A stretch of 64,000 nucleotides of DNA. It comes from Lentzea waywayandensis. Its GTDB lineage: Bacteria > Actinomycetota > Actinomycetes > Mycobacteriales > Pseudonocardiaceae. Location of the stretch: positions 339,849 to 403,848 of the forward strand of contig NZ_FOYL01000006.1 of assembly GCF_900115955.1 (NCBI RefSeq). Direction: 5' to 3'. The position numbers were made by a program, and so were the translations under genes. Shown in pieces: positions 1 to 64,000 of this stretch; position 1 is the stretch's first letter, and each line of letters starts with the position of its first letter. A model generated the notes under the pieces. The model saw only the letters and a program-made list of their open reading frames with translations, searched no databases and was not told the DNA's origin.

Positions 1-2
1 AC

Positions 3-149
3 CGGTTCAGCGGAGTTGAGCTGGCTGTGGTCGTGGACGCGCTGGAGCAGCCGGTCACGGTGCTGGTGACCGCGCAGGGCGGGGTTCAGTTCGAGGTTCC
101 AGGCGAGTTGCTCGTGGACGGGCTGCGTTCGGTGATCACGATGGGGTGA
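3..149 (+). CDS. C-terminal end of an unidentified protein (partial)
   Basis: An open frame enters from the left edge and ends at TGA 147-149, giving the last 48 residues. It reads as alternating hydrophobic beta-like strands (ELAVVVDALEQPVTVLV) and ends in SVITMG. No family is recognisable from so short a tail. Codon use is third-position GC rich, like the neighbours, which supports a real gene. The following gene starts 63 bases later on the same strand. Confidence 0.45.
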   Translation, partial: RFSGVELAVVVDALEQPVTVLVTAQGGVQFEVPGELLVDGLRSVITMG

Positions 150-212
150 TCCACGTGGTGGCGTAGAGCCACGAACGGGTCGCGTTGCGCCGATCGGCCT
201 AGTCTCCCGCCC

Positions 213-845
213 ATGCGGACGAGGCTGACCCCCATGCAGCAGGCGGTGGTGGACGCCGGGCGCCCCTTGCCGCAGCTGACCGATCCGCTGGAGGTCGAGC
301 TCCAGGTCAGCTCGTTTGCGGGGCCGTTCGCCGACAACGAGGAGTTGTGGGAGGTCGTCGTCCGGCATCTCGAGGAGGTGCCGAGCCGGCGTAGTGCGGC
401 GTTGCTGACGGCGTTGGGGCATTTGCTTCCTGGGCGGCCAGGGGTGTGGGCGCAGGAGGCCGCGCGGCGTCAGGACGAGCCTCAGTGGGATCTGGGAGCG
501 CTCACATTTGGCGAGTGCTGGATCGGTGATCGGTCGATCGACGCGGGATATCTGGCACTGCTGTGCAGTTATTCGTACGGGGACTCGCCGCACGCGATGG
601 TTTTCATGATCGATGAAATCAGCGGGAGTCTCACGCGGCACGCGTTTCTCACTCGGCAGGTCGAGGAGGCGCTGGCTCGGCTGCGGGACGAGATGCGGTT
701 GGAGCTGATCACTCCGGTGGCGGCTCACTGGCTGCTCAGCCGCAGCTACGACCGGTTCGAGCGGCGGCCTGGGCTTGGGGTGAGCATGGACGTTCATCAG
801 ACTCGGCTGGTTGCGCGCAGGAGAATCGCACTGGCGATGAACTAG
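213..845 (+). CDS. Conserved actinobacterial hypothetical protein, 210 aa
   Basis: A soluble protein with no signal peptide or membrane segment. It has an N-terminal helical part (LTPMQQAVVDAG) and a central beta-rich stretch (residues about 95-135) with the pattern YGDSPHAMVFMIDE. I recall that pattern, a hydrophobic strand after an H-A pair, from uncharacterised actinobacterial proteins, but no function is known to me. The ATG at 213 gives full-length coding potential. No clear Shine-Dalgarno sequence precedes it, so the message may be leaderless. It is followed by about 115 non-coding bases before the permease operon and is probably not part of it. Confidence 0.6.
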   Translation: MRTRLTPMQQAVVDAGRPLPQLTDPLEVELQVSSFAGPFADNEELWEVVVRHLEEVPSRRSAALLTALGHLLPGRPGVWAQEAARRQDEPQWDLGALTFGECWIGDRSIDAGYLALLCSYSYGDSPHAMVFMIDEISGSLTRHAFLTRQVEEALARLRDEMRLELITPVAAHWLLSRSYDRFERRPGLGVSMDVHQTRLVARRRIALAMN

Positions 846-960
846 GTGGCCTGTGCGAATCGCAACGTGGTGATTCATCCGACTGTGCAGAGTGTCTGTA
901 GCTCGATCGTGGCTCGGCTATTACTGTCCGAGTTGTCGATCACAGGGCGGAGGGATGATC

Positions 961-2280
961 ATGACCGCTCTACTCGGGCGCGATGATCAGGCCCTCAGTC
1001 GTGTCCCTGACCAGGCGCGGCACCCTTGGTTGTCGGTCGCGACCCAGCGCTTCGGGCAGACGACCGCGCTGAGTCAGTTGTTGCTGGGCGCGACCCTCGG
1101 CTTCGGCATGTCGTTCTGGGACGCGTTCATCGCGCTCACGATCGGGGCCGTGCTCCTCAACGCCGTGGCGATCGCCGTGGGGGTCATCGGGCAGCGGGAA
1201 GGGCTTTCCACGGCCATCCTCACTCGGTGGACCGGGTTCGGGCACGCCGGGTCGGCGGTGCTCGGGCTGATCATCGCCCTGTCGTGCACCGGGTGGTTCG
1301 GGGTGCAGACGGGGCTGGCCGGAGCGACGCTCGCCGGGGTCGCCGGGGTGTTGCCGGCGCCGGTGTGGTCGTTGCTCTTCGGCATCGCGGTCACGGTCAT
1401 CGCCGCCTGTGGCGTGCGGTGGATGGCGTGGACCTCGTACGTGGCGGTGCCCGCGTTCCTGGCGTTGTTGCTCTGGCTCGTGCTGACGAACGTCAACGAT
1501 GTCAGCGCTGCCATCGCCGGTCCGGCGCCGGGGCCGCCGATCGGGATGCTGACCGCGATCACGCTGGTCACCGGCAGTTTCATCGTGGGTGCGGCGGTCG
1601 CGCCGGACATGACGCGCTTCAACCGCACCGAGTGGGACGTCGTCAAGCAGACCGTTCTGGGGATCACGCTCGGCGAGTGGGTCATCGGCCTGGCCGGGGT
1701 GGTGCTCGCTCGCGGGGTCGGTACCACCGACGTCATGGGCGTCATCAGTTCGTCCGGTGGCTGGATCGGCGCGCTGATCGTGGTCACGGCGGTCTTGAAG
1801 ATCAACGACTGGAACCTCTACTCCGCCTCGCTCGGGATCGTGAACCTCGTCGACGCCGTGTTCGCCATGAGGATCAGCCGGGCGCAGGTCACGGTCATGG
1901 TGGGGTGCGCGGGCAGCTTCCTCGCGGCGGCGGGGATCGTGAACCAGTTCAGCCACTTCCTGGTGCTGCTGGGCGTAGTGTTCCCGCCCGTCGCCGGGAT
2001 CATGGTCGCCGAGTACTACGTCGTGCGGCGGTGGCGCAACGAGATCATCTCGACGCGGCCGCACGTGCCGCGGTCGGCGCCTTCGTGGGTGCCCGTCACG
2101 GTGGTCGTCTGGCCCGCCGCGGCCCTCGTCGGCGAACTGTTGCCGTTCGGGCAGTCCAGTGTGAACTCACTCGTGCTCGCGTTCGCGCTGTACGTGTCAG
2201 CTGGACGGCTGGACCTCCTGAGGATGCGGACGCGACGCGCCACCAACCGTAAGGTGGTCGGGGAAGCGAAGGCCGCCTGA
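961..2280 (+). CDS. NCS1-family purine/cytosine (nucleobase or hydantoin) permease
   Basis: A 439-residue integral membrane protein with about 12 hydrophobic segments and the NCS1/CodB-like layout: an early GATLGFGMSFWDAF segment, SCTGWFGVQTGLAG, GSFIVGAAVAPDMTRF (typical of the cytosine-permease branch) and a late INDWNLYSASLGIVN motif. It should import a small nitrogen heterocycle by cation symport. ATG 961 is preferred because the GGAGGG at 949-954 sits six bases upstream; ATG 955 abuts that site and an upstream in-frame GTG lacks one. The gene leads an operon with a hydantoinase (9-base gap), a DUF917 protein and PucR, so the substrate is probably a hydantoin, thiohydantoin or purine-derived compound. 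The substrate itself is inference. Confidence 0.88.
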   Translation: MTALLGRDDQALSRVPDQARHPWLSVATQRFGQTTALSQLLLGATLGFGMSFWDAFIALTIGAVLLNAVAIAVGVIGQREGLSTAILTRWTGFGHAGSAVLGLIIALSCTGWFGVQTGLAGATLAGVAGVLPAPVWSLLFGIAVTVIAACGVRWMAWTSYVAVPAFLALLLWLVLTNVNDVSAAIAGPAPGPPIGMLTAITLVTGSFIVGAAVAPDMTRFNRTEWDVVKQTVLGITLGEWVIGLAGVVLARGVGTTDVMGVISSSGGWIGALIVVTAVLKINDWNLYSASLGIVNLVDAVFAMRISRAQVTVMVGCAGSFLAAAGIVNQFSHFLVLLGVVFPPVAGIMVAEYYVVRRWRNEIISTRPHVPRSAPSWVPVTVVVWPAAALVGELLPFGQSSVNSLVLAFALYVSAGRLDLLRMRTRRATNRKVVGEAKAA

Positions 2281-2289
2281 GGGGTGCAC

Positions 2290-3828
2290 ATGCACATCGG
2301 TATCGACGTCGGCGGCACGAACACCGATGCGGTTCTCGTCGAGGGCCGGCGCGTCCTGGCCGAGTGCAAGGCGACGACCACGGCCGACGTGACGACGGGC
2401 ATCATCGAGGCGGTCAGCGGACTCGCGTTCGACCGGACGGCGATCACCGCGGTCATGATCGGCACGACGCACTTCGTCAACGCCGTCGTGGAGGGCCGCG
2501 GGCTCGCGCGCACGGCGGCGGTGCGGCTCGGACTTCCCGCCACCACGGCACTTCCGCCGTTCGTCGACTGGCCGGAGCCATTGCGGCAGGCCATCGGCGG
2601 GCACGCGTACCTCTGTCACGGCGGCCACGAGTACGACGGCAGGGTCATCTCGCCGCTCGACGAGGACGAGCTGCGCGCGGTGGCCGCCGACATCGCCGCC
2701 AACGACGTGCGGTCGGTCGCCATCTCGTCGGTGTTCTCGTTGGTCAGCAACGACTTCGAACGCCGGGCCGCGGAGATCCTCACGGCCGAGGTGCCGGGCC
2801 TGCTGGTGAGCTTCTCGCACGAGATCGGGCGGCTCGGCCTGCTGGAGCGGGAGAACGCGACGATCATCAACGCCGCGCTGCGCGTGCTCGCCGAGCAGAT
2901 CGCCGACGGGCTCACGGAATCCCTGACGGCACAAGGCATCGACGCCCCGCTCTTCCTCAGCCAGAACGACGGCACGCTGATGGACCTGGAGTACGCGCGC
3001 AGCCACCCGGTCGCCACGTTCTCCTCCGGGCCGACGAACTCCATGCGCGGCGGGGCGTTCCTGTCCGGAACGGACGACTGCGCGGTGATCGACGTCGGCG
3101 GCACGACGACCGACATCGGCATGCTGCACAACGGTTTCCCGCGCGAGGCCTCGTCCGAGGTGCTCATCAGCGGCGTGCGCACCAACTTCCGGATGCCCGA
3201 CGTCCTGTCCGTCGGCCTCGGTGGCGGCAGTGTCGTGCGGCAGCACCGAGGACAGGTCCAGGTGGGGCCGGACAGCGTCGGGTTCCGCCTGTCCGAGCAG
3301 GCCCTGGTGTTCGGCGGCGACACGCTGACGGCGACGGACGTCGCGGTCGCGGCGGGCCTCGCCGACATCGGCGACGCGACGCTGGTGCGCCACCTCGACC
3401 GCACGCTCGTGCGGTCGGTGCTCGACCACGTCCGCGGCCGGATCGCCACGCAGGTCGACCGCATGCGCACGAGCCCGGCGCCGTTGCCCGTCGTGCTGGT
3501 CGGCGGCGGTAGCATCCTCGTACCGGACGGGATCGAGGGCGTCAGCGAGGTCATCAGGCCCGATCACCACGCGTTCGCCAACGCCATCGGCGCCGCGATC
3601 GCGCAGGTCGGCGGCGAGGTCGACCGGGTGTTCACGATGGAACCGAGACGGCGCGACGAGGTGCTCGACGCGGCTCGGCAGGAGGCCGTGGACAAGGCGG
3701 TCGCGGCTGGTGCGAGGGCGGACAGCGTGCGGATCGTCGAGGTCGAGGAGATCCCGCTGGCGTACCTGCCGGGAAACGCGAGCCGGGTGCGGGCGCGTGC
3801 GGTGGGTGATCTGCTGCTCGGCCACTAG
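2290..3828 (+). CDS. Hydantoinase/oxoprolinase family protein (HyuA-like)
   Basis: 512 residues of the ASKHA-fold hydantoinase/oxoprolinase family, which opens five-membered lactam rings with ATP. The N-terminal phosphate-binding loop is IGIDVGGTNTDAVL (Hydant_A_N domain). The Hydantoinase_A domain follows, with SSGPTNSMRGGAF, the DVGGTTTDIG second phosphate loop near residues 270-280 and a GLGGGS motif. The length suits the shorter family members that pair with DUF917 rather than the 700-residue HyuA. The chosen ATG 2290 has GAGGGG just upstream; GTG 2284 is a possible alternative. It lies 9 bases after the permease and 10 before the DUF917 gene, so one transcript is likely. Confidence 0.88.
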   Translation: MHIGIDVGGTNTDAVLVEGRRVLAECKATTTADVTTGIIEAVSGLAFDRTAITAVMIGTTHFVNAVVEGRGLARTAAVRLGLPATTALPPFVDWPEPLRQAIGGHAYLCHGGHEYDGRVISPLDEDELRAVAADIAANDVRSVAISSVFSLVSNDFERRAAEILTAEVPGLLVSFSHEIGRLGLLERENATIINAALRVLAEQIADGLTESLTAQGIDAPLFLSQNDGTLMDLEYARSHPVATFSSGPTNSMRGGAFLSGTDDCAVIDVGGTTTDIGMLHNGFPREASSEVLISGVRTNFRMPDVLSVGLGGGSVVRQHRGQVQVGPDSVGFRLSEQALVFGGDTLTATDVAVAAGLADIGDATLVRHLDRTLVRSVLDHVRGRIATQVDRMRTSPAPLPVVLVGGGSILVPDGIEGVSEVIRPDHHAFANAIGAAIAQVGGEVDRVFTMEPRRRDEVLDAARQEAVDKAVAAGARADSVRIVEVEEIPLAYLPGNASRVRARAVGDLLLGH

Positions 3829-3838
3829 GGTCACGCGC

Positions 3839-4900
3839 ATGCACCTGCTCCAGCCCGACGAGGTGGACCAGCTCGCCCTGGGCGTGGTCGTGCTCGGCAG
3901 CGGGGGTGGGGGCGGCGAGCACGAGACCCACGCGTTCGCCGCGATGCTGCGGCACGAGATGCGGCAGAGCGGCCCGGTCACGGTGCTGTCGCCGGAGGAG
4001 GCCGATCCGGACGGCTACGGCGCGCGGGTCGGACTGATCGGCGCCCCTACCGTGATGATCGAGAAGCTGCCGTCCGGCCTGGAGGCCGAAGAGGCCCTGA
4101 AGGCGTTGCAGGCGCAGGACTCCACGCCCGTGACGGCTGTCATCGGGTGGGAGATCGGCGGGTGCAACGGCCTGTTGCCGCTGATCCTGGCCGCGCGGCT
4201 GGGGCTGCCGTACGTCGACGTGGACGGGATGGGGCGGGCGTTCCCGCGGGTCGACCAGACGACCTACGACGCGGCAGGCCTGCCCACGACCCCGTTGGCC
4301 ATCACCGAACCCAGCGGCAACCGCGCGGTGCTCGACTCGACCGGCATCGAGAAGCTCGCGCGCACCGTGATGGTCGACTTCGGCGGCTGGGCGATGATGG
4401 TCGCGAAGCCGTTGAAGCTCGCGGACGCGGTCAAAGCGGGCATAACGGGCTCACTCGCACGTGCCCTCGAACTGGGCGGGATCTGGTCGCAGCACACGGT
4501 TCCGGTGCGGGAGCGGGCCGCGGCGTCCGGCGGTTTCCTTGTCACGCGGGGAAAAGTCGTCGAAGTCTGGCGCGAGTCGGTCGGGGACTTTCCACGCGGA
4601 ACGGTGGCGCTGCGGCGGCTGGACACCGACGATGCGTATGTGCGCCTGGAGATGCAGGGTGAGTACCTCGTCGCGCTCGCGGACGGCGAGCCGCTCGTGA
4701 CGACGCCTGATCTGCTGTGCTGCCTGGACGCCGAGACGGGCCACCCGCTGTCCACCGAACGGCTCAGGTTCGGCGCGGTCGTGGACGTGGTAGCGCTCCC
4801 ATCACCGCCGCAATGGGTGCGAAGAGAGATGCTCGGCAGGGTCGATCCGCGGGCGTTCGGCTACGACCTCGACTACGTGCCTTTCCGGAACGCCGAGTGA
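3839..4900 (+). CDS. DUF917 / S-methyl-thiohydantoin desulfurase-type protein
   Basis: 353 residues with the DUF917 hallmarks: an N-terminal LGSGGGGG loop, a GWEIGGCNG block (residues about 102-110), LGLPYVDVDGMGRAFP, then a C-terminal beta-rich domain. The family is now called the S-methyl thiohydantoin desulfurase domain and is nearly always beside a hydantoinase/oxoprolinase. It is expected to act on a cyclic ureide or thio-ureide before or after ring opening. Stop TGA 4898-4900 overlaps the GTG of the next gene, so translation is probably coupled to PucR. The reaction in this organism is inferred from family and context only. Confidence 0.85.
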   Translation: MHLLQPDEVDQLALGVVVLGSGGGGGEHETHAFAAMLRHEMRQSGPVTVLSPEEADPDGYGARVGLIGAPTVMIEKLPSGLEAEEALKALQAQDSTPVTAVIGWEIGGCNGLLPLILAARLGLPYVDVDGMGRAFPRVDQTTYDAAGLPTTPLAITEPSGNRAVLDSTGIEKLARTVMVDFGGWAMMVAKPLKLADAVKAGITGSLARALELGGIWSQHTVPVRERAAASGGFLVTRGKVVEVWRESVGDFPRGTVALRRLDTDDAYVRLEMQGEYLVALADGEPLVTTPDLLCCLDAETGHPLSTERLRFGAVVDVVALPSPPQWVRREMLGRVDPRAFGYDLDYVPFRNAE

Positions 4901-6432
4901 TCGACGACGCAGACTCCCTGACCGTGCGCGATCTGCTGGAGATCGGCGTGCTCGGCGACGCGACCCTGCTGGCGGGCCAGCGCGGCGTCGGCACCGAGGT
5001 CGCGGACGTGCGGCTGGCAGCGGACATGACGGCCGTCGAGGCGTGCTCGGCGGGCGACCTGGTGATCCTGACCGGGCACCAGCCGTACCTCGTCGAGGTG
5101 GCGCTGCGCCGGGCCTACAGCGCGGACGTGCGGGCTGTCGTCCTGGTGCGGCCGTCGACCGGCTCCTACCAGGCTCCGTCCACCGCGACGATCTCGTTCG
5201 CGAACCGGCTCGGCGTGCCGCTGCTCCAGATCGACGCGGACGACCCGCTGCTGGTCGCGGACGCGTTGCGCACGGCCGTGCGGCGTCCCGAGGTCGCGGC
5301 GGCCCGGCTGCTCAACGCCGTCACCGCGCGGCTGGGGCGCAGCAGGCCCGATCCGCGTTCGGTGATCACGATCCTGTCCGGCGAGCTGCACGTGACGTGC
5401 GCGGTGATCAGCGCGGACGGCACCGCGATCGAGGGCGTCTCCCCGCCCGGCCTGCCGCCGGACCTGCTGGCCGGTTCCGTCGCCACCACCGTCGAGATGA
5501 CCGAGGGCTTCGCCGTGGCCGTGCCGGTGGAGACCGACCGGACCGGGCACGTGCACCTGTGGCTCGTCTCGCACGCCCGCGGCAGCAACAAGCGCTGGGC
5601 GGAGACCGTCCAGCAGATCAGTCAGGTCGCCTCGTGGGCGCTCGGCAACTGGGTCGCCGCGGAACGCCTCGAAACCGAGCGCCGCGCCCGTTCCCGCGGC
5701 TCACTGCTGTCCGAACTGCTCGCCTCGGGTGACGACGTGCCGCCGCAGCTCGTGCAGCAGGCCGTGCTCGCCGGGTGGCGGCTCGACGGCTGGCACACCG
5801 GCGTCCACATGGCGCCGAACCCGCCCGCGCCGGACGCGCTCGACACCGCCAACACCGAACGGCTGCGCGTCGAGCTGTCCCGCCGCGGCCTGCACGGCCA
5901 GCTGGTCGAGGGCGCGGAGGGCTGGTCGTTCTGGCTCACCAACGACTCCGAGCCGCCGCAGTCGCAGCACCGCGAGCTGACCACGAAGATCGCGCAGGTG
6001 CTGGGCGGCTGTCCGCTCGTGGCCGGCATCGGGCGCCCGCACCCCGGCGTCTCCGGCGTGGGCAGGTCGCTGGCCGAAGCGCGCGAGGCCGCGGCGATGA
6101 CCGGCGTGGTGAAGGTCGTGCACATCGACGAACTGGGCGTGCGGCGGCTGCTGTCGATGGCGGCCGAGACGCCGGCGCTGGTCGAACAGGCCGCGCGCCT
6201 GCTGGAACCGCTGGCGGGCGTGGAGGACGGGCAGCTGCTGCGCACCCTCGCCATCTACCTGGACGAGGAGTCGGTGACGTCGTCGGCGGCCGTGCGGTTG
6301 AAGGTGCACCGCAACACGGTGGCGCAGCGGATCAACCGGGCCGAACAGTTGCTCGGCGTCAGCCTGCTGAACCCGGACGAGCGGCTCGCCGTCCACCTGG
6401 CGTGCAGGGCGGTCCGCGCCTCCGACGAGTGA
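4897..6432 (+). CDS. PucR-family transcriptional regulator
   Basis: 511 residues starting at GTG 4897, which overlaps the preceding stop as GTGA. The N-terminal PucR domain begins at SLTVRDLLEIGVLGDATLLAG and contains LVILTGHQPYL. A central GGDEF-like/GAF-like region follows. The C-terminal PucR HTH_30 domain reads LAIYLDEESVTSSAAVRLKVHRNTVAQRINRAEQLLG in spaced form (residues about 450-490). Members of this family sense purine-degradation intermediates and control the catabolic genes beside them. Being last in the operon, it is likely an autoregulated activator of the upstream permease/hydantoinase/DUF917 genes. Confidence 0.9.
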   Translation: MIDDADSLTVRDLLEIGVLGDATLLAGQRGVGTEVADVRLAADMTAVEACSAGDLVILTGHQPYLVEVALRRAYSADVRAVVLVRPSTGSYQAPSTATISFANRLGVPLLQIDADDPLLVADALRTAVRRPEVAAARLLNAVTARLGRSRPDPRSVITILSGELHVTCAVISADGTAIEGVSPPGLPPDLLAGSVATTVEMTEGFAVAVPVETDRTGHVHLWLVSHARGSNKRWAETVQQISQVASWALGNWVAAERLETERRARSRGSLLSELLASGDDVPPQLVQQAVLAGWRLDGWHTGVHMAPNPPAPDALDTANTERLRVELSRRGLHGQLVEGAEGWSFWLTNDSEPPQSQHRELTTKIAQVLGGCPLVAGIGRPHPGVSGVGRSLAEAREAAAMTGVVKVVHIDELGVRRLLSMAAETPALVEQAARLLEPLAGVEDGQLLRTLAIYLDEESVTSSAAVRLKVHRNTVAQRINRAEQLLGVSLLNPDERLAVHLACRAVRASDE

Positions 6433-6434
6433 GG

Positions 6435-7502
6435 TCAGGTCGGCACGAACGCGGGCAGGACGGCGTCGACCTCGAAGCCGCCGTCGTCGGTCGGGCCAGC
6501 CGTGAGGGTGCCGCCGACCATCTCGACGCGGCCACGCAGGCCGAGCAGACCGCTGCCGGAGCCGGGCAGCGCGAGGGCGGGGATGGCGGACGGCCTGGTG
6601 TTGCGGATGACCGCGCGGACGCTGCTCGGTCCACAGTGGATGGTGATCTCGGTGTGGGCGCCGGGAGCGTGCTTGTGGACGTTGGTCAGCGACTCCTGGA
6701 CCACCCGGTACATGGTGCGGCGCACGGCGGGCGAGATGGTGTCCGCGTCACCGTGTTCGGTCAGCGTGATCTCCAGGCCGGTGGCGGCGGAGTCGGCGAC
6801 GAGGCGGGAGAGCCGGTCGGGCAGCACGTCCGGGATGCGCGCGGCACGGCCGGACCGCAGCACACCGACGAGGTCGCGCAGTTCGGCCAACGAGTGGCAA
6901 CCCGCGACGCGTAGTTCCTCCGCGGCCTTGCGCACGTCATCGTCCTTGGCGACCATGCGCAACGCACCGGCGTGCAGCACCATCAGGTTCAGCCGGTGCG
7001 TGACGACGTCGTGCATCTCGGCCGCGAGCCTGGTGCGTTCGTCCGCGCGGGCGTGCTCGGCCGTCAGTTCGCGTTCCCGGTCGGCGAGCGCCTCCACGAA
7101 CCGGCGCCGTTCGCCGAGGTGAAGGCCGGTCAGGCCGGCGATCGCGATCAGGCCGGGGCCGATGAGACCGTCCGGCATCGTCCACACCGCGGAGCCGACG
7201 GACCACGTGAGGGCGTGGACGACCACGAGCCAGCGGTGCCTCGTCGTGCGGGCGGTGATGGAGTAGGCGGACACGACCGAGGCGAAGGTCGGGGTGAACA
7301 GCGCGAGGAAAGCGATTGCCGAGCCGGAGGCGACGGGGTGGGTGCGCTGCCACCACAACGCCGCCGCCGCGAGCAGGTGGATCGTGACGTAGAACGTCGT
7401 CGAGGCGGCCACGAGATGCGACGGCGCGGGCAGGGCGAACTCGCGCACGATCCCGAGCGCTGCCACGAGCAGCGCCAGCGCCAGCTCTCCGGCCCGTGTC
7501 AC
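6435..7502 (-). CDS. NarL-type sensor histidine kinase (orphan)
   Basis: 355 residues: four to five N-terminal membrane segments (residues about 7-125) form a membrane-embedded sensor. A short coiled region leads to a HisKA_3 dimerisation helix with phosphoacceptor His164 in AAEMHDVVTHRL. An HATPase_c domain follows, with N-box QESLTNVHKHAPG and a GSGLLGLRGRVEMVGG G-box. All residues needed for autophosphorylation are visible. It is convergent with pucR, the two stops being two bases apart. Families of this type normally sit directly beside a LuxR-type response regulator. None is present on either side, so its partner must lie elsewhere. Confidence 0.88.
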   Translation of the reverse strand: MTRAGELALALLVAALGIVREFALPAPSHLVAASTTFYVTIHLLAAAALWWQRTHPVASGSAIAFLALFTPTFASVVSAYSITARTTRHRWLVVVHALTWSVGSAVWTMPDGLIGPGLIAIAGLTGLHLGERRRFVEALADRERELTAEHARADERTRLAAEMHDVVTHRLNLMVLHAGALRMVAKDDDVRKAAEELRVAGCHSLAELRDLVGVLRSGRAARIPDVLPDRLSRLVADSAATGLEITLTEHGDADTISPAVRRTMYRVVQESLTNVHKHAPGAHTEITIHCGPSSVRAVIRNTRPSAIPALALPGSGSGLLGLRGRVEMVGGTLTAGPTDDGGFEVDAVLPAFVPT

Positions 7503-7582
7503 GCGGGTGACGATACTGCCGCTTTTGTGCCCTGGATCACCTACTGGAGCAGGGCGTTGACCCTACTTTCGCAGGTGGCGAC

Positions 7583-8231
7583 CTACGGCTTTTCCGCCTG
7601 CCGGACGCCCGCGTCCGTTCGCTGCACTTCCTTGCGGAACAGCGCCGTCCACAGGAACGACTTGCCGAACGCGGGGGAGTCCGGCGGCTCCTCCGTCATC
7701 CGGCGCAGGTCGACCTCGGTGAGGTCCTGGAAGATCCAACGCAGGTCGTCTGGGGAGTAGCCGACGCCGCCGGACAGCCCGGACTGCCGGTACAGGTCCG
7801 CGTCCGGCGTGGCGGTGCCCTCCTCCGCGGTGAAGCAGGTGAGCGCGAAGTGGCCGCCGGGCGCGAGCACGCGGTCGAGCAGCGCGAGATAGCCGATGCG
7901 GCGGTGCGGTGGCAGGTGGTGGAAGCAGCCCGAGTCGTAGACCAGGTCGTACGAGCCCTCGGTCGCGAACGCGTCGCCGTGCCGGAACCGGACGTCCAGG
8001 CCTTCGGAACGTTCGGTGGCCCACCTGATGGCGGTGGCCGAGATGTCCACGGCGTCGACCTGGAACCCGTTGCGTGCCAGGAAGAGAGCGTTGCGGCCGG
8101 GTCCGCAGCCGACGTCGAGCGCCCTGCCCGGCGTGATCAGGCCGCGCTCCAGGTCAGCGGTCGGCTTCCGGCGCGAACAAACCGTCCAGCAACGCCATCA
8201 CGTCGTCGATCGTCCGCACGTTCCGCTGCAC
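7583..8231 (-). pseudogene. SAM-dependent methyltransferase, broken by a frameshift and probable internal deletion
   Basis: The downstream frame (7583-8197) reads a class I methyltransferase core: LDVGCGPGRNALFL (motif I), VDAVDIS, YDLVYDSGCFHHLPPHR and VLAPGGHFALTCF. It has no ATG or GTG until GTG 8050, which lies after motif I. The normal N-terminus, from GTG 8229-8231 behind a GGGGG tract and reading RTIDDVMALLDGLFAPEADR, is in another frame and stops at TGA near 8158. The two frames meet where homologues usually have 20-40 more residues, so a deletion with frame change is likely. A truncated 155-residue product from GTG 8050 would lack the SAM-binding loop. Confidence 0.6.
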
Positions 8232-8281
8232 TCAAACCCCCAGGTGGACGCGTTGCCAGTCTACCTGGAAGGGGTAGGCGG

Positions 8282-8382
8282 TTGCGGCCTCGTACGGTGT
8301 ATGGCAACATCAGTTAGGTGATCTACTGACCCCGCTTCCAGCGCATCCGTGCCCGATTTCCCTTCGGCGGTGGGGGTCCCTC
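8282..8382 (+). promoter_or_regulatory. Putative leader of the ABC-F gene with two minimal upstream ORFs
   Basis: Between the decayed methyltransferase and the ABC-F start there is a weak TTGCGG (8282-8287). Two very short frames follow: ATG 8301 to TGA 8321 (MATSVR) and GTG 8318 to TGA 8329 (VIY). Antibiotic-resistance ABC-F genes are commonly controlled by attenuation through such short leader ORFs. No convincing terminator/antiterminator pair is visible by eye, so this is only a suggestion. Confidence 0.2.
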
Positions 8383-9906
8383 ATGTCAGCTCAGTTGACG
8401 ATCAAGAAAATCACCAGGAACTACGCGTACAAGCGCGTGCTCGACGACATCTCCCTGACGGTCCGGCCGGGCGAGAAGCTCGGTGTGGTCGGCGAGAACG
8501 GCTCGGGCAAGTCGACGCTGCTGCGGCTGATCGCCGGGCAGGACGTGCCGGACGACGGTGAGATCACCGTGGTGGCACAGGGCGTCGGGTATCTCGGGCA
8601 GGTGCTCGACCTGCCCGGTGACGCGACCGTCGGCGACGCGATCGACGCCGCTCTCGTCGAGATTCGCCTGCTGGAGCAGCAGATCTCTGTCGCGGCCTCT
8701 CAGGAAGAGCTCGACGAACTCGGTGATCTGCTCACGGAGTTCGAGTTGCGGGACGGCTACTCGGCCGACGCGCGGGTCGAGGCCGCGATGTTCGCACTCG
8801 GTGTGAGCGTCGGCCGCGAACGAAGGCTCGGCACGTTGTCCGGCGGGGAACGGGCCAGGCTCGCGCTCGCGGGTGTGCTGTCGGCCGAGCCGGAACTGCT
8901 GCTGCTCGACGAACCCACCAACCACCTGGACGACGAGGCGTTGTCCTGGCTGGAGAACAGGCTGCGAAGGCATCCCGGCACGCTGGTCGTGGTGACGCAC
9001 GACCGGCTCCTGCTGGAGCGGGTGACCACGGCGGTCGTCGAGGTCGAGAACCGGACGATCACCCGCTACGGCAACGGTTACGCGGGCTACGTCGCCGAGA
9101 AGAGGGCGGCGCGGCAGCGGTGGGAGCAGACCTACGCGGAGTGGGTCGGCGAGATCGGGCACTGGACCGAGTGGCGCGGCACGACGGCGCATCGCGTCGC
9201 GCCGGCGCGACCGATCCGGGACCACAACAAGTGCAAGTACAACGGTGACGGCCGCCGCGTGCAGGCGTCGATCAGGACACGGGTGCGCAGCGCGTCCGAA
9301 CGGCTGGAGCGACTGCGCGCCGAACCGGTGCCGAAGCCACCGGAACCGTTGCGCCTCAACGCCCCGCTCGACGCGGCGGTGCGCGAGGGTGTGGTTCTCG
9401 AGTTCGGGGAACTGAAGGTCGAGGCCGGGCAACGGTTGCTGGTGACCGGACCGAACGGCGCCGGCAAGTCGACGTTGCTCGACGTGCTGGCGGGTGTCCG
9501 CGAACCGGATCACGGCACGGTCGTCCGCAACGGTGTCATCGGGTATCTGCCGCAGGAAACCGTGGTGCGCGAACCGAAGCAGACTGTCCTGAAAGCGTTC
9601 GGCGGAAGCGGGGAGGAGCTCGAAGAGCTGGGTCTGTTGCGCCGAGTGGACTTCGCCACGCCGGTGGGCGCGTTGTCGGTCGGCCAGCGGCGGCGGCTCG
9701 CCGTCGCCCGGTTGCTGTGCCGGGAATCCGACGTGTTGTTGCTGGACGAGCCGACGAACCACCTGTCGCTCACGCTGGTGGAAGAGCTGGAAGCCGCCCT
9801 GGAGAGCTACCCCGGCGCGGTCGTCGTGGCGTCGCACGACCGGTTGCTGCGCCAGAGGTGGCAGGGGGAGGAGCTCGCAGTGGCTCGTAGCAGTCGAACG
9901 TCCTGA
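8383..9906 (+). CDS. ABC-F family ATPase, possible ribosome-protection resistance protein
   Basis: 507 residues with two ABC domains in one chain and no membrane segment. Domain 1 has Walker A GENGSGKST, signature LSGGERARL and Walker B LLLLDEPTNHLD. Domain 2 has GPNGAGKST, LSVGQRRRL and LLLDEPTNHLS. The basic linker between them (residues about 225-315) contains HNKCKYNGDGRRVQASIRTRVR, close in style to the arginine-rich linkers of actinomycete macrolide/lincosamide resistance ABC-F proteins (TlrC, OleB, LmrC). ABC-F proteins bind the ribosomal E site. Dislodging an antibiotic is the likely role, but a housekeeping translation factor cannot be excluded. No biosynthetic cluster is adjacent. 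Confidence 0.88.
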   Translation: MSAQLTIKKITRNYAYKRVLDDISLTVRPGEKLGVVGENGSGKSTLLRLIAGQDVPDDGEITVVAQGVGYLGQVLDLPGDATVGDAIDAALVEIRLLEQQISVAASQEELDELGDLLTEFELRDGYSADARVEAAMFALGVSVGRERRLGTLSGGERARLALAGVLSAEPELLLLDEPTNHLDDEALSWLENRLRRHPGTLVVVTHDRLLLERVTTAVVEVENRTITRYGNGYAGYVAEKRAARQRWEQTYAEWVGEIGHWTEWRGTTAHRVAPARPIRDHNKCKYNGDGRRVQASIRTRVRSASERLERLRAEPVPKPPEPLRLNAPLDAAVREGVVLEFGELKVEAGQRLLVTGPNGAGKSTLLDVLAGVREPDHGTVVRNGVIGYLPQETVVREPKQTVLKAFGGSGEELEELGLLRRVDFATPVGALSVGQRRRLAVARLLCRESDVLLLDEPTNHLSLTLVEELEAALESYPGAVVVASHDRLLRQRWQGEELAVARSSRTS

Positions 9907-9909
9907 TGG

Positions 9910-9939
9910 GCCGGCGGCCGGCCGGGGACAGCCGCCGGC
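9910..9939. terminator. GC-rich stem-loop between convergent genes
   Basis: A perfect 9-bp inverted repeat (9910-9918 with 9931-9939, 12-base loop) starts four bases after the ABC-F stop and ends ten bases before the stop of the opposing DUF4082 gene. There is no T-tract, as is usual in high-GC actinobacteria. It could serve both strands. Confidence 0.55.
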
Positions 9940-9948
9940 GTCGGGCGA

Positions 9949-10776
9949 TCAGGGCCGGAAGACCGGCTCGATCCCGTAGTTGCTGGCGTACCAGCTGTCC
10001 GTCGGGAAGCCGCCGCCGTAGCGGTACACGCCGGCGTTCACCGGGATCTTGAACGGCGTCTGGACGAGGTTGCCGACGAAGTAGTGCTCCGTTGCCCTGT
10101 AACCACCTGAAGGTGTGAAGTACGAGACGACGTACTCGGTGCCCGGCACGACGGGAACCGGTGTGCTGAAGGTGATCCGCTGGCCGTAGGCGGCGCCGGG
10201 GGCCTCCTGCTCGGCGAGCAGCGTGCCGTTGGACCAGACCCGCGCGGTCACGGGTCCGGTGTAGTTGCCGCGTTTGATGATCACGGCCGTGATCGAGCCC
10301 GGACGGTCGACCGCAGTGCGCAGGCCGAGTTCGACCGCCTGCTCGTCGGGGTCGTTGACCGTCGGGCTGTACGTGTCGTGCAGGAACAGCGAGGTCTCGT
10401 GGGCGAGCGCGGGGACCGTCGTGCCGCCGACGTGAATGGTGCGCGACGCGGTGACCGGACCGGTCGTGGACGCGGTGTGGGCGCGGGCCAGGATCGTCAC
10501 CGGGCCGGGGACGGACGGGAAGAGCAGGACCGACCAGCGTTCGTTGCGCGCGTCGACGGGGGTCCAGTTGGTGCCGTTGTCCGTGGAGAAGTCGACCTCG
10601 GTGATGCCGCCCGCCTCGCCGTTGACGGCGCCGCCGATCACGAGCAGCGGCTCGTTCAGCGGGACGGAGGCCTCGGCGGTGGGCGAGAAGATCATCGCCA
10701 TCGGGCTGTCAGCCGCGAGGGCCGGAGTGGGAGAGACCAGGACAAGTGCCAGCAGCAGTACTGCTAATCGTCTCAT
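9949..10776 (-). CDS. Secreted DUF4082 protein with Ig-like N-terminal domain
   Basis: 275 residues. A Sec signal peptide (MRRLAVLLLALVLVSPTPALAA, quoted here only to its cleavage site) precedes an Ig-like domain (residues about 25-110: FSPTAEASVPLNEPL, then STDNGTNW) of the kind used as a dimerisation or carbohydrate-side module. A DUF4082 beta-sandwich (residues about 125-265) follows, with RPGSITAVIIKRGNYTGPV and VVPGTEYVVSYFTPSGGYR in order. DUF4082 is found on extracellular glycan-related proteins; no enzyme function is known to me. It is transcribed divergently from the IorB-like gene with a 111-base shared upstream region. Confidence 0.75.
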   Translation of the reverse strand: MRRLAVLLLALVLVSPTPALAADSPMAMIFSPTAEASVPLNEPLLVIGGAVNGEAGGITEVDFSTDNGTNWTPVDARNERWSVLLFPSVPGPVTILARAHTASTTGPVTASRTIHVGGTTVPALAHETSLFLHDTYSPTVNDPDEQAVELGLRTAVDRPGSITAVIIKRGNYTGPVTARVWSNGTLLAEQEAPGAAYGQRITFSTPVPVVPGTEYVVSYFTPSGGYRATEHYFVGNLVQTPFKIPVNAGVYRYGGGFPTDSWYASNYGIEPVFRP

Positions 10777-10887
10777 GTACGGCAGATCGTCCCCGGTGAA
10801 GACGCAGTTACGGTGATCCGCCAGCCAGTCCCGCACCCGTTCGGCTGACAGGCGTACCCAGGTCCGGCAGATGTCGTTGACGAGTAC

Positions 10888-13101
10888 ATGACCTGTGACA
10901 ACGAAGTCCCGGTCCCCGAAGCCCGGGTCCCCGTGCGACGGCGGCAGTTCCTCACGTTCCTGGTCGCGGCGCCGGTGCTCACCGTCGCGGTCCCCGGCAC
11001 GGCCGAGGCCGTCATCCCGACGCTGCCGCAACCGGCCGAGATCCTGGATCTCGGCGACATTCTGATTCTGGCCGGCACTCCGACCGCGGGCGCGCTCGCC
11101 GTGCTCAGCGTCGGCGAGGACGGCGTCGTCACACTCGAACTGCCCCGTGCCGAGGTCGGCCAGGGCATCACCACGGCGTGCGCGATGCTCGTCGCGGAAG
11201 AGCTCGACCTGCCGTTGGACCAGGTCCGCGTCACGCTCGCCGACGCACGGCCCGAACTGCTGATGAACCAGCTCACGGGCGGTTCGAACACGATGCGGTC
11301 GGTGTACGGCCCGGTCCGTCAGGCGGCGGCGGCCGCACGGGCCAGGCTCCTCGCGGCGGCGTCGAAGCAGTACGGCGTCGCGGCCGACCGGCTGTCCACA
11401 AAGGATGGAGCGGTGATCCTGCCGGACGGGCGTCCCATCCTGTACGGGCTGCTCACCTCGGCGGCCGCACAGCTGACCGGAGTCTTCGCCGCACAACCGA
11501 AACCGGCTTCGGAACACCGGCTCATCGGCACGCCGCAGTCGCGCATCGACGCCCGCGCGATGGTCACCGGGCAGTTCAGGTACACGCTCGACCAGGACGT
11601 GCCGGGTGCCATGCCGACGGTCGTGCGGCGGCCTCCGACGATCAACGGCTCGGTGAAGTCGGTCGACTCCACGGCGGCGAAGGCGATGCCCGGAGTGCTC
11701 GCGATCGGCGTCGTGCCGACCGGCGTCGCGGTGGTCGCCGAGACGTTCGGTCAGGCCATGGCCGCCAGGGACGCGCTGAAGGTCACCTGGAACGCCGGAA
11801 CGATCGACGCGTTGTCGGACAAGGAGATCCGGGCGAAGCTGCAGGCGGCCGCGCTGCCGTTCATCGTGCCACCGCTGCTGACCCAGCACGTGGACATGGA
11901 GTTCGACTTCGCGTTCGTCAGTCACGCGCCGATGGAGACGAACTCGGCGATCGCGGACGTTCGTGACGACCGCGCCGAGATCTGGGCGGGATTGAAGTCG
12001 CCGATCGTGGCGCGGCAGACCATCGCTGCGGCCATCGGACTGCCCGAGTCCGCCGTGACGGTGCACGTGATGCAGGGCGGCGGTTCGTTCGGGCGCAGGC
12101 TGTTCTTCGACGCCGCGATCGAGGCCGCGCAGATCTCGAAAGCCCTGCGGCGCCCGGTGAAGCTCATGTGGGACCGCAAGGACGACATGCGGCACGGTCG
12201 CGCTCGCGCTGCGAGCCACCACAAGCTGCGGGCGACGTTCGCGCTGGGCAACGTGCTGACGTTCGAGCACCGCGTGGCCTCGGTCGAGACCGACTTCCGG
12301 CACGGCCTCGGCGAGGTCCTCACCGCCACCGCCGCGTCGCTGCCGGTCGCGGGCAACCTGTCGTTCGCGCAGACGGTGTTCCTCACGACCTGCAAGGTGC
12401 CGTACAACTTCGGCGTGGTGACCTCGCTGCTCAACGAGGTGCCGCTGCGCATGCACACCGGCTCGTGGCGGTCGGTCTACTCGGCGAACACCCGTGGTGC
12501 GGAAGAGATCCTGGTCGACCAGCTCGCGAAGAAGATGGGCAAGGACCCCGTAGCGTTCCGCCGCGAGTACCTCAAGACCGCGCGCCAGCGTGCTGTGCTC
12601 GACAAGGTCGTCGCGGAAGGCGAATGGGGCCGCACGATGCCCAAGGGTTTCGCACAGGGCGTCGGTTTCCACGACGAGTACAAGTCGTGCACCGCCTGCC
12701 TGGTCGAGATCGACGCCCGCGACCCGCAGAACCCGCGTGTGGTCAAGGCGGTGATCGCGGTCGACGTCGGCCGCCCGATCAACCCGCGCGGCCTGGAGGC
12801 GCAGATCCTCGGCGGCCTGACCGACGCCATCTCCACCACGTTGCGCGCCGGTCTGCACATCGACAAGGGCCTGCCGCTGGAGGGCTCGTACTCGCAGTTC
12901 CACTACGCCCGGCAGAAGGACGCGCCGAAGGACGTGCGGATCTTCGTGATGCCGGCGACCGGGGAACCGGGTGGCGCGGGCGAACTGGGCGTGCCGGCCG
13001 CGGTCGGCGCGATCGCCAACGCCTACGCGCGGGCGACCGGTGTGGTGCCGCGCAGCTTCCCGATCATCTTCCCGGTCGACTTCGAGCCGTTCCCGCGCTG
13101 A
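10888..13101 (+). CDS. Molybdopterin-binding oxidoreductase large subunit, IorB-like, Tat-exported
   Basis: 737 residues of the xanthine-dehydrogenase superfamily, isoquinoline 1-oxidoreductase beta-subunit branch. A twin-arginine signal (VRRRQFLTFLVAAPVLTVA) at residues about 16-35 predicts export of the folded cofactor-loaded enzyme. Landmarks are EVGQGITTACAMLVAEEL, MQGGGSFGRRLFFDAAIEAA (cofactor loop) and GEPGGAGELGVPAAVGAIANA, whose Glu is the expected catalytic base. It should hydroxylate an aldehyde or N-heteroaromatic using water and pass electrons to the 2Fe-2S subunit encoded 13 bases downstream. No FAD (middle) subunit gene is present, as is normal for the IorAB type. Confidence 0.88.
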   Translation: MTCDNEVPVPEARVPVRRRQFLTFLVAAPVLTVAVPGTAEAVIPTLPQPAEILDLGDILILAGTPTAGALAVLSVGEDGVVTLELPRAEVGQGITTACAMLVAEELDLPLDQVRVTLADARPELLMNQLTGGSNTMRSVYGPVRQAAAAARARLLAAASKQYGVAADRLSTKDGAVILPDGRPILYGLLTSAAAQLTGVFAAQPKPASEHRLIGTPQSRIDARAMVTGQFRYTLDQDVPGAMPTVVRRPPTINGSVKSVDSTAAKAMPGVLAIGVVPTGVAVVAETFGQAMAARDALKVTWNAGTIDALSDKEIRAKLQAAALPFIVPPLLTQHVDMEFDFAFVSHAPMETNSAIADVRDDRAEIWAGLKSPIVARQTIAAAIGLPESAVTVHVMQGGGSFGRRLFFDAAIEAAQISKALRRPVKLMWDRKDDMRHGRARAASHHKLRATFALGNVLTFEHRVASVETDFRHGLGEVLTATAASLPVAGNLSFAQTVFLTTCKVPYNFGVVTSLLNEVPLRMHTGSWRSVYSANTRGAEEILVDQLAKKMGKDPVAFRREYLKTARQRAVLDKVVAEGEWGRTMPKGFAQGVGFHDEYKSCTACLVEIDARDPQNPRVVKAVIAVDVGRPINPRGLEAQILGGLTDAISTTLRAGLHIDKGLPLEGSYSQFHYARQKDAPKDVRIFVMPATGEPGGAGELGVPAAVGAIANAYARATGVVPRSFPIIFPVDFEPFPR

Positions 13102-13114
13102 AGGAGCGTTTCCT

Positions 13115-13573
13115 GTGCCTACCTACACCATGATCGTCAACGGGAAGCCGGTCTCCGTCGAGGCTCCCGCCGACATGGCACTGCTCTGGGTGCTGCGCGA
13201 CAAGCTCGGCGTGCGCGGCCCGAAGTTCGGCTGCGGCATCGGCGTCTGCCGCGCCTGCACGTCCCACCTCAACGGCGCGGAGATCCAGCCGTGCGTGACG
13301 CCGGTGGCCGAGTGCGCCGGGCAGTCGGTGACCACGATCGAGGGACTGGCGTCCGGTGACGACCTGCACCCCGTCCAGGAAGCGTGGCTGGAGCAGGACG
13401 TCGCGCAGTGCGGCTACTGCCAGCCAGGCCAGATCATGGCCGCGGCGGCGTTGCTCCGGACGAAGAGGGAGATTTCGGACGAGGACATCGACCGGATCGC
13501 GAACGTCTGCCGGTGTGGCACCTACTTCCGCATCCGGCAGGCCATAAAGTCGGCGGCGGCCAAGATGAGTTAG
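13115..13573 (+). CDS. 2Fe-2S subunit of the molybdenum oxidoreductase (IorA-like)
   Basis: 152 residues with a plant-type N-terminal [2Fe-2S] domain (GCGIGVCRACT, followed by one more Cys at PCVTP) and a C-terminal helical [2Fe-2S] domain (QCGYCQPGQ and VCRCGTY). This is the full four-plus-four cysteine pattern. The GTG 13115 start has AAGGAG eight bases upstream. It lacks its own export signal, so it is presumably carried out of the cell in complex with the Tat-signal-bearing large subunit. The gene follows iorB-like by 13 bases and precedes the permease by 30. Confidence 0.9.
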   Translation: MPTYTMIVNGKPVSVEAPADMALLWVLRDKLGVRGPKFGCGIGVCRACTSHLNGAEIQPCVTPVAECAGQSVTTIEGLASGDDLHPVQEAWLEQDVAQCGYCQPGQIMAAAALLRTKREISDEDIDRIANVCRCGTYFRIRQAIKSAAAKMS

Positions 13574-13603
13574 AGCCGGGGCCCGCCGGCGCAGGAGGAT
13601 CCC

Positions 13604-14845
13604 GTGCTGGCGCTGTCGGTGTCGCTGCTGGTCGCTGTGCTGGTCTGCGCGGTCGTCCGGCCGTGGGGCTGGCCGGAGGCGGCGGTGGCGGTGCCGGCGG
13701 CGGTGCTCGTCGTGCTCGCCGGGGCGTTGCCGTTCGACCACGTGGTGGACGAGGCGGTGCGGCTGGGACCCGTGATCGGGTTCCTGGCCGCGATCCTCGT
13801 GCTCGCCCAACTCTGCGACGACGAAGGGCTCTTCCACGCCTGCGGCACCTGGATGGCGCGGGCGTCCGGCGGCAGGCCGAAGACGTTGCTGGGCGGTGTG
13901 TTCGTCACGGCCTCGGTGATGACGGCCGTGCTCAGTCTGGACGCGACGGTCGTGCTCCTCACGCCGGTGGTGTTCGCGACGGCCGCACAGCTGGGCGTCC
14001 GGCCGAAGCCGCACGTCTACGCGTGCACGCACCTGTCCAACAGCGCGTCGCTGCTGCTGCCGGTGTCGAACCTGACGAACCTGCTGGCGTTCGCGTCGAG
14101 CGGGCTGAGCTTCACCCGGTTCGCGGCGCTGATGGCGTTGCCGTGGATCGTGGCGATCGCCGCCGAGTACCTGGTGTTCCGGCGGTTCTTCCGCACCGAC
14201 CTCGACGCGCCCGCGCACGCGCCGGTGGTGCAGCCGCCGCAGGAACTGCCCGTGTTCGCGCTGGCCACCGTCGGCTTCACGCTGGTGGGGTTCGTGGTCG
14301 CGTCGGCCACCGGGATCGACCCGGCCTGGGCGGCCTGCGCCGGCGCACTCGTCATGGCGGCGAGGGCGCTCGCGAAGAAGCACACGACCGTGGTCAAGGT
14401 GGTGCGGGCGGCGTCGCTGCCGTTCCTGGCGTTCGTGCTCGGCCTGGGCGTCGTGGTGCGCGCAGTGGTCGACAACGGGCTGGACGACGTTCTGCGCCTC
14501 GCGATCCCCAGCGGCACCAGCCTGTGGGCGTTGCTCGGGGTGGCCGCGGTCGCCGCCGTGCTCGCCAACGTGATCAACAATCTGCCGGCGGTGCTCGTGC
14601 TGCTGCCGCTGGTGGCGCCGATGGGGCCGGGCGTGGTGCTCGCGGTGCTGCTGGGCGTGAACCTCGGACCGAACCTCACCTACGCCGGGTCGCTCGCCAC
14701 GCTGCTGTGGCGGCGGATCGTGCACGACCACGACACCGAGGTGAACCTGCCGGAGTTCACGAAGCTCGGCCTGCTCGCCGTACCTGCCACCCTCCTCGGC
14801 GCCGTCGTGGCACTGTGGGCGTCCCTGCACGTGATCGGAGGATGA
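13604..14845 (+). CDS. ArsB/NhaD/SLC13-superfamily membrane transporter
   Basis: 413 residues with about 11 membrane spans of the ion-transporter superfamily. It has the paired re-entrant motifs TAVLSLDATVVLLTPVVFATA (short form SLDATVVLLTP) in the first half and NVINNLPAVLVLLPL in the second, and a cytosolic loop near residues 190-215. Members move arsenite, Na+/H+ or dicarboxylates; the exact ion cannot be told. GTG 13604 has AGGAGG about 7 bases upstream. It is followed directly by a UspA gene, suggesting stress-linked operation, and preceded by the molybdoenzyme subunit. Confidence 0.8.
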   Translation: MLALSVSLLVAVLVCAVVRPWGWPEAAVAVPAAVLVVLAGALPFDHVVDEAVRLGPVIGFLAAILVLAQLCDDEGLFHACGTWMARASGGRPKTLLGGVFVTASVMTAVLSLDATVVLLTPVVFATAAQLGVRPKPHVYACTHLSNSASLLLPVSNLTNLLAFASSGLSFTRFAALMALPWIVAIAAEYLVFRRFFRTDLDAPAHAPVVQPPQELPVFALATVGFTLVGFVVASATGIDPAWAACAGALVMAARALAKKHTTVVKVVRAASLPFLAFVLGLGVVVRAVVDNGLDDVLRLAIPSGTSLWALLGVAAVAAVLANVINNLPAVLVLLPLVAPMGPGVVLAVLLGVNLGPNLTYAGSLATLLWRRIVHDHDTEVNLPEFTKLGLLAVPATLLGAVVALWASLHVIGG

Positions 14846-14847
14846 CC

Positions 14848-15282
14848 ATGACGGTGGTCGTGTGGATCGCCGGCGACACCTGGCAGGACTGCGTCGACGC
14901 GGCCCGCGCGTACTCGGGCGACTTCCTGTTGCTGCACGTCAGCGACCACGACGTGCCGGGTGCGGCGCACGGAGCGTTCGCCGGTCTGTTCGGTCGCGGT
15001 CACCCCTCGCGCGACCCCGGCACCCGCCTGGACGACCTCGCCGCAGGCCATGCCGCGCAGATCCTCGACGCGGCCGCGGAACGTCTGGGGCTTCCGTGCG
15101 CGAAGGAGGCGCGTGTCGGCCGGGTCGAGCACGAAGTCGTTGCGGCTGCTCAGGAAGCGTCCCTGCTGATCCTCTGCCGCGACGGCGACGTGAGCCACGC
15201 CGGACCGCGCAGCCTCGGCCCGGCGACCCGGTTCGTCGTCGACCACGCGCCCTGTCCGGTGCTGCTCGTCTGGCCGTCGTAA
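14848..15282 (+). CDS. Universal stress protein A-like
   Basis: 144 residues with a UspA-like Rossmann layout: N-terminal strand VVVWIAGD, a central AARVGRVEHEVVAAAQEASLLILCRDG region in short pieces, and the family-typical end PATRFVVDHAPCPVLLVWPS. The ATP-loop G-2x-G-9x-G(S/T) is degenerate (RDGDVSHAGPRSLGPAT). ATG 14848 sits six bases after GGAGG; ATG 14842 overlaps the permease stop. It is likely a small regulatory or ligand-sensing partner of the upstream permease, since Usp domains often regulate transporters. Confidence 0.7.
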   Translation: MTVVVWIAGDTWQDCVDAARAYSGDFLLLHVSDHDVPGAAHGAFAGLFGRGHPSRDPGTRLDDLAAGHAAQILDAAAERLGLPCAKEARVGRVEHEVVAAAQEASLLILCRDGDVSHAGPRSLGPATRFVVDHAPCPVLLVWPS

Positions 15283-15298
15283 CTGCGCATCCGCAAAC

Positions 15299-15328
15299 TT
15301 GCGCGCACGCACTTTTGTCTTCTAGTCT
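15299..15328 (+). promoter_or_regulatory. Sigma-70-type promoter driving a leaderless gene
   Basis: TTGCGC at 15299-15304 and TAGTCT at 15323-15328 are 18 bases apart. The transcription start expected 7 bases after the -10 box coincides with ATG 15336, so the message is probably leaderless. That agrees with the absence of a Shine-Dalgarno sequence. Confidence 0.55.
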
Positions 15329-15335
15329 CGGTGGC

Positions 15336-16322
15336 ATGCGCGCCAAAGGCATCGCGTACGACACCGGTTTCGTGCGCCACGGAGAGATCTCGCTGGAGAA
15401 GTTCGACCTGGACGTGGTCAGGCGGGACCTGACCGTCATCAGGGACGACCTGCACTGCAACGCCGTCCATCTGGTCGGTGGTGATCCGGAACGGCTCGAG
15501 CGGGCCGCGGAGATCGCTGCCGAACTGGGGCTGGAGATCTGGTTCTCGCCCTATCCGCTGGAACTGACGCCCGCCGAGATCCTGGACCTGTTCACCGACT
15601 GCGCCCGGCGGGCCGAGCGGATCCGGCTCGCCGGCGCCGAGGTCGTGTTCGTGACGGGCGTCGAACTCAGCATCATGAACTCCGGCTTCATGCCCGGTGA
15701 CGACATCATGCAGCGCCTGACCCAGTTGCTGGGGCAGCCGCAACGGATGCAGGAGGCCGGTGCGAGGCTGAACGAGTTCCTCGCTCGAGCCGTGGAGGTG
15801 GTGCGGGAACACTTCCGGGGCAGGCTCACCTACGCCTGCATCCCGTTCGAGAACCCCGACTGGGACCTGTTCGACATCAAGTCGTTCGAGCTGATCCGCT
15901 CCGCCGAGGTCGCCGACGTGTACGCCGCGAGCATCAGGAACGTGGTGGCGCAGGGGAAACCGGTCGCCATCACGGGCTTCGGCACGGCGGCCTGGCGCGG
16001 TTCGGGGGCCGTGGCGCCGCGCAGCATGGAGATCGTCGAGCACGACGAGGCCGGGCTGCCCGTGCGGGTGAAGGACGGTTACGTCCGCGACGAGGCCGAA
16101 CAGGCCACCTACCTGCGTGAGGTGCTGGAGACCTTCGAGGCCGAGGGGGTCGACGGCGCGTTCGTCTACATGTTCGCGCTCAACAACTACGTGCACCGGC
16201 CGGACGACCCGAGCCGCGACCTCGACATGGCAGGTCCCGGCATCGTGAAGGTCCACGAGGACGGCACCTGGGAGCCCAAGGCCGCGTTCGGCGCGGTGGC
16301 CGAGGTCTACGCCCGGACATAA
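15336..16322 (+). CDS. TIM-barrel-like hypothetical protein
   Basis: 328 residues with the rhythm of a (beta/alpha)8 barrel: MRAKGIAYDTGF at the start, then repeated strand-helix units such as CNAVHLVGGDPERLERAAEIA, LEIWFSPYPLELT, AEVVFVTGVELSI, RLTYACIPFEN, PVAITGFGTAAW and DGAFVYMFALNNY. Acidic residues at strand ends (E in GVELS, D in NPDWDLFDI) suggest a glycosidase-like or phosphodiesterase-like fold, but I do not recognise the family. Related proteins have sometimes been labelled abortive-infection proteins without evidence I can see here. It stands alone, with its own promoter. Confidence 0.65.
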   Translation: MRAKGIAYDTGFVRHGEISLEKFDLDVVRRDLTVIRDDLHCNAVHLVGGDPERLERAAEIAAELGLEIWFSPYPLELTPAEILDLFTDCARRAERIRLAGAEVVFVTGVELSIMNSGFMPGDDIMQRLTQLLGQPQRMQEAGARLNEFLARAVEVVREHFRGRLTYACIPFENPDWDLFDIKSFELIRSAEVADVYAASIRNVVAQGKPVAITGFGTAAWRGSGAVAPRSMEIVEHDEAGLPVRVKDGYVRDEAEQATYLREVLETFEAEGVDGAFVYMFALNNYVHRPDDPSRDLDMAGPGIVKVHEDGTWEPKAAFGAVAEVYART

Positions 16323-16365
16323 CCGCTTGGCGTGCCGGGAGAAGGCGGTCAGACTCGTGGGCATC

Positions 16366-17154
16366 ATGAGCAGCAGGTTGCGCGCGATCGCCCACGACAC
16401 CGTCGAGATCTCGGAACGAGGTTCCTACTCCACCACCGCGGGCGAGGTCTCGATCGCCGTCGCGCCCGCGGTCGCGGGAACCCGTCTCCACCTGCCGGAC
16501 GAGGTGCTGTCGCTGCCCTCGGAGACTCCAGGCGTCCGGATCGAGGTCACCAACGAGTCCACTTTGGATGCGACCCGGCGCCTCGGTGGTGACGTCGCGG
16601 CGCTGAACTTCGCCTCCGCGCGCAATGCCGGAGGCGGGTTCCTCAACGGTGCGCAGGCTCAGGAGGAGAGCATCGCCCGTGCGTCGGCGATCTACCCCTG
16701 CCTGCGTGCCGCCGGCGACTTCTACGCCTATCACCGCGCACACGACGACCTGACCTACAGCGACCGCGTGATCTACTCGCCGCGCGTGCCAGTGTTCAAG
16801 GACGACAAGGGAACCCTGCTGCCGCAGCCGTACGAGGTCTCGTTCCTCACGGCCGCGGCGCCCAACCGGTCCGCGATCCTGCGCAACCAGCCCGAACGCA
16901 TCGACGACATCCCGCTCGCGTTGCTGCGCCGGGCCATCCGCGTACTGCACGTCGCCGCGTCGCACGGGCACCGCCGGCTCGTGCTGGGCGCCTGGGGTTG
17001 CGGTGTCTTCGGCAACGACCCCGCGGCCGTCGCCCGGATCTTCGCGCTCGCGCTGCGGGACAACCGCTTCTTCGACCACGTCGTCTTCGCGGTGCTGGAC
17101 CGGCAGAAGGGCGCGCCCACGCTGACCGCGTTCGCCGACGCCCTGCATGGGTAG
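16366..17154 (+). CDS. Bacterial poly(ADP-ribose) glycohydrolase-type macrodomain protein (TIGR02452/DUF2263)
   Basis: 262 residues with the PARG catalytic signature: GGG at residues 89-91, FLNGAQA, then QEE at 99-101, the last two glutamates being the catalytic pair in characterised bacterial PARG. The family C-terminal block LVLGAWGCGVFGND is also present. It should release ADP-ribose from poly-ADP-ribosylated proteins in the cytoplasm. Starts at TTG 16327 or GTG upstream are possible; ATG 16366 gives the usual length. It overlaps or abuts the following MarR gene (start 17147-17165), suggesting co-expression. Confidence 0.88.
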   Translation: MSSRLRAIAHDTVEISERGSYSTTAGEVSIAVAPAVAGTRLHLPDEVLSLPSETPGVRIEVTNESTLDATRRLGGDVAALNFASARNAGGGFLNGAQAQEESIARASAIYPCLRAAGDFYAYHRAHDDLTYSDRVIYSPRVPVFKDDKGTLLPQPYEVSFLTAAAPNRSAILRNQPERIDDIPLALLRRAIRVLHVAASHGHRRLVLGAWGCGVFGNDPAAVARIFALALRDNRFFDHVVFAVLDRQKGAPTLTAFADALHG

Positions 17155-17164
17155 CATGCCGGTC

Positions 17165-17623
17165 ATGACCACCGAGCCCGTGCGCGCGACCGACCGTCCA
17201 GGAGACGCGTCGCCGTTCGCGCTGGGCCTGCTGCTGCGCCGGGCGCACTGGCGGGCGGCGGCGGTCATGGGGGAGTCGCTGCGTCCGCTCGGCATCGAGC
17301 TGCGGCACTTCGCCGTGCTGATGGAACTGGTCAACAACGGCCCCGCGATGCAACGGGACCTGGCGCCGGCCACCGGCACGGACAAGGCCGGGATCATGCG
17401 CGTCGTGGACGACCTGGAGCGCAAGGGACTGGCCGTGCGCAAGGCCGTGCCGGGTGATCGGCGGGCGCGCGCGGTGGAGATCACCCCGGCCGGGCTCGCG
17501 CTCTTCGACGAGATCCACGTGGCGGCGCGACCGCTGTCCGAACGGCTGGGGTCCGTGCTCGAACCCGGCGAGCGTGATCAGCTCGAAGCGCTGCTGACCA
17601 AGCTCGCCCACGCTGACGCCTAA
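17165..17623 (+). CDS. MarR-family transcriptional regulator
   Basis: 152 residues with a winged-helix core: LRHFAVLMELVNNGPAMQRDLAPATGTDKAGIMRVVDDLERKGLA in outline, then the wing PGDRRARAVEITPAG. ATG 17165 is preferred; ATG 17147 and 17156 would overlap the PARG gene. The gene converges with the azoreductase gene, the two stop codons sharing bases 17620-17623. Because MarR proteins often control flavin reductases, the double palindrome at 18231-18259 is its most likely operator. That link is inference. Confidence 0.85.
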   Translation: MTTEPVRATDRPGDASPFALGLLLRRAHWRAAAVMGESLRPLGIELRHFAVLMELVNNGPAMQRDLAPATGTDKAGIMRVVDDLERKGLAVRKAVPGDRRARAVEITPAGLALFDEIHVAARPLSERLGSVLEPGERDQLEALLTKLAHADA

Positions 17624-18213
17624 AGCTTCTTCGCCAGCACGACGGCCTCCTCCAACGCGCGCTCGCGAGCGGCTTCGTAGCGCGGGATGAGCGCGGCCAT
17701 GGCGGGGTTGCGGGGCGCCATCGTCAGTTCCGGGACGATGAAGCCGACGTCCAGTCCGAGGCTGCCGGAGAGCACGGCCCGCAGGTAGTTCCGCACGAAC
17801 TCGAACCCCTCGCGCGGCGTGCCCGGCTCGTAGGAACCGCCCCGGCTGGCGACGACGGTGACCGGCTTGCCCTGGCACGACGGGCTCTCGCCGGACGTGC
17901 GCCCGAGCAGGATCACGTTGTCCAGCCACGCTTTCAGCGTCGACGGGATCCCGTAGTTGTACATCGGGGCGCCGATCAGCACGGCGTCCGCGCGCTCCAG
18001 TTCCTCGATCAGCACGAGCCTGCCGGTGGACGCGGGGTCCCGGTATCCCTCGGCGGTGATGTGGGGGACGGGCTCGGCGGCGACGTCCCGGTAGATCACC
18101 GTGCCGTCCGGGTGCTGTTCCTCCCAGGTCCGGCGGAAGACGGCCGCGACGGAACGCGAGTGGGACGCGTCGCCGGGGAACACGGACGAGTCGATGTGCA
18201 GCAGCGTGGCCAT
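17620..18213 (-). CDS. FMN-dependent NADH-azoreductase / NAD(P)H quinone oxidoreductase
   Basis: 197 residues with a flavodoxin-like fold of the AzoR family: LLHIDSSVFPGDASHSR (FMN phosphate site), ADAVLIGAPMYNYGIPSTLKAWLD (family signature, short form APMYNYGIPS) and VVASRGGSYEPGTPREG. It should reduce azo or quinone compounds by two electrons with NAD(P)H. It diverges from the nitroreductase gene, and the 92-base gap contains two tandem palindromes, so both flavoenzymes are probably induced together by the same electrophile-sensing repressor. AGGAGA lies seven bases before the ATG. Confidence 0.88.
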   Translation of the reverse strand: MATLLHIDSSVFPGDASHSRSVAAVFRRTWEEQHPDGTVIYRDVAAEPVPHITAEGYRDPASTGRLVLIEELERADAVLIGAPMYNYGIPSTLKAWLDNVILLGRTSGESPSCQGKPVTVVASRGGSYEPGTPREGFEFVRNYLRAVLSGSLGLDVGFIVPELTMAPRNPAMAALIPRYEAARERALEEAVVLAKKL

Positions 18214-18230
18214 GTGTCCTCTCCTACTTC

Positions 18231-18259
18231 GTATCGCTCGATATCGTATCGAACGATAC
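18231..18259. promoter_or_regulatory. Two tandem 14-bp palindromic operators between azoreductase and nitroreductase
   Basis: 18246-18259 is a perfect palindrome (GTATCG-AA-CGATAC). 18231-18244 is the same element with one mismatch (GTATCG-CT-CGATAT). Their centres are 15 bp apart. They lie in the divergent promoter region, 18-47 bases from both genes' starts. A dimeric MarR or TetR repressor is expected to bind, the nearby MarR protein being the first candidate. Confidence 0.75.
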
Positions 18260-18305
18260 TATTTCAGGTGTAACCACGTGACCACGTCAAGTGAGGAGGG
18301 CTGTG

Positions 18306-18968
18306 ATGGACGTCTACGAGGCCGTCGCGAGCCGGAGGGCGGTGCGCGCGTTCATCGATCGGCCGGTGCCGCGTGAGGCGCTGGCGCGGGTGCTGACGGC
18401 GGCGGCCTGGGCGCCGTCGGCGTCGAACATCCAGCCGTGGCACATCTACGTCGTGACCGGGCAACCGTTGGCGGAGCTCAAGAAACGCGCCGGGGAACGC
18501 CTCGCCACCGGCGATCCGTGGGACGAGCCGGAGTATCAGCAATATCCACCCGAGCTGAAGTCGCCGTACCGCGAACGGCGTGCGGCCTTCGGGGCACAGC
18601 GCTACGGCTCGCTCGGCATAGCTCGCGAGGACCTGGAGGCACGGCAGCGGGCGGCCTCCGCGAACTGGGACTGCTTCGGTGCTCCCGCCGCCCTGTTCTG
18701 CTATCTCGACCGCGAGATGGGTTCGCCCCAGTGGTCCGACGCCGGCATGTACCTGCAGACCGTGATGCTGCTGCTCCGCGGGGAAGGGCTGCACAGCTGT
18801 CCGCAGATGGCGTGGGCCAAGTTCAGCGGGTCGGTCGCGGAGGTCGTGGCACCTCCGGAGGGGCTCGTCCTCTTCTGCGGCATGTCGATCGGGTACGCGG
18901 ATGCTGCCGTGGTGGAGCCACGGACAGGCCGGGCGTCGCTCGCGGAGACCGTGACGTTCCTTGATTAG
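18306..18968 (+). CDS. Nitroreductase-family FMN oxidoreductase
   Basis: 220 residues. The N-terminal FMN-binding motif is SRRAVRAFIDRPVP, followed by AAWAPSASNIQPWHIYVVTG (short form APSASNIQPW). The C-terminal half has WSDAGMYLQTVMLLLRGEGLHSCPQ and FCGMSIGYAD, with the usual glycine-rich FMN contact. It reduces nitro-aromatics or quinones using NAD(P)H. The start is ATG 18306, five bases after GAGGAGGG; GTG 18303 is too close to that site. It is divergent from the azoreductase gene and shares the palindromic operators. Confidence 0.9.
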   Translation: MDVYEAVASRRAVRAFIDRPVPREALARVLTAAAWAPSASNIQPWHIYVVTGQPLAELKKRAGERLATGDPWDEPEYQQYPPELKSPYRERRAAFGAQRYGSLGIAREDLEARQRAASANWDCFGAPAALFCYLDREMGSPQWSDAGMYLQTVMLLLRGEGLHSCPQMAWAKFSGSVAEVVAPPEGLVLFCGMSIGYADAAVVEPRTGRASLAETVTFLD

Positions 18969-19018
18969 GCCTCTGACCTGCAGTGAGCCACGATGATGCC
19001 AAGTTGAGCCAGAAATGC

Positions 19019-19055
19019 TTGCTGGTGGCGCCACCGTGTGCCATAGTGGTGCCAT
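19019..19055 (+). promoter_or_regulatory. Promoter-operator with helically phased repeats, leaderless start
   Basis: TTGCTG (19019-19024), a 17-base spacer and CATAGT (19042-19047) place the transcription start at about ATG 19054. Inside the spacer lies a 12-bp perfect palindrome, 19024-19035. A G(C/T)GCCA(C/T) motif occurs at 19028, 19038 and 19049, that is every 10-11 bp. Direct repeats one helical turn apart are the usual target of ribbon-helix-helix dimers, and the gene itself encodes such a protein. Confidence 0.55.
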
Positions 19056-19572
19056 GGATCTGACCCCGTATGTGGCTTCCCTCGGCCGCGAGCTGCTGAC
19101 CGCCGTCGAAACAGGCGGCGACGAAGCGAGTGCGCTGGTCGAGCGGTTGACCGTGACGATGGAGTCGGCGATCCGGCTGGCGCTGCTGGAGGCGCTGTCC
19201 GCTGCCGCCGACGAGATCACCGCGGACCTGGCACCGGACTCGGTGCAGGTGCTGCTGCGGGGCCGTGACCCGAAGTTCGTCGTGACGCGCCGGGCACCCG
19301 AGCAGCCGGTCGACGTCACGACGGAGCCCGCCGCGCCCGCCGAGGACGTGGCGGCCGGTTTCGACGACGGCACCACCGTGCGCATCAACGTCCGGCTGCC
19401 GGAACCGCTCAAGGCCGCGATCGACGAGGCCGCTGCCAAGGAGGGCCGCTCGGTCAACGCGTGGCTCGTGCGCGCCGCGTCCGCGCAGCTGAGCCCGAAG
19501 CGTGACTCCGTCACCGAAGCGCTGACCGGCGGCATCCCCGCCTCCCAGCGTTTCGTCGGCTGGGTCCGCTAA
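19054..19572 (+). CDS. Ribbon-helix-helix DNA-binding protein, 172 aa
   Basis: The C-terminal part (residues about 108-150) is an Arc/CopG-like ribbon-helix-helix: the strand TVRINVRLPEPLK, then helices AAIDEAAAKEGRSVNAWLVRAASAQL (key pieces RLPEPLKAAID and SVNAWL). The N-terminal 100 residues are acidic and helical, probably an oligomerisation or ligand domain. Transcription appears leaderless. The next gene, DUF4097, starts 69 bases later on the same strand, so this protein probably represses itself and the DUF4097/exporter/P450 operon. No toxin gene is adjacent, so it is not an obvious antitoxin. Confidence 0.75.
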   Translation: MDLTPYVASLGRELLTAVETGGDEASALVERLTVTMESAIRLALLEALSAAADEITADLAPDSVQVLLRGRDPKFVVTRRAPEQPVDVTTEPAAPAEDVAAGFDDGTTVRINVRLPEPLKAAIDEAAAKEGRSVNAWLVRAASAQLSPKRDSVTEALTGGIPASQRFVGWVR

Positions 19573-19641
19573 CTCCAGCGCCTACTTCACTTCGCCCCGA
19601 CCTGCGGGGATGTTCCACCGACACCTTCTGAGGGGACAGCC

Positions 19642-20484
19642 ATGCCTTCTTACGAAACGCCAGAACCGATTTCCGTACTGCTCGACGTCTACGCGGGCTA
19701 CGTCCAGATCGTCGCGACCGACCGCACCGACACGCTGGTCGAGGTGCGGCCCTCGGACCCGTCCGACTCCTCGGACGTCGAGGCGGCGCAGAAGACCCGG
19801 GTCGACTACGCCGACGGCACGTTGGTGGTGCGCGGGCCGAAGCGGACGTTCGACTTCTCCAAGAAGACCAGGTCGGTCGACGTCGTGATCGAGCTGCCGA
19901 CGGGGTCCAAAGTGGACGCCGACGTGACGGCGGGCAGCGTCCGCACCTCCGGGGTGCTCGGCGCGACCGGGGTCGACATGTCCGCCGGCAACATCCACCT
20001 CGACCGGACCGGACCGCTGAAGGCCGACACCGGCGCCGGAGTGGTCAACATCGGCGCGGTCACGGGCAACGCCGACGTCAGGACCGGCAGCGGGCACATC
20101 CGCATCGGCACGGTCCAGGGCTCGCTGGTCGCCAAGAACTCCAACGGTCACATCGACGCCGGCACGGTCGAGGGCGAGCTGAAGGCGCGTTCCGCCAACG
20201 GCGACATCACCGTCGAACGCGCTGGTGGTCCGGCGGAGGCCAGGACCGCGATGGGATCCATCAACATCGGCGAGGTCGTCCGCGACACCGTCACGCTCAA
20301 CACCGCGATGGGCGGCATCGAGATCGGGATCGCCCAGGGCACCGCCGCGTGGATCGACGCCAAGACCGCGTTCGGCCGCGTCACCAACACGCTCGACGGC
20401 AGCGACGGCCCCGGCAACTCCGTCGAGACCGTCAAGGTCACCGCCCACACGTCCTTCGGCGACATCACCGTCCGCCGTTCCTGA
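19642..20484 (+). CDS. DUF4097-family beta-helix-like protein
   Basis: 280 residues built of short repeated beta strands of the type VKADTGAGVVNIGAVTG, DVRTGSGHIRIG, LVAKNSNGHIDAG and LKARSANGDITVE. This is the right-handed beta-solenoid pattern of DUF4097 (putative adhesin/bactofilin-like) proteins. It has no signal peptide or membrane anchor, so it is cytoplasmic here. In actinobacteria DUF4097 genes frequently precede DrrAB-type ABC transporters, as in this operon (11-base gap to the ATPase gene). Its role may be scaffolding or sensing at the exporter; that is a guess. Confidence 0.8.
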   Translation: MPSYETPEPISVLLDVYAGYVQIVATDRTDTLVEVRPSDPSDSSDVEAAQKTRVDYADGTLVVRGPKRTFDFSKKTRSVDVVIELPTGSKVDADVTAGSVRTSGVLGATGVDMSAGNIHLDRTGPLKADTGAGVVNIGAVTGNADVRTGSGHIRIGTVQGSLVAKNSNGHIDAGTVEGELKARSANGDITVERAGGPAEARTAMGSINIGEVVRDTVTLNTAMGGIEIGIAQGTAAWIDAKTAFGRVTNTLDGSDGPGNSVETVKVTAHTSFGDITVRRS

Positions 20485-20495
20485 GGGGGAAGTCC

Positions 20496-21431
20496 ATGAA
20501 CGCGATCAAGGCGACCGGCCTGCGCCGGTCCTACGGCGACAACGAAGTGCTGAAGGGCGTCGACCTGAACGTCCAGCGCGGCACCGTCTTCTCGCTGCTC
20601 GGCGCGAACGGCGCCGGCAAGACCACCACCGTCAAGATCCTCTCCACGCTGATCGGCGCCCACGGCGGCAGCGCGTCCGTCGCGGGTCATGACGTGGCGA
20701 ACGACCCGGACGCCGTGCGTGCCGCGATCGGGGTCACCGGCCAGTTCTCCGCCGTCGACAACCTGATGACGGGCCGGGAGAACCTGAAGCTGATGGCCGA
20801 CCTGCATCACCTCGGCAAGGCGGACGGCAGGCGCAAGACCGAGCAGTTGCTGGAGCAGTTCGACCTGGTCGACGCGGCCGACAAGTCCGCGGCCACCTAC
20901 TCCGGCGGCATGCGGCGCCGGCTCGACCTCGCGATGACGCTGGTCGGATCGCCCCAGGTGATCTTCCTGGACGAGCCGACCACCGGCCTCGACCCGCGCA
21001 GCCGCCGCACCATGTGGCAGATCGTGCGGGACCTGGTGGCGAGCGGCGTCACGATCTTCCTGACGACCCAGTACCTGGAGGAGGCCGACGAGCTCGCCGA
21101 CCGGATCGCGGTGCTGGACCACGGCAGGATCGTCGCCGAGGGCACCGCGGACGAGCTCAAGCGCCGCATTCCCGGCGGCCACGTGCTTCTTCAGTTCACC
21201 GAGCTCCGCGACCTGGAGTCCGCCACCCGCATCATCGGTCAGGCCTCGCGGGACGGTGACGCGCTCGCGTTGCGCGTGCCCAGCGACGGCAGTGTCCGCT
21301 CGCTCAAGGCGTTGCTCGACCGGCTCGACGAGAACGCGGTCGCCGTCGAGTCGCTCAGCACCCACACCCCCGACCTCGACGACGTCTTCCTCGCCCTCAC
21401 CGGCAGCCCGGAAAAGGTGGCCCAGCAATGA
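20496..21431 (+). CDS. DrrA-type ABC transporter ATP-binding protein
   Basis: 311 residues: Walker A GANGAGKTT, Q-loop VTGQFSAVDNLMTG, signature YSGGMRRRLD, Walker B VIFLDEPTTGLD, H-loop position replaced by Gln in FLTTQYLEE, as is typical of the daunorubicin-resistance (DrrA) branch. The C-terminal DrrA extension ends in DLDDVFLALTG. It powers export with the permease encoded next; the stop and start overlap by four bases (21428-21431). GAGGGG lies upstream of ATG 20496. Confidence 0.92.
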   Translation: MNAIKATGLRRSYGDNEVLKGVDLNVQRGTVFSLLGANGAGKTTTVKILSTLIGAHGGSASVAGHDVANDPDAVRAAIGVTGQFSAVDNLMTGRENLKLMADLHHLGKADGRRKTEQLLEQFDLVDAADKSAATYSGGMRRRLDLAMTLVGSPQVIFLDEPTTGLDPRSRRTMWQIVRDLVASGVTIFLTTQYLEEADELADRIAVLDHGRIVAEGTADELKRRIPGGHVLLQFTELRDLESATRIIGQASRDGDALALRVPSDGSVRSLKALLDRLDENAVAVESLSTHTPDLDDVFLALTGSPEKVAQQ

Positions 21432-22210
21432 GTTACGCACTGACCGACTCGGCGACGATGGTCCGTCGCAACCTCCGGCGGATGATCCGCTACCCGTCGC
21501 TGACGTTCCAGCTCCTGATCATGCCGGTCGTCTTCCTGCTGCTGTTCGTCTACGTCTTCGGCGGCACGCTGGGCGCCGGGCTCGGCGGACCGAGCGGCGG
21601 ACGAGGCGAGTACCTCAACTACGTCACGCCGACGATCATCCTGATGTCGATCACGGCCGCGGTGCAGGGCACGAGCATCTCGATCGCGATGGACATGACC
21701 GAGGGCATCGTGGACCGATTCCGCACGATGAAGATCGCCCGGGTCTCCGTCCTGACCGGACACGTGGTCGGCAGCCTCGTGCAGACGGTTCTCGCCATGA
21801 CTTTCGTCTTCGGCGTCGCGGTCGCGATCGGGTTCCGCCCGCAGGCGAGCGCTCTCGGCTGGCTCACGCTGGCCGGACTGCTGATCGCCATGTCGTTCGC
21901 GATGATCTGGTTGTCCGCCGCGCTCGGTCTCGCCAGCAAGTCCGTCGAGTCGTCGAGCAACGTCGGCCTGCCGCTGATCCTGCTTCCGTTCTTCGGCAAC
22001 GGTTTCGTGCCCACCGACTCGATGCCGACGGTGCTGCGCTGGTTCGCCGAGTACCAGCCGTTCACCCCGTTCATCGACGCCCTGCGCGGCCTGCTGATGG
22101 GCACGCCGATCGGCAACAGCGGCTACATCGCCTTCGCCTGGTGCGCCGTCATCGGGTTCGGCGGCTACCTCTGGTCCAAGAAGCTCTTCAACCGCGAATC
22201 CACCCGCTGA
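21428..22210 (+). CDS. ABC-2 type permease, DrrB-like
   Basis: 260 residues with six membrane spans and the ABC2 membrane domain: FQLLIMPVVFLLLFVYVFGG, PTIILMSITAAVQGTSISIAMDM, TEGIVDRFRTMKIARVSVL (short form GIVDRFRTMKI, the family coupling-helix signature) and NVGLPLILLPFFGNGFVPTDSMP. With the upstream ATPase it should form an exporter for a lipophilic compound. Its stop lies 14 bases before the P450 start, so all three are probably on one message. Confidence 0.9.
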   Translation: MSYALTDSATMVRRNLRRMIRYPSLTFQLLIMPVVFLLLFVYVFGGTLGAGLGGPSGGRGEYLNYVTPTIILMSITAAVQGTSISIAMDMTEGIVDRFRTMKIARVSVLTGHVVGSLVQTVLAMTFVFGVAVAIGFRPQASALGWLTLAGLLIAMSFAMIWLSAALGLASKSVESSSNVGLPLILLPFFGNGFVPTDSMPTVLRWFAEYQPFTPFIDALRGLLMGTPIGNSGYIAFAWCAVIGFGGYLWSKKLFNRESTR

Positions 22211-22224
22211 AGGAGTCACCGATC

Positions 22225-23421
22225 ATGCTGCACGGCCTTCCCACGGAACGCGACGTCACCCCGTTCGACCCGCCCAGCAAGGTCACCCTGGTCCGCGAGA
22301 CCCGCCCCGTCAGCCCGATGCTCTTCCCCGACGGTCACGAGGGCTGGCTCATCACCGGTTACGAGGCGGTCCGGCAGGCGTTGTCCGACACCAGGTTCAG
22401 CAACCGGCAGGACCTCGGCATCCTCCACGTGCCGTTCCCGACGCCCGGCATGCCCGAGCAGACCGAGCCGTCCCCGCAGACGCCGGGACTGTTCATCAGC
22501 ATGGACCCGCCGGACCACACCCGGTTGCGCCGCAAGCTCACCGGAGCGTTCACGGTCAAGCGGATGAAGGCCCTGGAAGAGGGCATCATCGAGATCACCG
22601 AACGGCAGCTGGACGAGCTGGCCAAGCTCACCCCGCCGGTCGACCTGGTGCGGGAGTTCGCGCTTCCGGTGCCGTCACTGGTGATCTGCGAGATGCTCGG
22701 CGTCCCGTACGCGGACCGCGAGGTGTTCCAGTCGAACTCCACGAAGTTCATGGAGCGGGACGTGAACCTCGAAGACAAGATGGCCGCGTACATGGCGATG
22801 AGCAGCTACCTGGCCGAACTCGTCGCCGGCAAGCGCGCCGAGCCGGGTGACGACCTGCTGTCCGACCTAGCCAAGGACGAGGACCTCAGCATCGAGGAAC
22901 TCGTCGGCATGGCCTTCCTGCTGCTGCTCGCGGGCCACGAGACGACCGCGAACATGCTGGCGCTGGGCACCTTCGCGTTGCTGGAACATCCGGACCAGCT
23001 CGCCGCGCTGCGGTCGGACCCGGCACTGATTCCCGACGCCGTCGAGGAACTGCTGCGCTACCTGGCCGTCGCCGACATCTTCTTCCGCTACGCCGCCGAG
23101 GACATCGAGTTCTTCGGGGAGACGATTCCCCAGGGCTCGTCGGTCATCCTGTCGCTGCTGGCGGGCAACCACGACCCCGAGCGCTACGAGAACGCCGACA
23201 CGTTCGACGTGCACCGCAACGCCCGCGGTCACCTGTCGTTCGGCCACGGCATCCACCAGTGCCTCGGCCAGCAGCTGGCCCGCATCGAGATGCGCGCCGG
23301 GTTCGAGGGGCTGCTGCGCCGCTTCCCGAGCCTTCACCTCGCGGTGCCTGCCCGCGAGGTGAAGCTCAGGACCGACATGAACATCTACGGCGTCCACGCC
23401 CTGCCCGTCAGCTGGAAGTGA
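22225..23421 (+). CDS. Cytochrome P450 (CYP105/107-like bacterial class)
   Basis: 398 residues, soluble, with all P450 landmarks. These are the I-helix AGHETT at residues 236-241 (acid-alcohol pair E-T), K-helix E275xxR278, and the heme loop FGHGIHQC with the cysteine ligand at 346. DPPDHTRLRRKLTGAFT near residue 95 is typical of actinomycete class I P450s. It needs a separate ferredoxin and reductase, which are not encoded nearby. AAGGAG lies nine bases upstream of ATG 22225. Its position directly after a DrrAB exporter suggests that it modifies, or detoxifies, the exported molecule. Confidence 0.92.
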   Translation: MLHGLPTERDVTPFDPPSKVTLVRETRPVSPMLFPDGHEGWLITGYEAVRQALSDTRFSNRQDLGILHVPFPTPGMPEQTEPSPQTPGLFISMDPPDHTRLRRKLTGAFTVKRMKALEEGIIEITERQLDELAKLTPPVDLVREFALPVPSLVICEMLGVPYADREVFQSNSTKFMERDVNLEDKMAAYMAMSSYLAELVAGKRAEPGDDLLSDLAKDEDLSIEELVGMAFLLLLAGHETTANMLALGTFALLEHPDQLAALRSDPALIPDAVEELLRYLAVADIFFRYAAEDIEFFGETIPQGSSVILSLLAGNHDPERYENADTFDVHRNARGHLSFGHGIHQCLGQQLARIEMRAGFEGLLRRFPSLHLAVPAREVKLRTDMNIYGVHALPVSWK

Positions 23422-23709
23422 TCGTCCAGTTCAGCCGGCGCTGAGCCGGAACCGCTGCCCCGGTGCACAGGGGACGCGGTCAACGGTGGCCCCGCACGAC
23501 GCCTGAGTCCAACGCCCGCCGCACGACCCCTCGTGGGTGGTGACGCCGAAGTCGTTGGCAGGCGGGAGTTTTCGCTTCTTCGAGCCCGCCACGTACCAGA
23601 AGTTCGCCGATCGCGGCGAGCAACGGGCCGGCTCTCAGTTCTGCTCGGTGGATTGCCGAGTTCACTCCACCTTGGCACCTGCGTCCAACACCCCTGCCGC
23701 GGTACGCCG
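23422..23709. other. Intergenic region without a supported gene
   Basis: 288 bases between the convergent P450 and SDR genes. Short frames exist on both strands, for example a minus-strand run over 23480-23713, but their codon use is irregular and no family is recognisable. Composition is slightly less GC-rich around 23560-23600. It may be the remnant of a lost gene. No clear terminator hairpin with a long stem was found. Confidence 0.35.
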
Positions 23710-24411
23710 TCACACGGTGAAGCCGCCGTCGACGTTGATGCTCGCGCCGGTCACGTAAGCACCGGCGTCACCCGCCAGTGCCGCCACGACCTCGGCGATC
23801 TCCGCGGGCTGTCCGTAGCGTCCCAGCGCGGTCAGCCCGCGGATCGTGTCCGCCATCGGACCGTCCGCCGGGTTCAGGTCGGTGTCCGTGGGGCCGGGGT
23901 TGACCACGTTCGCCGTGATGCCCAACGGACCCAGCTCGCGCGCGAGTCCCTTGGTCATCCCGATCAACGCCGTCTTGCTCGCCGAGTACAGCGCGAAGCC
24001 GGGAAACGGCGCGTACACCGCGACGTTGCTGCCGATGCTGATGATCCGCCCGCCGTCACGCATGTGCCGTGCCGCCGCGCGCGCCGCGAGGAACGGTGCG
24101 CGCACGTTCACGGCCATCGTGTGGTCGAACTCTTCGCGGCCGAGCTCCTCCAGCGGTCCGACCTGGAAGACGGCCGCGTTGTTCACGAGAATGTCGAAAC
24201 GTCCGAAGTGGACGGAGGTCTGGTCGACCGCCGCCACCACGGCGTCCGGATCGGCGCTGTCCGCCTGGATCGCGAAACCGTTGTCCGGCTTGGTGTTCTG
24301 GTACGTGACCGCGACCTGTGCGCCGAGTGCGGTGAGCTTCTCGGCGATCGCGGCCCCGATGCCGCGGCTCCCGCCGGTGACGAGAGCCGCTTTCCCTGCA
24401 AGTGATCCCAT
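23710..24411 (-). CDS. SDR-family NAD(P)-dependent oxidoreductase (FabG-like)
   Basis: 233 residues, a classical short-chain dehydrogenase. The cofactor loop is TGGSRGIG (residues 12-19), followed by NNAA in DILVNNAAVF, catalytic Ser in ISIGSNVAVY, YSASK (Tyr/Lys pair near residue 148) and the PGPTDTDLNP segment. It reduces a ketone or oxidises an alcohol. FabG-like members of this size in actinomycetes are often annotated as 3-oxoacyl-ACP reductases without proof. It stands alone between the P450 operon (convergent) and a small secreted protein gene on the same strand. Confidence 0.88.
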   Translation of the reverse strand: MGSLAGKAALVTGGSRGIGAAIAEKLTALGAQVAVTYQNTKPDNGFAIQADSADPDAVVAAVDQTSVHFGRFDILVNNAAVFQVGPLEELGREEFDHTMAVNVRAPFLAARAAARHMRDGGRIISIGSNVAVYAPFPGFALYSASKTALIGMTKGLARELGPLGITANVVNPGPTDTDLNPADGPMADTIRGLTALGRYGQPAEIAEVVAALAGDAGAYVTGASINVDGGFTV

Positions 24412-24462
24412 GCCGATCAGCCTGCTGGAATCACCGCCGGGCGTCTGGCGGGAATCGGACCG

Positions 24463-24708
24463 TCAGTTGGCGCCTCGGACGTACGCCCACGCGGTGCGGT
24501 TGAGGCAGTCCGGGCCCACGCCGAACGTGGCCTTCGGGTTGCCGCCCTGATCCATGATGCCGTTCAGCGAGGTGCGCGACTGGGCGGCGGGTGCGCTGAG
24601 GACGTCGAGGAGCACCCGCGCCGGGTCGGGCTGGCTGAGCTGCTGCGCGGGCTCGGCCACCGGCTGTCCGGCAGCGACCAGAGTCGGCGCCACACCTGCT
24701 GTGAGCAC
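24463..24708 (-). CDS. Small putative secreted protein, about 81-88 aa
   Basis: The frame reads a hydrophobic N-terminus (RKRLFGVLTAGVAPTLVAAGQPVA) that looks like a Sec signal. A mature part follows with VLLDVLSAPAAQSRTSLNGIMDQGGNP and a C-terminal pair of features FGVGPDCLNRTAWAYVRG, with a single cysteine. The start is unclear. GTG 24708 lies after AAGAGG but cuts into the signal; CTG 24729 (LRKRLF) would restore a basic n-region and lies after GGGGGAAC. I do not recognise the family. Its expected home is outside the cell. Confidence 0.5.
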   Translation of the reverse strand: MLTAGVAPTLVAAGQPVAEPAQQLSQPDPARVLLDVLSAPAAQSRTSLNGIMDQGGNPKATFGVGPDCLNRTAWAYVRGAN

Positions 24709-24824
24709 GCCAAACAGCCTCTTGCGCAGGTGAAGTTCCCCCAGTTCGGTCCTGAATCGAGGAAACCCAGCGCCGTGCGGGGTCAGACCGGCGTTTCGGC
24801 CGACCCCTGTCCGCTTTCGGACAA

Positions 24825-25892
24825 TCAGACCGCGGCCTTGGCCCGCAACGGTGCCGCGACCTCGTGCAGGTGCTCCAGCACGTATCCGTACGAGCGGAAC
24901 AAGCCGCACTGCGCGTAGGAGATGCCGCGCTGCTCGCAGAAGTTGTGGACGATCACCTGCGCGTGCCGCAGCGCCGGCCGGGGCATGCTCGGGAACAGGT
25001 GGTGCTCGATCTGGTAGTTCAGGCCGCCGAGCAGGATGTCCGTGAACCAGCCGCCCCGGATGTTGCGCGAGGTCAGCACCTGCTTGCGCAGGAAGTCGAG
25101 CGAGTGGCCGGCCGACAGCACCGGCATGCCCTTGTGGTTGGGGGCGAAGGAACAACCCATGTAGAAGCCCCACAACGCCTGGTGCACGAGGATGAACGCG
25201 ATGGCGTACACGGGCGAGAGCACCCAGAACACGACACCGAGGTACACCACGACGTTCGCGATCATCACGAACCGCTCGCGGCCGGAGTACCGGATCGAGT
25301 GCCAGTGCAGCGCGAAGCCTTCGAGCAGCAGCAACGGGAAGAACAACACCGCCTGGTGCGAGGCGATCCACCGCAGCGGACCGCGCTTGTCCGCGCCCTG
25401 CCGCTGCGTGAACGCCAGCACCGAGATGTCGACGTCCGGGTCCTCGTCCTCGTGGTTCGGGTTGGCGTGGTGCCGGTTGTGCTTGCCGACCCACCAGTCG
25501 TAGCTGACGCCGACCAGTCCGCTGTGGACGTAGCCGGTGATCGCGTTCCACTTCTTCGTGGCGAAGATCTGCTTGTGGCCCGCGTCGTGCCCGATGAACG
25601 CGAGCTGCGTGGTCATCGCCGCCAGGACGACCGCCACCGCGAGCTGCCACCAGGAGTCGCCCAGCAGCGCGAACGTCACCCACGCCGCCGCGTAGACGGC
25701 GAGGTTCACGCCGATTCGCGCGAAGTAGTAACCACGCCGCCGAGCGAGCAGGCCAGCCTGCTTGATCTCGGCGGCCAAGTGGGCGAAGTCGCTCGCCTGC
25801 CGGAGTGCCATTTGCGCAGAATGCCGGATGGCGGCGACGAAGTCATGCACGGCCGATGAAGTCGTTACAAACCGCGTGGGTCGGTCGCGCAC
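24825..25892 (-). CDS. Membrane fatty-acid (acyl-CoA/acyl-lipid) desaturase
   Basis: 355 residues of the membrane di-iron desaturase family. The three histidine boxes are HDAGH (102-106), HNRHH (138-142) and QIEHH (294-298). Membrane segments lie around residues 60-100 and 180-245. Q-x-x-HH in the third box marks the front-end/Delta-9 DesA3-like type. It introduces a cis double bond into an acyl chain with O2 and ferredoxin or an oxidoreductase. The start is uncertain: GTG 25892 gives the longest form; GTG 25850 or ATG 25811 are possible. It is transcribed away from the hydroxylase/methyltransferase pair. Confidence 0.9.
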   Translation of the reverse strand: MRDRPTRFVTTSSAVHDFVAAIRHSAQMALRQASDFAHLAAEIKQAGLLARRRGYYFARIGVNLAVYAAAWVTFALLGDSWWQLAVAVVLAAMTTQLAFIGHDAGHKQIFATKKWNAITGYVHSGLVGVSYDWWVGKHNRHHANPNHEDEDPDVDISVLAFTQRQGADKRGPLRWIASHQAVLFFPLLLLEGFALHWHSIRYSGRERFVMIANVVVYLGVVFWVLSPVYAIAFILVHQALWGFYMGCSFAPNHKGMPVLSAGHSLDFLRKQVLTSRNIRGGWFTDILLGGLNYQIEHHLFPSMPRPALRHAQVIVHNFCEQRGISYAQCGLFRSYGYVLEHLHEVAAPLRAKAAV

Positions 25893-26023
25893 CGGACACG
25901 ATCAGGTGATCATGATCATCATCTCCGGCGAGCCGCTCGCCCCTGCCCCGGCCGCTGAGGTCCAGTGCTGCGCAATCGGGCCCGCCGCGGACGCGGGCCG
26001 ATCCGGAGAGAGGACCAGTAGGC

Positions 26024-27181
26024 GTGGTCGACCACACAACCGTGCTCATCGCGGGCGCGGGGCCGGCGGGGCTCGTGTTAGCCAACTTGTTGCGCGCGGA
26101 AGGGATCGCCACCCTCATCGTGGAGCGGGCGACCCGGGAGCAGGTGCAGACCCGCGCGAGGGCAGGATTTTTGGGGCCGAACAGTGCTCGCGTCCTCGCT
26201 GAGCACGGGCTCGGCGCCGGGATGCTCCACAAAGGACGGTCGCACGGCGTCTGCGCTTTTCGGGGCGAGGACGGGGAGTTCGAGCTGGACTACGCCGCGC
26301 TCGGTCGGGGCGAAGTGCACACCGTCTACCCGCAGCAGGACCTCGTTACGGACCTGATCGCCGAATATCTGAGCCGTGGCGGGGAGATCCGCTTCGGTGC
26401 CACCGTCACCGGCGTCGATTCCGGTACCGCGACGATCCGTTACCGCGACGAGCAGGGCGCAGGTGTTGCCACCGGACGGTTCCTCGCGGGGTGCGACGGC
26501 AGCAACGGGGCCACCCGGCAGGCGATTCCGGCGGGCTTAGGGCAGCGCCACGCCCAGGACCACGGCGTCAGCTGGCTCGCCGTCCTCGCCGAGGCACCGC
26601 AGAGCATGGCCGCGGTCACCTACGCGATCCACGACGACGGCTTCGCGGGCCACATGGCCCGCAGCCCCGAGGTGACGCGGTACTACCTCCAGGTTCCTCC
26701 CGGCGACGACCCGGAGTCCTGGACCGACGAACGCATCTGGGCCGCTCTGGACACCCGGATGCGCACCGACGAGTTCGGAGCGCTCAAACCGGGCCCGATC
26801 ACCGAGCGCCGGATCGTCCGGCTGCGCTCCGAGGTCGTCGACCCGATCCAGCACGACAGGCTGTTCCTCGTCGGTGACGCGGCCAGCCTGATCAGCCCGT
26901 CCGCCGCCAAGGGCGCCAATCTGGCGATCATGGAGGCCGAGGTGCTGGCCTCCGCCCTGATCTCCGCCCTGCACCGGGACGACGAACGGCCGCTGGCCGC
27001 GTACTCGCGCACCTGCCTGCCCCGCGTCTGGCGGGCGCAGGAGTTCTCGCGCTGGATGATCGACCTCCTGCACACCCAGGACGACGACTTCCACCGTGCT
27101 CTACGTCGCGCCCGGCTGCACAGCCTGCGCGACTGCCGCGCCCACCAGAACTTCTTCGCCGAGCACTACGTCGGCATCTGA
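26024..27181 (+). CDS. 4-hydroxybenzoate 3-monooxygenase-like FAD monooxygenase
   Basis: 385 residues, alignable along its length with PobA. It has the FAD loop GAGPAGL, the RARAG segment equivalent to PobA Arg42-Arg44, the DG of AGCDGSNG, and the FAD ribityl motif FLVGDAASLISPSAAKGAN, matching PobA Pro293 and Asn300. By alignment the two active-site tyrosines (Tyr201 in VTYAIH, Tyr385 in HYVGI), Arg214, Arg220 and Tyr222 are kept. PobA Ser212, part of the carboxylate site, is Met here, so the substrate may differ from 4-hydroxybenzoate. Codons 19 and 172 are TTA, very rare in such genomes. It is followed 18 bases later by a methyltransferase gene. Confidence 0.87.
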   Translation: MVDHTTVLIAGAGPAGLVLANLLRAEGIATLIVERATREQVQTRARAGFLGPNSARVLAEHGLGAGMLHKGRSHGVCAFRGEDGEFELDYAALGRGEVHTVYPQQDLVTDLIAEYLSRGGEIRFGATVTGVDSGTATIRYRDEQGAGVATGRFLAGCDGSNGATRQAIPAGLGQRHAQDHGVSWLAVLAEAPQSMAAVTYAIHDDGFAGHMARSPEVTRYYLQVPPGDDPESWTDERIWAALDTRMRTDEFGALKPGPITERRIVRLRSEVVDPIQHDRLFLVGDAASLISPSAAKGANLAIMEAEVLASALISALHRDDERPLAAYSRTCLPRVWRAQEFSRWMIDLLHTQDDDFHRALRRARLHSLRDCRAHQNFFAEHYVGI

Positions 27182-27199
27182 GCCACAGGAACCGTCACC

Positions 27200-28852
27200 A
27201 TGATCTCGACCAGCACACCCGTCATCGCCGCGGCCGACCTCGACCGGCTGACCGCCACGATGGCCCTCATCGGCGCGCACGACACGCACTCGGCCCTCGC
27301 CGCCGCGGTGCCGTCGCTGCCCGCCGACCAGCGCGCCGCCGTCACGCGGCACGCCACCCTCGACCACGCCGCGTTGCTGATCTTCCCGGAAACCCTTGCG
27401 GGACTTGCGGACGAGCTCGCGCGGCACGGCATCGAGGTCGGCACCATGACCCCGAGCGTCGTCGTCCGCGAACGGCTGAGCGCCCGCTACTCGGTGCCCG
27501 TCGCGGACCTGAAGGTCGGCATCCTGCGCGCGCCCGTCTCCGACCGCAACGGCTGGCCGTGCGAACTGGAGATCTTCGTGATGGTGACGCCGCCGGAGCT
27601 GGCGCACATCGCGGAGGACGAACGCCGCCACGAACACGAGAACCACGTCGCGCTGGCCGTGCGGCGGCCGGATCCGGTGCTGCTGCGCGGACTGCGCACC
27701 ATGATCGCCGGTGTCATGCGCCCGGACGGCGGCGGCTACAACGGCTACGAGAACCACTCGGTGCTCTACTTCCGTGACGCGCACTGCGCCGACCCCGCGT
27801 TCCGCCGCCTGGAACTGATCTCCACCGGCCGGTTTCCCCAGCTCCAGGCCACCCATCAGCGCGAGTCCTGTGCCGGCACCGAGTTGCTGCGCCTGCTGAC
27901 CGGCGCGTGGGCGACGCAGGCCATCGCGACCGCAGCCGAGCTCCGGCTGCTCGACCACCTCGTGACGATCCCGGACCTGCCCGGTCTGGCGTCGGCCACC
28001 GGCACCGAACCCCAAAGCCTGGCAAGGCTTCTGCGCTACCTGACCTCGCTCGGCGTCGTTCACCTGTCCGGTGGGCGGCACAGCCTCACCGACCTCGGCG
28101 AGCTGCTGCGGTCCGACCTGACGGGTTCGATGCGGCCGCTCGCGCTGATGTACGGCGGCCCGTTCTACCGGTCGTTCGCCGAGCTCACCGAGGCCGTCCG
28201 CAGCGGAGAGGAGTCGTACGCGAAGGCGTTCGGCGCCCACCACTTCGCCCACATGGCAACGGATCCGGACCTGGCCGAGCTGTTCCACGGGTCCATGGCC
28301 GCGAGCAACGCGATGTTCACCGGTGTCACCAAGGTCGTCGACTTCTCCTCGGCCGGCACCGTCGTGGACGTGGCGGGCGGCAACGGCGAGCTGTTGTCCC
28401 GCGTGCTGCACGCCAACCCGGCGGTGCGGGGCGTTCTGCTCGACCTCCCGAACGCCCTCGCCGCCGCCGAGCCACGCCTCGCCGACCTCGCGGACCGCGT
28501 CACCCTCGTCCCCGGTGACTTCACCCGCTCGGTCCCCGGCACCGGCGACATCTACCTGCTGTCCCGCGTGCTGCACGACTGGGACGACGAGCAGTGCCGC
28601 ACCATCCTGGCCACGTGCGCGCGGAACATGCCCGCACACGCCGAACTCCTGGTGATCGAGCGCCTGCTGCCCGAGGCCGGCGAGGTGGACTCGCTCGCGA
28701 TCCCGTGGGACATCCACATGCTGTGCAACACCGGTGGCCGCGAGCGCACCGAGTCGCACTACAGCGCGTTGCTCGCCGAGGCCGGTTTCGACCTCGTCGA
28801 GACGCACGCCCTGCCGCTGGACGCGCACGTCATGCGCGCCCGGCTGAGCTAA
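27200..28852 (+). CDS. Two-domain protein: unknown N-terminal domain fused to an O-methyltransferase
   Basis: 550 residues, about 210 longer than a usual small-molecule O-methyltransferase. Residues about 218-300 form the winged-helix dimerisation domain (AIATAAELRLLDHL, LLRYLTSLGVVH). Residues 300-550 form the Methyltransf_2 SAM domain, with VVDVAGGNGELLSRVL, PGDFTRSVPGTGDIYLLSRVLHDWDDEQC and GRERTESHY. The catalytic His of this family falls in RVLHDWDD. The first about 215 residues (ELEIFVMVTPPELAHIAEDERR; MRPDGGGYNGYENHSVLYFR in part) match nothing I know. The gene is in operon with the hydroxylase, so hydroxylation then methylation of an aromatic ring is likely. Its stop overlaps that of the convergent VOC gene. 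Confidence 0.82.
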   Translation: MISTSTPVIAAADLDRLTATMALIGAHDTHSALAAAVPSLPADQRAAVTRHATLDHAALLIFPETLAGLADELARHGIEVGTMTPSVVVRERLSARYSVPVADLKVGILRAPVSDRNGWPCELEIFVMVTPPELAHIAEDERRHEHENHVALAVRRPDPVLLRGLRTMIAGVMRPDGGGYNGYENHSVLYFRDAHCADPAFRRLELISTGRFPQLQATHQRESCAGTELLRLLTGAWATQAIATAAELRLLDHLVTIPDLPGLASATGTEPQSLARLLRYLTSLGVVHLSGGRHSLTDLGELLRSDLTGSMRPLALMYGGPFYRSFAELTEAVRSGEESYAKAFGAHHFAHMATDPDLAELFHGSMAASNAMFTGVTKVVDFSSAGTVVDVAGGNGELLSRVLHANPAVRGVLLDLPNALAAAEPRLADLADRVTLVPGDFTRSVPGTGDIYLLSRVLHDWDDEQCRTILATCARNMPAHAELLVIERLLPEAGEVDSLAIPWDIHMLCNTGGRERTESHYSALLAEAGFDLVETHALPLDAHVMRARLS

Positions 28853-29196
28853 CGCACCAGGCAGAAGGGGTGGCCGGCGGGATCCGCGTACACGTGGAAC
28901 CGCTCGCCACCGCCTTCGAGCCTGCGCGCGCCCAGCGCCAGCACCTTCTCGCCCGCCGCCGCGAGATCGTCCACACGCACGTCGAAGTGCATGTGGGCGG
29001 TCTCGTCCGGCCACTTCGGCGGTTGCCAGTCCTCGACCCGCGCGAACGCCACACCGGGCCGGTCGGGGGCGTCACCGATGACGACGAACGCGCCGTCGTC
29101 CTGCACCCGGATCATCCCGAGCAGCTTCTCGTAGAACTCCGCGAGGCCCTGCGGATCAGGGCAGTCGATCACCAGTCCGTGCCAACGTCCGATCAT
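28849..29196 (-). CDS. VOC-superfamily (glyoxalase/bleomycin-resistance fold) protein
   Basis: 115 residues with two beta-alpha-beta-beta-beta modules: GLVIDCPDPQGLAEFYEKLLG, then AHMHFDVRVDDLAAAGEKVLALGAR and a terminal HVYADPAGHPFCLVR (short form ADPAGHPFCL). Candidate metal ligands are His in AHMHFDV and Glu/His near the end. This actinobacterial VOC subfamily is of unknown substrate. It is related in sequence to the protein at 43628-43975. It converges on the methyltransferase gene with a four-base overlap of stops. Confidence 0.85.
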   Translation of the reverse strand: MIGRWHGLVIDCPDPQGLAEFYEKLLGMIRVQDDGAFVVIGDAPDRPGVAFARVEDWQPPKWPDETAHMHFDVRVDDLAAAGEKVLALGARRLEGGGERFHVYADPAGHPFCLVR

Positions 29197-29239
29197 GCGC
29201 GGGATGCTGGCACGGATCGAGGACAGCGACCGCCCTGGA

Positions 29240-29962
29240 TCACACGAGCGGCATCGCCATCACCGGTGGCGTGGACGGCTTCTCCGAACCTCCCGAGGGC
29301 TCCACGGTCAGCGCGACCTCCTTCGCCCCGGTCAGTCCGCTGACCACGACCGGCGTCGACCGGGACTGGAGCAGTCCGGCCGGGTGCGGGTCTTTGTCGG
29401 CACCGATCAGCCAGAGCTGGTAGATCCGGCCGTCACCGGGATCGGGCAGGTCCTTGGCGAGGAACAGCGCCTCGTCGCGGCTGGCCGACACGACAGCGGT
29501 GCCGGTGGCGCCGTTCGGAGCCTTGCCGTTGATCAGCTTCGCGTCCGGTGTGGACAGGAAGTCGGAGAACCGGCTGTACTCGCTGGAGAGTTGCGCCAGC
29601 TGCCTGTCCTGGTCGGACTCCGTGTACTGCACCGTCACGAAGACTGCGGCGACCAGGCAGGCGGCCGCGAGCAGCCCGCCGGCCCAGCGCACCCGGCGCG
29701 GGTTCGGCACGCGTGCCGCGTGGGGAGAGACCTGGCGGGTCTCCGCCGCCGCGGCGAGCACTCGGGCACGCAGCTGCGGTGGCGGCGGGGACTCCACCGC
29801 GACGCCCAGGCGGGCGGCGGTGGCCGCGAGCTCGGCGACCTCGACCGCGCAGCTCTCGCAGCGGGTCAGGTGCGTCTCGAAGGCGGCCCGTTCGATCTCG
29901 GACAGCGCGTTCACGGCGTAGGCGCCGGTGAGCGTGTGCAGATCAGCGGATGTGGTCCTCAT
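29240..29962 (-). CDS. rskA: Anti-sigma-K factor, RskA-type
   Basis: 240 residues. An N-terminal anti-sigma domain (residues 1-85: DLHTLTGAYAVNALSEIERAAFETHL, then the zinc-site-like CESCAVEV) is followed by one membrane helix (GLLAAACLVAAVFVTV, residues about 103-120). An extracytoplasmic RskA domain follows, with RIYQLWLIGADKDPHPAGLL, VVVSGLTGAKEVALTVEPSGGSEKPS in outline. It should hold the upstream sigma factor at the membrane until regulated proteolysis releases it. Its ATG overlaps the sigma-factor stop (ATGA, 29959-29962), giving balanced translation. Confidence 0.9.
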   Translation of the reverse strand: MRTTSADLHTLTGAYAVNALSEIERAAFETHLTRCESCAVEVAELAATAARLGVAVESPPPPQLRARVLAAAAETRQVSPHAARVPNPRRVRWAGGLLAAACLVAAVFVTVQYTESDQDRQLAQLSSEYSRFSDFLSTPDAKLINGKAPNGATGTAVVSASRDEALFLAKDLPDPGDGRIYQLWLIGADKDPHPAGLLQSRSTPVVVSGLTGAKEVALTVEPSGGSEKPSTPPVMAMPLV

Positions 29963-30558
29963 CCGGTCACCCCCATGCAGTCCCGCAGTCGGATCAGGCC
30001 GTCGCGCATCCTGGTCTTGACCGTGCCGAGCGGGATGCTCAGCAGGCTCGCGACCTCCGGATACGAGTAGCCCTGGTAGTAGGCGAGCAGCACGGACTCG
30101 CGCTGCAGCTCGGTCAGGAAGCTCAGGCACCGGCGCACCTGACGTTGTTCGAGCCGGCCGTCGACCTGCTCGCTCACCTCGTCGAAGGGCCTGCCCGGAT
30201 CGAGCCGGGCCGCGCGGTCCTCGCGGTGGGTGGCGGCCTGGGCGGACCGGACGCGGTCGACGGCACGGCGGTGCGTCAGCGTGAGGATCCAGGTGTTGGC
30301 GCTGCCCCGGTCGGGGTCGAACCTGGTCGCGGTCCGCCACACCTCGAGCATCACCTCCTGGAACACCTCCTCCGACTGCGCCTGATCCCGCACCACCCGC
30401 CTGATCAGCCCGAACACCGAGCCGGACACGACGTCGTAGAGCCGCTCGAACGCGGCCTCGTCGCCCCGTGCGACCAGGGCGAGCAGCTCGTCGGCGGTCG
30501 GCCCCACGTCCCGCGGGGTCCTCGGCAGGCTTTGCAGCGCCCGCTCACGCTCAGGCAT
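29959..30558 (-). CDS. sigK: ECF sigma factor, SigK-type
   Basis: 199 residues. Region 2 contains FERLYDVVSGSVFGLIRRVVRDQAQSEEVFQEVMLEVWRTATRFDPDRGSANTWILTLTHRRAVDRVRS in outline; key motifs are QSEEVFQEVMLEVW and HRRAVDRVR. Region 4 has FLTELQRESVLLAYYQGYSYPEVASLLSIPLGTVKTRMRDGL. It is the partner of the RskA protein encoded downstream. In mycobacteria SigK/RskA controls the MPT70/MPT83 fasciclin proteins. The same trio is present here, with a matching promoter in front of the fasciclin gene. Confidence 0.92.
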   Translation of the reverse strand: MPERERALQSLPRTPRDVGPTADELLALVARGDEAAFERLYDVVSGSVFGLIRRVVRDQAQSEEVFQEVMLEVWRTATRFDPDRGSANTWILTLTHRRAVDRVRSAQAATHREDRAARLDPGRPFDEVSEQVDGRLEQRQVRRCLSFLTELQRESVLLAYYQGYSYPEVASLLSIPLGTVKTRMRDGLIRLRDCMGVTG

Positions 30559-30668
30559 CCCAGGTCCTCTCCTCAGCGTTGTCCCTTCTGGTGTTCGCAG
30601 CGGAGGCGCTGATGGATCGGTGCCGGATGGGTCACATCCCAGGCCGGGTAACGGATCGATAACCACAC

Positions 30669-30696
30669 CCATCCGCTCCCCGAGGAGCGGCGAATC
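30669..30696 (+). promoter_or_regulatory. SigK-type promoter of the fasciclin gene
   Basis: CCATCC at 30669-30674 and CGAATC at 30691-30696, separated by 16 bases, match the mycobacterial SigK consensus (CCATCC then CCGAATCG). The boxes lie about 40 bases upstream of ATG 30739 and point at it. This links the gene to the adjacent sigma factor directly from sequence. Confidence 0.75.
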
Positions 30697-30738
30697 ACGG
30701 GCAGCAACTGCTCGATCACCCCTTGGAGATGTCTCGTC

Positions 30739-31389
30739 ATGAACAAGACCGTCCGCAACACCGTCCTGGCCGTCGGCGCCGTCTCCCTCGCCCTGTTCGG
30801 CGCGGCGTGCGGCTCGGGTGACATGGCCAGCAGCGGCACCTCGTCCAGTGCCGCCCCCACCTCGACCGCGACGTCGTCCGCCGCGATGGCCGACCCGGCC
30901 GCCAACCTCGTCGGCCCGGGTTGTGCCGACTACGCGAAGCAGGTTCCGTCCGGTGCCGGTTCGGTCAGCGGCATGGCCGCCGACCCGGTCGCCGTGGCCG
31001 CGAGCAACAACCCGCTGCTCACGACGCTGGTCAGCGCAGTGTCCGGCAAGCTCAACCCGAAGGTGAACCTGGTCTCGACGCTCAACGGTGCCGAGTTCAC
31101 CGTCTTCGCGCCGGTCGACTCCGCGTTCGCGAAGATCGACGCCGCGACGATCGAGAAGCTCAAGACCGACGACGCGCTGCTGACCAAGATCCTGACCTAC
31201 CACGTCGTCCCCGGCCAGATCACGCCCGACAAGATCGCCGGTGACCAGAAGACCGTCCAGACCGGCACGGTCAAGGTGGCCGGCTCCGGCAACGCGATCA
31301 AGGTCAACGACGCCAACGTCATCTGCGGTGGCGTGAAGACCGCGAACGCCACCGTCTACCTCATCGACTCGGTCCTGCTCCCGGCCTGA
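30739..31389 (+). CDS. Fasciclin-domain lipoprotein (MPT83/MPT70-like)
   Basis: 216 residues. A lipoprotein signal ends in LFGAAC, with the lipid-bearing Cys at about residue 26. A Ser/Thr/Ala-rich linker follows, then a FAS1 domain (residues about 80-216) with H1 [16 protein letters not shown] motif TYHVVPGQI and the end [13 protein letters not shown]. The layout and length match mycobacterial MPT83, a surface protein. It is divergent from sigK/rskA and carries a SigK-type promoter, so it is the predicted output of that regulon. A strong terminator follows. Confidence 0.92.
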
Positions 31390-31427
31390 CCCGTCGGGCA
31401 GTACTACTCGCACTCCGGCAATCGCAG

Positions 31428-31458
31428 GGCGGGGCTGACTTCGGTCGGCCCCGCCTTT
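31428..31458. terminator. Rho-independent terminator with UUCG loop
   Basis: A 12-bp stem (31428-31439 with 31444-31455, one G-U pair) closed by a TTCG tetraloop and followed by TTT. It lies 39 bases after the fasciclin stop and 14 bases before the stop of the convergent DUF6653 gene. Confidence 0.85.
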
Positions 31459-31471
31459 CCGTTGCGGCCGT

Positions 31472-31954
31472 TCAGGACCGCTGAGCCTGGTGGCGTTCCC
31501 ACAGCCAGCCGAGGCGGTCGATCCGCCACAGTTGCGCGACGACGACCAGCGTCGCACCGAACACCGTCGGCCACACCGAGAGCACGACCAGACCCCACAC
31601 GATCAGCCCGAACCCCAAGGCGCCCAAGGTGACCAGCAGCCGGAGCACCTGACGATGGTCCGGCGGCACGAGCTCGCGGTCCTCCAGCCAGGCGCGTTCT
31701 CCGTAGATGCCGCGGGCGGCCCAGCTCCGCGGTTCACGCACCGGCGGAAACGCCCTCGGGTTGACGAACAGCCAGACGATCACGGCGGCGATCGCCACGA
31801 GGCTCCACCACCCGATCCACGTCCGGCTCCAGATCGCCAGCAGCATCAACGGGATCGCGGCGAACCGCGTCCACACGCTCCACGGGTTGGCGTGCCGCTG
31901 CCACGCCTCGTCGTTCATGCCGAACGTCTTCGCGATGCGGTCAACCGCGTCCAT
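31472..31954 (-). CDS. DUF6653-family membrane protein
   Basis: 160 residues starting MDAVDRIAKTFGMNDEAWQRHANPWSVWTRF, which is the characteristic opening of DUF6653 (key piece RHANPWSVWTRF). Two membrane hairpins follow: residues about 32-70 and 115-145. The segment between them contains PPVREPRSWAARGIYGE. Function is unknown. ATG 31954 has AGGGG eight bases upstream. The gene lies 11 bases downstream of the tetR gene on the same strand, so it is probably the regulator's target. Confidence 0.8.
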   Translation of the reverse strand: MDAVDRIAKTFGMNDEAWQRHANPWSVWTRFAAIPLMLLAIWSRTWIGWWSLVAIAAVIVWLFVNPRAFPPVREPRSWAARGIYGERAWLEDRELVPPDHRQVLRLLVTLGALGFGLIVWGLVVLSVWPTVFGATLVVVAQLWRIDRLGWLWERHQAQRS

Positions 31955-31965
31955 TGTGGATCCCC

Positions 31966-32574
31966 TCACGGCCTGGTCGTCCTGTCGATCTCGGTGAACG
32001 CGCTCAGCCAGCGGTCGTCGGCGAAGAGTCCGCCGGTCAGCATCTCCAGACCGGCCCGCGCACCGCGCACGGCGGTCGCGGTCTCCGCCGGATCTCCGCC
32101 CAGCAGCCGGCCGACGTGATCACCGAGGACGAGCGGTGCCAGCAACCACGACACGTAGGTGACAGCCCGCGCCCGCGAATCGGACGTGGGGCGCACCCAG
32201 CCCTCCGCTTCGCCGTCGGCCAGCCACACCTGCGTGCGTTCGACGATCTCGGCGAACAACGCGCCGGCCGCCTCCGTGTCGTCGAGCAGCGCCCGCGCCA
32301 GGTACCGCCGCACGGGAGTCGCGGCGCTCAGCACCTCGCCCAGGGCCTCGGTCGCCGCCTCGTCGCCGGACCGGATCGAGTCCAGGACGTAGTCGTCGCA
32401 GGCCTGGCGCAGGCCTTCCTTCGAGCCGAAGTGGTGCACGACCAGCGCGGGGGAGACCCCGGCGTCCGCGGCCACCGCCCGCACCGACGTGCCGGAGATG
32501 CCCTCGGAGCCGAACCGGGTCAGCGCGGCGTCGCGGATGCGGGCCCGCGCCGTCAGATCAGAGGCTGAACGCAT
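31966..32574 (-). CDS. TetR-family transcriptional regulator
   Basis: 202 residues. The N-terminal HTH reads RARIRDAALTRFGSEGISGTSVRAVAADAGVSPALVVHHFGSKEGL (key pieces TSVRAVAADAGVSPALV and HHFGSKE). The C-terminal ligand domain is alpha-helical. ATG 32574 is chosen because the promoter at 32581-32609 predicts a transcript starting within a base or two of it. An upstream ATG (32592) falls inside the operator. It leads a two-gene operon with DUF6653 and probably represses its own promoter. Confidence 0.88.
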   Translation of the reverse strand: MRSASDLTARARIRDAALTRFGSEGISGTSVRAVAADAGVSPALVVHHFGSKEGLRQACDDYVLDSIRSGDEAATEALGEVLSAATPVRRYLARALLDDTEAAGALFAEIVERTQVWLADGEAEGWVRPTSDSRARAVTYVSWLLAPLVLGDHVGRLLGGDPAETATAVRGARAGLEMLTGGLFADDRWLSAFTEIDRTTRP

Positions 32575-32580
32575 GTGCAG

Positions 32581-32609
32581 AGTATTGAACATCTGTTCAG
32601 CCCTGTCCA
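32581..32609 (-). promoter_or_regulatory. Promoter with embedded 14-bp palindromic operator for the TetR operon
   Basis: On the minus strand TGGACA (32609-32604), a 17-base spacer and AATACT (32586-32581) form a promoter. The spacer and -10 edge contain the perfect palindrome TGAACA-GA-TGTTCA (32599-32586). A bound repressor would cover both boxes. The predicted start site leaves no room for a leader before ATG 32574. Confidence 0.7.
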
Positions 32610-32780
32610 GGTTGGCGGCCCCGGCGTCGCTCCCGCCGGTATTGACAGAGCCGCCATCTGCGAACAAACATGGAAGCGCTCTCATAACCGGTCTGGACCA
32701 GTTCTCGGACCGGAGGCCTCCGACCGCCCTGCAACCGGTCGGGGGACCTGCTGACAGAGCCCCCCTGCACAAGGAGTCAG

Positions 32781-34373
32781 ATGCGCACTCGAACGAAGTG
32801 GTTCAGCGCGCTCGCCGCACTGGCGGCGATCGCATCGGCGGCCATCGCGAGCACACCGGCACAGGCGATCGGCCCCGACCTGCTGCCGCTCAACGTCACC
32901 AACAACAGTGGCCGGTCCGAGGCCGTGCACCTGTACGTCCTGGGTACCGACATCCGCAACGGCCGCCTCGGGTACGTCAACCAGGCGGGCGCGTTCACAC
33001 CGTGGTCGCCGGGCGGCAACCCGCCCACGCCCGCACCGGACGTGTCCATCGCCGGCCCCGGTCCCGGTGGCACCGCCACGCTGCGAGTGCCCCGGTTCAT
33101 CTCCGGCCGCGTCTACATGTCGTTCGGCGAGAAGCTCAAGTTCTTCCTGACGCCCGACGGCCTGGTGCAGCCGGCGCCGTGGGCGGGCGGCGACCCGAAC
33201 AGCGGCATCCTGTTCGACTGGAGCGAGTTCACCTACAACGACGCCGGCCTGTGGCTCAACAGCTCCCAGGTGGACATGTTCGCCGTCCCGCACGCGGTCA
33301 CGGTGACGGGCGCGAGCGGTGCCACGAAGAAGACCGGCGAGCTGAAGTCCGGCGGACGGGACGCCGTCATCAACGGCATCCGCAACCAGGCGGGCTGGGG
33401 CGGGTCGGTCATGTCCCGTTCGGACGGCACGGTGCTGCGCGTACTCGCGCCGGGCAAGGCGGCCGACGTCGGCAACTTCGACCGCAACTACCTGGACTCG
33501 TACATCACCCAGGCGTGGAACGCGTACATGACCAAGACGCTGACCGTGCAGCCGTTCGGCGACCGGCCGGACGTGAAGTACTTCGGCGGCACGTCCGGCG
33601 GCACGATGAACTTCAGGAACACCGCGGGGCAGCAGGTCGCGTCGTTCACGAAGCCGTCCACGGCGAACGTGTGGGGCTGCGACGGTGCGCTGCACGCACC
33701 CAACGACCAGGTGGTCGGCCCGATCGCGCGCACCCTGTGCGCCGCCCTGCACCGCTCCACGCTCGGACGCATCGACGTCCAGCCCGGCGGCGGCCCCGCG
33801 GACTTCTACCAGGGCGCGATCACCAACCACTACTCGCGGCTGGTGCACCAGAACATGGTGGACGGCAAGGCGTACGGGTTCGCGTTCGACGACGTGCAGG
33901 CGCAGGAGTCGCTGGTGCACGACGGCGACCCGCGCTCGGCCGGCATCATCCTCACCCCGTTCAGCGGCGGCTCCACGCCTCCGCCCGCCGCCGTCAGCAG
34001 CATCGTCAGCGACTGGCACGGCAAGTGCATCGACGTGCCGAACTGGAACTTCGCCGACGGCCAGCGCCTGATCGTGTGGAACTGCACGGGCGGCACGAAC
34101 CAGAAGTTCGAGTTCGTGGGCGGCACGCTGCGCACGGAGAACAACAAGTGCGTGGACGTGGCGTGGGGTTCGACGGCCAACGGCGCGGCCGTGCAACTCG
34201 CGACCTGTTCTGGCAACCCGGCCCAGCAGTTCGTGCTGTCTGGAGCGGGTGACCTGGTGAACCCGCAGGCGAACAAGTGCGTGGACATCGCGGAGTGGAA
34301 CCCGAACAACGACGCGGTCCTGCACATGTGGGACTGCGTCGGCGGCGCCAACCAGAAGTGGCACCGCGCCTGA
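32781..34373 (+). CDS. Secreted GH64 beta-1,3-glucanase with C-terminal ricin-type (CBM13) domain
   Basis: 530 residues. A signal peptide (residues 1-29, ending TPAQA) is followed by a thaumatin-like/GH64 catalytic domain at residues about 32-395. It has LPLNVTNNSGR, GRVYMSFGEKLKFFL, SQVDMFAVPHAVTV and KAYGFAFDDVQAQESLVHD (short form YGFAFDDV). A short STPPP linker leads to a ricin B trefoil (residues about 405-530) with three QxW-type units: CTGGTNQKFEF, CSGNPAQQFVL and CVGGANQKWHR. It should cleave laminarin or fungal-wall beta-1,3-glucan, typical of mycolytic actinomycetes. AAGGAG precedes ATG 32781. Confidence 0.93.
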   Translation: MRTRTKWFSALAALAAIASAAIASTPAQAIGPDLLPLNVTNNSGRSEAVHLYVLGTDIRNGRLGYVNQAGAFTPWSPGGNPPTPAPDVSIAGPGPGGTATLRVPRFISGRVYMSFGEKLKFFLTPDGLVQPAPWAGGDPNSGILFDWSEFTYNDAGLWLNSSQVDMFAVPHAVTVTGASGATKKTGELKSGGRDAVINGIRNQAGWGGSVMSRSDGTVLRVLAPGKAADVGNFDRNYLDSYITQAWNAYMTKTLTVQPFGDRPDVKYFGGTSGGTMNFRNTAGQQVASFTKPSTANVWGCDGALHAPNDQVVGPIARTLCAALHRSTLGRIDVQPGGGPADFYQGAITNHYSRLVHQNMVDGKAYGFAFDDVQAQESLVHDGDPRSAGIILTPFSGGSTPPPAAVSSIVSDWHGKCIDVPNWNFADGQRLIVWNCTGGTNQKFEFVGGTLRTENNKCVDVAWGSTANGAAVQLATCSGNPAQQFVLSGAGDLVNPQANKCVDIAEWNPNNDAVLHMWDCVGGANQKWHRA

Positions 34374-34385
34374 CGCACGACATCT

Positions 34386-34416
34386 GACGCCGGGGCGCCC
34401 TGCGCGCCCCGGCGTC
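34386..34416. terminator. Bidirectional GC-rich terminator hairpin
   Basis: A perfect 13-bp stem (34386-34398 with 34404-34416) with a five-base loop. It sits between the stop of the glucanase gene (34373) and the stop of the convergent NTPase gene (34422), so it can serve both. Confidence 0.8.
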
Positions 34417-34421
34417 TCCCG

Positions 34422-37121
34422 TCAGCAGGGTGGTGCGTACGGAACGTCCGGGACGTGCCTGCGCCACTCGTCCTCGGTCAGACGCGGTCCCGCCGAGTCG
34501 CACGCTTCGGCGACGGCGGCGCCGAGATCCGCGTTCAGCAGCCGCATGGTCGGGTCGAACATGCTCCACACCAGTGTCCGGCCGTCCGGACTGAACGCGA
34601 TGTCGGCGACGGCGATGGCGGCGCCGGACAACGTGGCGATCTCGGTGACGTGCCCGGGATCGGTGACGTTCCACAGCCGCACCGTGCGGTCGTCGCTGCC
34701 GGACGCGAGCGTACGACCGTCCGGGCTGAACGCGACGCTGCCGACGACGTCCTCATGACCGGTGAGCGAGGGGAGCTCGGAAGGCTTGCGGGGGTCGGAG
34801 ACGTTCCACAGCCGCACGGGCTTGTCGTTGCCACTGCCGACCGCGAGCGTGCGCCCGTCCGGGCTGAAGGCCAGGTCGTACACGTCGATCCTGTTGCCGG
34901 ACAACGACATGATCTCGGCACCGTCCTGCCACAGCCGTACGCTGTGGTCGTCGCTCCCGGTCGCCAGCGTCCTGCCGTCGGGGCTGAACGCCACCGCGCG
35001 CACCGCGTCCGTGTGGCCGCGCACCGTGGCGGTCAGGACCGGGACGCGCGGGTCGCTGACGTTCCACGTCCGCACCTCTCCCGTGCCGGAGCCGGCCACG
35101 ACGGTCTGACCGTCCGGGCTGAACGTGACCGCGCGCACGGATCCCAGGCCGGTCAGCGTCGCGATCTCCTTCTGCTCGGTCCACAGCCGCACGGTTCCGT
35201 CGTCGCCGCTCGACGCGAGAACCTTCCCGTCCGCGCGGTAGGACAGTGCGCGCACGGCGCCGGTGTGGCCGGTGAAAGTGCTGAGCCGGACTGGTTTGCG
35301 CCGGTCGCTGACGTTCCACAGGTGGATCGAGTGGTCACGGCCCGCCGTTGCCAGCGTGCCGTCGCTGCTGAACGTCGCCGTGTAGACCTCCTCCTCGTGG
35401 GCCGTCACGACGGTCGCCAGCGTGCTCAGCACCGCGTCGTGCGTCTTGCGCGTCGCGGCGAGGTGGTGTGCGGCCAGACCGAGCTGCAGCCCGAGGGACG
35501 GGTTCGCGCGATGCTCCACCACCGCCTCGGACGAGAGGTTCTGGGCGATCGCGCTGTTGCGCTGCGACGTGATGTCGTTGCGCGCCCGTACCGCGTAGAA
35601 CGTCGTCGCCGCCGAGACGACCAGCAACGCCGCGAGCACTCCGACCAGGTAGCCGAGGCGTTTCGCACGGCGCCTTGCCGCCACGTGTTCCTCGGCTTCG
35701 GCATCGGTGCTGGCCTCGACGAACGCCCGTTCGCGAGCCGTGAGGGCCTGAGATCGGGTGGCCCATTCGCGGACGATCGCCAGCCGGGCTCCCCGGTACA
35801 GCGCGCTGCGGTCGCGGTCGAGTTGCTCCCACACGTCGGTGGCGTGGGTCAGTTCCCGGTGGACGCGCTGCCCGTCGCGGTCGCTGCTGAGCCATTCCCG
35901 GAACCGGGGCCACGTGCGGATCAACGCTTCGTGCGTGATCTCGATGCTGTCCGTGTCGCGCACGACGAGCCGTGCGGCGGTGCACCTGTCCAGCACCACC
36001 GCGGTGTCCTGGTCGTCGTCGAGTTCGGCCGGGGAGATGCGGCGTTTGGTGTCCTCGGTGCTCTCACCCAGCACGGCGAGGCGCCGGAAGAGGTCCCGCG
36101 CACGGCCCTGCTGGCGCGCGTCGAACGAGCCGTACACCGCCTCGGCTGTCTTCGCGAGCGCGCCGTCGATGCCGCCGACAGCCTGGAACCCGGTGAGCGT
36201 GAGCCGGTTTCCGCTGCGCCGGCGCCACGTCTCCAGCAACGCGTGCGACAGCAACGGCAGGACACCCGCCTGGCCGTGGGCGTGCGCGATGAGCGTGGCC
36301 GCCAGGTCGCTCTCGACCGTGCAGTTCGCCTTCATCGCGGGCAACGTGATCGCGCGACGCAGCTCCTCGGCCGTCATCGGCCCCACGGTGAACTGGGAGT
36401 CCTGCAGCGCGCCCGCCAACTCGGGAACCATGCAGCAGTGCGTGTAGAAGTCCGACCGCACGCCGATCACCGCTCGGCGGCCGAGCAGTTCGGCGATGAA
36501 CCGCGTCCGTTCGTCCGGGTCCTGACAGAGGGTGAAAACCTCCTCGAACTGGTCGACCACGATCACGGTCTCCGGGGAGGACGGAAAATCGGGCACCATC
36601 CGCATCGGATGTTCACCCGGTGTCCGGAGAACGTGCGCCGGCAGCCGTGGAAGAAGTCCCGCGCGAATCAGGGACGACTTTCCCGACCCGGACGGTCCGA
36701 ACACCGCGACGAACTTCTGCCGTTGCACAAGGGCGAGCAGATCGTCGACAAGGCGTTCTCTGCCGAAGAACCGAGACGCGTCCTCAGCGCGGTAGACGGA
36801 AAGTCCGACATAGGGCGCCTGGTCGTAATCCTCCGGTTCGGCGACAACAGTCGCGTTGAGTTCGGTCGCGAGAGAGTGCCACCGCTCCTCCCACAGTTCG
36901 ACGTCACCGTCGCAGGCGCGGACGTAGGCGAGCGTGACCTCCAGACTGGGGAACTTGCGCCCGCCAGCGGCCTCGGCGAGCGTCGTCGCGGAGTAGCCAC
37001 CGCGCTTCCCGAGCTCGCGATAGGACGGGCCACCGGCGTCCTGACGCAAACGTCGCAGGTCAACGGCGAACTCGACAAGAGCGGTCCCATCGAGCTCCAG
37101 CGGTCGCTCCGGGCGTGGCAC
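34422..37121 (-). CDS. nSTAND-type NTPase with N-terminal XRE-like helix-turn-helix and C-terminal WD40 propeller
   Basis: 899 residues. An N-terminal HTH (residues about 15-80, RRLRQDAGGPSYRELGKRGGYSATTLAEAAGG in outline) is followed by a P-loop NTPase with Walker A GPSGSGKSS (142-150) and Walker B VIVVDQFEE (186-194). A winged-helix/alpha region follows to about 480, then one membrane helix (about 489-511). Seven WD40 repeats complete the protein (about 570-885), with recurring VAFSPDGRTLASGSDDRTVRLWNV-type units. STAND proteins act as signalling switches; the propeller senses and the NTPase oligomerises. GTG 37121 has GAGGAG eight bases upstream. No effector gene is adjacent, so its role (regulation or defence) is open. 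Confidence 0.9.
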   Translation of the reverse strand: MPRPERPLELDGTALVEFAVDLRRLRQDAGGPSYRELGKRGGYSATTLAEAAGGRKFPSLEVTLAYVRACDGDVELWEERWHSLATELNATVVAEPEDYDQAPYVGLSVYRAEDASRFFGRERLVDDLLALVQRQKFVAVFGPSGSGKSSLIRAGLLPRLPAHVLRTPGEHPMRMVPDFPSSPETVIVVDQFEEVFTLCQDPDERTRFIAELLGRRAVIGVRSDFYTHCCMVPELAGALQDSQFTVGPMTAEELRRAITLPAMKANCTVESDLAATLIAHAHGQAGVLPLLSHALLETWRRRSGNRLTLTGFQAVGGIDGALAKTAEAVYGSFDARQQGRARDLFRRLAVLGESTEDTKRRISPAELDDDQDTAVVLDRCTAARLVVRDTDSIEITHEALIRTWPRFREWLSSDRDGQRVHRELTHATDVWEQLDRDRSALYRGARLAIVREWATRSQALTARERAFVEASTDAEAEEHVAARRRAKRLGYLVGVLAALLVVSAATTFYAVRARNDITSQRNSAIAQNLSSEAVVEHRANPSLGLQLGLAAHHLAATRKTHDAVLSTLATVVTAHEEEVYTATFSSDGTLATAGRDHSIHLWNVSDRRKPVRLSTFTGHTGAVRALSYRADGKVLASSGDDGTVRLWTEQKEIATLTGLGSVRAVTFSPDGQTVVAGSGTGEVRTWNVSDPRVPVLTATVRGHTDAVRAVAFSPDGRTLATGSDDHSVRLWQDGAEIMSLSGNRIDVYDLAFSPDGRTLAVGSGNDKPVRLWNVSDPRKPSELPSLTGHEDVVGSVAFSPDGRTLASGSDDRTVRLWNVTDPGHVTEIATLSGAAIAVADIAFSPDGRTLVWSMFDPTMRLLNADLGAAVAEACDSAGPRLTEDEWRRHVPDVPYAPPC

Positions 37122-37437
37122 CTGATGTCTCTCCTCGGATTCGTGTTGTCCGGTGCGGCGCTCTCCGGCGCCTGACAACGCAACCACGCTATACACATCA
37201 CGGGTCCGGCCTCGATGGCCATCAATTGGGGGTGTCATCGAGGCTGGACCGGTATCGCGGTTCTGGACGCCGAAAGGCGACCGGGGCCGCATTCGCTGTG
37301 CGCACGCATCCGGACAGTCAGACCAGAGACCGCGGCCGGCGTGCGACGTGTTCGAGTCAGGCGGCCCGGACCTGACGTGGGCCCACGTGACCATCGCCGG
37401 CGGGGCCCGTCCGCGTGGTGGCTCGGCCCTCCGCCAC
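37122..37437. other. Long divergent intergenic region
   Basis: 316 bases between the STAND gene (minus) and the TetR promoter-operator (plus). It must hold the promoter of the STAND gene, but no convincing -35/-10 pair was found. Short frames on the plus strand (for example 37115-37375) have no recognisable product or Shine-Dalgarno sequence. Confidence 0.4.
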
Positions 37438-37486
37438 TTTTCAGGAACGATTGTTCTTGACTGATCGTTCCTGAAAACGCTACGGT
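37438..37486 (+). promoter_or_regulatory. Promoter with a 40-bp inverted-repeat operator upstream of tetR
   Basis: Perfect 14-bp arms at 37438-37451 and 37464-37477 flank a 12-base loop. The loop contains TTGACT (37457-37462), which forms a promoter with TACGGT (37481-37486) across an 18-base spacer. The predicted start lies at ATG 37493, so the message is leaderless. Binding of the encoded TetR protein would mask the -35 box. Confidence 0.75.
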
Positions 37487-37492
37487 CGTCGC

Positions 37493-37969
37493 ATGGGACG
37501 ACGCAGGTCTTTCGACGTCGACGAGACGGTGGAGGCGGCGGCGGACCTGTTCGCCCGCCGTGCCTACGACGGTGTCTCGATCGACGACCTGGTCACTCGA
37601 CTCGGAGTGCACCGCAACAGTCTCTACAGCGTGTTCGGCAGCAAACGCGGCCTGTACCTGGCGGCGTTGCGCCGTCACGTCGAGCAGGACGTTCGCCCGC
37701 ACCTGGCTCGTGCCGCCCAGCCGGAACACGTGCCTGCGTGGGACTTCCTGTTGGTGGCCGCGGTCGATCGGGCGCCCGACGACCCCGAGGTCGCCGGCCT
37801 GGTGTCGTCGGTCTTCGCCGAAGTCGACGAGGCGACGGGTGACCCGCGCGCCACCGAGGTGCTGCTGGGTCGATGGCTGCGCGGTCGAGCGGAGGCCGTG
37901 CGCCACGGAGCGGCTGACGTCCCCACCATTCGTGATGCGCCGGAAACGGCGCCCGGCAAGGAGATCTGA
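37493..37969 (+). CDS. TetR-family transcriptional regulator, short
   Basis: 158 residues, shorter than the usual 190-210. The HTH is SFDVDETVEAAADLFARRAYDGVSIDDLVTRLGVHRNSLYSVFGSKRGLY in outline (key pieces SIDDLVTRLGVHRNSLY and FGSKRGLYL). The C-terminal ligand domain is reduced (VPAWDFLLVAAVDRAPDDPEVAGLV). The promoter predicts leaderless translation. It is separated by a single base from the PH-like gene, and that gene overlaps a secreted hydrolase, so all three form an operon that it probably represses. Confidence 0.87.
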   Translation: MGRRRSFDVDETVEAAADLFARRAYDGVSIDDLVTRLGVHRNSLYSVFGSKRGLYLAALRRHVEQDVRPHLARAAQPEHVPAWDFLLVAAVDRAPDDPEVAGLVSSVFAEVDEATGDPRATEVLLGRWLRGRAEAVRHGAADVPTIRDAPETAPGKEI

Positions 37970-37970
37970 C

Positions 37971-38324
37971 ATGGCGACGATCAGCGTGCAAGGCCAGGAC
38001 CTGGTTGTGGAGATGAACGGCCTGGACAAGTTGTGGTCGTTGAAGAGCAAGCTGACCATCCCGCTCGCGCACGTGCGTGGTGCCACGGTTGATCCGGGAA
38101 TCCTGGGGGAGCCGAAGGGAATTCGGGCGCCGGGCACGCATCTGCCCGGGGTGATCACGGCCGGCACGTTCCACCAGGACGGCGAAAAGGTCTTCTGGGC
38201 GGTCCGCGACGCGCTCAAGGCGGTGGTCGTGGAGTTGGCCGACGAGCACTACACCCGTCTGGTCGTCGAGGTCGACGACCCTCGCGCGGTGGTGGCCATG
38301 GTCGAACAAGCGACGAGCCGATGA
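37971..38324 (+). CDS. Conserved PH-domain-like hypothetical protein
   Basis: 117 residues, one beta-rich domain with a C-terminal helix: ISVQGQDLVVEMNGLDKLWSLKSKLTIPLAHVRGA, then HLPGVITAGTF, KVFWAVRD and VVELADEHYTRLVVEVDDPRAVVAMVEQA. The pattern resembles the bacterial PH-like/YcxB family of small proteins. Function is unknown. It begins one base after the tetR stop, and its stop overlaps the hydrolase ATG (38321-38324). Confidence 0.7.
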   Translation: MATISVQGQDLVVEMNGLDKLWSLKSKLTIPLAHVRGATVDPGILGEPKGIRAPGTHLPGVITAGTFHQDGEKVFWAVRDALKAVVVELADEHYTRLVVEVDDPRAVVAMVEQATSR

Positions 38325-39358
38325 TCGTCAGAGTCGCTTCGGCACTCGTGGCGGCGATCCTCGCCGCCGGCATCACGCCCAACGCCGCCGCGTCCGCCTT
38401 GCTCGCCGCAGGCAGCCACGACTCCACGGCCTGGCTGCCCGCACGCGCCGAGCAGGTGTCCTTCGTGGTCGAGGGCACGACCACCTACGGGACGCTCCAC
38501 GTGCCGGCGCGGCGGCGCGGTGAACGCCTGCCCGCGGCCCTTCTGCTGCCGGGCAGCGGTCCCACCGACCGCGACGGCAACCAGTCGCCATCGCTCACAC
38601 CCAACACCATCCGGGATCTCGCCGCGGCGCTGGACCGCGATCGCGTGGTGACCCTCCGGTTCGACAAGTACGGAACGGGCCGCACAGGACTGGGAGCCTT
38701 TGCCGGGCGGCCACAGGACATCGACTACCCGGCCTTCGTGCGGCAGGCCGCGGCAGCTCGCGACCACCTGCAACACCGTGCCGAGGTGGCACGGGGCAGG
38801 GTGGCTCTGGCCGGTCACAGCGAAGGAGCCATGACCGCACTGGTGCTCGCCGCGCACGCACCTCCCCGCCAGCGTGCCGCCGCTCTGATCATGCTGCAGC
38901 CCCAGGCGTTGCGGCTGCTGGACGTGCTCGCCATGCAACTGCACGACCAGATCAGGCAACTCGTCGATGCCGGAGGGATGACCAAGCAGGACGCGGAGAT
39001 CATCGACCGGGCGATCGACGTGGCCGTCGCGGACCTGCGAGGTGGCCGCCCCGTCGACACGACGACCATGCCGGCACCGCTCGCCGCGCTCTTCCAGTCG
39101 CTGGCGGGACCAAACCGCCGGTTCGTGACGACGGACGACGCGGTCTTCCCACCCGACGTCGCACGCGGGCTGCCGCCGATGCCGGTGCTTCTGACCTGCG
39201 GCGAGCTGGACCCCCAGGTGCCCTGTCACACGACCGACCAGCTCGCATCCGTCGTGGGCCACCGCGTGGTGCTCCCCGGTGTCGGCCACGCGATGATCAC
39301 CGCCGACGGGACGTTCTCGCCTGTCCTGACCCGTGAGCTCAGTGCCCTGCGGTGGTGA
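38321..39358 (+). CDS. Exported alpha/beta hydrolase
   Basis: 345 residues. A signal peptide (residues about 1-24, ending in NAAAS) is followed by an alpha/beta hydrolase core. The oxyanion region is LLPGSGPTDRDGNQ, and the nucleophile is Ser167 in GHSEGA. The catalytic acid is expected at Asp in CGELDPQVP, and His in GVGHAM. Family members (dienelactone hydrolase/BAAT-like) cleave esters; the substrate is unknown. It is the last gene of the TetR operon. Confidence 0.86.
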   Translation: MIVRVASALVAAILAAGITPNAAASALLAAGSHDSTAWLPARAEQVSFVVEGTTTYGTLHVPARRRGERLPAALLLPGSGPTDRDGNQSPSLTPNTIRDLAAALDRDRVVTLRFDKYGTGRTGLGAFAGRPQDIDYPAFVRQAAAARDHLQHRAEVARGRVALAGHSEGAMTALVLAAHAPPRQRAAALIMLQPQALRLLDVLAMQLHDQIRQLVDAGGMTKQDAEIIDRAIDVAVADLRGGRPVDTTTMPAPLAALFQSLAGPNRRFVTTDDAVFPPDVARGLPPMPVLLTCGELDPQVPCHTTDQLASVVGHRVVLPGVGHAMITADGTFSPVLTRELSALRW

Positions 39359-39410
39359 CGGGCTGCTTGGCTTCCGCGAGGCTTGCAAAGGGTGAATGAC
39401 GACAAGCGGT

Positions 39411-39455
39411 AAAAAGCAGAGAAGCAGGTAGAGACGAATCTCTACCTGCTTCTCT
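39411..39455 (-). terminator. Strong rho-independent terminator downstream of tRNA-Lys
   Basis: A perfect 17-bp stem (39418-39434 with 39439-39455) with a CGAA loop. Read on the minus strand it is followed by GCTTTTT (39417-39411). It starts five bases after the tRNA 3' end, giving the tRNA a short, well-defined transcript. Confidence 0.9.
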
Positions 39456-39459
39456 GGAG

Positions 39460-39533
39460 TACGCCGCCAGGGACTCGAACCCCGGACCCGCTGATTAAGA
39501 GTCAGCTGCTCTAACCAACTGAGCTAGCGGCGC
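39460..39533 (-). tRNA. tRNA-Lys (anticodon CUU)
   Basis: A 74-nt cloverleaf on the minus strand. The acceptor stem is a GCGCCGC arm paired with GCGGCGU (one G-U pair). The D-arm is GCUC..GAGC with GGUU in the loop, the anticodon loop is CUCUUAA (anticodon bases at 39499-39497), and the T-arm contains GGUUCGAGUCC. The discriminator base is A and CCA is not encoded. It reads AAG, the main lysine codon in high-GC actinobacteria. Confidence 0.97.
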
Positions 39534-39610
39534 TTGTTTGTGTGCCGGAGTCTTGCTCGTTCCGACGTGAAGAACGTTAGCACAGGGGTTCCAACGGGTT
39601 TTCACGCGGG

Positions 39611-40222
39611 TCACCCGTTCGACGCTTTGAACCCCGTGTGCAGGAGCCACTGGGCCGCCGCGTAGGTCGGCATGACGCCCGACGACGCCACTCGCGTCGC
39701 GCGTCCTTTGAGGACGAACCGGCTCGCGCCGAGCAGGGCGTCCGACACCGCGAACAGGGTGGCACCACCGAGAACTCGTCGTGCGCCGGCGCCTCGGGCC
39801 GTGGAGGCGGCGGCGACCATCGTGCCGAGGGTCAGGGCGTAGAGGCCTACCGGCTTTCCCAGCGGGCCTGCCGCTCGCGCGAACAGCACGGCTCCTGTGG
39901 CCGACGCCACGACGATGGGGACGACGGCCTTGCGCGAGCCGGGTGATGAGCGGCGGGCCAGAGCGGCGGTGTAGCCGAGGTGGGCGACCAGGAAGCTGAA
40001 GAGTCCTGTTCGGAATGCCCGGTCGGAGTCGCCCAGCAGTGCCACGTCGCCCAGCCACGAGCCGGCCAGGCCGACCGCCATGCCGGGGTCGCCGGGTGGG
40101 CTGGCGAAGGCCAGTGCGGGCATCAGCGCGGTCTTCGTCACAGTGCGCGCGGGCTTGGCGCCGCGCACGGTTGCCGCGATCGAGTCCACGATCGCGGCAA
40201 CCGCGTACGCCTGCTTCTTCAT
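39611..40222 (-). CDS. YhhN/TMEM86-family membrane protein (lysoplasmalogenase-like)
   Basis: 203 residues with seven to eight membrane segments. It has the YhhN layout: KTALMPALAFASPP near the start, GLAGSWLGDVALLGDS (the conserved acidic GD motif) and LGGATLFAVSDALLGASRFV (short form FAVSDALLG) near the end. Homologues hydrolyse the vinyl-ether bond of lysoplasmalogens; this activity is not proven in actinobacteria. ATG 40222 has AGAGGTG six bases upstream. It follows the protease gene on the same strand with a 36-base gap. Confidence 0.82.
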   Translation of the reverse strand: MKKQAYAVAAIVDSIAATVRGAKPARTVTKTALMPALAFASPPGDPGMAVGLAGSWLGDVALLGDSDRAFRTGLFSFLVAHLGYTAALARRSSPGSRKAVVPIVVASATGAVLFARAAGPLGKPVGLYALTLGTMVAAASTARGAGARRVLGGATLFAVSDALLGASRFVLKGRATRVASSGVMPTYAAAQWLLHTGFKASNG

Positions 40223-40258
40223 GAGCACCTCTCCGTTGAGGCGCTCACCCTAGAAGGT

Positions 40259-42532
40259 TCAGCTCAGGGTCACCGCCGTGTCGTCGATCACGAAGGACGT
40301 CTGGAGCGAGGCGTCCTCCACTCCGGTGAACTTGACGGTCACCGTCTGGCCCGCGAACGAGGACACGTCGAACGTCTTGAGGACGTAGCCCGCCGCCGCG
40401 TTGGTGTTCGAGAGCGTGGCGAGGGTGGTGGTGCCCGCGGTGACCGTCAGCTTGTCGTAGACGGTGCTGCCGGTCTCCTTGGTGTCGATGTGGACGTAGA
40501 ACGTCAGCGACGCCTTGCAGCCGGCGGGGATCGTGACCGACTGGGACAGCGAGTCGGTGTGCGAGGAGCCGTAGCCGTTCAGCCAGGACGACCAGGTGCC
40601 GGTGCGGGCGGGTTCGCCGTCCGCGCTGTGCTGGCCGATGACGCCGGAGCTCGCGGTCCAGGAGGCGGCGCCGGACTCGAAGCCCGGGTTGGCGAGCTTC
40701 TGGCCGGAGCAGGTGCCGCCGCTGGTGCCGACGGTCCAGCTGAACGACGCGGTGCCGCTCTTGCCGGCGCTGTCCTGCGCGGTCACCGTGACGTTCGAGG
40801 TGGCGGCGGTGGTCGGGGTGCCGGAGATGGTGCCGTTGCCGGAGTTGAGGGACAGGCCGGCGGGCAGGCCGGTGGCGGACCAGCTGTACGGCGCGGTGCC
40901 GCCGCTCGCCGACAGCGGCAGGCTCACCGCGGTGCCGACGGTGCCCGACTGGTTGCCGGGGTTGCCGACCGTCACCGTGCCGGTCGCGCCGCACGTCGGG
41001 TCGGCCGACTGCGCGGGCACGCTGATCGCGTCCCAGGCCGCCTTGACCGTGTCGAACTCCGCGCAGCTGCCGGGGTAGAGGTTCTTCGCCGCGGTCAGCG
41101 TCCAGGTGCGGTACTTGAGGTACGAGCTGCTGGAGGTCTTGAGCAGCATGGCGTTGTAGAAGATCTTGATGGCCTTCTCGACGCCGAGGCCGGTGATCGA
41201 CGTGTTGTTGCACGTGGTGCTCGCCGGCTGGCCGTTGGTCGGGTTCGTGCCCTGCGAGAGCAGGTAGAACCAGTGGTTGCCGGGGCCGGCGGCCGCGTGG
41301 ACCTCGGCGTTCGGGATCGAGCTGGAGTAGCAGTTCGCGTGGTTCAGCGCGGACGGGTTGTACATGTTGCGGATCGGGCCGCGGCCGACGAGGTCGATCG
41401 TCTCGCCGACAAGGAAGTCCGGGGTGTCGTAGGGCGACGGTTCGTTCGCGAACCACTCGGTGGTGGCGCCGAAGACGTCCGCGACGAACTCCTGGGTGCC
41501 CGCGCCGGAGATGCCGCCCGGCGTGTGGTCGTCGATGCCGTGGCCGAGCTCGTGCGCGACGACGTCGATCGAACCGATCCACTGGCCCGCGGAGTTCTTT
41601 CCGATCTGGACCTGGCTGCCGTCGTAGTAGGCGTTCTGGTCGTTCAGGCCGACGCGCATCGGCCAGCCGCCGCCGTTGCCGTCGAAGCCGTTGCGGCCGA
41701 GCCACTGCGAGAGCATCTTCGACTCGGTCTGCGCCGCGAACAGCACGTCGACGCAGCCGGTCTCGCGGTTGGTCTGGGTGCCGTTGCCCCACGTGTCGGT
41801 GGTCTTGGTGAACGTCGTGTTGTTCGCCGCGTCCTGGCAACTGACGTTGGTCAGCGTCGGGTCCTTGAGCGAGTAGTTCGAACCGGACTGCGTGGTGGCG
41901 ATGGTGACCGGGTTCGGGCCGTTCCAGCCGCTGGTGCCGGTGCCGTGCATGACGCGTTCCTGCTTGCGCAGCACCTTGCCGGTGGCGGCGTCCACGACCA
42001 CGTCGAGCTTGCTCGGGCCCTCGGAGTCACGGCCGGTGACCGTGACCTTCCACGCGAGCGTCGGAGCGGAGTCGAGCGCGTAGACGACCTGGTCCGCGGT
42101 ACCGACTCCATCCACAGTGGACATCGTGGTCCTCGCGGTGGCCTCGGCCTGCGCCTTGGTGACGGAAGGCGTGGTGTTCGCGAGGTCGATTGGCGCGTTC
42201 TGGCTGACGGAGGTCTGGAGGACCTGGCCGGTCGAGTTCGTGACGACGACGAAGTCGCCGCCCACGACCGGAATTCCCTTGTACGTCCGGTCGTACGGGA
42301 CGTACTTGAGGCCGTTCGTCGACGAGATCACGCCGTGGCGGACGAACTCGTCGTTCGATCCGGCGTGCAGCTGGGACGGGCGGCTCGCGACTAGGCTCGC
42401 GGCCGCGTCCACGGCCATCGCCTCGGCGGTCTGAACGGGTTGGGCTGCGGCGGTCTGCGCGCCGGTCTGGGTGAGAACGGCTGCGACCAGTGAACCTGCC
42501 GCGGCCAGCACGAGTGTGCGTCTGGCTTGCAT
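40259..42532 (-). CDS. Secreted M4 (thermolysin-like) zinc metalloprotease with Ig-like and C-terminal carbohydrate-binding-like domains
   Basis: 757 residues. A signal peptide (about 1-31) is followed by an FTP/PepSY propeptide (about 45-195). The M4 catalytic domain (about 205-520) has the zinc motif HELGH (327-331), the third ligand and its neighbour in QEFVAD (Glu348) and a catalytic His in GNHWFYLLSQG. A putative-Ig (He_PIG-type) domain follows (about 525-610, GTAVSLPLSASGGTAPYSW). A beta-sandwich tail (about 615-757) begins LANPGFESGAASWTASSG, resembling CBM/P-domain modules of actinomycete proteases. It is an extracellular nutrient protease matured by propeptide cleavage. Confidence 0.93.
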   Translation of the reverse strand: MQARRTLVLAAAGSLVAAVLTQTGAQTAAAQPVQTAEAMAVDAAASLVASRPSQLHAGSNDEFVRHGVISSTNGLKYVPYDRTYKGIPVVGGDFVVVTNSTGQVLQTSVSQNAPIDLANTTPSVTKAQAEATARTTMSTVDGVGTADQVVYALDSAPTLAWKVTVTGRDSEGPSKLDVVVDAATGKVLRKQERVMHGTGTSGWNGPNPVTIATTQSGSNYSLKDPTLTNVSCQDAANNTTFTKTTDTWGNGTQTNRETGCVDVLFAAQTESKMLSQWLGRNGFDGNGGGWPMRVGLNDQNAYYDGSQVQIGKNSAGQWIGSIDVVAHELGHGIDDHTPGGISGAGTQEFVADVFGATTEWFANEPSPYDTPDFLVGETIDLVGRGPIRNMYNPSALNHANCYSSSIPNAEVHAAAGPGNHWFYLLSQGTNPTNGQPASTTCNNTSITGLGVEKAIKIFYNAMLLKTSSSSYLKYRTWTLTAAKNLYPGSCAEFDTVKAAWDAISVPAQSADPTCGATGTVTVGNPGNQSGTVGTAVSLPLSASGGTAPYSWSATGLPAGLSLNSGNGTISGTPTTAATSNVTVTAQDSAGKSGTASFSWTVGTSGGTCSGQKLANPGFESGAASWTASSGVIGQHSADGEPARTGTWSSWLNGYGSSHTDSLSQSVTIPAGCKASLTFYVHIDTKETGSTVYDKLTVTAGTTTLATLSNTNAAAGYVLKTFDVSSFAGQTVTVKFTGVEDASLQTSFVIDDTAVTLS

Positions 42533-42665
42533 TTTTCTCCTCGTTGCAGGGCGAACAGACCGGCCCTCGGTTGCAGGGGGAGCCGGTGCGTTCGTCGAGG
42601 TGAATGTGGTGGCGGAGCAGGGAAAGGATGAGTTGCGCGGCGATGGTTAACAAGTACTAACTTAT

Positions 42666-43517
42666 TCACACCAACAATTCGTGCGCATTTGTAGGACTTG
42701 CGTCCGCGCATTCCTTTGTCTGGCTTGATGTTCGATTTGCCCCGAGAAGTCTGCGCAGTGCGGTTGGCGTCTGTCCGAGGTGTTCGCGCACCGTGCGGCA
42801 CAGGTGCGCCTGGTCGGCGAACCCGAGGTCGGCGGCGAGCACGGCGAGGCTCGGTTCCCCTTCCTCCAGGCGGTCCAGCGCGCGGGACACGCGCACTCCG
42901 TTGCGGTAGCGGGTCAGCGACACCCCGAGCTCACGGGTGAAGGCGCGGCTCAACCGATATGGCGAGACACCGAGAAGGTCAGCCAGCGGAATCAGTCCCG
43001 ACGCGGCCGGGTGGTCGTCGCCGATCACGCCACGAGCCTTCGCCACCAAAGCCCCGTCACCGGTGCCGGCCGGAGTGGGACCGGTGACGACCTGCTGGAC
43101 GGCTGCCGCCACCAGCCCCACGAGTTCCTCGGCCCCGTCGTCGCGGGCGGCCAGCAGCAGCCGCCGATGGGCGAGATCGAGCCTGCCGTCCACGTACAGC
43201 GACGATCCGGCCGGCACTGGCGCTTCACCGGCCAGTGAACGCCACAGGTCGGGCCGCAGGCTGATCGACGTGCACACGTCTCCGCCGGCGGGGTGGGAGA
43301 AGTGCTCCTCCTCGCCGGGTAACCCGAGATAGCCGACCGTGCGGTCCAGATCGGTGCAGACACCCCGGACCCGGCGCCGGAACCCGCCACTGCGCACGAG
43401 CACGAGCCGCACGTCCGCGCGCGGCTGCTCGGCCGACCAGCCGCGGTGGTCGTCGCGGCAGTCCACGGCGGACACGGTGAACTCCGGACGGGCCGCGAGA
43501 GCGATGAAGGAGAGCAC
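42666..43517 (-). CDS. AraC-family transcriptional regulator
   Basis: 283 residues. The N-terminal cupin-like sensor (residues 1-150: FRRRVRGVCTDLDRTVGYLGLPGEEEHFSHPAGGD in outline) precedes a C-terminal pair of HTHs. HTH1 is PLADLLGVSPYRLSRAFTRELGVSLTRYRNGVRV; HTH2 is LAVLAADLGFADQAHLCRTVREHLGQTP. It is transcribed divergently from a VOC/SRPBCC gene pair, with 110 bases between them, and probably controls it. Confidence 0.88.
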   Translation of the reverse strand: MLSFIALAARPEFTVSAVDCRDDHRGWSAEQPRADVRLVLVRSGGFRRRVRGVCTDLDRTVGYLGLPGEEEHFSHPAGGDVCTSISLRPDLWRSLAGEAPVPAGSSLYVDGRLDLAHRRLLLAARDDGAEELVGLVAAAVQQVVTGPTPAGTGDGALVAKARGVIGDDHPAASGLIPLADLLGVSPYRLSRAFTRELGVSLTRYRNGVRVSRALDRLEEGEPSLAVLAADLGFADQAHLCRTVREHLGQTPTALRRLLGANRTSSQTKECADASPTNAHELLV

Positions 43518-43627
43518 CCCTTCAGGCTAGGGACGAGGTCTGACAATTTTTCGCGCGCAAGGATGTTCAAGACCCGGGAGGCGGTCGCGGAGCAGGCTGG
43601 TGCCCGTCGACCCAGAAGGAGAAGAAA

Positions 43628-43975
43628 ATGCCCGCCCAGCTCACCACGATCGTCCTCGACTGCGCCGACCCCGGCCCGCTGGCCGAGTTCTACCGCGCGG
43701 TCACCGGGTGGAAGATCACCTCCAGTGACGACGATTCCGCCTACCTGGGCGAGAACGGCGTCCAGCTGGCGTTCGTCCGCGTGCCGGACTACCGGCCTCC
43801 GGCGTGGCCCGGCTCGGACAAGCAGGCGCACCTGGACTTCCACGTCGAGGACGTCGAGCTCGCGGTCAAGCGGCTGCTCGAACTCGGTGCCACCAAACCG
43901 GAGTTCCAGCCCGGCGAGGGGCAGTGGACCGTGCTCGCCGACCCGCAGGGCCACCTGCTCTGTCTGGCAGCGTGA
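43628..43975 (+). CDS. VOC-superfamily protein
   Basis: 115 residues: IVLDCADPGPLAEFYRAVTGW, AFVRVPDYRPPAWPG, AHLDFHVEDVELAVKRLLELGA, VLADPQGHLLCL. It is of the same subfamily as the protein at 28849-29196, with the shared cores DC.DP..LAEFY and ADP.GH..CL. The substrate is unknown. It has a strong AAGGAGAA site eight bases before the ATG. It precedes the SRPBCC gene by six bases and diverges from the AraC regulator. Confidence 0.86.
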   Translation: MPAQLTTIVLDCADPGPLAEFYRAVTGWKITSSDDDSAYLGENGVQLAFVRVPDYRPPAWPGSDKQAHLDFHVEDVELAVKRLLELGATKPEFQPGEGQWTVLADPQGHLLCLAA

Positions 43976-43981
43976 CGCGCC

Positions 43982-44383
43982 ATGGCCTCCATCAGCCTGG
44001 AAATCACGGTCGAGTCCAGCGTCGACGACGTGTGGAAGGTGATCGGCGAGTTCGCCACCGGCCCGTCGCGGATGGCGCCGGGGTTCGTGGTGGACACCCA
44101 GGCCGAAGCCGACTTCCGGACCGTCACGTTCGCCGACGGCACAGTGGTCACGGAGCGCCGCGTCGGCGTCGACGACCAAGCGCGCCGGATCGCCTACTCG
44201 ATCGTCGGCGGTTCCGTGGAACCGATCCACGACAACGCGTCCATGCAGGCTTTCCCCTACGGCGAAGGGCGTTGCCGGCTGGTGTGGACCCGCGACGTGC
44301 TGCCCGACCGGTTGGCCGCGCCCATGGCCGACTCGATGTCGCGTGGACTCGAAGTCATCAAGCGGACGTTCGAGAAGTCGTAG
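43982..44383 (+). CDS. SRPBCC (START/Bet v1-like) family protein
   Basis: 133 residues of the polyketide cyclase/MxaD type: SISLEITVESSVDDVWKVIGEFA, the central DFRTVTFADGTVVTERRVGVDD, RIAYSIVGGSVEPIHDNASMQAFPYGEGRCRLVWTRDVLPD in outline, and a C-terminal helix. Such folds bind hydrophobic ligands. It is in operon with the VOC gene. Its last 127 bases overlap, antisense, the 3' end of the monooxygenase gene. Confidence 0.85.
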   Translation: MASISLEITVESSVDDVWKVIGEFATGPSRMAPGFVVDTQAEADFRTVTFADGTVVTERRVGVDDQARRIAYSIVGGSVEPIHDNASMQAFPYGEGRCRLVWTRDVLPDRLAAPMADSMSRGLEVIKRTFEKS

Positions 44384-45837
44384 TGCGACAACGGAAAACT
44401 CCTCGCCGCACGGTGTGCGCTCACCGTGGAGGTCGGCCGTAGCAGGGTGGCTTCACCGTGCTGGTTGAAGTAGTAGCTGTGCGCGGTGGAGCACTGGCCG
44501 AGGGAGAACACCGAGTTCTGCGTGACCTTGGCGCGCATGCGTTCGAGGAACTCGTCGTTGGCCTGCTGCGTGATCTCGAAGACCGCCGAACCGCGGGAGC
44601 GCATCGCCGTGAACAGCCGTCGCATGTGGGTCATCTGGCACTCGATCGTCGTGAAGTACGAGAGTCCGCTGTAGGAGTAGGGACTGTTGAGCGACAGGTA
44701 GTTCGGGAATCCCGGCACCGTGATGCCTTCGTAGGCCTGGAACCGGTTCTGCCGCCACCACGCCCCCAGGTCCCTGCCGTCGCGCCCGATCACCTCGAAC
44801 GCCGGGAAGTTGGTGTCCCACAGGTTGAATCCCGTTGCCAGCACGAGAACGTCGATCTCGGTGCGACCCTGCGCCGTCACGACACCGGTGGCGTCGATCC
44901 GTTCGATCGCCGACGTCTCCAACCGCACGTGCGGCCGCGTGAACGTGCGGAAGTAGTCGTTGGAGAACGTGGGCCTCTTGCAGCCGAACGAGTAGTCCGG
45001 CGTGAGCTCGCGGCGCAGCTCCGGGTCGCGGACCTGGCGGTGCAGGTGCGCCCGGCACCACCGCTCCGCCAGCCGGTTCACGACCCGCAACTGCTTGTAG
45101 CGCACCACTCCCGAGATCATCATCAGCTCGAGGACCGAGCTGCCCACCCACCGCACGGCCCGTTGTGCGAACGGCAGCCGCGCGAACAACTTCCTGACCG
45201 GCGACGGGATCGGGTAGTCGGGCTTCGGGCTGACCCAGATCGGCGTGCGCTGGTACACGGTCACGGCGGACGCCTGCCGCGCGATTTCGGGGATCAGTTG
45301 CACAGCGGTGGCGCCGGTGCCGATGACCGCCACCCGTTGTCCGGTCAGGTCGGCAGGCTCCCAGGCGGCGGTGTGGATCACTTTGCCCTGGAACGACTCG
45401 ACGCCCGCGATGTCCGGCGTCTTCGGCATGGACAGGAACCCCGTGGCGGTCACGAGGTACCGCGCGGTGAAGGTCTCCTCGCCGGCGACGACCTCCCAGT
45501 GGTCGTCCCGCCAGCGAGCGCCGGTCACCGTCACCCCGAAGCGCATCAACGGCCGCAGCCCGTACTTCGCGGCCACGTGCCCGGCGTAGCGCTTGAGTTC
45601 GGAACCCGGCGCGAACAGCCTTGACCAGTGCGGATTCGGCTCGAACGAGTACGAGTAGGTCGAGGACGGGATGTCGACGGCCAGCCCCGGATACCTGTTC
45701 ACGTGCCAGGTGCCGCCGAGGTCGTCCTCCCGCTCCAGGATCAGCAGGTCGTGCAGGCCGAGCCGCTTGAGCTCGATCGCCGCGCCCATGCCGCCGAACC
45801 CGGCACCGACGATGACTGCGTCGTACTGCGGGGCCAT
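44257..45837 (-). CDS. Flavin-containing / Baeyer-Villiger-type monooxygenase
   Basis: 526 residues with two Rossmann motifs: FAD-site GAGFGGMGAAIELKRLG and NADP-site GTGATAVQLIPEIA. Between them is the Baeyer-Villiger fingerprint FxGxxxHxxxW (FQGKVIHTAAW), with Glu in the final position usually held by Pro or Asp. LATGFNLWD is the second FMO motif. ATG 45837 has AGGAGG at good spacing. The last about 42 residues run antisense into the SRPBCC gene and look like read-through beyond the normal end. It diverges from a TetR regulator that probably represses it. Confidence 0.9.
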   Translation of the reverse strand: MAPQYDAVIVGAGFGGMGAAIELKRLGLHDLLILEREDDLGGTWHVNRYPGLAVDIPSSTYSYSFEPNPHWSRLFAPGSELKRYAGHVAAKYGLRPLMRFGVTVTGARWRDDHWEVVAGEETFTARYLVTATGFLSMPKTPDIAGVESFQGKVIHTAAWEPADLTGQRVAVIGTGATAVQLIPEIARQASAVTVYQRTPIWVSPKPDYPIPSPVRKLFARLPFAQRAVRWVGSSVLELMMISGVVRYKQLRVVNRLAERWCRAHLHRQVRDPELRRELTPDYSFGCKRPTFSNDYFRTFTRPHVRLETSAIERIDATGVVTAQGRTEIDVLVLATGFNLWDTNFPAFEVIGRDGRDLGAWWRQNRFQAYEGITVPGFPNYLSLNSPYSYSGLSYFTTIECQMTHMRRLFTAMRSRGSAVFEITQQANDEFLERMRAKVTQNSVFSLGQCSTAHSYYFNQHGEATLLRPTSTVSAHRAARSFPLSHYDFSNVRLMTSSPRDIESAMGAANRSGSTSRVHTSRQRPSP

Positions 45838-45866
45838 TCCGACCTCCTGCATCGAACGGAATCGCG

Positions 45867-45895
45867 TGTCAGTTTCGGAACCGTATGTCAGTTCC
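45867..45895. promoter_or_regulatory. Candidate operator between the monooxygenase and TetR genes
   Basis: TGTCAGTT occurs at 45867-45874 and 45886-45893 (19 bp apart), and GGAAC (45877-45881) is inverted to GTTCC (45891-45895). These lie in the 98-base divergent region, 41-69 bases upstream of the TetR start. The symmetry is weaker than for the other operators in the window. Confidence 0.4.
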
Positions 45896-45935
45896 AGGGT
45901 GATCGCAAGACTCCGCAGGTCATAGACTTGGGCGC

Positions 45936-46562
45936 ATGACGTCCAGTGCCGAGCCCGTCAGCCGCGCCGAGCGCAAGAAGCAGGAGCTGCGCCGCGAGAT
46001 CATCGACGCGGCCTTCGACTGCTTCGCCGAACGCGGCTACCACGCCACCGGAATCGCCGACGTGGCCACGCGCCTGGGCATCGGGCACGGCACGTTCTAC
46101 CGCTACTTCCAGAACAAGCGGGACATCGTCGACCACGTGGTCGACGATCTCGTCGGACGCGTCACCGGCGCGCTGACGGCCGAGAACGCGCCGGACGCGG
46201 TGTCGACCCTCGCCGAGTACCGCGAACAGTCCGCGCGCATCGGCGAGTCACTGGCCCGCATCTTCGGCGAGGACCCACGCGTACCGCGCCTGCTGCTGTT
46301 CGAGGCGCCCGGAATCGACCGCGCCATGGCCGAACGGATCCTGGACCTGTTCGACCTGGCCGCCGCGCTGACGTCCGCGTACCTCTCGCACGGCGTCGAA
46401 CTGGGCTATCTGCGCGCCGACCTCGACGTCGACAACACCGCCAGGGCCATCAACGGCATGATCCTCGGCACTGCGATCTCGTCGCTGCGCACGCCGGAAG
46501 CGCAGACGGCGCAAAGCGAAGCGCTGCGGCGCGTGATGTACGACGGCATCGCGGCCCGCTGA
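45936..46562 (+). CDS. TetR-family transcriptional regulator
   Basis: 208 residues. HTH: REIIDAAFDCFAERGYHATGIADVATRLGIGHGTFYRYFQNKRDIVDHV (key pieces TGIADVATRLGIGHGTFYRYF). The C-terminal domain is of the TetR_C type, with ARAINGMILGTAISSL. A TAGACT -10-like box at 45923-45928 would start transcription at about ATG 45936, so leaderless expression is possible. It is divergent from the monooxygenase and is probably its repressor. Confidence 0.88.
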   Translation: MTSSAEPVSRAERKKQELRREIIDAAFDCFAERGYHATGIADVATRLGIGHGTFYRYFQNKRDIVDHVVDDLVGRVTGALTAENAPDAVSTLAEYREQSARIGESLARIFGEDPRVPRLLLFEAPGIDRAMAERILDLFDLAAALTSAYLSHGVELGYLRADLDVDNTARAINGMILGTAISSLRTPEAQTAQSEALRRVMYDGIAAR

Positions 46563-46571
46563 CCAGAACGC

Positions 46572-46607
46572 GGAAGGCCCCGACCGGCGAACCGGTCGGG
46601 GCCTTCC
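46572..46607. terminator. Bidirectional terminator
   Basis: A perfect 16-bp stem (46572-46587 with 46592-46607) with a CGAA loop, between the convergent tetR and lectin-like genes. Its arm carries AAGG/CCTT at the base, so a short A- or T-run flanks the stem on each strand. Confidence 0.85.
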
Positions 46608-46631
46608 CCTGCGAGAGAACTACCTGCCAGA

Positions 46632-47426
46632 TCAGCCGATCAGGCGAGTGCCCTGCCAATCCCAGCCGCGCATGACGCCCTGGTACGCGCCTTCGGACTC
46701 GTTGTACGCGTACTCCACCAGGAGGCCGTTGGTCGTGATGACCGTGAAGTGGTCAGAGTCGCCACCGGCGATCAGGCGGATGTAGGTGTTGCCGTCCGGG
46801 TTGCCCGTCTCCGGGAACTCCGTCAGACCGCTCTGCTCGTTGACCCAGAAGGACATGGAGTTGAGCGCGTCACCCTTGATCTCGATGAACAGGAACGGGT
46901 CGAGACCCGTGATGCTCTTCGTGGCACCCCAGCCCACGCCCCTGACGATCTTGCTGAGGCCGTTGGAACCGTCGAACGTCCAGTAGGCGAGCTCGCCCTG
47001 GTTGTTGATCTCGATGAACTGGTTGCCGGCGACGCCGGTGATCAGGCGGGCGTTGTTCCAGCCCGTGCCGACGGCGGCCTCGCTGTACCAGCTGCCGTTC
47101 CACGTCCACTTGGACAGGCGGCCGTCACCCTTGATCTCCACGAACGTCTGGGCGTCCAGGGTGGTGATGGCGCGGGTGCCCTGCCAGCCCCAGCCGCGGA
47201 GCTGCCTGGAGTAGCTCTCGCCCGCCCGCTGCCAGTGCACGAGCTCACCGGCGCCGTTGATCTCCAGGAACGACTGGCCATCGGTCGTCTGGATCTTGGA
47301 ACCACGATCGCGATCGAGGCCCTTGAACGTCTTGCTGTCCCCCTGCGCGATGCTCGGTGCGGCGCCGACGACGGTGACCATCGCCGCGATGCCGACCACA
47401 GCTGCAACTACACGCTTCAAACGCAT
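46632..47426 (-). CDS. Secreted tachylectin-like beta-propeller protein
   Basis: 264 residues: a signal peptide (1-28, ending PSIAQ) then five repeats of about 45 residues. Each has the pattern GW-x-x-x-(R/K)-x-I-T-x-L/V-D-x-x-x-F-(I/V/L)-E-I followed by G-x-L-x-x-W, for example RAITTLDAQTFVEIKGDGRLSKW and RLITGVAGNQFIEINNQGELAYW. This fits the tachylectin/tectonin propeller, a glycan-binding fold. No catalytic domain is attached, so it may be a secreted lectin. GGGGGC lies nine bases upstream of ATG 47426. A terminator follows at 46572-46607. Confidence 0.7.
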   Translation of the reverse strand: MRLKRVVAAVVGIAAMVTVVGAAPSIAQGDSKTFKGLDRDRGSKIQTTDGQSFLEINGAGELVHWQRAGESYSRQLRGWGWQGTRAITTLDAQTFVEIKGDGRLSKWTWNGSWYSEAAVGTGWNNARLITGVAGNQFIEINNQGELAYWTFDGSNGLSKIVRGVGWGATKSITGLDPFLFIEIKGDALNSMSFWVNEQSGLTEFPETGNPDGNTYIRLIAGGDSDHFTVITTNGLLVEYAYNESEGAYQGVMRGWDWQGTRLIG

Positions 47427-47577
47427 GATTCGACTGCCCCCATTAACAATCAGTCGGTGTCCGACGTTGCCATCTTGGCGGGAGAACGCGCAGGTCACAA
47501 CCCATTTGTGTGCTATGTGAAACACGCGCGACACATCGGACGATGGAGGAGGTACGCCGGATTTCGTCCAGGATCGT

Positions 47578-48768
47578 TCAACTGAGCCAGGTTCGTGCGG
47601 CGACGACCAGAGCGTCGACTCCGGTGGACAGCGTCGGCTCGATGTCCGGCGCGTACTCGGGGGAGTGGTTCATCGCGACCGGCTGACCGGGTTCGCGGGT
47701 GCTGAAGTCCGTGCCGCCGAGGAACCAGAACACCGTCGGAATCCCTGCGGCCGTACCGAAAACGCCGACGTCCTCGCTGGCGTTGACCACCGCGCCGGGA
47801 ATCAGGTTGTGCTTGCCGAAGTGCTCGGCGAACGCGGCCATGGTCGTCGTGGTCGCGTCAGGATCGGACACGAGCACGGGAGTGCCGTCGTACCAGTCGA
47901 ACTCGGGCTCGCGCGGTGCCCCGGAGGCGGCGGCCTCGGCGCGGGCGATCCGTTCAACCGCGGCGCGAACGATGCCGCGGACGTGCTCGTTGAACGTCCG
48001 GATGTTGACGCCGATCTCGGCGGTCTCCGGGATGACGTTCTCCTTGGTACCGGCCTGCAGCCGCCCGACCGTGACGACGGCACGCTCGGACGGTGCGATC
48101 TCGCGCGCGACGATGCCTTGCAACCGCACTACGACGTGCGCGGCCATCAGCACGGGATCGACCGCGGTCTCCGGCGCCGAACCGTGACCGCCCCGGCCGA
48201 ACAACGTGACCCGCACCGAGTCGGACGCCGCCATCAGCGGCCCGCTGCCGTACGCGATCATCCCGGCCGGCAGCGGGCTGACGTGTTGTGCCAGCACGAC
48301 TTCCGGCTTGCCGAACCGTTCGAAGAGGCCGTCGGCGACCATGTCCCGTGCGCCGCGGCCCAGTTCCTCGGCGGGCTGGAACACCACGAGCAGCGTCCCC
48401 GTCCACTCCTCGCGGGTCTGCGCCAACCGCTCGGCCGCCCCGATCAGGCACGTGGCGTGCATGTCGTGCCCGCACGCGTGCGCCACCGGCACGTCCTCAC
48501 CGTCCACAGTGGTCGCACGAGCCGTTGACGCGTAGGGCAGTCCTGTCGATTCCCGCACGGGCAACGCGTCGATGTCCGCCCTGAGCATCACGACCGGGCC
48601 GTCGCCGTTGGGCAGCACGCCCACCACGCCAGTGCCGCCGACCTCGGTGGTGACCTCGTATCCCAGCGGCCGCAACGCGTCCGCCAGCACGCCGGCCGTG
48701 CGGAACTCGCGCAGCGACAGTTCGGGGTGGCTGTGCAGATCGCGATAGAGCGCGTGCAGGTCGGGCAC
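47578..48768 (-). CDS. M20-family amidohydrolase (IAA-amino acid hydrolase/AbgA-like)
   Basis: 396 residues. The metal-site motifs are HSHPELSLREF, MLRADIDALPVRE, AHACGHDMHATCLIGA, FQPAEELGRGARDMVADGLF and the dimerisation/lid motif GRGGHGSAPETAVDPV. The catalytic Glu pair is EE in PAEELG. It should remove an acyl or aryl group from an amino acid or dipeptide conjugate. GTG 48768 has GAGGGAGA upstream. It is the second gene after marR (10-base gap), so it is likely under MarR control. Confidence 0.9.
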   Translation of the reverse strand: MPDLHALYRDLHSHPELSLREFRTAGVLADALRPLGYEVTTEVGGTGVVGVLPNGDGPVVMLRADIDALPVRESTGLPYASTARATTVDGEDVPVAHACGHDMHATCLIGAAERLAQTREEWTGTLLVVFQPAEELGRGARDMVADGLFERFGKPEVVLAQHVSPLPAGMIAYGSGPLMAASDSVRVTLFGRGGHGSAPETAVDPVLMAAHVVVRLQGIVAREIAPSERAVVTVGRLQAGTKENVIPETAEIGVNIRTFNEHVRGIVRAAVERIARAEAAASGAPREPEFDWYDGTPVLVSDPDATTTTMAAFAEHFGKHNLIPGAVVNASEDVGVFGTAAGIPTVFWFLGGTDFSTREPGQPVAMNHSPEYAPDIEPTLSTGVDALVVAARTWLS

Positions 48769-48778
48769 CGTGTCTCCC

Positions 48779-49216
48779 TCAGTCCTGGCCGAGCTTCGGC
48801 AGTGCGTCGACGAGCGCGGCCAGCGAGCGCAGCAACGCCTCCCGGTCCGCGGCGGGCAACTGGGCGAGCAGACGTTCCTCGCCCCGCTGGATCTCGGCCT
48901 GGGCCGCGCCGTGCCGGCGACGGCCCTCTTCGGTGATCGTGACGAGCCGCGCGCGCCGGTCCGCCGGGTCGCGGGTGCGTTCCAGCAGGCCGTCGTTCTC
49001 CAGTTCGTCCAGCACACCGATGATCCGGCTCTTGTCCGCGCCGATGAACTCCGCGAGCGCGACCTGGGTGCGCACCGGCTGGCCTTCGAGGGTGTCGAGC
49101 ACGACGTAGCCCCACATGCTCAGCCCGTGCGCGCGCAGCACCGGCTGCTCGGCGGCGACCAGCGCTCGTTGCAACGGCGCGATCATCGCCGCGAGGTCAC
49201 GTCGCCGGCCATCCAC
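48779..49216 (-). CDS. MarR-family transcriptional regulator
   Basis: 145 residues with the winged helix: LSMWGYVVLDTLEGQPVRTQVALAEFIGADKSRIIGVLDELENDGLLERTRDPADRRARLVTITEEG in outline (key pieces LAEFIGADKSRIIGVLDEL and DPADRRARLV). The start may be GTG 49216 or ATG 49212. It leads the marR-M20 operon. A 31-bp inverted repeat 32 bases upstream overlaps the start of the divergent DinB-like gene, making that gene and its own operon the likely targets. Confidence 0.87.
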   Translation of the reverse strand: MDGRRRDLAAMIAPLQRALVAAEQPVLRAHGLSMWGYVVLDTLEGQPVRTQVALAEFIGADKSRIIGVLDELENDGLLERTRDPADRRARLVTITEEGRRRHGAAQAEIQRGEERLLAQLPAADREALLRSLAALVDALPKLGQD

Positions 49217-49247
49217 GAACAGGATGATAGCTACCTTGCGTCAATAG

Positions 49248-49278
49248 TAAGCATATGCCTATCGTGGGCATATGCTTA
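49248..49278. promoter_or_regulatory. Perfect 12-bp-arm inverted repeat (MarR operator candidate)
   Basis: Arms TAAGCATATGCC (49248-49259) and GGCATATGCTTA (49267-49278) are separated by 7 bp. The right arm contains the ATG (49272) of the DinB-like gene, so a repressor there would block translation initiation or a leaderless promoter directly. AT-richness is well above the surroundings. Confidence 0.75.
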
Positions 49279-49862
49279 TCAATGATCTGCTGGCTCTCCA
49301 CCACACCGCGGTGCGGACCAGCGTGGAGATCGTGTCCCAGGTGTCGGCCGACGACTGGGGAAAGCCGACGCCCTGTTCCGAGTGGACAGTCGCCGACCTC
49401 CTCGCCCACATGACCGTCCAGCACCACGGTTTCGCCGCCGCGGCCAGGGGTGAGGGCGGGAATCTCGCGGTCTGGGAGGTGCGGCCCCTCGGTGCCCGGC
49501 CGGTCGCCGGCTACGCCGAGGCCGCGGAGGACGTTCTCGCGGCCTTCGCGGAACCCGAAGTGCCGCAACGGGAGTTCGACCTGCCGGAGTTCGGGCCCGC
49601 CGCGCGGTTTCCGGCGATGCAGGCGGTCAGCTTCCACCTGATCGACTACGTCGTGCACGGCTGGGACGTCGCGCGTTCGCTCGGGCTCGACTACCGCCTG
49701 GCCCCGGAACTGGCCGAGCCCGCGCTGCGGATCGCGTTGGCGGTGCCGGACGGTGAGAGCAGGCTGAAGCCTGGCGCGCCTTTCGGGCCCGCGCTCGCCG
49801 CAGACGACGAAGATCCGCTGAGCCGCGTCCTGACTGCCTTGGGGCGTTCGCCGAAGCGGTGA
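49272..49862 (+). CDS. TIGR03086-family metal-binding protein (DinB/mycothiol-dependent isomerase fold)
   Basis: 196 residues: a four-helix DinB-like bundle with SADDWGKPTPCSEWTVADLLAHMTVQHHGF (family signature; short form PTPCSEWTV) and the metal-ligand histidines in LAHM and SFHLIDYVVHGWDVARSL. Such proteins use mycothiol or bacillithiol as cofactor or bind a divalent metal; the reaction is unknown. The ATG at 49272 lies inside a palindromic operator. It is divergent from marR and presumably controlled by it. Confidence 0.85.
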   Translation: MLINDLLALHHTAVRTSVEIVSQVSADDWGKPTPCSEWTVADLLAHMTVQHHGFAAAARGEGGNLAVWEVRPLGARPVAGYAEAAEDVLAAFAEPEVPQREFDLPEFGPAARFPAMQAVSFHLIDYVVHGWDVARSLGLDYRLAPELAEPALRIALAVPDGESRLKPGAPFGPALAADDEDPLSRVLTALGRSPKR

Positions 49863-49868
49863 GTCCCT

Positions 49869-50615
49869 TCAGGCACGCGACACGATGAGGCGGAAGCCGG
49901 CGTCCCACTCGTCGAGGTCGAGCAGGTCCCGGTGGCGCTCGTGCCAGCGGCCGCTGCCCAGGTCGGCGCGTAGCTGCCGGATGCCGCGCTCGACAGCGCC
50001 GGGATCGGTTTGCGCGAGCGCGGAGCAGGCGCGGCGGACGCGGGGATCGAGGTAGGCGGCCGGGCGTCGCCAGTAGGCCGGGAACACGCCGTCGGTGAAG
50101 TCCCAGGGTAGCGGCAGCACGGTGACGCTTTGAGCGCCGAGTTCGTGCGCGATGTCGTCCGCCGAAGGTCGCGTGCGTTCCAGGTCGGCGATCTCGGGCA
50201 CGTACTCGCGGACGAACCAGAAGTCGATGTGCCGCAAGGTGTCGTAGGCGAGGACGACCTGAAGTGGTGCGATGCGGCGGAGTTCGGCGAGACCGGCGCG
50301 CCAGTCCGTCCAGTGGTGGACGGTGAGCACGGCCAGCGCTGCATCGACGGCGTGGTCGCGGACCGGCAGGGCTTCGGCGACCGCGCGGACGGCGGGGCTC
50401 GCGCCGGGTGGTCGTTGCCGGATCATCTCGACGGACGGTTCGAGGGCGAGCACCGTCCGGTCGTGCGGCTCGTAGGAACCGGTGCCCGCGCCGACGTCGG
50501 CGATGGAACGGGCGGTGCCGAGCGCGGCGAGGATCTCGGCCATCCAGCGCGGGTCGGTGCGCCGTCCCCACGAGTAACCCGTGCCGATCTCGTCGTACAG
50601 ATCCGTTCCGCTCAT
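49869..50615 (-). CDS. Class I SAM-dependent methyltransferase
   Basis: 248 residues: YDEIGTGYSWGRRTDPRW at the start, motif I IADVGAGTGSYE (unusually compact, with the loop going straight into PHDRTVLALEPS), motif post-I EPSVEMIRQRP, and AVLTVHHWTDWRAGLAELRRI. Related to UbiE/ArsM-type enzymes of unknown substrate. A shifted 5' copy of this gene is found at 55018-55156, on the far side of the two CBM2 enzymes. It converges with the DinB-like gene (6-base gap). Confidence 0.87.
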   Translation of the reverse strand: MSGTDLYDEIGTGYSWGRRTDPRWMAEILAALGTARSIADVGAGTGSYEPHDRTVLALEPSVEMIRQRPPGASPAVRAVAEALPVRDHAVDAALAVLTVHHWTDWRAGLAELRRIAPLQVVLAYDTLRHIDFWFVREYVPEIADLERTRPSADDIAHELGAQSVTVLPLPWDFTDGVFPAYWRRPAAYLDPRVRRACSALAQTDPGAVERGIRQLRADLGSGRWHERHRDLLDLDEWDAGFRLIVSRA

Positions 50616-50644
50616 GCGTCCCCCCGGCTTCCGAGAGTAGCGAA

Positions 50645-50679
50645 AGTGGCCCGGCGGTGGTCGGGACCGCCGGGCCACT
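50645..50679 (-). terminator. Terminator of the beta-helix/CBM2 operon
   Basis: A perfect 14-bp stem (50645-50658 with 50666-50679) with a 7-base loop, 15 bases after the stop of the 50694-52361 gene. On the minus strand the stem is followed by TTCG, so the T-tract is short. Confidence 0.75.
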
Positions 50680-50693
50680 CCTTCACGGCGGTG

Positions 50694-52361
50694 TCACGGG
50701 GTGACCGGTGCGTTGGTCAGGCCCTTCACCGCCCCGGTCACGGTGTTCGACGCGTAGACGACGTTGGGCATCGCCGTGCACTTCGACACCGAGGTGATGT
50801 TGATGGCGTACTGGCCGACGCCGCCGAGGTCGGAACGGTTGTTGCGCCAGACGTTGCCGCAGCCGTTGGGCAGGCTGGGGGTGGTGCTGGTGTTGTGCGT
50901 CTCGTAGCCGTTGGCGAAGGTGCCGGGGCTGCGGAACGTGCCGGTGTTGTCCTCGACGAGGTATCCGATGCCCTTGACGTCGATCCAGGAGTCGGCCGAG
51001 TTCTGGCCGGTGATGCCCTGCCCGTCGAAGGTGTTGCCGCGGATGATCCCCTCGTAGGTGCCTTCCTTGACGTCGATCGGCTCGGCCGCGACGTTCGGGC
51101 CGATCTTGTTGTTCAGCACCTGGACGCGGTCGCTGCGGTCGATGCCGCCGTTGTTGCCGTGGCAGGCCCAGTTGGAGTTGGCGGAACCGAGGTACACGCC
51201 TTCGCCGTAGCCGGGCTGGACCAGGCCGGTGTCGGTGATGGTGGAGTTGCGGATGATGCCGTCGGCCGAGGAACGGCGGAAGTGGACGGCCTCCTCGTCG
51301 ACGTGGTGCACCGAGACCGAGTCGATCGTGGTGTGGTGCGAGTTGTCGAGGACGATGCCCTTCTTCGACTCCCGCACGGTGAACCCGGTGAGGTTCCAGT
51401 ACGGGGAACCGAAGACCCACAGGCCGTAGCCGGAGTCCCAGCCCGCGGTGGGCGCGGGGCAGGACGGGGCCTCGCCGGTGGGGCCGTCGTTGATGAGGAC
51501 GGCGTCCCGAGGCCCGCTCAGGGTGATCGGCTGGGACGCGGTGCCCGCACGGCCGTTGACGACGAACGAGCCGCGGTAGGTGCCCGCCGCGAGTTTGATC
51601 GTCTGGCCCGCGATGGCCGCGGCCAGTGCTGCCTGGAGTTGCGCCGCGGTGGAGACGTCGACGGTGCTGCCGCCGCCGGTGCCCGGACTGGTCGTGGCGC
51701 TGACCGCCGCGCTCGCCGCCGACGTGTTGCCCGCCGCGTCCTTGGCGCGCACCGAGAACGAGTACGCGGTGGCGGGGGACAGGCCGGTGACCGTGGCGGA
51801 CGTGCCGGTGACGGTGGCGTTGACCGCGTTGCCGAGCAGCACCTCGTAACCGGTGACGCCGACGTTGTCAGTGGACGCCGTCCACGCCAGCGACACCGAA
51901 CCGGACGTCACGCCGGTCGACCGCAGACCCGTCGGTACGGTGGGCGCCTGCGTGTCGGTGGGCGGAGTACCGCCGCCACATGCCACGCCGTTGATCGTGC
52001 AGTTCGTCGGAAGGCTGCCACCGGACGCGTTGAAGCCGAACTTGGTGCTGGCGCCGGGTTTGACGGTGCCGTTGAAGCTCGCGTTGGTGAACTTGTGGTG
52101 CTGGCCCGTGGAAGTGCGGACGGAGCTCCAGGAGCTGGTGATCGTGGTGCCGGACGGCAGGTCGAACTCGACCGTCCACGACGTGCTCGCGGCGTCACCG
52201 GAGTTGGTGATCGTCACGTCCGCGCCGTAGCCGCCGTTCCACACCGACGTCTGGGTGACCGACGCCTTCAGCACGGGTGCCGCGGCCTGCGCGGACCCGC
52301 CGCTCAGCAGTGCCGCGACCGTCGCGGTCACCGCGGCGAGCGCGAGTGCTCGTGTGCCCAT
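50694..52361 (-). CDS. Secreted CBM2 - fibronectin III - right-handed beta-helix protein (polysaccharide lyase-like)
   Basis: 555 residues. Signal peptide 1-26 (ending GGSAQA). Cellulose-binding CBM2 (about 28-130) with QTSVWNGGYGADVTITN and SSWSSVRTSTGQHHKFTN. An Fn3 domain follows (about 138-220: PTGLRSTGVTSGSVSLAWTAS). The catalytic part (about 228-555) is a parallel beta-helix starting TAAQLQAALAAAIAGQTIKLAAGTYRG, a pectate-lyase/chondroitinase-B-like layout, with IRNSTITDTG and VEDNTGTF repeats. The order CBM first is unlike its neighbour, where CBM2 is last. Its ATG overlaps the upstream stop (ATGA), so translation is coupled. It probably acts on plant-wall pectin or a related uronate polymer. 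Confidence 0.85.
   Translation of the reverse strand: MGTRALALAAVTATVAALLSGGSAQAAAPVLKASVTQTSVWNGGYGADVTITNSGDAASTSWTVEFDLPSGTTITSSWSSVRTSTGQHHKFTNASFNGTVKPGASTKFGFNASGGSLPTNCTINGVACGGGTPPTDTQAPTVPTGLRSTGVTSGSVSLAWTASTDNVGVTGYEVLLGNAVNATVTGTSATVTGLSPATAYSFSVRAKDAAGNTSAASAAVSATTSPGTGGGSTVDVSTAAQLQAALAAAIAGQTIKLAAGTYRGSFVVNGRAGTASQPITLSGPRDAVLINDGPTGEAPSCPAPTAGWDSGYGLWVFGSPYWNLTGFTVRESKKGIVLDNSHHTTIDSVSVHHVDEEAVHFRRSSADGIIRNSTITDTGLVQPGYGEGVYLGSANSNWACHGNNGGIDRSDRVQVLNNKIGPNVAAEPIDVKEGTYEGIIRGNTFDGQGITGQNSADSWIDVKGIGYLVEDNTGTFRSPGTFANGYETHNTSTTPSLPNGCGNVWRNNRSDLGGVGQYAINITSVSKCTAMPNVVYASNTVTGAVKGLTNAPVTP
52027..52115 (-). repeat. 89-bp exact repeat, copy A (CBM2 coding)
   Basis: Identical base for base to 52422-52510. 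The repeat lies inside the CBM2 domain of the downstream gene. The flanks stay similar but carry scattered third-position differences, which points to recent duplication or gene conversion rather than chance. Confidence 0.9.
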
Positions 52362-54637
52362 CAGTTGCCTCCGCAGGACTTGCCGTTGACGGTGCAGCCG
52401 GCGGGGAGACCGGCACCCGAGGCGTTGAAGCCGAACTTGGTGCTGGCGCCGGGTTTGACGGTGCCGTTGAAGCTCGCGTTGGTGAACTTGTGGTGCTGGC
52501 CCGTGGAAGTCCGCACGGAACTCCAGGAACTGCTGACCGTGGTGCCCGACGGCAGATCGAACTCGACCGTCCACGACGTCGTCGCGGTGGCGCAGCCGTT
52601 GGTGATCGTCACGTCGGCGCCGTAGCCGCCGTTCCACACCGAGGTCTGGGTGACCTTGGCGGTGACGCACGCACCCGCAGGCGGCGTGGTCGTCGTGGTG
52701 GTTGCCGACGTCGTCGTGGACGTGGTGGTGCTGGTCGGCGGGGTGCCGTTGACCGAGCTCAGGAACAGCGACGCCGCCGAGTCCGTCTTCGTGGCGTCCA
52801 CGCCGTGGCCGCCGGTGAAGTCGCGCTGCTCGTTGGTGGCCCAGTCGGTGATCGGCGTGCCGCCGATGTCCAGGTGCTGGTAGGCCGTGCCGTTCCAGCC
52901 GAACTGGTAGATCCGCGAGTGGTCGGCGTAGTAGTCGTTGAACGTGCCGCCGGTCGCGGTCTGCTTGGTCATCGTGTTGTTGAAGAAGACGTTGCGGGGA
53001 CCGGACGCGCCGGACCACTTCACCGCCTTCTTGCCGGCACCCCACCAGATCGGGAACCAGTTGGAGTTGTCGGGACCGCCACCGCCCTCCTCGCCGCAGT
53101 TGGCGCGGCAGTTGCCGGAGCGGTGCGCGTAGGGCACCCGGACCGTGTTCAGCTCGAACAGGTTGTTGCGCTCCCAGCCGCCGTGCAGGTTCAGGTCGGA
53201 GTCGAAGTCGTTGCCGATCACGACGTTGCCCGAGGCGGACCACTGGAACGTGAAGTGGCGCAGGTTGCGCGAGGTGTTGCCGGTGTACAGCGAGTCCCAC
53301 ACGCGCGAGCCGCGGAAGTAGCCGTTGCCGCCCTTGCCCTTGTTCCACGAGCCGTCGAGCTCGTTGTTCACGATCTGGAGGTTCTTGGCCTCCTCGGTGA
53401 CGATCGGGTGCGAGCCCGTCATCTCCGCTTTGATGCCGCGCACCCAGGAGTTGGCCGCCCACTTGAAGACGATGCCGTGCATCTCGGCGGCGGGCGCCAT
53501 GTTGCCGTAGTTGTTGATCGAGTCGGCCTGGTTGAGGCCAGGCATCGCCTGCGTGAAGCCGAAGTCCTCGAAGCCGACGCCCTCGACCGGGTCGACCAGC
53601 GGGGACACCTTCGAGTCGTACGGCGTCCCGTCGATCGGCGCGGAACCGTCCGAAGTGGAGTTGACCGGGACGTCGTACTCGAGCGGCTTGTCCAGCGTCA
53701 CGGTGTTGCCCGAGACCGAGGTGACGGTGAAGATCTGCTGCCGCATGTGCATGTTCAGCATCGGGAACCCGGTGCCGGTCGCCTGCTGCTGCTCGTAGAA
53801 CTTGACCGAGTTCGCGGCACGGACGTTCACGAACATGCCGGCCTTGATCCTGGTGGCCGACTGCACGGTGATCGTGCGGTCACCGGTCCTGGCGGTGGTG
53901 GCCACCTTCGCGCCGACCTTCCAGTGCACGTTCACCGTGCCCTCGAAGATGTCCTTGCGGTTGGCGGGAGCCGCGGCGTAGTCGCTCGCGTAGCTCGGGT
54001 CGACACCGCGTGACTGGACCCGGAACAGGCCGCGGCCCGGCCACAGCCAGCCGCCCTTGCCCGCACCGGAGGTCATGCCGTCCTCGTCCCAGTCGGAGCC
54101 GTCCGGGGTGAGGGCGTCGTAGAGGGTGTTCGCGTCCGGCCGGTAGGTGATCTTCGTGGCGTCCTTGCCGGCCCCGCGCAGAATCAGGTAGTCGGCGTCC
54201 ACGTGCAGTTCGCGCGACACGGCCAGCTCACCGGCGGGCAACGTGATCAGGCTCAGCTTCGTGTGGCTCGCCGCCGGCGAACAGTTCGTTTTGATCGAAT
54301 CTATGGCCGACTGCAGACCCGTGGAATCGTCCAGGCCGTCATTCGGCTTCACGTTGAACTGGCTCGCCAATTCGGCCGCGGTGATCTGGCACGCCGCACT
54401 GGGGTTGATCTCGTTCGCACCGGGGAGGTTCTGACCACCCCGATAACCGGCTTTGCTCCAGTCGTACAGCCCGCTCACGGGCGCTCGACGATTGCCCGCC
54501 GAGGTGTCCAGTCCGGTGAGCGCGCCCGCAGCGGGTGCCGCGCCCGCGGCGTTGACCAGCACGGCGATGCCCACCGCGGCGAGAGTGCCCACGATTCCGA
54601 GCGTGGCGGCTCGTCGTAGGCCATGACTTCGGGACAC
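52361..54637 (-). CDS. Secreted beta-helix polysaccharide-active enzyme with Ser/Thr linker and C-terminal CBM2
   Basis: 758 residues. Signal peptide (about 1-33). The beta-helix domain (about 75-620) begins with AIDSIKTNCSPAASHTKLSLITLPAGELAVSRELHVDADYLILRGAGKDATKI in outline, then IVNNELDGSW, NVVIGNDFDSDL and NVFFNNTMTKQ. Four cysteines around CRANCGEEGGGG may form disulfides. A low-complexity TSTTTSTTTSATTTTTTPPAG-type linker joins it to CBM2 (about 660-758). The fold suggests a pectate/alginate lyase or glycoside hydrolase, but no catalytic triad can be assigned. GTG 54637 has GGAGG six bases upstream. First gene of a two-gene operon. Confidence 0.82.
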   Translation of the reverse strand: MSRSHGLRRAATLGIVGTLAAVGIAVLVNAAGAAPAAGALTGLDTSAGNRRAPVSGLYDWSKAGYRGGQNLPGANEINPSAACQITAAELASQFNVKPNDGLDDSTGLQSAIDSIKTNCSPAASHTKLSLITLPAGELAVSRELHVDADYLILRGAGKDATKITYRPDANTLYDALTPDGSDWDEDGMTSGAGKGGWLWPGRGLFRVQSRGVDPSYASDYAAAPANRKDIFEGTVNVHWKVGAKVATTARTGDRTITVQSATRIKAGMFVNVRAANSVKFYEQQQATGTGFPMLNMHMRQQIFTVTSVSGNTVTLDKPLEYDVPVNSTSDGSAPIDGTPYDSKVSPLVDPVEGVGFEDFGFTQAMPGLNQADSINNYGNMAPAAEMHGIVFKWAANSWVRGIKAEMTGSHPIVTEEAKNLQIVNNELDGSWNKGKGGNGYFRGSRVWDSLYTGNTSRNLRHFTFQWSASGNVVIGNDFDSDLNLHGGWERNNLFELNTVRVPYAHRSGNCRANCGEEGGGGPDNSNWFPIWWGAGKKAVKWSGASGPRNVFFNNTMTKQTATGGTFNDYYADHSRIYQFGWNGTAYQHLDIGGTPITDWATNEQRDFTGGHGVDATKTDSAASLFLSSVNGTPPTSTTTSTTTSATTTTTTPPAGACVTAKVTQTSVWNGGYGADVTITNGCATATTSWTVEFDLPSGTTVSSSWSSVRTSTGQHHKFTNASFNGTVKPGASTKFGFNASGAGLPAGCTVNGKSCGGN
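52422..52510 (-). repeat. 89-bp exact repeat, copy B (CBM2 coding)
   Basis: Second copy of the segment at 52027-52115, 395 bp away in the same orientation, inside the CBM2 domain of the upstream gene. Two such direct repeats in one operon could recombine to delete the intervening 395 bp, which would fuse the two genes. Confidence 0.9.
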
Positions 54638-55297
54638 GGATGCCTCCAGGGAACAGTTCGACCACGTATGTGGGGCGGCTCACATCGTGGAGTCGAATTG
54701 TGAATAGTTCCTGAGGCGTCGTCAATGATTCGCGGCTAATTCGCGATAATGTTCAAGGGTGTGAAAAGTCAGATATGTGAATTAGGAAAATGGCACCGTT
54801 TGCAGAAGTCTGTTGCGCCTGCTCGTGGGCCTGATTGAATCGGGGTCCGGTGTCGGGCTGTGTCGATGCATGCTGGGGTTCTCGGGCTCGCGGTCGGGGG
54901 TTTGCAGGATGTTTCGCGGGCGGTCACCGCGATCATCGCGGCGGTCGTGGACTTGTCGATCCTCGGGCTTCTCGTGGCGACGGGGCATCCCGCCTGCCGA
55001 GCCTGTCCTGCCTGGTGACCGGTGCCCGCCCTGACGTTGGTGATGACGCGGGCGGAGACCGAGCGCGGCGAGGATTTCCGTCATCCAGCGCGGATCCGTG
55101 CGGCGTCCCAACGAATACCCGGTTCCGATCTCGTCGTACAGCTTTGTTTCGGCCACACCTGCCCTCAGGTGATCGGCGTTCTTCCAGAGGAGCGATACCG
55201 GTGATGCCAGCGCTGGTGGAATCGAAGTTGTTGGCACCGTGGCACCTGCGGCAACACTTGAGTCCTGTGTGAACTGTTCGGTGTCGATGTAACGAAT
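54638..55297. other. 660-bp region with no intact gene; promoter zone and gene remnant
   Basis: The part next to the enzyme operon (54640-54790) is relatively AT-rich. It has GAATTGTGAATAGTTC-like partial symmetry at 54700-54715 and two ATTCGCG copies near 54728 and 54740, consistent with a regulated promoter for the minus-strand enzymes. 54790-55017 has no recognisable gene. 55018-55156 is a methyltransferase fragment. 55157-55297 is presumably the promoter of the plus-strand gene cluster; no strong boxes were seen. Confidence 0.5.
55018..55156 (-). pseudogene. Truncated, frameshifted copy of the methyltransferase gene at 49869-50615
   Basis: From GTG 55156 the minus strand reads a start matching the intact gene (KLYDEIGTGYSLGRRTDPRW, against DLYDEIGTGYSWGRRTDPRW), then MTEILAALG. 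After this an extra base shifts the frame. In the shifted frame the DNA still matches the motif-I region (GCGGGCACCGGT at its end), and similarity then stops at about 55018. Only the first 45 or so codons remain. It is therefore a remnant, not a gene. Confidence 0.8.
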
Positions 55298-56548
55298 GTG
55301 ACGCAAGGCCCCGATCACCGGGGCATGTTGGTCAGTCTCACGCGCATCGGCGCCTCCCGGCAGGGGCTCGACAAGGCGTTCGCTGTCGTCGGAACCACCC
55401 ACGACGCGGCGGCGCACGCCCTCAGCCGCGCTGATCTCCGGCTCGGCGGCCGGCAGGTGGGCGTGACCGCGGGGACGCAGGGGTTGTTCTCGCTCAGGCT
55501 GCCGCTGAGCTGGCTCGGCACCCGCCCTGCTCGCGATGACCTGTTCACCGAACTCGGCACGCTGCTCGACGCGGTGGCGGCGATCGTGGAACGCGCGGGC
55601 GGTGCGCTGGTGTCCGCCGGGGTGGCGCCGCAGCGCACGAAGGCGGTGCCCGGCGGTGACGTGCATGTGCTGGAGGTGCTGTCGTCCGTCGAGCAGGAAG
55701 TCCTGTGCAACGTGCTGCGCAGTTGGGTGCCCACGCTCATCGCACTGACCGGGACCGGCACCACCACGGGCGCCGCGCCGCCGGATCGGATCGGTTCGCG
55801 GTGGCTGGCAGGTTCGAACGCACACCTCTCGACGCGCTTCCTCGCGTCGACCGCGCGCAACCACCTGGACCGCGTGAAGGCGGAACTGCGGCGCAAGGAC
55901 GGCGTCGCGCAACTGGATCGGATGGACGTGTCACCGGCCGACCTGCCGGACGGCGGACTGGCGGTGGTCGTCAGGTGCACGGACGCCGCGGTGACGCTGG
56001 CGGGGGTGCGGGCGCAGGCACTGCTGATGAGCGCGCTCGCGATGCATGCCAGAAGGCTGGTGCGCGACGGCAGGCGCGCGGGTCACCAACCCCAGAGGCT
56101 CCTGGAGGAGAACCGGGCCCGCGCGATCACGGACGGCATGCGCGCGAGGTTCGAGGTGGAGGACCGCAAACGCGGATCCGTGCGAGGAAAACGCCCTGCA
56201 CGGGAGTCCGCGAGGCGGCTGCTGCGCGACCTGTGCGTCGAGTTCCGCAACCTGGACGCGGATCCCGCGGAGCTGGCGCCGTTCCTGCTGGCACTGGACC
56301 TGCCGGGGCTGGGCCTGCGTGGCGGGGCCGCGGAACGGGACCTGCTCGCGCGCTGGGCCGGCGCAGGTGACGCCGAACTGCTGTCCCGCTGCCGTTCCGC
56401 GCTGACCAACCCCGCGCCTGGGGGCCCGCTGCTCGCGGAACTGACCTCGTCGGCGCCGGGCCGGGTCGCGGTGGTGCTGGGGGAGTGGCGGCGTGGCATC
56501 GCCGAAGCGGGAACCGGCCGGGCGGCACGGCGAGGTGACGAGGCATGA
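55298..56548 (+). CDS. Glutamate-cysteine-ligase-like (GCS2-type) fold protein, first gene of the kinase/VWA cluster
   Basis: 416 residues. The order of segments recalls carboxylate-amine ligases. LLDAVAAIVERAGGALVSAGVAPQ is followed by DVHVLEVLSSVEQEVLCNVLRSWVPTLIALTGTGTTTG, matching the family's HVHVG..N.LRPWLP.LLALSA block. GSRWLAGSNAHLSTRF comes next, then LAVVVRCTDAAVTLAGVRAQALLMSALAMHARRLV, and LLEENRARAITDGMRARFEVED (cf. ENRW.AARYG). The N-terminal E-x-E strand of active GCS2 enzymes is not evident, so activity is doubtful. No membrane segment. Start GTG 55298 or ATG 55325. The stop overlaps the next ATG. Fold assignment is tentative. Confidence 0.55.
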   Translation: MTQGPDHRGMLVSLTRIGASRQGLDKAFAVVGTTHDAAAHALSRADLRLGGRQVGVTAGTQGLFSLRLPLSWLGTRPARDDLFTELGTLLDAVAAIVERAGGALVSAGVAPQRTKAVPGGDVHVLEVLSSVEQEVLCNVLRSWVPTLIALTGTGTTTGAAPPDRIGSRWLAGSNAHLSTRFLASTARNHLDRVKAELRRKDGVAQLDRMDVSPADLPDGGLAVVVRCTDAAVTLAGVRAQALLMSALAMHARRLVRDGRRAGHQPQRLLEENRARAITDGMRARFEVEDRKRGSVRGKRPARESARRLLRDLCVEFRNLDADPAELAPFLLALDLPGLGLRGGAAERDLLARWAGAGDAELLSRCRSALTNPAPGGPLLAELTSSAPGRVAVVLGEWRRGIAEAGTGRAARRGDEA

Positions 56549-57768
56549 CAGGGCACGACGTCGAACTGGTGCTCGACCTGCGCGAGTTGACGAACGCGCC
56601 GGGCACCAAAGAGGAGTTCGCCGCGCTGTGGGCGGATCTGGAAATCGCGTTGACCGGGCAGGACCTCCAGCGCCGCAGGGTGCATTCGCTGGACGGGGCA
56701 GGCGGCACGGTGCGGCTCGAGGTCGTGCGGGCGGGTGCAGGGGTGGTCGGGGCGGACACCCGGTTCGCCGTGGTGGCCGTGCGGGAACGCGCGGAGATCC
56801 GCTATCGGTGCAGGCACTGCACCGGGAAGGCCGAGTACGCGCCGTTCCTGTGCTCGGTCTGCCCGTCCGACGGCAACGACAACCGCGTGTGCGACCGGCA
56901 CGTCGTGATGCTCGACGGTGCTCTCATCGCCACGTGCCAGGACCATCGGCCCACCTGTCAGGCGTGTCCGTCGGCCGCCGTGTTCCGGTGCACGGGGCGG
57001 GCCTGCCAGAGGGCAAAGGCCTGGTGCGGAACGCATCGCAGGTCGCACCCGAAAGATCCGGACCTCGCGTTCTGCCCACCGTGCTTCGAGGAGGCGTTTC
57101 CCCGCTGCGAGAGTTCGTCGTGCGGTGACCTCGGATCGGTGCGGTGCGAACACCTCACCCGCGACTTCCGCCGGTGCGCCCGCAGGATGTGCACCCAGCA
57201 CGCACACCGCTGGCAGGTGTTCGGGGGTGAACGCGTCGGGCTCGGCCGTTGCTCCGCCCACCGCGCCGTCAAGTCAGCGGCGCCTGACGAGGTCTTGTTC
57301 CAGATCGTCGGCGGCGCGGCGCGGCGCAGGCACAAAGAGCGGCAGCCGAGCCTGAGCGGGTTCGGGTACACGCTGCGCTACTGCGAGCACGCGGCGCTCG
57401 CCAAGGACCTGCCCGCTGTGCACCGGATGTTGCGGGCGTTGGAGCGCGAGGTCGTGAGGAACGCCGTGACGACGGCGGCGATGGCCGAGTCCTGGCAGGC
57501 CTGGGACCGGCAGCTCAAGGAGGCGCTGGAGGACCGCGCGGAGGGCGAGCGGTTGATCGCCGTGCTGCGGCCGCTGGTGCACTCGCGGCTGACGCAGGAG
57601 ATCCAGCTCGGGGAGTACAAGCGCGCGAGCGGCGCGCGGAAAGCGTTGCTCTTCGTCGAGGTGCCGGACGACCTCGCCGGTCTCTTCTACGGGAAGAACA
57701 GGGGCAACATCGCGAAGTACGAGAAGGCTCTGGGAGTCACGGTGAAGCGGGAACGAGGCGACCGGTGA
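56545..57768 (+). CDS. Multi-zinc-cluster protein with C-terminal KH-like RNA-binding domain
   Basis: 407 residues. After an 85-residue N-terminal alpha/beta domain come at least five Cys/His pairs-of-pairs. Ligand pairs are Cys89/92, 103/106, Cys116/His119, Cys131/His134, Cys138/141, 149/154, Cys161/His164, Cys177/180, Cys188/193, Cys201/His203, Cys211/216 with His219, and Cys236/His239, a mix of zinc-ribbon and B-box-like treble clefs. A helical region (about 280-360) follows. Residues about 366-404 then read as a KH domain: LLFVEVPDDLAGLFYGKNRGNI with the GKNRG loop in the GxxG position, then AKYEKALGVTVKRE. RNA binding is the likely activity. It overlaps both neighbours by four bases. Confidence 0.75.
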   Translation: MTGHDVELVLDLRELTNAPGTKEEFAALWADLEIALTGQDLQRRRVHSLDGAGGTVRLEVVRAGAGVVGADTRFAVVAVRERAEIRYRCRHCTGKAEYAPFLCSVCPSDGNDNRVCDRHVVMLDGALIATCQDHRPTCQACPSAAVFRCTGRACQRAKAWCGTHRRSHPKDPDLAFCPPCFEEAFPRCESSSCGDLGSVRCEHLTRDFRRCARRMCTQHAHRWQVFGGERVGLGRCSAHRAVKSAAPDEVLFQIVGGAARRRHKERQPSLSGFGYTLRYCEHAALAKDLPAVHRMLRALEREVVRNAVTTAAMAESWQAWDRQLKEALEDRAEGERLIAVLRPLVHSRLTQEIQLGEYKRASGARKALLFVEVPDDLAGLFYGKNRGNIAKYEKALGVTVKRERGDR

Positions 57769-59597
57769 GGCGATCGACTGTCGCCGCGTCGGGACCGCAC
57801 CGGCTGGTCGCCGTGCCGGGTGGCGGTGCTGTCACGGGAACCCGCGTCGGTGTGCCGGTGGGCGCGGGCTCAGGCGCCGGGGTGCTGAGCGTTCGTTCCG
57901 GGACGGGCTGGCTGCAGGCGGCGGTGCTCGCCACCGAACTGGCCGAGGTGCCGGCGAAGCACGTCGCCATCGACGAAGACCTTGCCGCGCAATGGGATCT
58001 GGACGTCGCGGACCGGCAGCGGTGGCAGCTCGACCTGGTGGACGCGGTGCCGGTCGGCAAGCTGGTGCTGGAACTCGCGACCGAACGCGAACCAGGTGAA
58101 GCGGCCCGCGAGTTCGCACAGGCCGGACTCGTCGGAGAACTGCTCTGGGTGCCCGCCAAAGGCACGGACTTCTCGGTGTCCGTGAACGGTGTGCCGCACC
58201 GCGTGCACGAGGTCGACGCGGGCGGACACCACGAGGTCGTCGCCCGCATTACGAAGAACACCGTCGTCGAGCTGTACGCGCCCGCGTCCCGTGCGGGCGT
58301 CGACGTGGTGGTCCTCGCGGACACCAGCTTTTCGATGCAGATGCAGGACCTGCCCGCCGTGCGCGCGTCCGCGTGGGGCACGTTCACCACGGGCGAGCAG
58401 TGGATCACCCGCGTCGAGGCGTTGCGGGAGTCGTTGCGGGACCTGCTGGAGATGCGCACGCGTGTCTCCGGGCGCGTGTCACGGCTCGCCCTGCTGGAGT
58501 TCAACGGCCAGGTGCGACAGGTCTTTCCGCACCAGCCCGGCATGGTGCAGCTCGACGCGGACTCGCCGGCCCCGCTCGTGGACGACTTCCGGCGCGCGGT
58601 CGCGTCGATGAAACCGTCCGGCAGCACGGACATCGGCCAGGCGCTGCACGCCGCGGCCAATCTGCTCCACCGCAACGGCAGACCGGGCAACGAGAAGCTC
58701 GTCGTGCTGGTCAGCGACGGCGCGAACTGGGTGCCCAGGGGTGAGTCCGGCACCGGCGAGATCGTGTCCGCCGTCAAGGAACCGGTGAGCCTGATGGAGC
58801 ACCTGCACCGCGACCTCGGCATCCGGCTGCACGCCGTGGGCATCAGCGACGAGAACCTCTATCGCAGGCGCGGCGGCGACATGCGGAAGGCCGAGTACGT
58901 CCCCAACCACACGTTGCTCCGCGAGCTGGTGAAGGTCGGCGGCGGCGATTCCACCACGGTCGGCGGGCTCGACGCGCTCGCCGGCTACTTCGGCGGACTC
59001 GGCGGCGGCATCGTCCACCGCGTCCAAGGCCGCCTCACCGCGGCGCCGAAACCCGGCCCGCTTCCCGAACGCACCCGCACCGCGCTCCAGGCGCTGCGGC
59101 ACACCGGAACCGAGGACTGGGACCGGCACCGGGAGGAGCTGAAGGCCGGCATCACCGAGCTGGCCGGTCGGTGCGACACGGAGTTCCAGCGCAGCCACGG
59201 CCAGGACGTGTGGGTGGACCGGTTCGTGCTCCAGCTGTCCGGCCGGGAGTTCGGCTCGCTCGTCGCGGACGTCGCCGGTGCCGCGAACTTCCTCGTCCGC
59301 GTGTCCAGAGGACTGCGTCCGCAACCGGACCACGCGGCGTTCGCCCCGCTGGTCGCGCTGCTCGACGAGCTGCGGTCGATCGGGGAGAACGGCGGCGTCG
59401 ACTACGGCCGGGTGACCGGGTTGTGCGGTAAGCGTGCCGACTCGCCGGGCAGCGTCCAGGTGCTCGTGATGCGCCGCGTCCACGACGTGATGACCGACGT
59501 CCACCGGGCGCTGTCCTCCGCACCGGCACCCGTGATCGTGATCGCCGCGCCGGCGAGCACCGCACGACCCGCGTCCTCCTTCGTCTACCGGAACTGA
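57765..59597 (+). CDS. VWA-domain protein with probable Cdc48-N-like N-terminal region
   Basis: 610 residues. Residues about 1-170 contain two small beta-barrel-like units (VLSVRSGTGWLQAAVLA, AKHVAIDEDLAAQWDL, GKLVLELATE; then ELLWVPAKGTDFSVSVNGV), reminiscent of the double-psi barrel plus second barrel of Cdc48-N domains. The VWA domain (about 178-370) has a complete MIDAS: DTSFS (Asp186, Ser188, Ser190), Thr288 in GSTDIG and Asp318 in LVSDG. The remaining 240 residues are helical. GTG 57765 overlaps the previous stop. VWA proteins of TerY/YegL type partner with the kinases found downstream here. Confidence 0.8.
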   Translation: MRRSTVAASGPHRLVAVPGGGAVTGTRVGVPVGAGSGAGVLSVRSGTGWLQAAVLATELAEVPAKHVAIDEDLAAQWDLDVADRQRWQLDLVDAVPVGKLVLELATEREPGEAAREFAQAGLVGELLWVPAKGTDFSVSVNGVPHRVHEVDAGGHHEVVARITKNTVVELYAPASRAGVDVVVLADTSFSMQMQDLPAVRASAWGTFTTGEQWITRVEALRESLRDLLEMRTRVSGRVSRLALLEFNGQVRQVFPHQPGMVQLDADSPAPLVDDFRRAVASMKPSGSTDIGQALHAAANLLHRNGRPGNEKLVVLVSDGANWVPRGESGTGEIVSAVKEPVSLMEHLHRDLGIRLHAVGISDENLYRRRGGDMRKAEYVPNHTLLRELVKVGGGDSTTVGGLDALAGYFGGLGGGIVHRVQGRLTAAPKPGPLPERTRTALQALRHTGTEDWDRHREELKAGITELAGRCDTEFQRSHGQDVWVDRFVLQLSGREFGSLVADVAGAANFLVRVSRGLRPQPDHAAFAPLVALLDELRSIGENGGVDYGRVTGLCGKRADSPGSVQVLVMRRVHDVMTDVHRALSSAPAPVIVIAAPASTARPASSFVYRN

Positions 59598-59602
59598 GCT
59601 CG

Positions 59603-61396
59603 ATGACCACCGTGGGAATGAGGGTCGGGCCTGCCGGGGCGCCTGACCACTACGAGCTCTGCGAACGGGTCACCGAGGGCGGCGAGGGCGAGATCTGGCT
59701 CGCCACGACCGCACGCGTCAACGAGATCGACCGCCGCTGGGCCGTGAAGGTGTTGCACTCGAGGCATCTCGAGCAGAACCAGCACGAGACGCCGGACCAG
59801 GCGCTGGCCCGCTGGTACCGGAAGGCCGAGGAGGCACGGGAGGAGACCAGCCAGCTCGCTGTCCCCGGGGTGGCCGGCGCGTCGACGGTGTTCATCGGTG
59901 CCGAGCCGCACGAACCGGGCAGAGCGGGTGATCGTCACACGCTTTACGTCGTGTCGCGGTGGATCGATGGTGACGACCTGACGCGATGGGTGCGCAAGGC
60001 CAAGCCGTCCTTCGCGGACGTCTGCGTCGTCGCTGGCAAGCTCGCCGGGATCATCGACTCGATCAGCACCGGTCCGCTCGCCGTGCACCACCGGGACATC
60101 TCGCCCGCGAACGTCATGGTCGACGAGAAGGGCGAGGTGCACCTGATCGACTTCACCTCGGTCGTGCCGGCCAGGAGCGGTCCGACCACGACCGTGCGCA
60201 CCTACGGCTACACCGCACCCGAAGGCGGGAACAAAGGCACCGCCGAAGCGGACAGGTACTCGTTCGGCGCGGTGATCCACTTCCTGCTGCTCGGCCTGCC
60301 GCCGAGGGAGAGCCACGCGGCGGTGACGTGCCGGTCCGCGTTGCGCAGGGCCAACTTCCCGGCCGAGGTCGCGGACCACGTCGCCGAGTTGCTCGTGGAG
60401 GACGCGAAGCGCAGGCCGAAGTCGTTGCGCGACTGGGCCGCCCGGCTGCGGGCGATGATCGACGCGGTCGACGCGATGCCGGCGCGGTCACTGGTGGTCG
60501 ACCTCGACCTGGCACTGGACGTCACCGGGACACCGACCATCGCGGCGATCGGCGACTCGGTGCTGTCGCGGGCCCGGCTCGCGGTCGGGTCCACCGGAAA
60601 GCTCGTGCCGGACGCCGCCGCACCGTCGTTCCCGCAGTACGTGAGAGTCGGCGTCGACGGAGCGGGCGAGGTCGTCCAGTTCGTGATCGACAGCGCCCGT
60701 GCGATGTGGATCGGCCGCTCCGGGCAGTGGCGGCAGGCAGGGGAAGCCGTGCCGGCGGGTGGGATCGCGGTGCTCAGGCGGTCCGACGGCTCGGTCACGG
60801 CGTTCGTCGTCGATCCGTTCGGCCTGCTGACCGCCGTCACCGCCGAGGTCGGGGGAGGAGTGCACCGCGCAGATCAGCACCTGCACGTGCAACGGGTGCT
60901 GGCGTCCACAGTGGACGCTGATGGGCGCCCGGCGACGGCGGTGGTCATGCCGGACGGCGAGTTGGCGGTGGCGTGCGAGGACCGGCGGGACAGGCTCGGC
61001 GTGACCGGTGTGGCCGCCGCGGGACTGTGCCTCAACACCTACGGCGAGCTCCAGTGCCGGTGCGTGCTCGGCGGCGGCCGGCAGATCGCCGTTTTCGAGC
61101 AGCAGTACGGGGAATGGGCCCGGACGAGTGTCGCGAACGCGCCCGGACGTGCCGCGGACATCGCGTGCGTCGGCCAGCGCGACGGCGTCACCGTGGCCGT
61201 CGCGGGTGATGACGGGCTGTGGGTAGGTGAGGACGGCGCATCGTGGCAACGGCTGAGCGACGAACCCGCGCACCGCGTCGCGCTCGGCATCGGTGCCGCG
61301 TGGCGACTGCGGCTCGCCGCCGTGGTTGCGGGCCGGGGCGTCGTCGCGAGTGAGGGTTTCGACGGCAAGTGGCCGCCGGGCCTGCGGAAACTGTGA
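59603..61396 (+). CDS. Ser/Thr protein kinase with C-terminal beta-rich (propeller-like) domain
   Basis: 597 residues, no membrane segment. Kinase domain about 16-275: glycine loop EGGEGEIW, Lys49 in WAVKV, catalytic HRDISPAN (Asp165, Asn170), metal Asp183 in LIDFT in place of DFG, activation-loop end YTAPEGG and EADRYSFGAVIHFLLLG. All essential residues are present. Residues about 295-597 consist of repeated short strands with turns such as GVDGAGEVVQFVIDSARAMWIGRSGQWRQAG and VAVAGDDGLWVGEDGASWQRL, a beta-propeller-like sensor. It is five bases downstream of the VWA gene, its likely partner or substrate. Confidence 0.88.
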   Translation: MTTVGMRVGPAGAPDHYELCERVTEGGEGEIWLATTARVNEIDRRWAVKVLHSRHLEQNQHETPDQALARWYRKAEEAREETSQLAVPGVAGASTVFIGAEPHEPGRAGDRHTLYVVSRWIDGDDLTRWVRKAKPSFADVCVVAGKLAGIIDSISTGPLAVHHRDISPANVMVDEKGEVHLIDFTSVVPARSGPTTTVRTYGYTAPEGGNKGTAEADRYSFGAVIHFLLLGLPPRESHAAVTCRSALRRANFPAEVADHVAELLVEDAKRRPKSLRDWAARLRAMIDAVDAMPARSLVVDLDLALDVTGTPTIAAIGDSVLSRARLAVGSTGKLVPDAAAPSFPQYVRVGVDGAGEVVQFVIDSARAMWIGRSGQWRQAGEAVPAGGIAVLRRSDGSVTAFVVDPFGLLTAVTAEVGGGVHRADQHLHVQRVLASTVDADGRPATAVVMPDGELAVACEDRRDRLGVTGVAAAGLCLNTYGELQCRCVLGGGRQIAVFEQQYGEWARTSVANAPGRAADIACVGQRDGVTVAVAGDDGLWVGEDGASWQRLSDEPAHRVALGIGAAWRLRLAAVVAGRGVVASEGFDGKWPPGLRKL

Positions 61397-61411
61397 TTAG
61401 GAGAGACGTTG

Positions 61412-62122
61412 GTGTTCAACGAGTACGTGTACGCGTCCCAGAACAAGGTGCGGCAGTTCGTGCCGGTCGACGAGTCCTGGTGGTCGCGGCTGCGGGTTCG
61501 CAAGATCGCGGGCAAGGTCCGCGTCGCTCCTCTGGAGACCTCGGTGGAATTGGAGCCGGTCGGCGCCACGCTGTCGGACGGTGACCTGGAGCAGTTGGTC
61601 GAGCACCTCAGCGCGGAGTCGCGGTGGTACCGGGACGACGACCTGATTCCCGGGACCTGGGTCCACTTCGAGGGCAGGATCGGCTGTCAGGCGTTGCCCG
61701 AGGGCGCGGCGATCTTCTGCGAGGCGGGCGGTCTGGAGAAGACGACCACACGCATCATGCTGCACGGCTCCGCGGCCAACCTGCTGGGCACGACTCCCTC
61801 CGTCGCACCGGAGGGCAGTCGCTTCTCCCACTTCGGCGCGGCGTCGTCGGTGGTGGAGTCGGCGCTCGCGAACGCCGCGCTGCCCGTGGGGGAACAGAAG
61901 TTCTGGGGCCCGTTCGGCCGGAGCAGGGGCCAGGTGCCGGGCTCGGCGCTGGCGGAGCACGTCGGCACGCTGTTCCGCGAGGTCGCCTGTCACGACTGGT
62001 ACTACGACGAGTCGCCGTACCTCGCGGGATGCGCGCGGGTCAGTGCCGTCGTGCGTCCACAGGAGTTGCCGTTCGCCGTGGTCGTGGCCTCTCCGCTGTT
62101 CGTACGGCATTCGCACCCGTGA
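61412..62122 (+). CDS. Unrecognised cluster protein, 236 aa
   Basis: Starts at GTG 61412 (AGGAG eight bases upstream; the overlapping TTG 61409 is an alternative). N-terminus: FNEYVYASQNKVRQFVP, a pattern (short strand, then S..KV) I recall from uncharacterised Streptomyces proteins. The middle has WVHFEGRIGCQALPEGAAIFCEAG and the end a WYYDESPYLAGCARVSAVV strand pair. No catalytic motif, signal peptide or membrane segment was found. It lies 15 bases after the kinase gene, and 211 bases of non-coding DNA follow, so it may end the first transcription unit of the cluster. Confidence 0.7.
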   Translation: MFNEYVYASQNKVRQFVPVDESWWSRLRVRKIAGKVRVAPLETSVELEPVGATLSDGDLEQLVEHLSAESRWYRDDDLIPGTWVHFEGRIGCQALPEGAAIFCEAGGLEKTTTRIMLHGSAANLLGTTPSVAPEGSRFSHFGAASSVVESALANAALPVGEQKFWGPFGRSRGQVPGSALAEHVGTLFREVACHDWYYDESPYLAGCARVSAVVRPQELPFAVVVASPLFVRHSHP

Positions 62123-62190
62123 CCAGGTAGGTGCGGCCCGTATTGGCATTGCGATCGGGTTTGTTACAGGTCCGGAGTGGTCAGTTCGTG

Positions 62191-62310
62191 GACATTTCTC
62201 GTTATTCCAGATCGGATGGGATCGTCTGCTCGGACATTTCTCGTGAGCCGGTAACAGCAGAGCGGGTTTCTCGATAGTCCATCCGTGAGTCGGGCGTACC
62301 GACACATTTC
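62191..62310. promoter_or_regulatory. Repeat-containing internal promoter region of the kinase cluster
   Basis: In the only long gap inside the cluster (62123-62333), a 13-base direct repeat GGACATTTCTCGT occurs at 62191-62203 and 62233-62245, 42 bp apart (four helical turns). A third, partial copy (ACATTTC) lies at 62304-62310. Same-face repeats suggest a binding site for a regulator and hence a second promoter for the last two genes. Confidence 0.5.
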
Positions 62311-62333
62311 CTGAGTGGAGGATGGAGAATTCG

Positions 62334-63737
62334 ATGACGTCTGCTGTCGAGTACTCCGACCTCGGGCAGCTGGGTGCTCAGCTCGGGCGTGGTGGGCAGG
62401 CTGTCGTGTGGGACGCGCCGAACGCGAAAGTCCCCGGCGTGTCGGCACCGTTGGTGTACAAGGAGTACAAGCAAGCGCCACCGTCCGGTGCGGAGCTTCG
62501 CAAGATCGTCGGGCTGCGCGCCAAACTGTCCGGAGCGGACCTCGATCGGCTCAACGAGCTGACCACCTGGCCGTTGCGCGTAGTGGAACGCGCGGGCGTC
62601 GCCTGTGGAATCCTGATGCGCCGGATTCCGGCCGAATTCGGTGCCGAAATCCCGGTTCTCAGCACTGGTGGCACGAAGTGGATTCCGCGCGAGGTGCAGT
62701 TCCTGTTCATCCCGCCGGATCGGCTCGGCGGGCCGAGGATCGGCTGGCAGGTGCCGACCTGGGAACAGCGGCTCGGAATCTGCCGGGACTTCGCGGAGTT
62801 GCTGGACTTCTACCACGAACGTCTCGAAGTCGTGTTCGGGGACATCAATCCGAAGAACGAGCTCTATCGGCTCGACGGCAGGCCTTCGGTGATGTTCATC
62901 GACTGCGACGGCGTGCGGTCGATGAGCCAGGTCGCGCGGAACGTCCAGCTCAACGTCGACGACTGGCAGCCGCCGGAACGCGGCCCGCTCACCAGGCTCA
63001 GCGACCGGTACAAGTTCGGCCTGTTCGTCCGCCGGACGCTGCTGCCGGACAAGCTCACGTCCACCGCGACCGACCCGGCCGCGATCGCGTCCGTGCTCGA
63101 CCGGACGGGCACCGACCTGCTCACCAGGGCGATCACCAAGACCGCCGACCCGAAGCAGCGGCCGTCCGCGGGCGAGTGGCTGACGTACTTCCGCCGGCTG
63201 CTCGGCGAGGACATCGACCCGCCCGTCCTGATCGAGACGGAACTGGACCGGTCGTTCGTTGCTCTGGGCAACCCGGTGCAACTGCGCTGGAGGGCGACGG
63301 ACGCGGTCACGCTCGATGTCGTCGTCGACGGCAAGAAGACGTCGGTCGACGCCCGGCCGGGCAGTGGCGTCGTGCAGCTGTGGCCCGACCGCACCACGCA
63401 CATCGCCGTGACGGCGGCCAATTCCCTCGGGACCGACTCCAGGGTCGTCGGTCCCGTCGCGGTGATCCCACCGCCGGACGTGCTGCGCACCCCGGTCGTC
63501 CTGCCGGACCTGCCGCCGGTCACCGAGTTCATGGGCTCGCTCCCGCGGACCTCGTTGCCTGATCTGCCGGACGTGGTGCCGCGGGCCCGCCTCGACCCGT
63601 TCGACGTCGCGCCGGCCGGCCGCGGGTTCGGCTGGCCGGCGCTCGACGTCGCCCGATTTCCGTTCGACCTGAACGAACTGCTGCTCGGTGGCCCTCCGCT
63701 CGACGGGCTGCTGGCCAACTCTGAGGAAACGACATGA
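62334..63737 (+). CDS. Divergent protein-kinase-like protein with C-terminal Ig-like domain
   Basis: 467 residues. Kinase-like region about 8-290: GRGGQAVVW (glycine loop, 18-26), Lys43 in LVYKEYK, FGDINPKN (catalytic Asp170, Asn175; no preceding HR) and IDCDG (Asp190, in place of DFG). This is the atypical YegI/HhH-kinase style. Residues about 305-385 form an Ig-like sandwich (LGNPVQLRWRATDAVTLDVVVDGKK), often seen as a protein-binding module. The tail is Pro-rich. ATG 62334 is preferred (GGAG six bases upstream) over ATG 62322. Its stop overlaps the next ATG (63734-63737). Confidence 0.8.
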   Translation: MTSAVEYSDLGQLGAQLGRGGQAVVWDAPNAKVPGVSAPLVYKEYKQAPPSGAELRKIVGLRAKLSGADLDRLNELTTWPLRVVERAGVACGILMRRIPAEFGAEIPVLSTGGTKWIPREVQFLFIPPDRLGGPRIGWQVPTWEQRLGICRDFAELLDFYHERLEVVFGDINPKNELYRLDGRPSVMFIDCDGVRSMSQVARNVQLNVDDWQPPERGPLTRLSDRYKFGLFVRRTLLPDKLTSTATDPAAIASVLDRTGTDLLTRAITKTADPKQRPSAGEWLTYFRRLLGEDIDPPVLIETELDRSFVALGNPVQLRWRATDAVTLDVVVDGKKTSVDARPGSGVVQLWPDRTTHIAVTAANSLGTDSRVVGPVAVIPPPDVLRTPVVLPDLPPVTEFMGSLPRTSLPDLPDVVPRARLDPFDVAPAGRGFGWPALDVARFPFDLNELLLGGPPLDGLLANSEETT

Positions 63738-64000
63738 GTCTGCGTCACGCGCTCGCCGTGCTGGCGGGCGCTCGTCCGGAGATCCTGACGAAGGCTCCCG
63801 GCGATCTCACCAAACAAGCCGTGATGGGCGGTGTTCTGCTCAGCACCGCCAGTCTTGCCGGTGTGGCCGCGTTCTTCGCCCTGTCCAGCACCCTTGAGCT
63901 GGCGTGGTGGATCGCCGTGCCGAGCGCGCTCGTGTGGTTCGTGATCGTGCTCAACCTGGACCGGCTCCTGGTCGTGACGCTCAACACCGTGTCGGGCTGG
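63734..64000 (+). CDS. DUF4407-family membrane protein (N-terminal part, runs off the window)
   Basis: The first 89 residues are visible: a short cytosolic head (SLRHALAVLAGARPEILTKAPGD), then two membrane helices (AVMGGVLLSTASLAGVAAFFAL and WWIAVPSALVWFVIVLNLDRLLV in outline). Helix 1, the loop and the NLDRLLV end of helix 2 are typical of DUF4407, whose members continue with a long coiled coil. It overlaps the kinase-like gene by four bases. A membrane-anchored coiled-coil protein would give the cluster a membrane docking point. Confidence 0.8.
   Translation, partial: MSLRHALAVLAGARPEILTKAPGDLTKQAVMGGVLLSTASLAGVAAFFALSSTLELAWWIAVPSALVWFVIVLNLDRLLVVTLNTVSGW

What the first reader, a model, noticed from the sequence alone, without database searches (positions are those of the whole stretch)
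55298..64000. Seven-gene kinase / VWA / zinc-KH / GCS2-like / DUF4407 cluster: candidate undescribed signalling or defence system
Seven consecutive same-strand genes, most with four-base stop/start overlaps, combine parts rarely seen together. They are a GCS2-like ligase fold, a zinc-cluster protein with a KH-like RNA-binding end, a MIDAS-complete VWA protein, a complete Ser/Thr kinase, an unknown, a second atypical kinase fused to an Ig-like domain, and a DUF4407 membrane protein. VWA plus YegI-type kinase is known from the TerY-P and yegIJKL gene sets, which also carry a PP2C phosphatase (not yet visible here). The RNA-binding and ligase-like members suggest a pathway in which an RNA or translation component is sensed or modified under kinase control. 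I infer function only from domain company.
Basis: partly seen in the sequence, partly recalled or inferred. Interest (0 to 1): 0.88.

Follow-up and report, generated by a model that had tools for sequence, protein, structure and literature searches.

The report
Two neighbouring operons, one apparently undescribed
What looked like one seven-gene system is two separate gene sets lying side by side in a soil bacterium: a known type of signalling set, and a rare, conserved set built around an RNA-binding zinc protein that may guard the cell against invaders.

Summary
The seven genes are real but are not one system. Genes 1-5 (module A, 55325-62122) recur as a unit: GCS2-fold (A1), zinc/KH (A2) and VWA (A3) proteins stand in the same order in 13 of 13 distinct actinobacterial loci found. 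Seven loci add the kinase A4, six of these also A5 (SAVMC3_10250/DUF7019). The other six (four of them Streptomycetaceae) open instead with a membrane protein matching PADLOC's CorA-like profile (6 of 6).
Genes 6-7 begin another operon (module B, 62322 to about 68637, mostly outside the window): kinase, DUF4407, TerY-like VWA, PP2C, second kinase, DA1-like zincin. That is a TerY-P-like set, known in outline. A and B were not found together elsewhere. Both sit beside tRNA-Lys at a variable spot; 17 of 17 congeneric loci examined there lack them.
Best reading: module A is a rare accessory, probably RNA-triggered defence or stress system with exchangeable outputs. The anatomy is solid; the function is inferred. 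My searches found no paper describing module A.

The parts
55325..56548 (+). A1: GCS2/YbdK-fold protein (407 aa), predicted not to be an active ligase, with extra C-terminal helical part
56545..57768 (+). A2: zinc-cluster protein (26 invariant Cys/His) with C-terminal KH domain (residues about 325-407)
57765..59597 (+). A3: VWA protein with intact MIDAS and about 170 N-terminal residues of unknown fold
   Evidence: PF00092 E 4.4e-9; D186 S188 S190 T288 D318 identical in 13 of 13
59603..61396 (+). A4: Ser/Thr protein kinase with about 300 unclassified C-terminal residues
   Evidence: PF00069 E 1.6e-13; K49, D165, N170, D183 identical in 7 of 7; C-terminal part alone: no Pfam match at E 0.05
61409..62122 (+). 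A5: SAVMC3_10250/DUF7019 family protein (start TTG 61409 or GTG 61412)
   Evidence: NF040893 E 4.8e-44; last gene of the module in 6 of 13 loci
62322..63737 (+).
   Evidence: 46% identical over residues 8-290 to B5; conserved with DUF4407, VWA and PP2C in L036-L038; no Pfam match
63734..64000 (+). B2: DUF4407 membrane protein; continues to window-equivalent 65182, followed outside the window by B3 VWA 65207-65950, B4 PP2C 65950-67008, B5 kinase 67005-67964, B6 DA1-like 67954-68637
   Evidence: PF14362 E 4.9e-72, PF13519 E 1.5e-11, PF13672 E 1e-18; PF12315 E 8.3e-17; coordinates

Best explanation
Two independent accessory operons share one variable spot beside tRNA-Lys. Module B is a TerY-P-like kinase/phosphatase/VWA set. 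Module A is an apparently undescribed unit with a fixed core: A1, a GCS2-fold protein that has lost conserved glutamates and probably binds rather than ligates; A2, a multi-zinc protein with a KH domain; A3, a MIDAS VWA protein that probably holds the complex together. Shown: co-conservation, order, folds, motif states, rarity. Inferred: A2 senses an RNA (phage or damaged host RNA), A1 and A3 relay that state, and an exchangeable output acts: a CorA-like membrane protein in the Streptomyces type, or the A4 kinase with A5 in the type seen here. The likely effect is dormancy or death of the infected or stressed cell.
For: A1-A2-A3 in the same order in 13 of 13 distinct loci. Clean exchange of partners: A4 in 7 of 7 type I and 0 of 6 type II, CorA-like gene in 0 of 7 and 6 of 6. 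Distances of the three core proteins correlate at r 0.97-0.98, 0 of 5000 permutations as high (shared descent of the hosts contributes). KH fold and 26 invariant Cys/His in A2. PADLOC CorA-like profile in 6 of 6 (E up to 0.01, best 2.4e-12). Rare: full-length A2 in 4 of 297 family, 1 of 249 order, 1 of 394 class and 4 of 249 Streptomycetaceae genomes, own or centre genome included. At the own site none of the 11 proteins matches in 17 of 17 congeneric loci (E 1e-5). Of the flanking genes that I picked by eye and scanned, two look like conflict genes: caspase-like in L055 (PADLOC caspase E 4.8e-7; Pfam C14 under cut-off) and a STAND-type ATPase in L056 (NPHP3_N E 1.5e-9).
Against: No experiment. 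Of the type I proteins only the kinase matches PADLOC, and such matches are generic. Neighbours look mostly ordinary by eye and were not scanned systematically, so a steady defence-island context is not shown. KH domains also serve transcription and ribosome functions. Type I has no membrane effector and type II no kinase in the operon, so a shared mechanism is a guess. That PADLOC's CorA models describe CRISPR-associated proteins is recalled; ordinary CorA channels were not run as a control.
Confidence: 0.4

Rival explanations
1. Module A is a housekeeping-type regulator of RNA or translation (for example ribosome or transcript handling under kinase control) with no role against invaders.
For: The A2 KH domain is closest in fold to KH-bearing GTPases (1wf3, Era), NusA and ribosomal S3-type chains, and the A2 profile picks up the KH of a protein that looks like RNase Y in another genome. 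RtcB lies directly upstream in L054.
Against: Very patchy: 4 of 297 genomes of the family; absent from 17 of 17 congeneric loci at this site. RtcB was noticed in 1 of 13 loci only. A CorA-like first gene in six loci fits an effector better.
Confidence: 0.25
2. A and B work as one system here.
For: Adjacent, same strand, same accessory spot; both contain VWA and kinase proteins.
Against: Of 10 other module A genomes tested (of 12), 8 have no B1 match and 2 have weak ones (E 4.4e-22 to the kinase part; E 1.6e-9 to residues 300-414). No gene with A1-A3 as best match in four 20-kb module B loci (L036-L038, L040). A 199-nt gap separates them.
Confidence: 0.08
3. A1 is an active amide-forming enzyme with a rebuilt active site, and module A makes a small molecule or tags a protein.
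Against: E19 and E235 of true GCS2 paralogues are A/G and V/A/L/T in 13 of 13; E52 is kept in 1 of 13, E59 in none. The N-terminal alignment is uncertain.
Confidence: 0.12
4. The core A1-A3 does something unrelated to RNA or defence, such as metal handling or envelope regulation.
For: 26 invariant Cys/His allow about six zinc sites; CorA-like relatives include magnesium channels (recalled).
Against: A KH domain is retained in most members, and the type II first gene matches PADLOC's CorA-like model (E 2.4e-12) far better than Pfam's transporter model (E 0.15).
Confidence: 0.15

Closest known systems
TerY-P triad (TerY-like VWA, PP2C, Ser/Thr kinase; passages read in PMC11090510)
   Same: Module B has a VWA, a PP2C and a kinase in consecutive genes
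   Different: The last part of B5 has no cysteine and no recognised zinc ribbon or OB fold; B adds a second kinase, DUF4407 and a DA1-like zincin. Module A has no PP2C
GAP1-N2 GTPase-centred conflict systems with kinase, PP2C and VWA (passage read in PMC7159879)
   Same: Actinobacterial kinase, PP2C and stand-alone VWA genes together, as in module B; L045 looks like this type by eye
   Different: No GTPase gene recognised by eye next to the own module B; not tested further
MoxR-VWA ternary systems (VMAP, iSTAND, TERNS3; passages read in PMC8195603)
   Same: Operon built around a VWA protein, in multicellular actinobacteria
   Different: No P-loop pattern in any module A protein examined, and A1 and A2 are different proteins
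CorA-like effector of type III CRISPR systems (abstract and passages read in PMC10600005)
   Same: First gene of the Streptomyces-type module A matches PADLOC CorA-like profiles in 6 of 6 (that these are the CRISPR-associated kind is recalled)
   Different: No Cas gene recognised by eye among the neighbours listed, no Cas search run; partners are A1-A3; the trigger is unknown
YbdK/GCS2 carboxylate-amine ligases
   Different: Conserved glutamates are gone

Membership tests
GCS2/YbdK carboxylate-amine ligase (A1) | Fold | tested here: met
GCS2/YbdK carboxylate-amine ligase (A1) | Conserved active-site glutamates (role as metal ligands recalled) | tested here: not met
   E19 to A/G and E235 to V/A/L/T in 13 of 13; E59 in 0, E52 in 1; D or E at E17 in 6 of 13; H134 and H136 unmatched in this alignment
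KH domain (A2) | KH fold and GxxG-type loop | tested here: met
VWA with MIDAS (A3) | DxSxS, T, D | tested here: met
   13 of 13
Active Ser/Thr kinase (A4) | G-loop, Lys, HRD Asp, Asn, DFG Asp | tested here: met
   7 of 7; the HRD Arg is Gly in L061 and the DFG Gly is Thr or Ser
TerY-P triad (module B) | VWA + PP2C + kinase in consecutive genes | tested here: met
   kinase B5 is under Pfam's cut-offs (14.7 and 18.7 bits)
TerY-P triad (module B) | Kinase fused at C-terminus to zinc ribbon or OB fold | tested here: inconclusive
   The last 80 or so residues of B5 have no Cys; a small OB-like end was not tested
TerY-P triad (module A) | PP2C | tested here: not met
   No PP2C match among A1-A5
MoxR-VWA ternary system (module A) | MoxR-type AAA+ ATPase partner | tested here: not met
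   P-loop pattern in 0 of 13 A1, A2 and A3, 0 of 7 A4, 0 of 4 A5 (of 6), 0 of 6 CorA-like; within 6 kb a P-loop pattern gene in 4 of 12 loci, differing in length and place; flanks short in L060, L063, L064
Type III CRISPR CorA effector (first gene of type II) | Profile match | tested here: met
   PDLC01043 in 6 of 6 at E up to 0.01, best 2.4e-12; CRISPR association of the model is recalled
Type III CRISPR CorA effector (first gene of type II) | Encoded with Cas10 and activated by SAM-AMP | not tested
   No Cas search was run; neighbours were listed only by gene calls

The most novel reading that the evidence does not exclude
Module A is a new class of immune or stress complex: an RNA-sensing multi-zinc KH protein, a retired carboxylate-amine ligase reused as a relay or messenger-binding part, and a VWA scaffold form a fixed core that drives interchangeable outputs, a CRISPR-type CorA-like membrane pore in one lineage and a protein kinase pathway in another.
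Probability: 0.3. Interest if true: 0.82.

Novelty: new variant of a known kind. Interest (0 to 1): 0.66.

Why it matters
If right, it links RNA sensing, VWA scaffolding and two unlike outputs outside CRISPR, shows a CorA-like effector with a non-CRISPR trigger, and shows a GCS2/PafA-clan fold used without its conserved glutamates. Small laboratory-friendly operons (four genes in the Streptomyces type) make it directly testable. It also corrects a boundary: reading neighbouring operons as one would send experiments astray.

Tried and rejected
One seven-gene system: rejected. A CDC48-N-like fold for the A3 N-terminus, suggested by eye: Pfam and PDB sequence searches gave nothing; hhalign with six CDC48-N sequences gave E 0.014 at probability 3% against 0.25-0.79 for five controls (four alignments, one reversed), so a lead only. 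Promoter/terminator between the modules: none found. Repeats in 54000-64000: imperfect 20-35-nt matches that I take as chance. Direct repeat flanking the island: none of 14 nt or more between 54001-55400 and 68601-69300, only two distinct 12-13-nt matches. Plasmid copies of A1, A2, A3: none at E 1e-5. PHROGs: nothing for A1, A2, A3, A5, DUF4407, the DA1-like protein or one CorA-like protein; weak hits (E about 1e-6) for B3 and B4. Fold of the A2 zinc part: the structure list covered the KH end only, so untested.

Hits dropped before counts: two weak A2 matches in the order search (E 3.8e-4 and 8.3e-4; G185 and G193, whose 20-kb surroundings show no module gene); a KH match in G617, whose protein looks like RNase Y by eye; a 38-residue match in G1100. 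L057 and L058 are the same contigs as L055 and L054 by length and were not counted twice. A first empty-site count used a 60% identity filter; I repeated it without one.

Literature: ten searches (one search listed 20 of 49). No listed title or abstract describes module A; only open-licence PMC papers were searched. I read passages of PMC7159879, PMC11090510, PMC8195603 and PMC10600005 (its abstract included); the rest only as listings.

Full report
WHAT IS THERE. The window is contig C18:339849-403848 of a 10.15-Mb genome. Relatives of the same family whose contigs carry names are Goodfellowiella and Saccharothrix, so the family is probably Pseudonocardiaceae (recalled). All seven reported genes exist on the + strand with high third-position GC. 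Three of six junctions have four-base overlaps; the widest gap, 199 nt, lies between genes 5 and 6.

TWO MODULES. An A2 search in 297 genomes of the family found three full-length relatives besides the own one (52-55% identity). All three carry A1-A2-A3-A4-A5 in the same order and orientation (40-63% identity); no gene in their 20-kb stretches had a module B protein as best blastp match. B1 searched in 249 genomes of the order gave 17 genomes with matches, own included. I fetched 15 of the other 16 regions. By my gene caller a VWA, a PP2C and a kinase stand near each other in 11 of the 15; L039, L043, L044 and L050 show part or none of the set. L036, L037 and L038 carry B1, DUF4407, VWA and PP2C in order; L037 and L038 also B5 and B6; L040 carries the same set rearranged. 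No gene in the 15 had A1-A3 or A5 as best match; A4 matched one kinase in L043. In reverse, of 10 other genomes with module A (of 12), 8 have no B1 match and 2 have weak ones (E 4.4e-22 to the kinase part; E 1.6e-9 to residues 300-414). A and B are therefore separate.

HOW WIDE IS MODULE A. A pattern scan of the 84,980-species collection with the A3 alignment used two short peptide patterns and confirmed 8 loci out of 72 matching stretches, two of them already known; this is a lower bound. New were Nocardia xishanensis, N. nova, Actinomadura roseirufa, Streptomyces sp. KL109B, Nocardiopsis sp. FR4 and Actinobacteria bacterium OK074. A profile search in 249 genomes of the family of the KL109B genome added three more. 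In total 13 distinct loci: A1-A2-A3 in order in 13 of 13. Type I (7 loci: window, L054, L055, L056, L059, L060, L061) continues with the kinase A4, and with A5 in 6 of 7. Type II (6 loci: L062, L063, L064, L077, L078, L079) has a CorA-like gene before A1. A six-frame profile search over all 13 loci gives A4 in 7 of 7 type I and 0 of 6 type II, A5 in 6 of 7 and 0 of 6, the CorA-like gene in 0 of 7 and 6 of 6; in L063 the contig ends 1.7 kb after A3, so absence there is not certain. Full-length A2 is rare: 4 of 297 (family), 1 of 249 (order), 1 of 394 (class), 4 of 249 (family of KL109B), each including the own or centre genome; weak or partial hits left out are listed under Tried and rejected. 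Pairwise distances of A1, A2 and A3 correlate at r 0.972-0.980 over 13 loci (0 of 5000 permutations as high) and at 0.92-0.97 within each type. Host descent contributes to this, so it shows joint inheritance, not interaction.

MODULE B. DUF4407 (E 4.9e-72), VWA (1.5e-11), PP2C (1e-18), two related kinase-like proteins (B1 and B5, 46% identical; only B5 has Pfam kinase matches, under the cut-offs) and a DA1-like zincin with a Cys-rich start (PF12315 E 8.3e-17). The labels TerY-like and YegI-like are recalled. VWA, PP2C and kinase triads are described as TerY-P (passages of PMC11090510) and as one theme of GAP1-N2 systems (passage of PMC7159879). Papers naming DUF4407 (3 found) were seen as listings only; no paper in the library holds both TerY and DUF4407. 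I treat B as a variant of a known kind.

WHERE THEY SIT. A tRNA-Lys gene lies at window-equivalent 68897-68971, minus strand, its 3' side facing module B. The next gene (69256-70389) is found in 24 of 24 genomes of the genus. I fetched its left flank (about 18 kb) in 17 of the 23 others. None of the 11 module proteins has a match at E 1e-5 in any of the 17, while left-hand genes are kept in part (47578-48768 in 12 of 17). In G411 (L096) the left neighbour 52361-54592 ends about 2.2 kb from tRNA-Lys, with two other genes between. Ten of 17 loci hold a second tRNA-Lys, and some carry transposase- or integrase-like genes (L094, L099, L106, L110; read by eye). The two modules are accessory cargo; no flanking repeat was found.

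HOW IT MAY WORK. Shown: a fixed core and exchangeable partners. Inferred: A2 binds RNA through KH and perhaps zinc fingers; A1 binds a ligand or partner without ligase chemistry; A3 scaffolds through MIDAS; output is a CorA-like membrane protein (type II) or kinase A4 with A5 (type I). CRISPR CorA is thought to disrupt the membrane after SAM-AMP binding (PMC10600005, passages); whether a messenger exists here is unknown. A caspase-like gene next to L055's module and a STAND-type ATPase near L056's fit a conflict setting, but I scanned only neighbours picked by eye, and most others look ordinary.

VERDICT. Observation partly confirmed; the seven-gene system is not supported; a five-gene system with a three-gene core is real, rare and, as far as ten literature searches show, not described. 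Function is inferred at about 40% confidence.

Noticed in passing
window-equivalent 68897-68971 (L003:15746-15820, -): tRNA-Lys(CTT) next to the modules; the spot is variable in the genus, with a second tRNA-Lys in 10 of 17 congeneric loci and transposase/integrase-like genes in some.
   Followed up: partly
L037:2018-6088 and L038:14969-19088: Downstream of module B two genomes share three more conserved genes (about 240, 740-750 and 365-393 aa); the L038 copies have no Pfam match. The own copy of module B lacks them.
   Followed up: partly
L054:6887-8056: RtcB RNA ligase gene (PF01139 E 2.5e-121) ends about 110 nt before A1 in Saccharothrix sp. ALI-22-I; not noticed next to module A in other loci.
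   Followed up: partly
window 62921-63000 (-): ARAGORN calls a tRNA-Gly inside the B1 coding sequence; probably a false positive.
   Followed up: no
L045:1-10204: VWA, PP2C and kinase next to a P-loop GTPase-like protein and a zinc-rich protein; looks like the published GAP1-N2 arrangement (by eye).
   Followed up: no
window 50694-54592 (-): Two long genes with secretion-signal-like starts and cellulose-binding-like stretches (by eye) to the left of module A; kept in only 1 of 17 congeneric loci examined (L096).
   Followed up: no
G000, loci L080-L084: Five ordinary GCS2-family genes elsewhere in the genome; four were used here as the active-site yardstick.
   Followed up: partly
L062:6745-8664, L063:6601-8439, L064:1503-3494: Type II A1 proteins carry a further conserved C-terminal part (about 150 aa) absent from type I; those of L077-L079 are of similar length but were not examined for it.
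   Followed up: no
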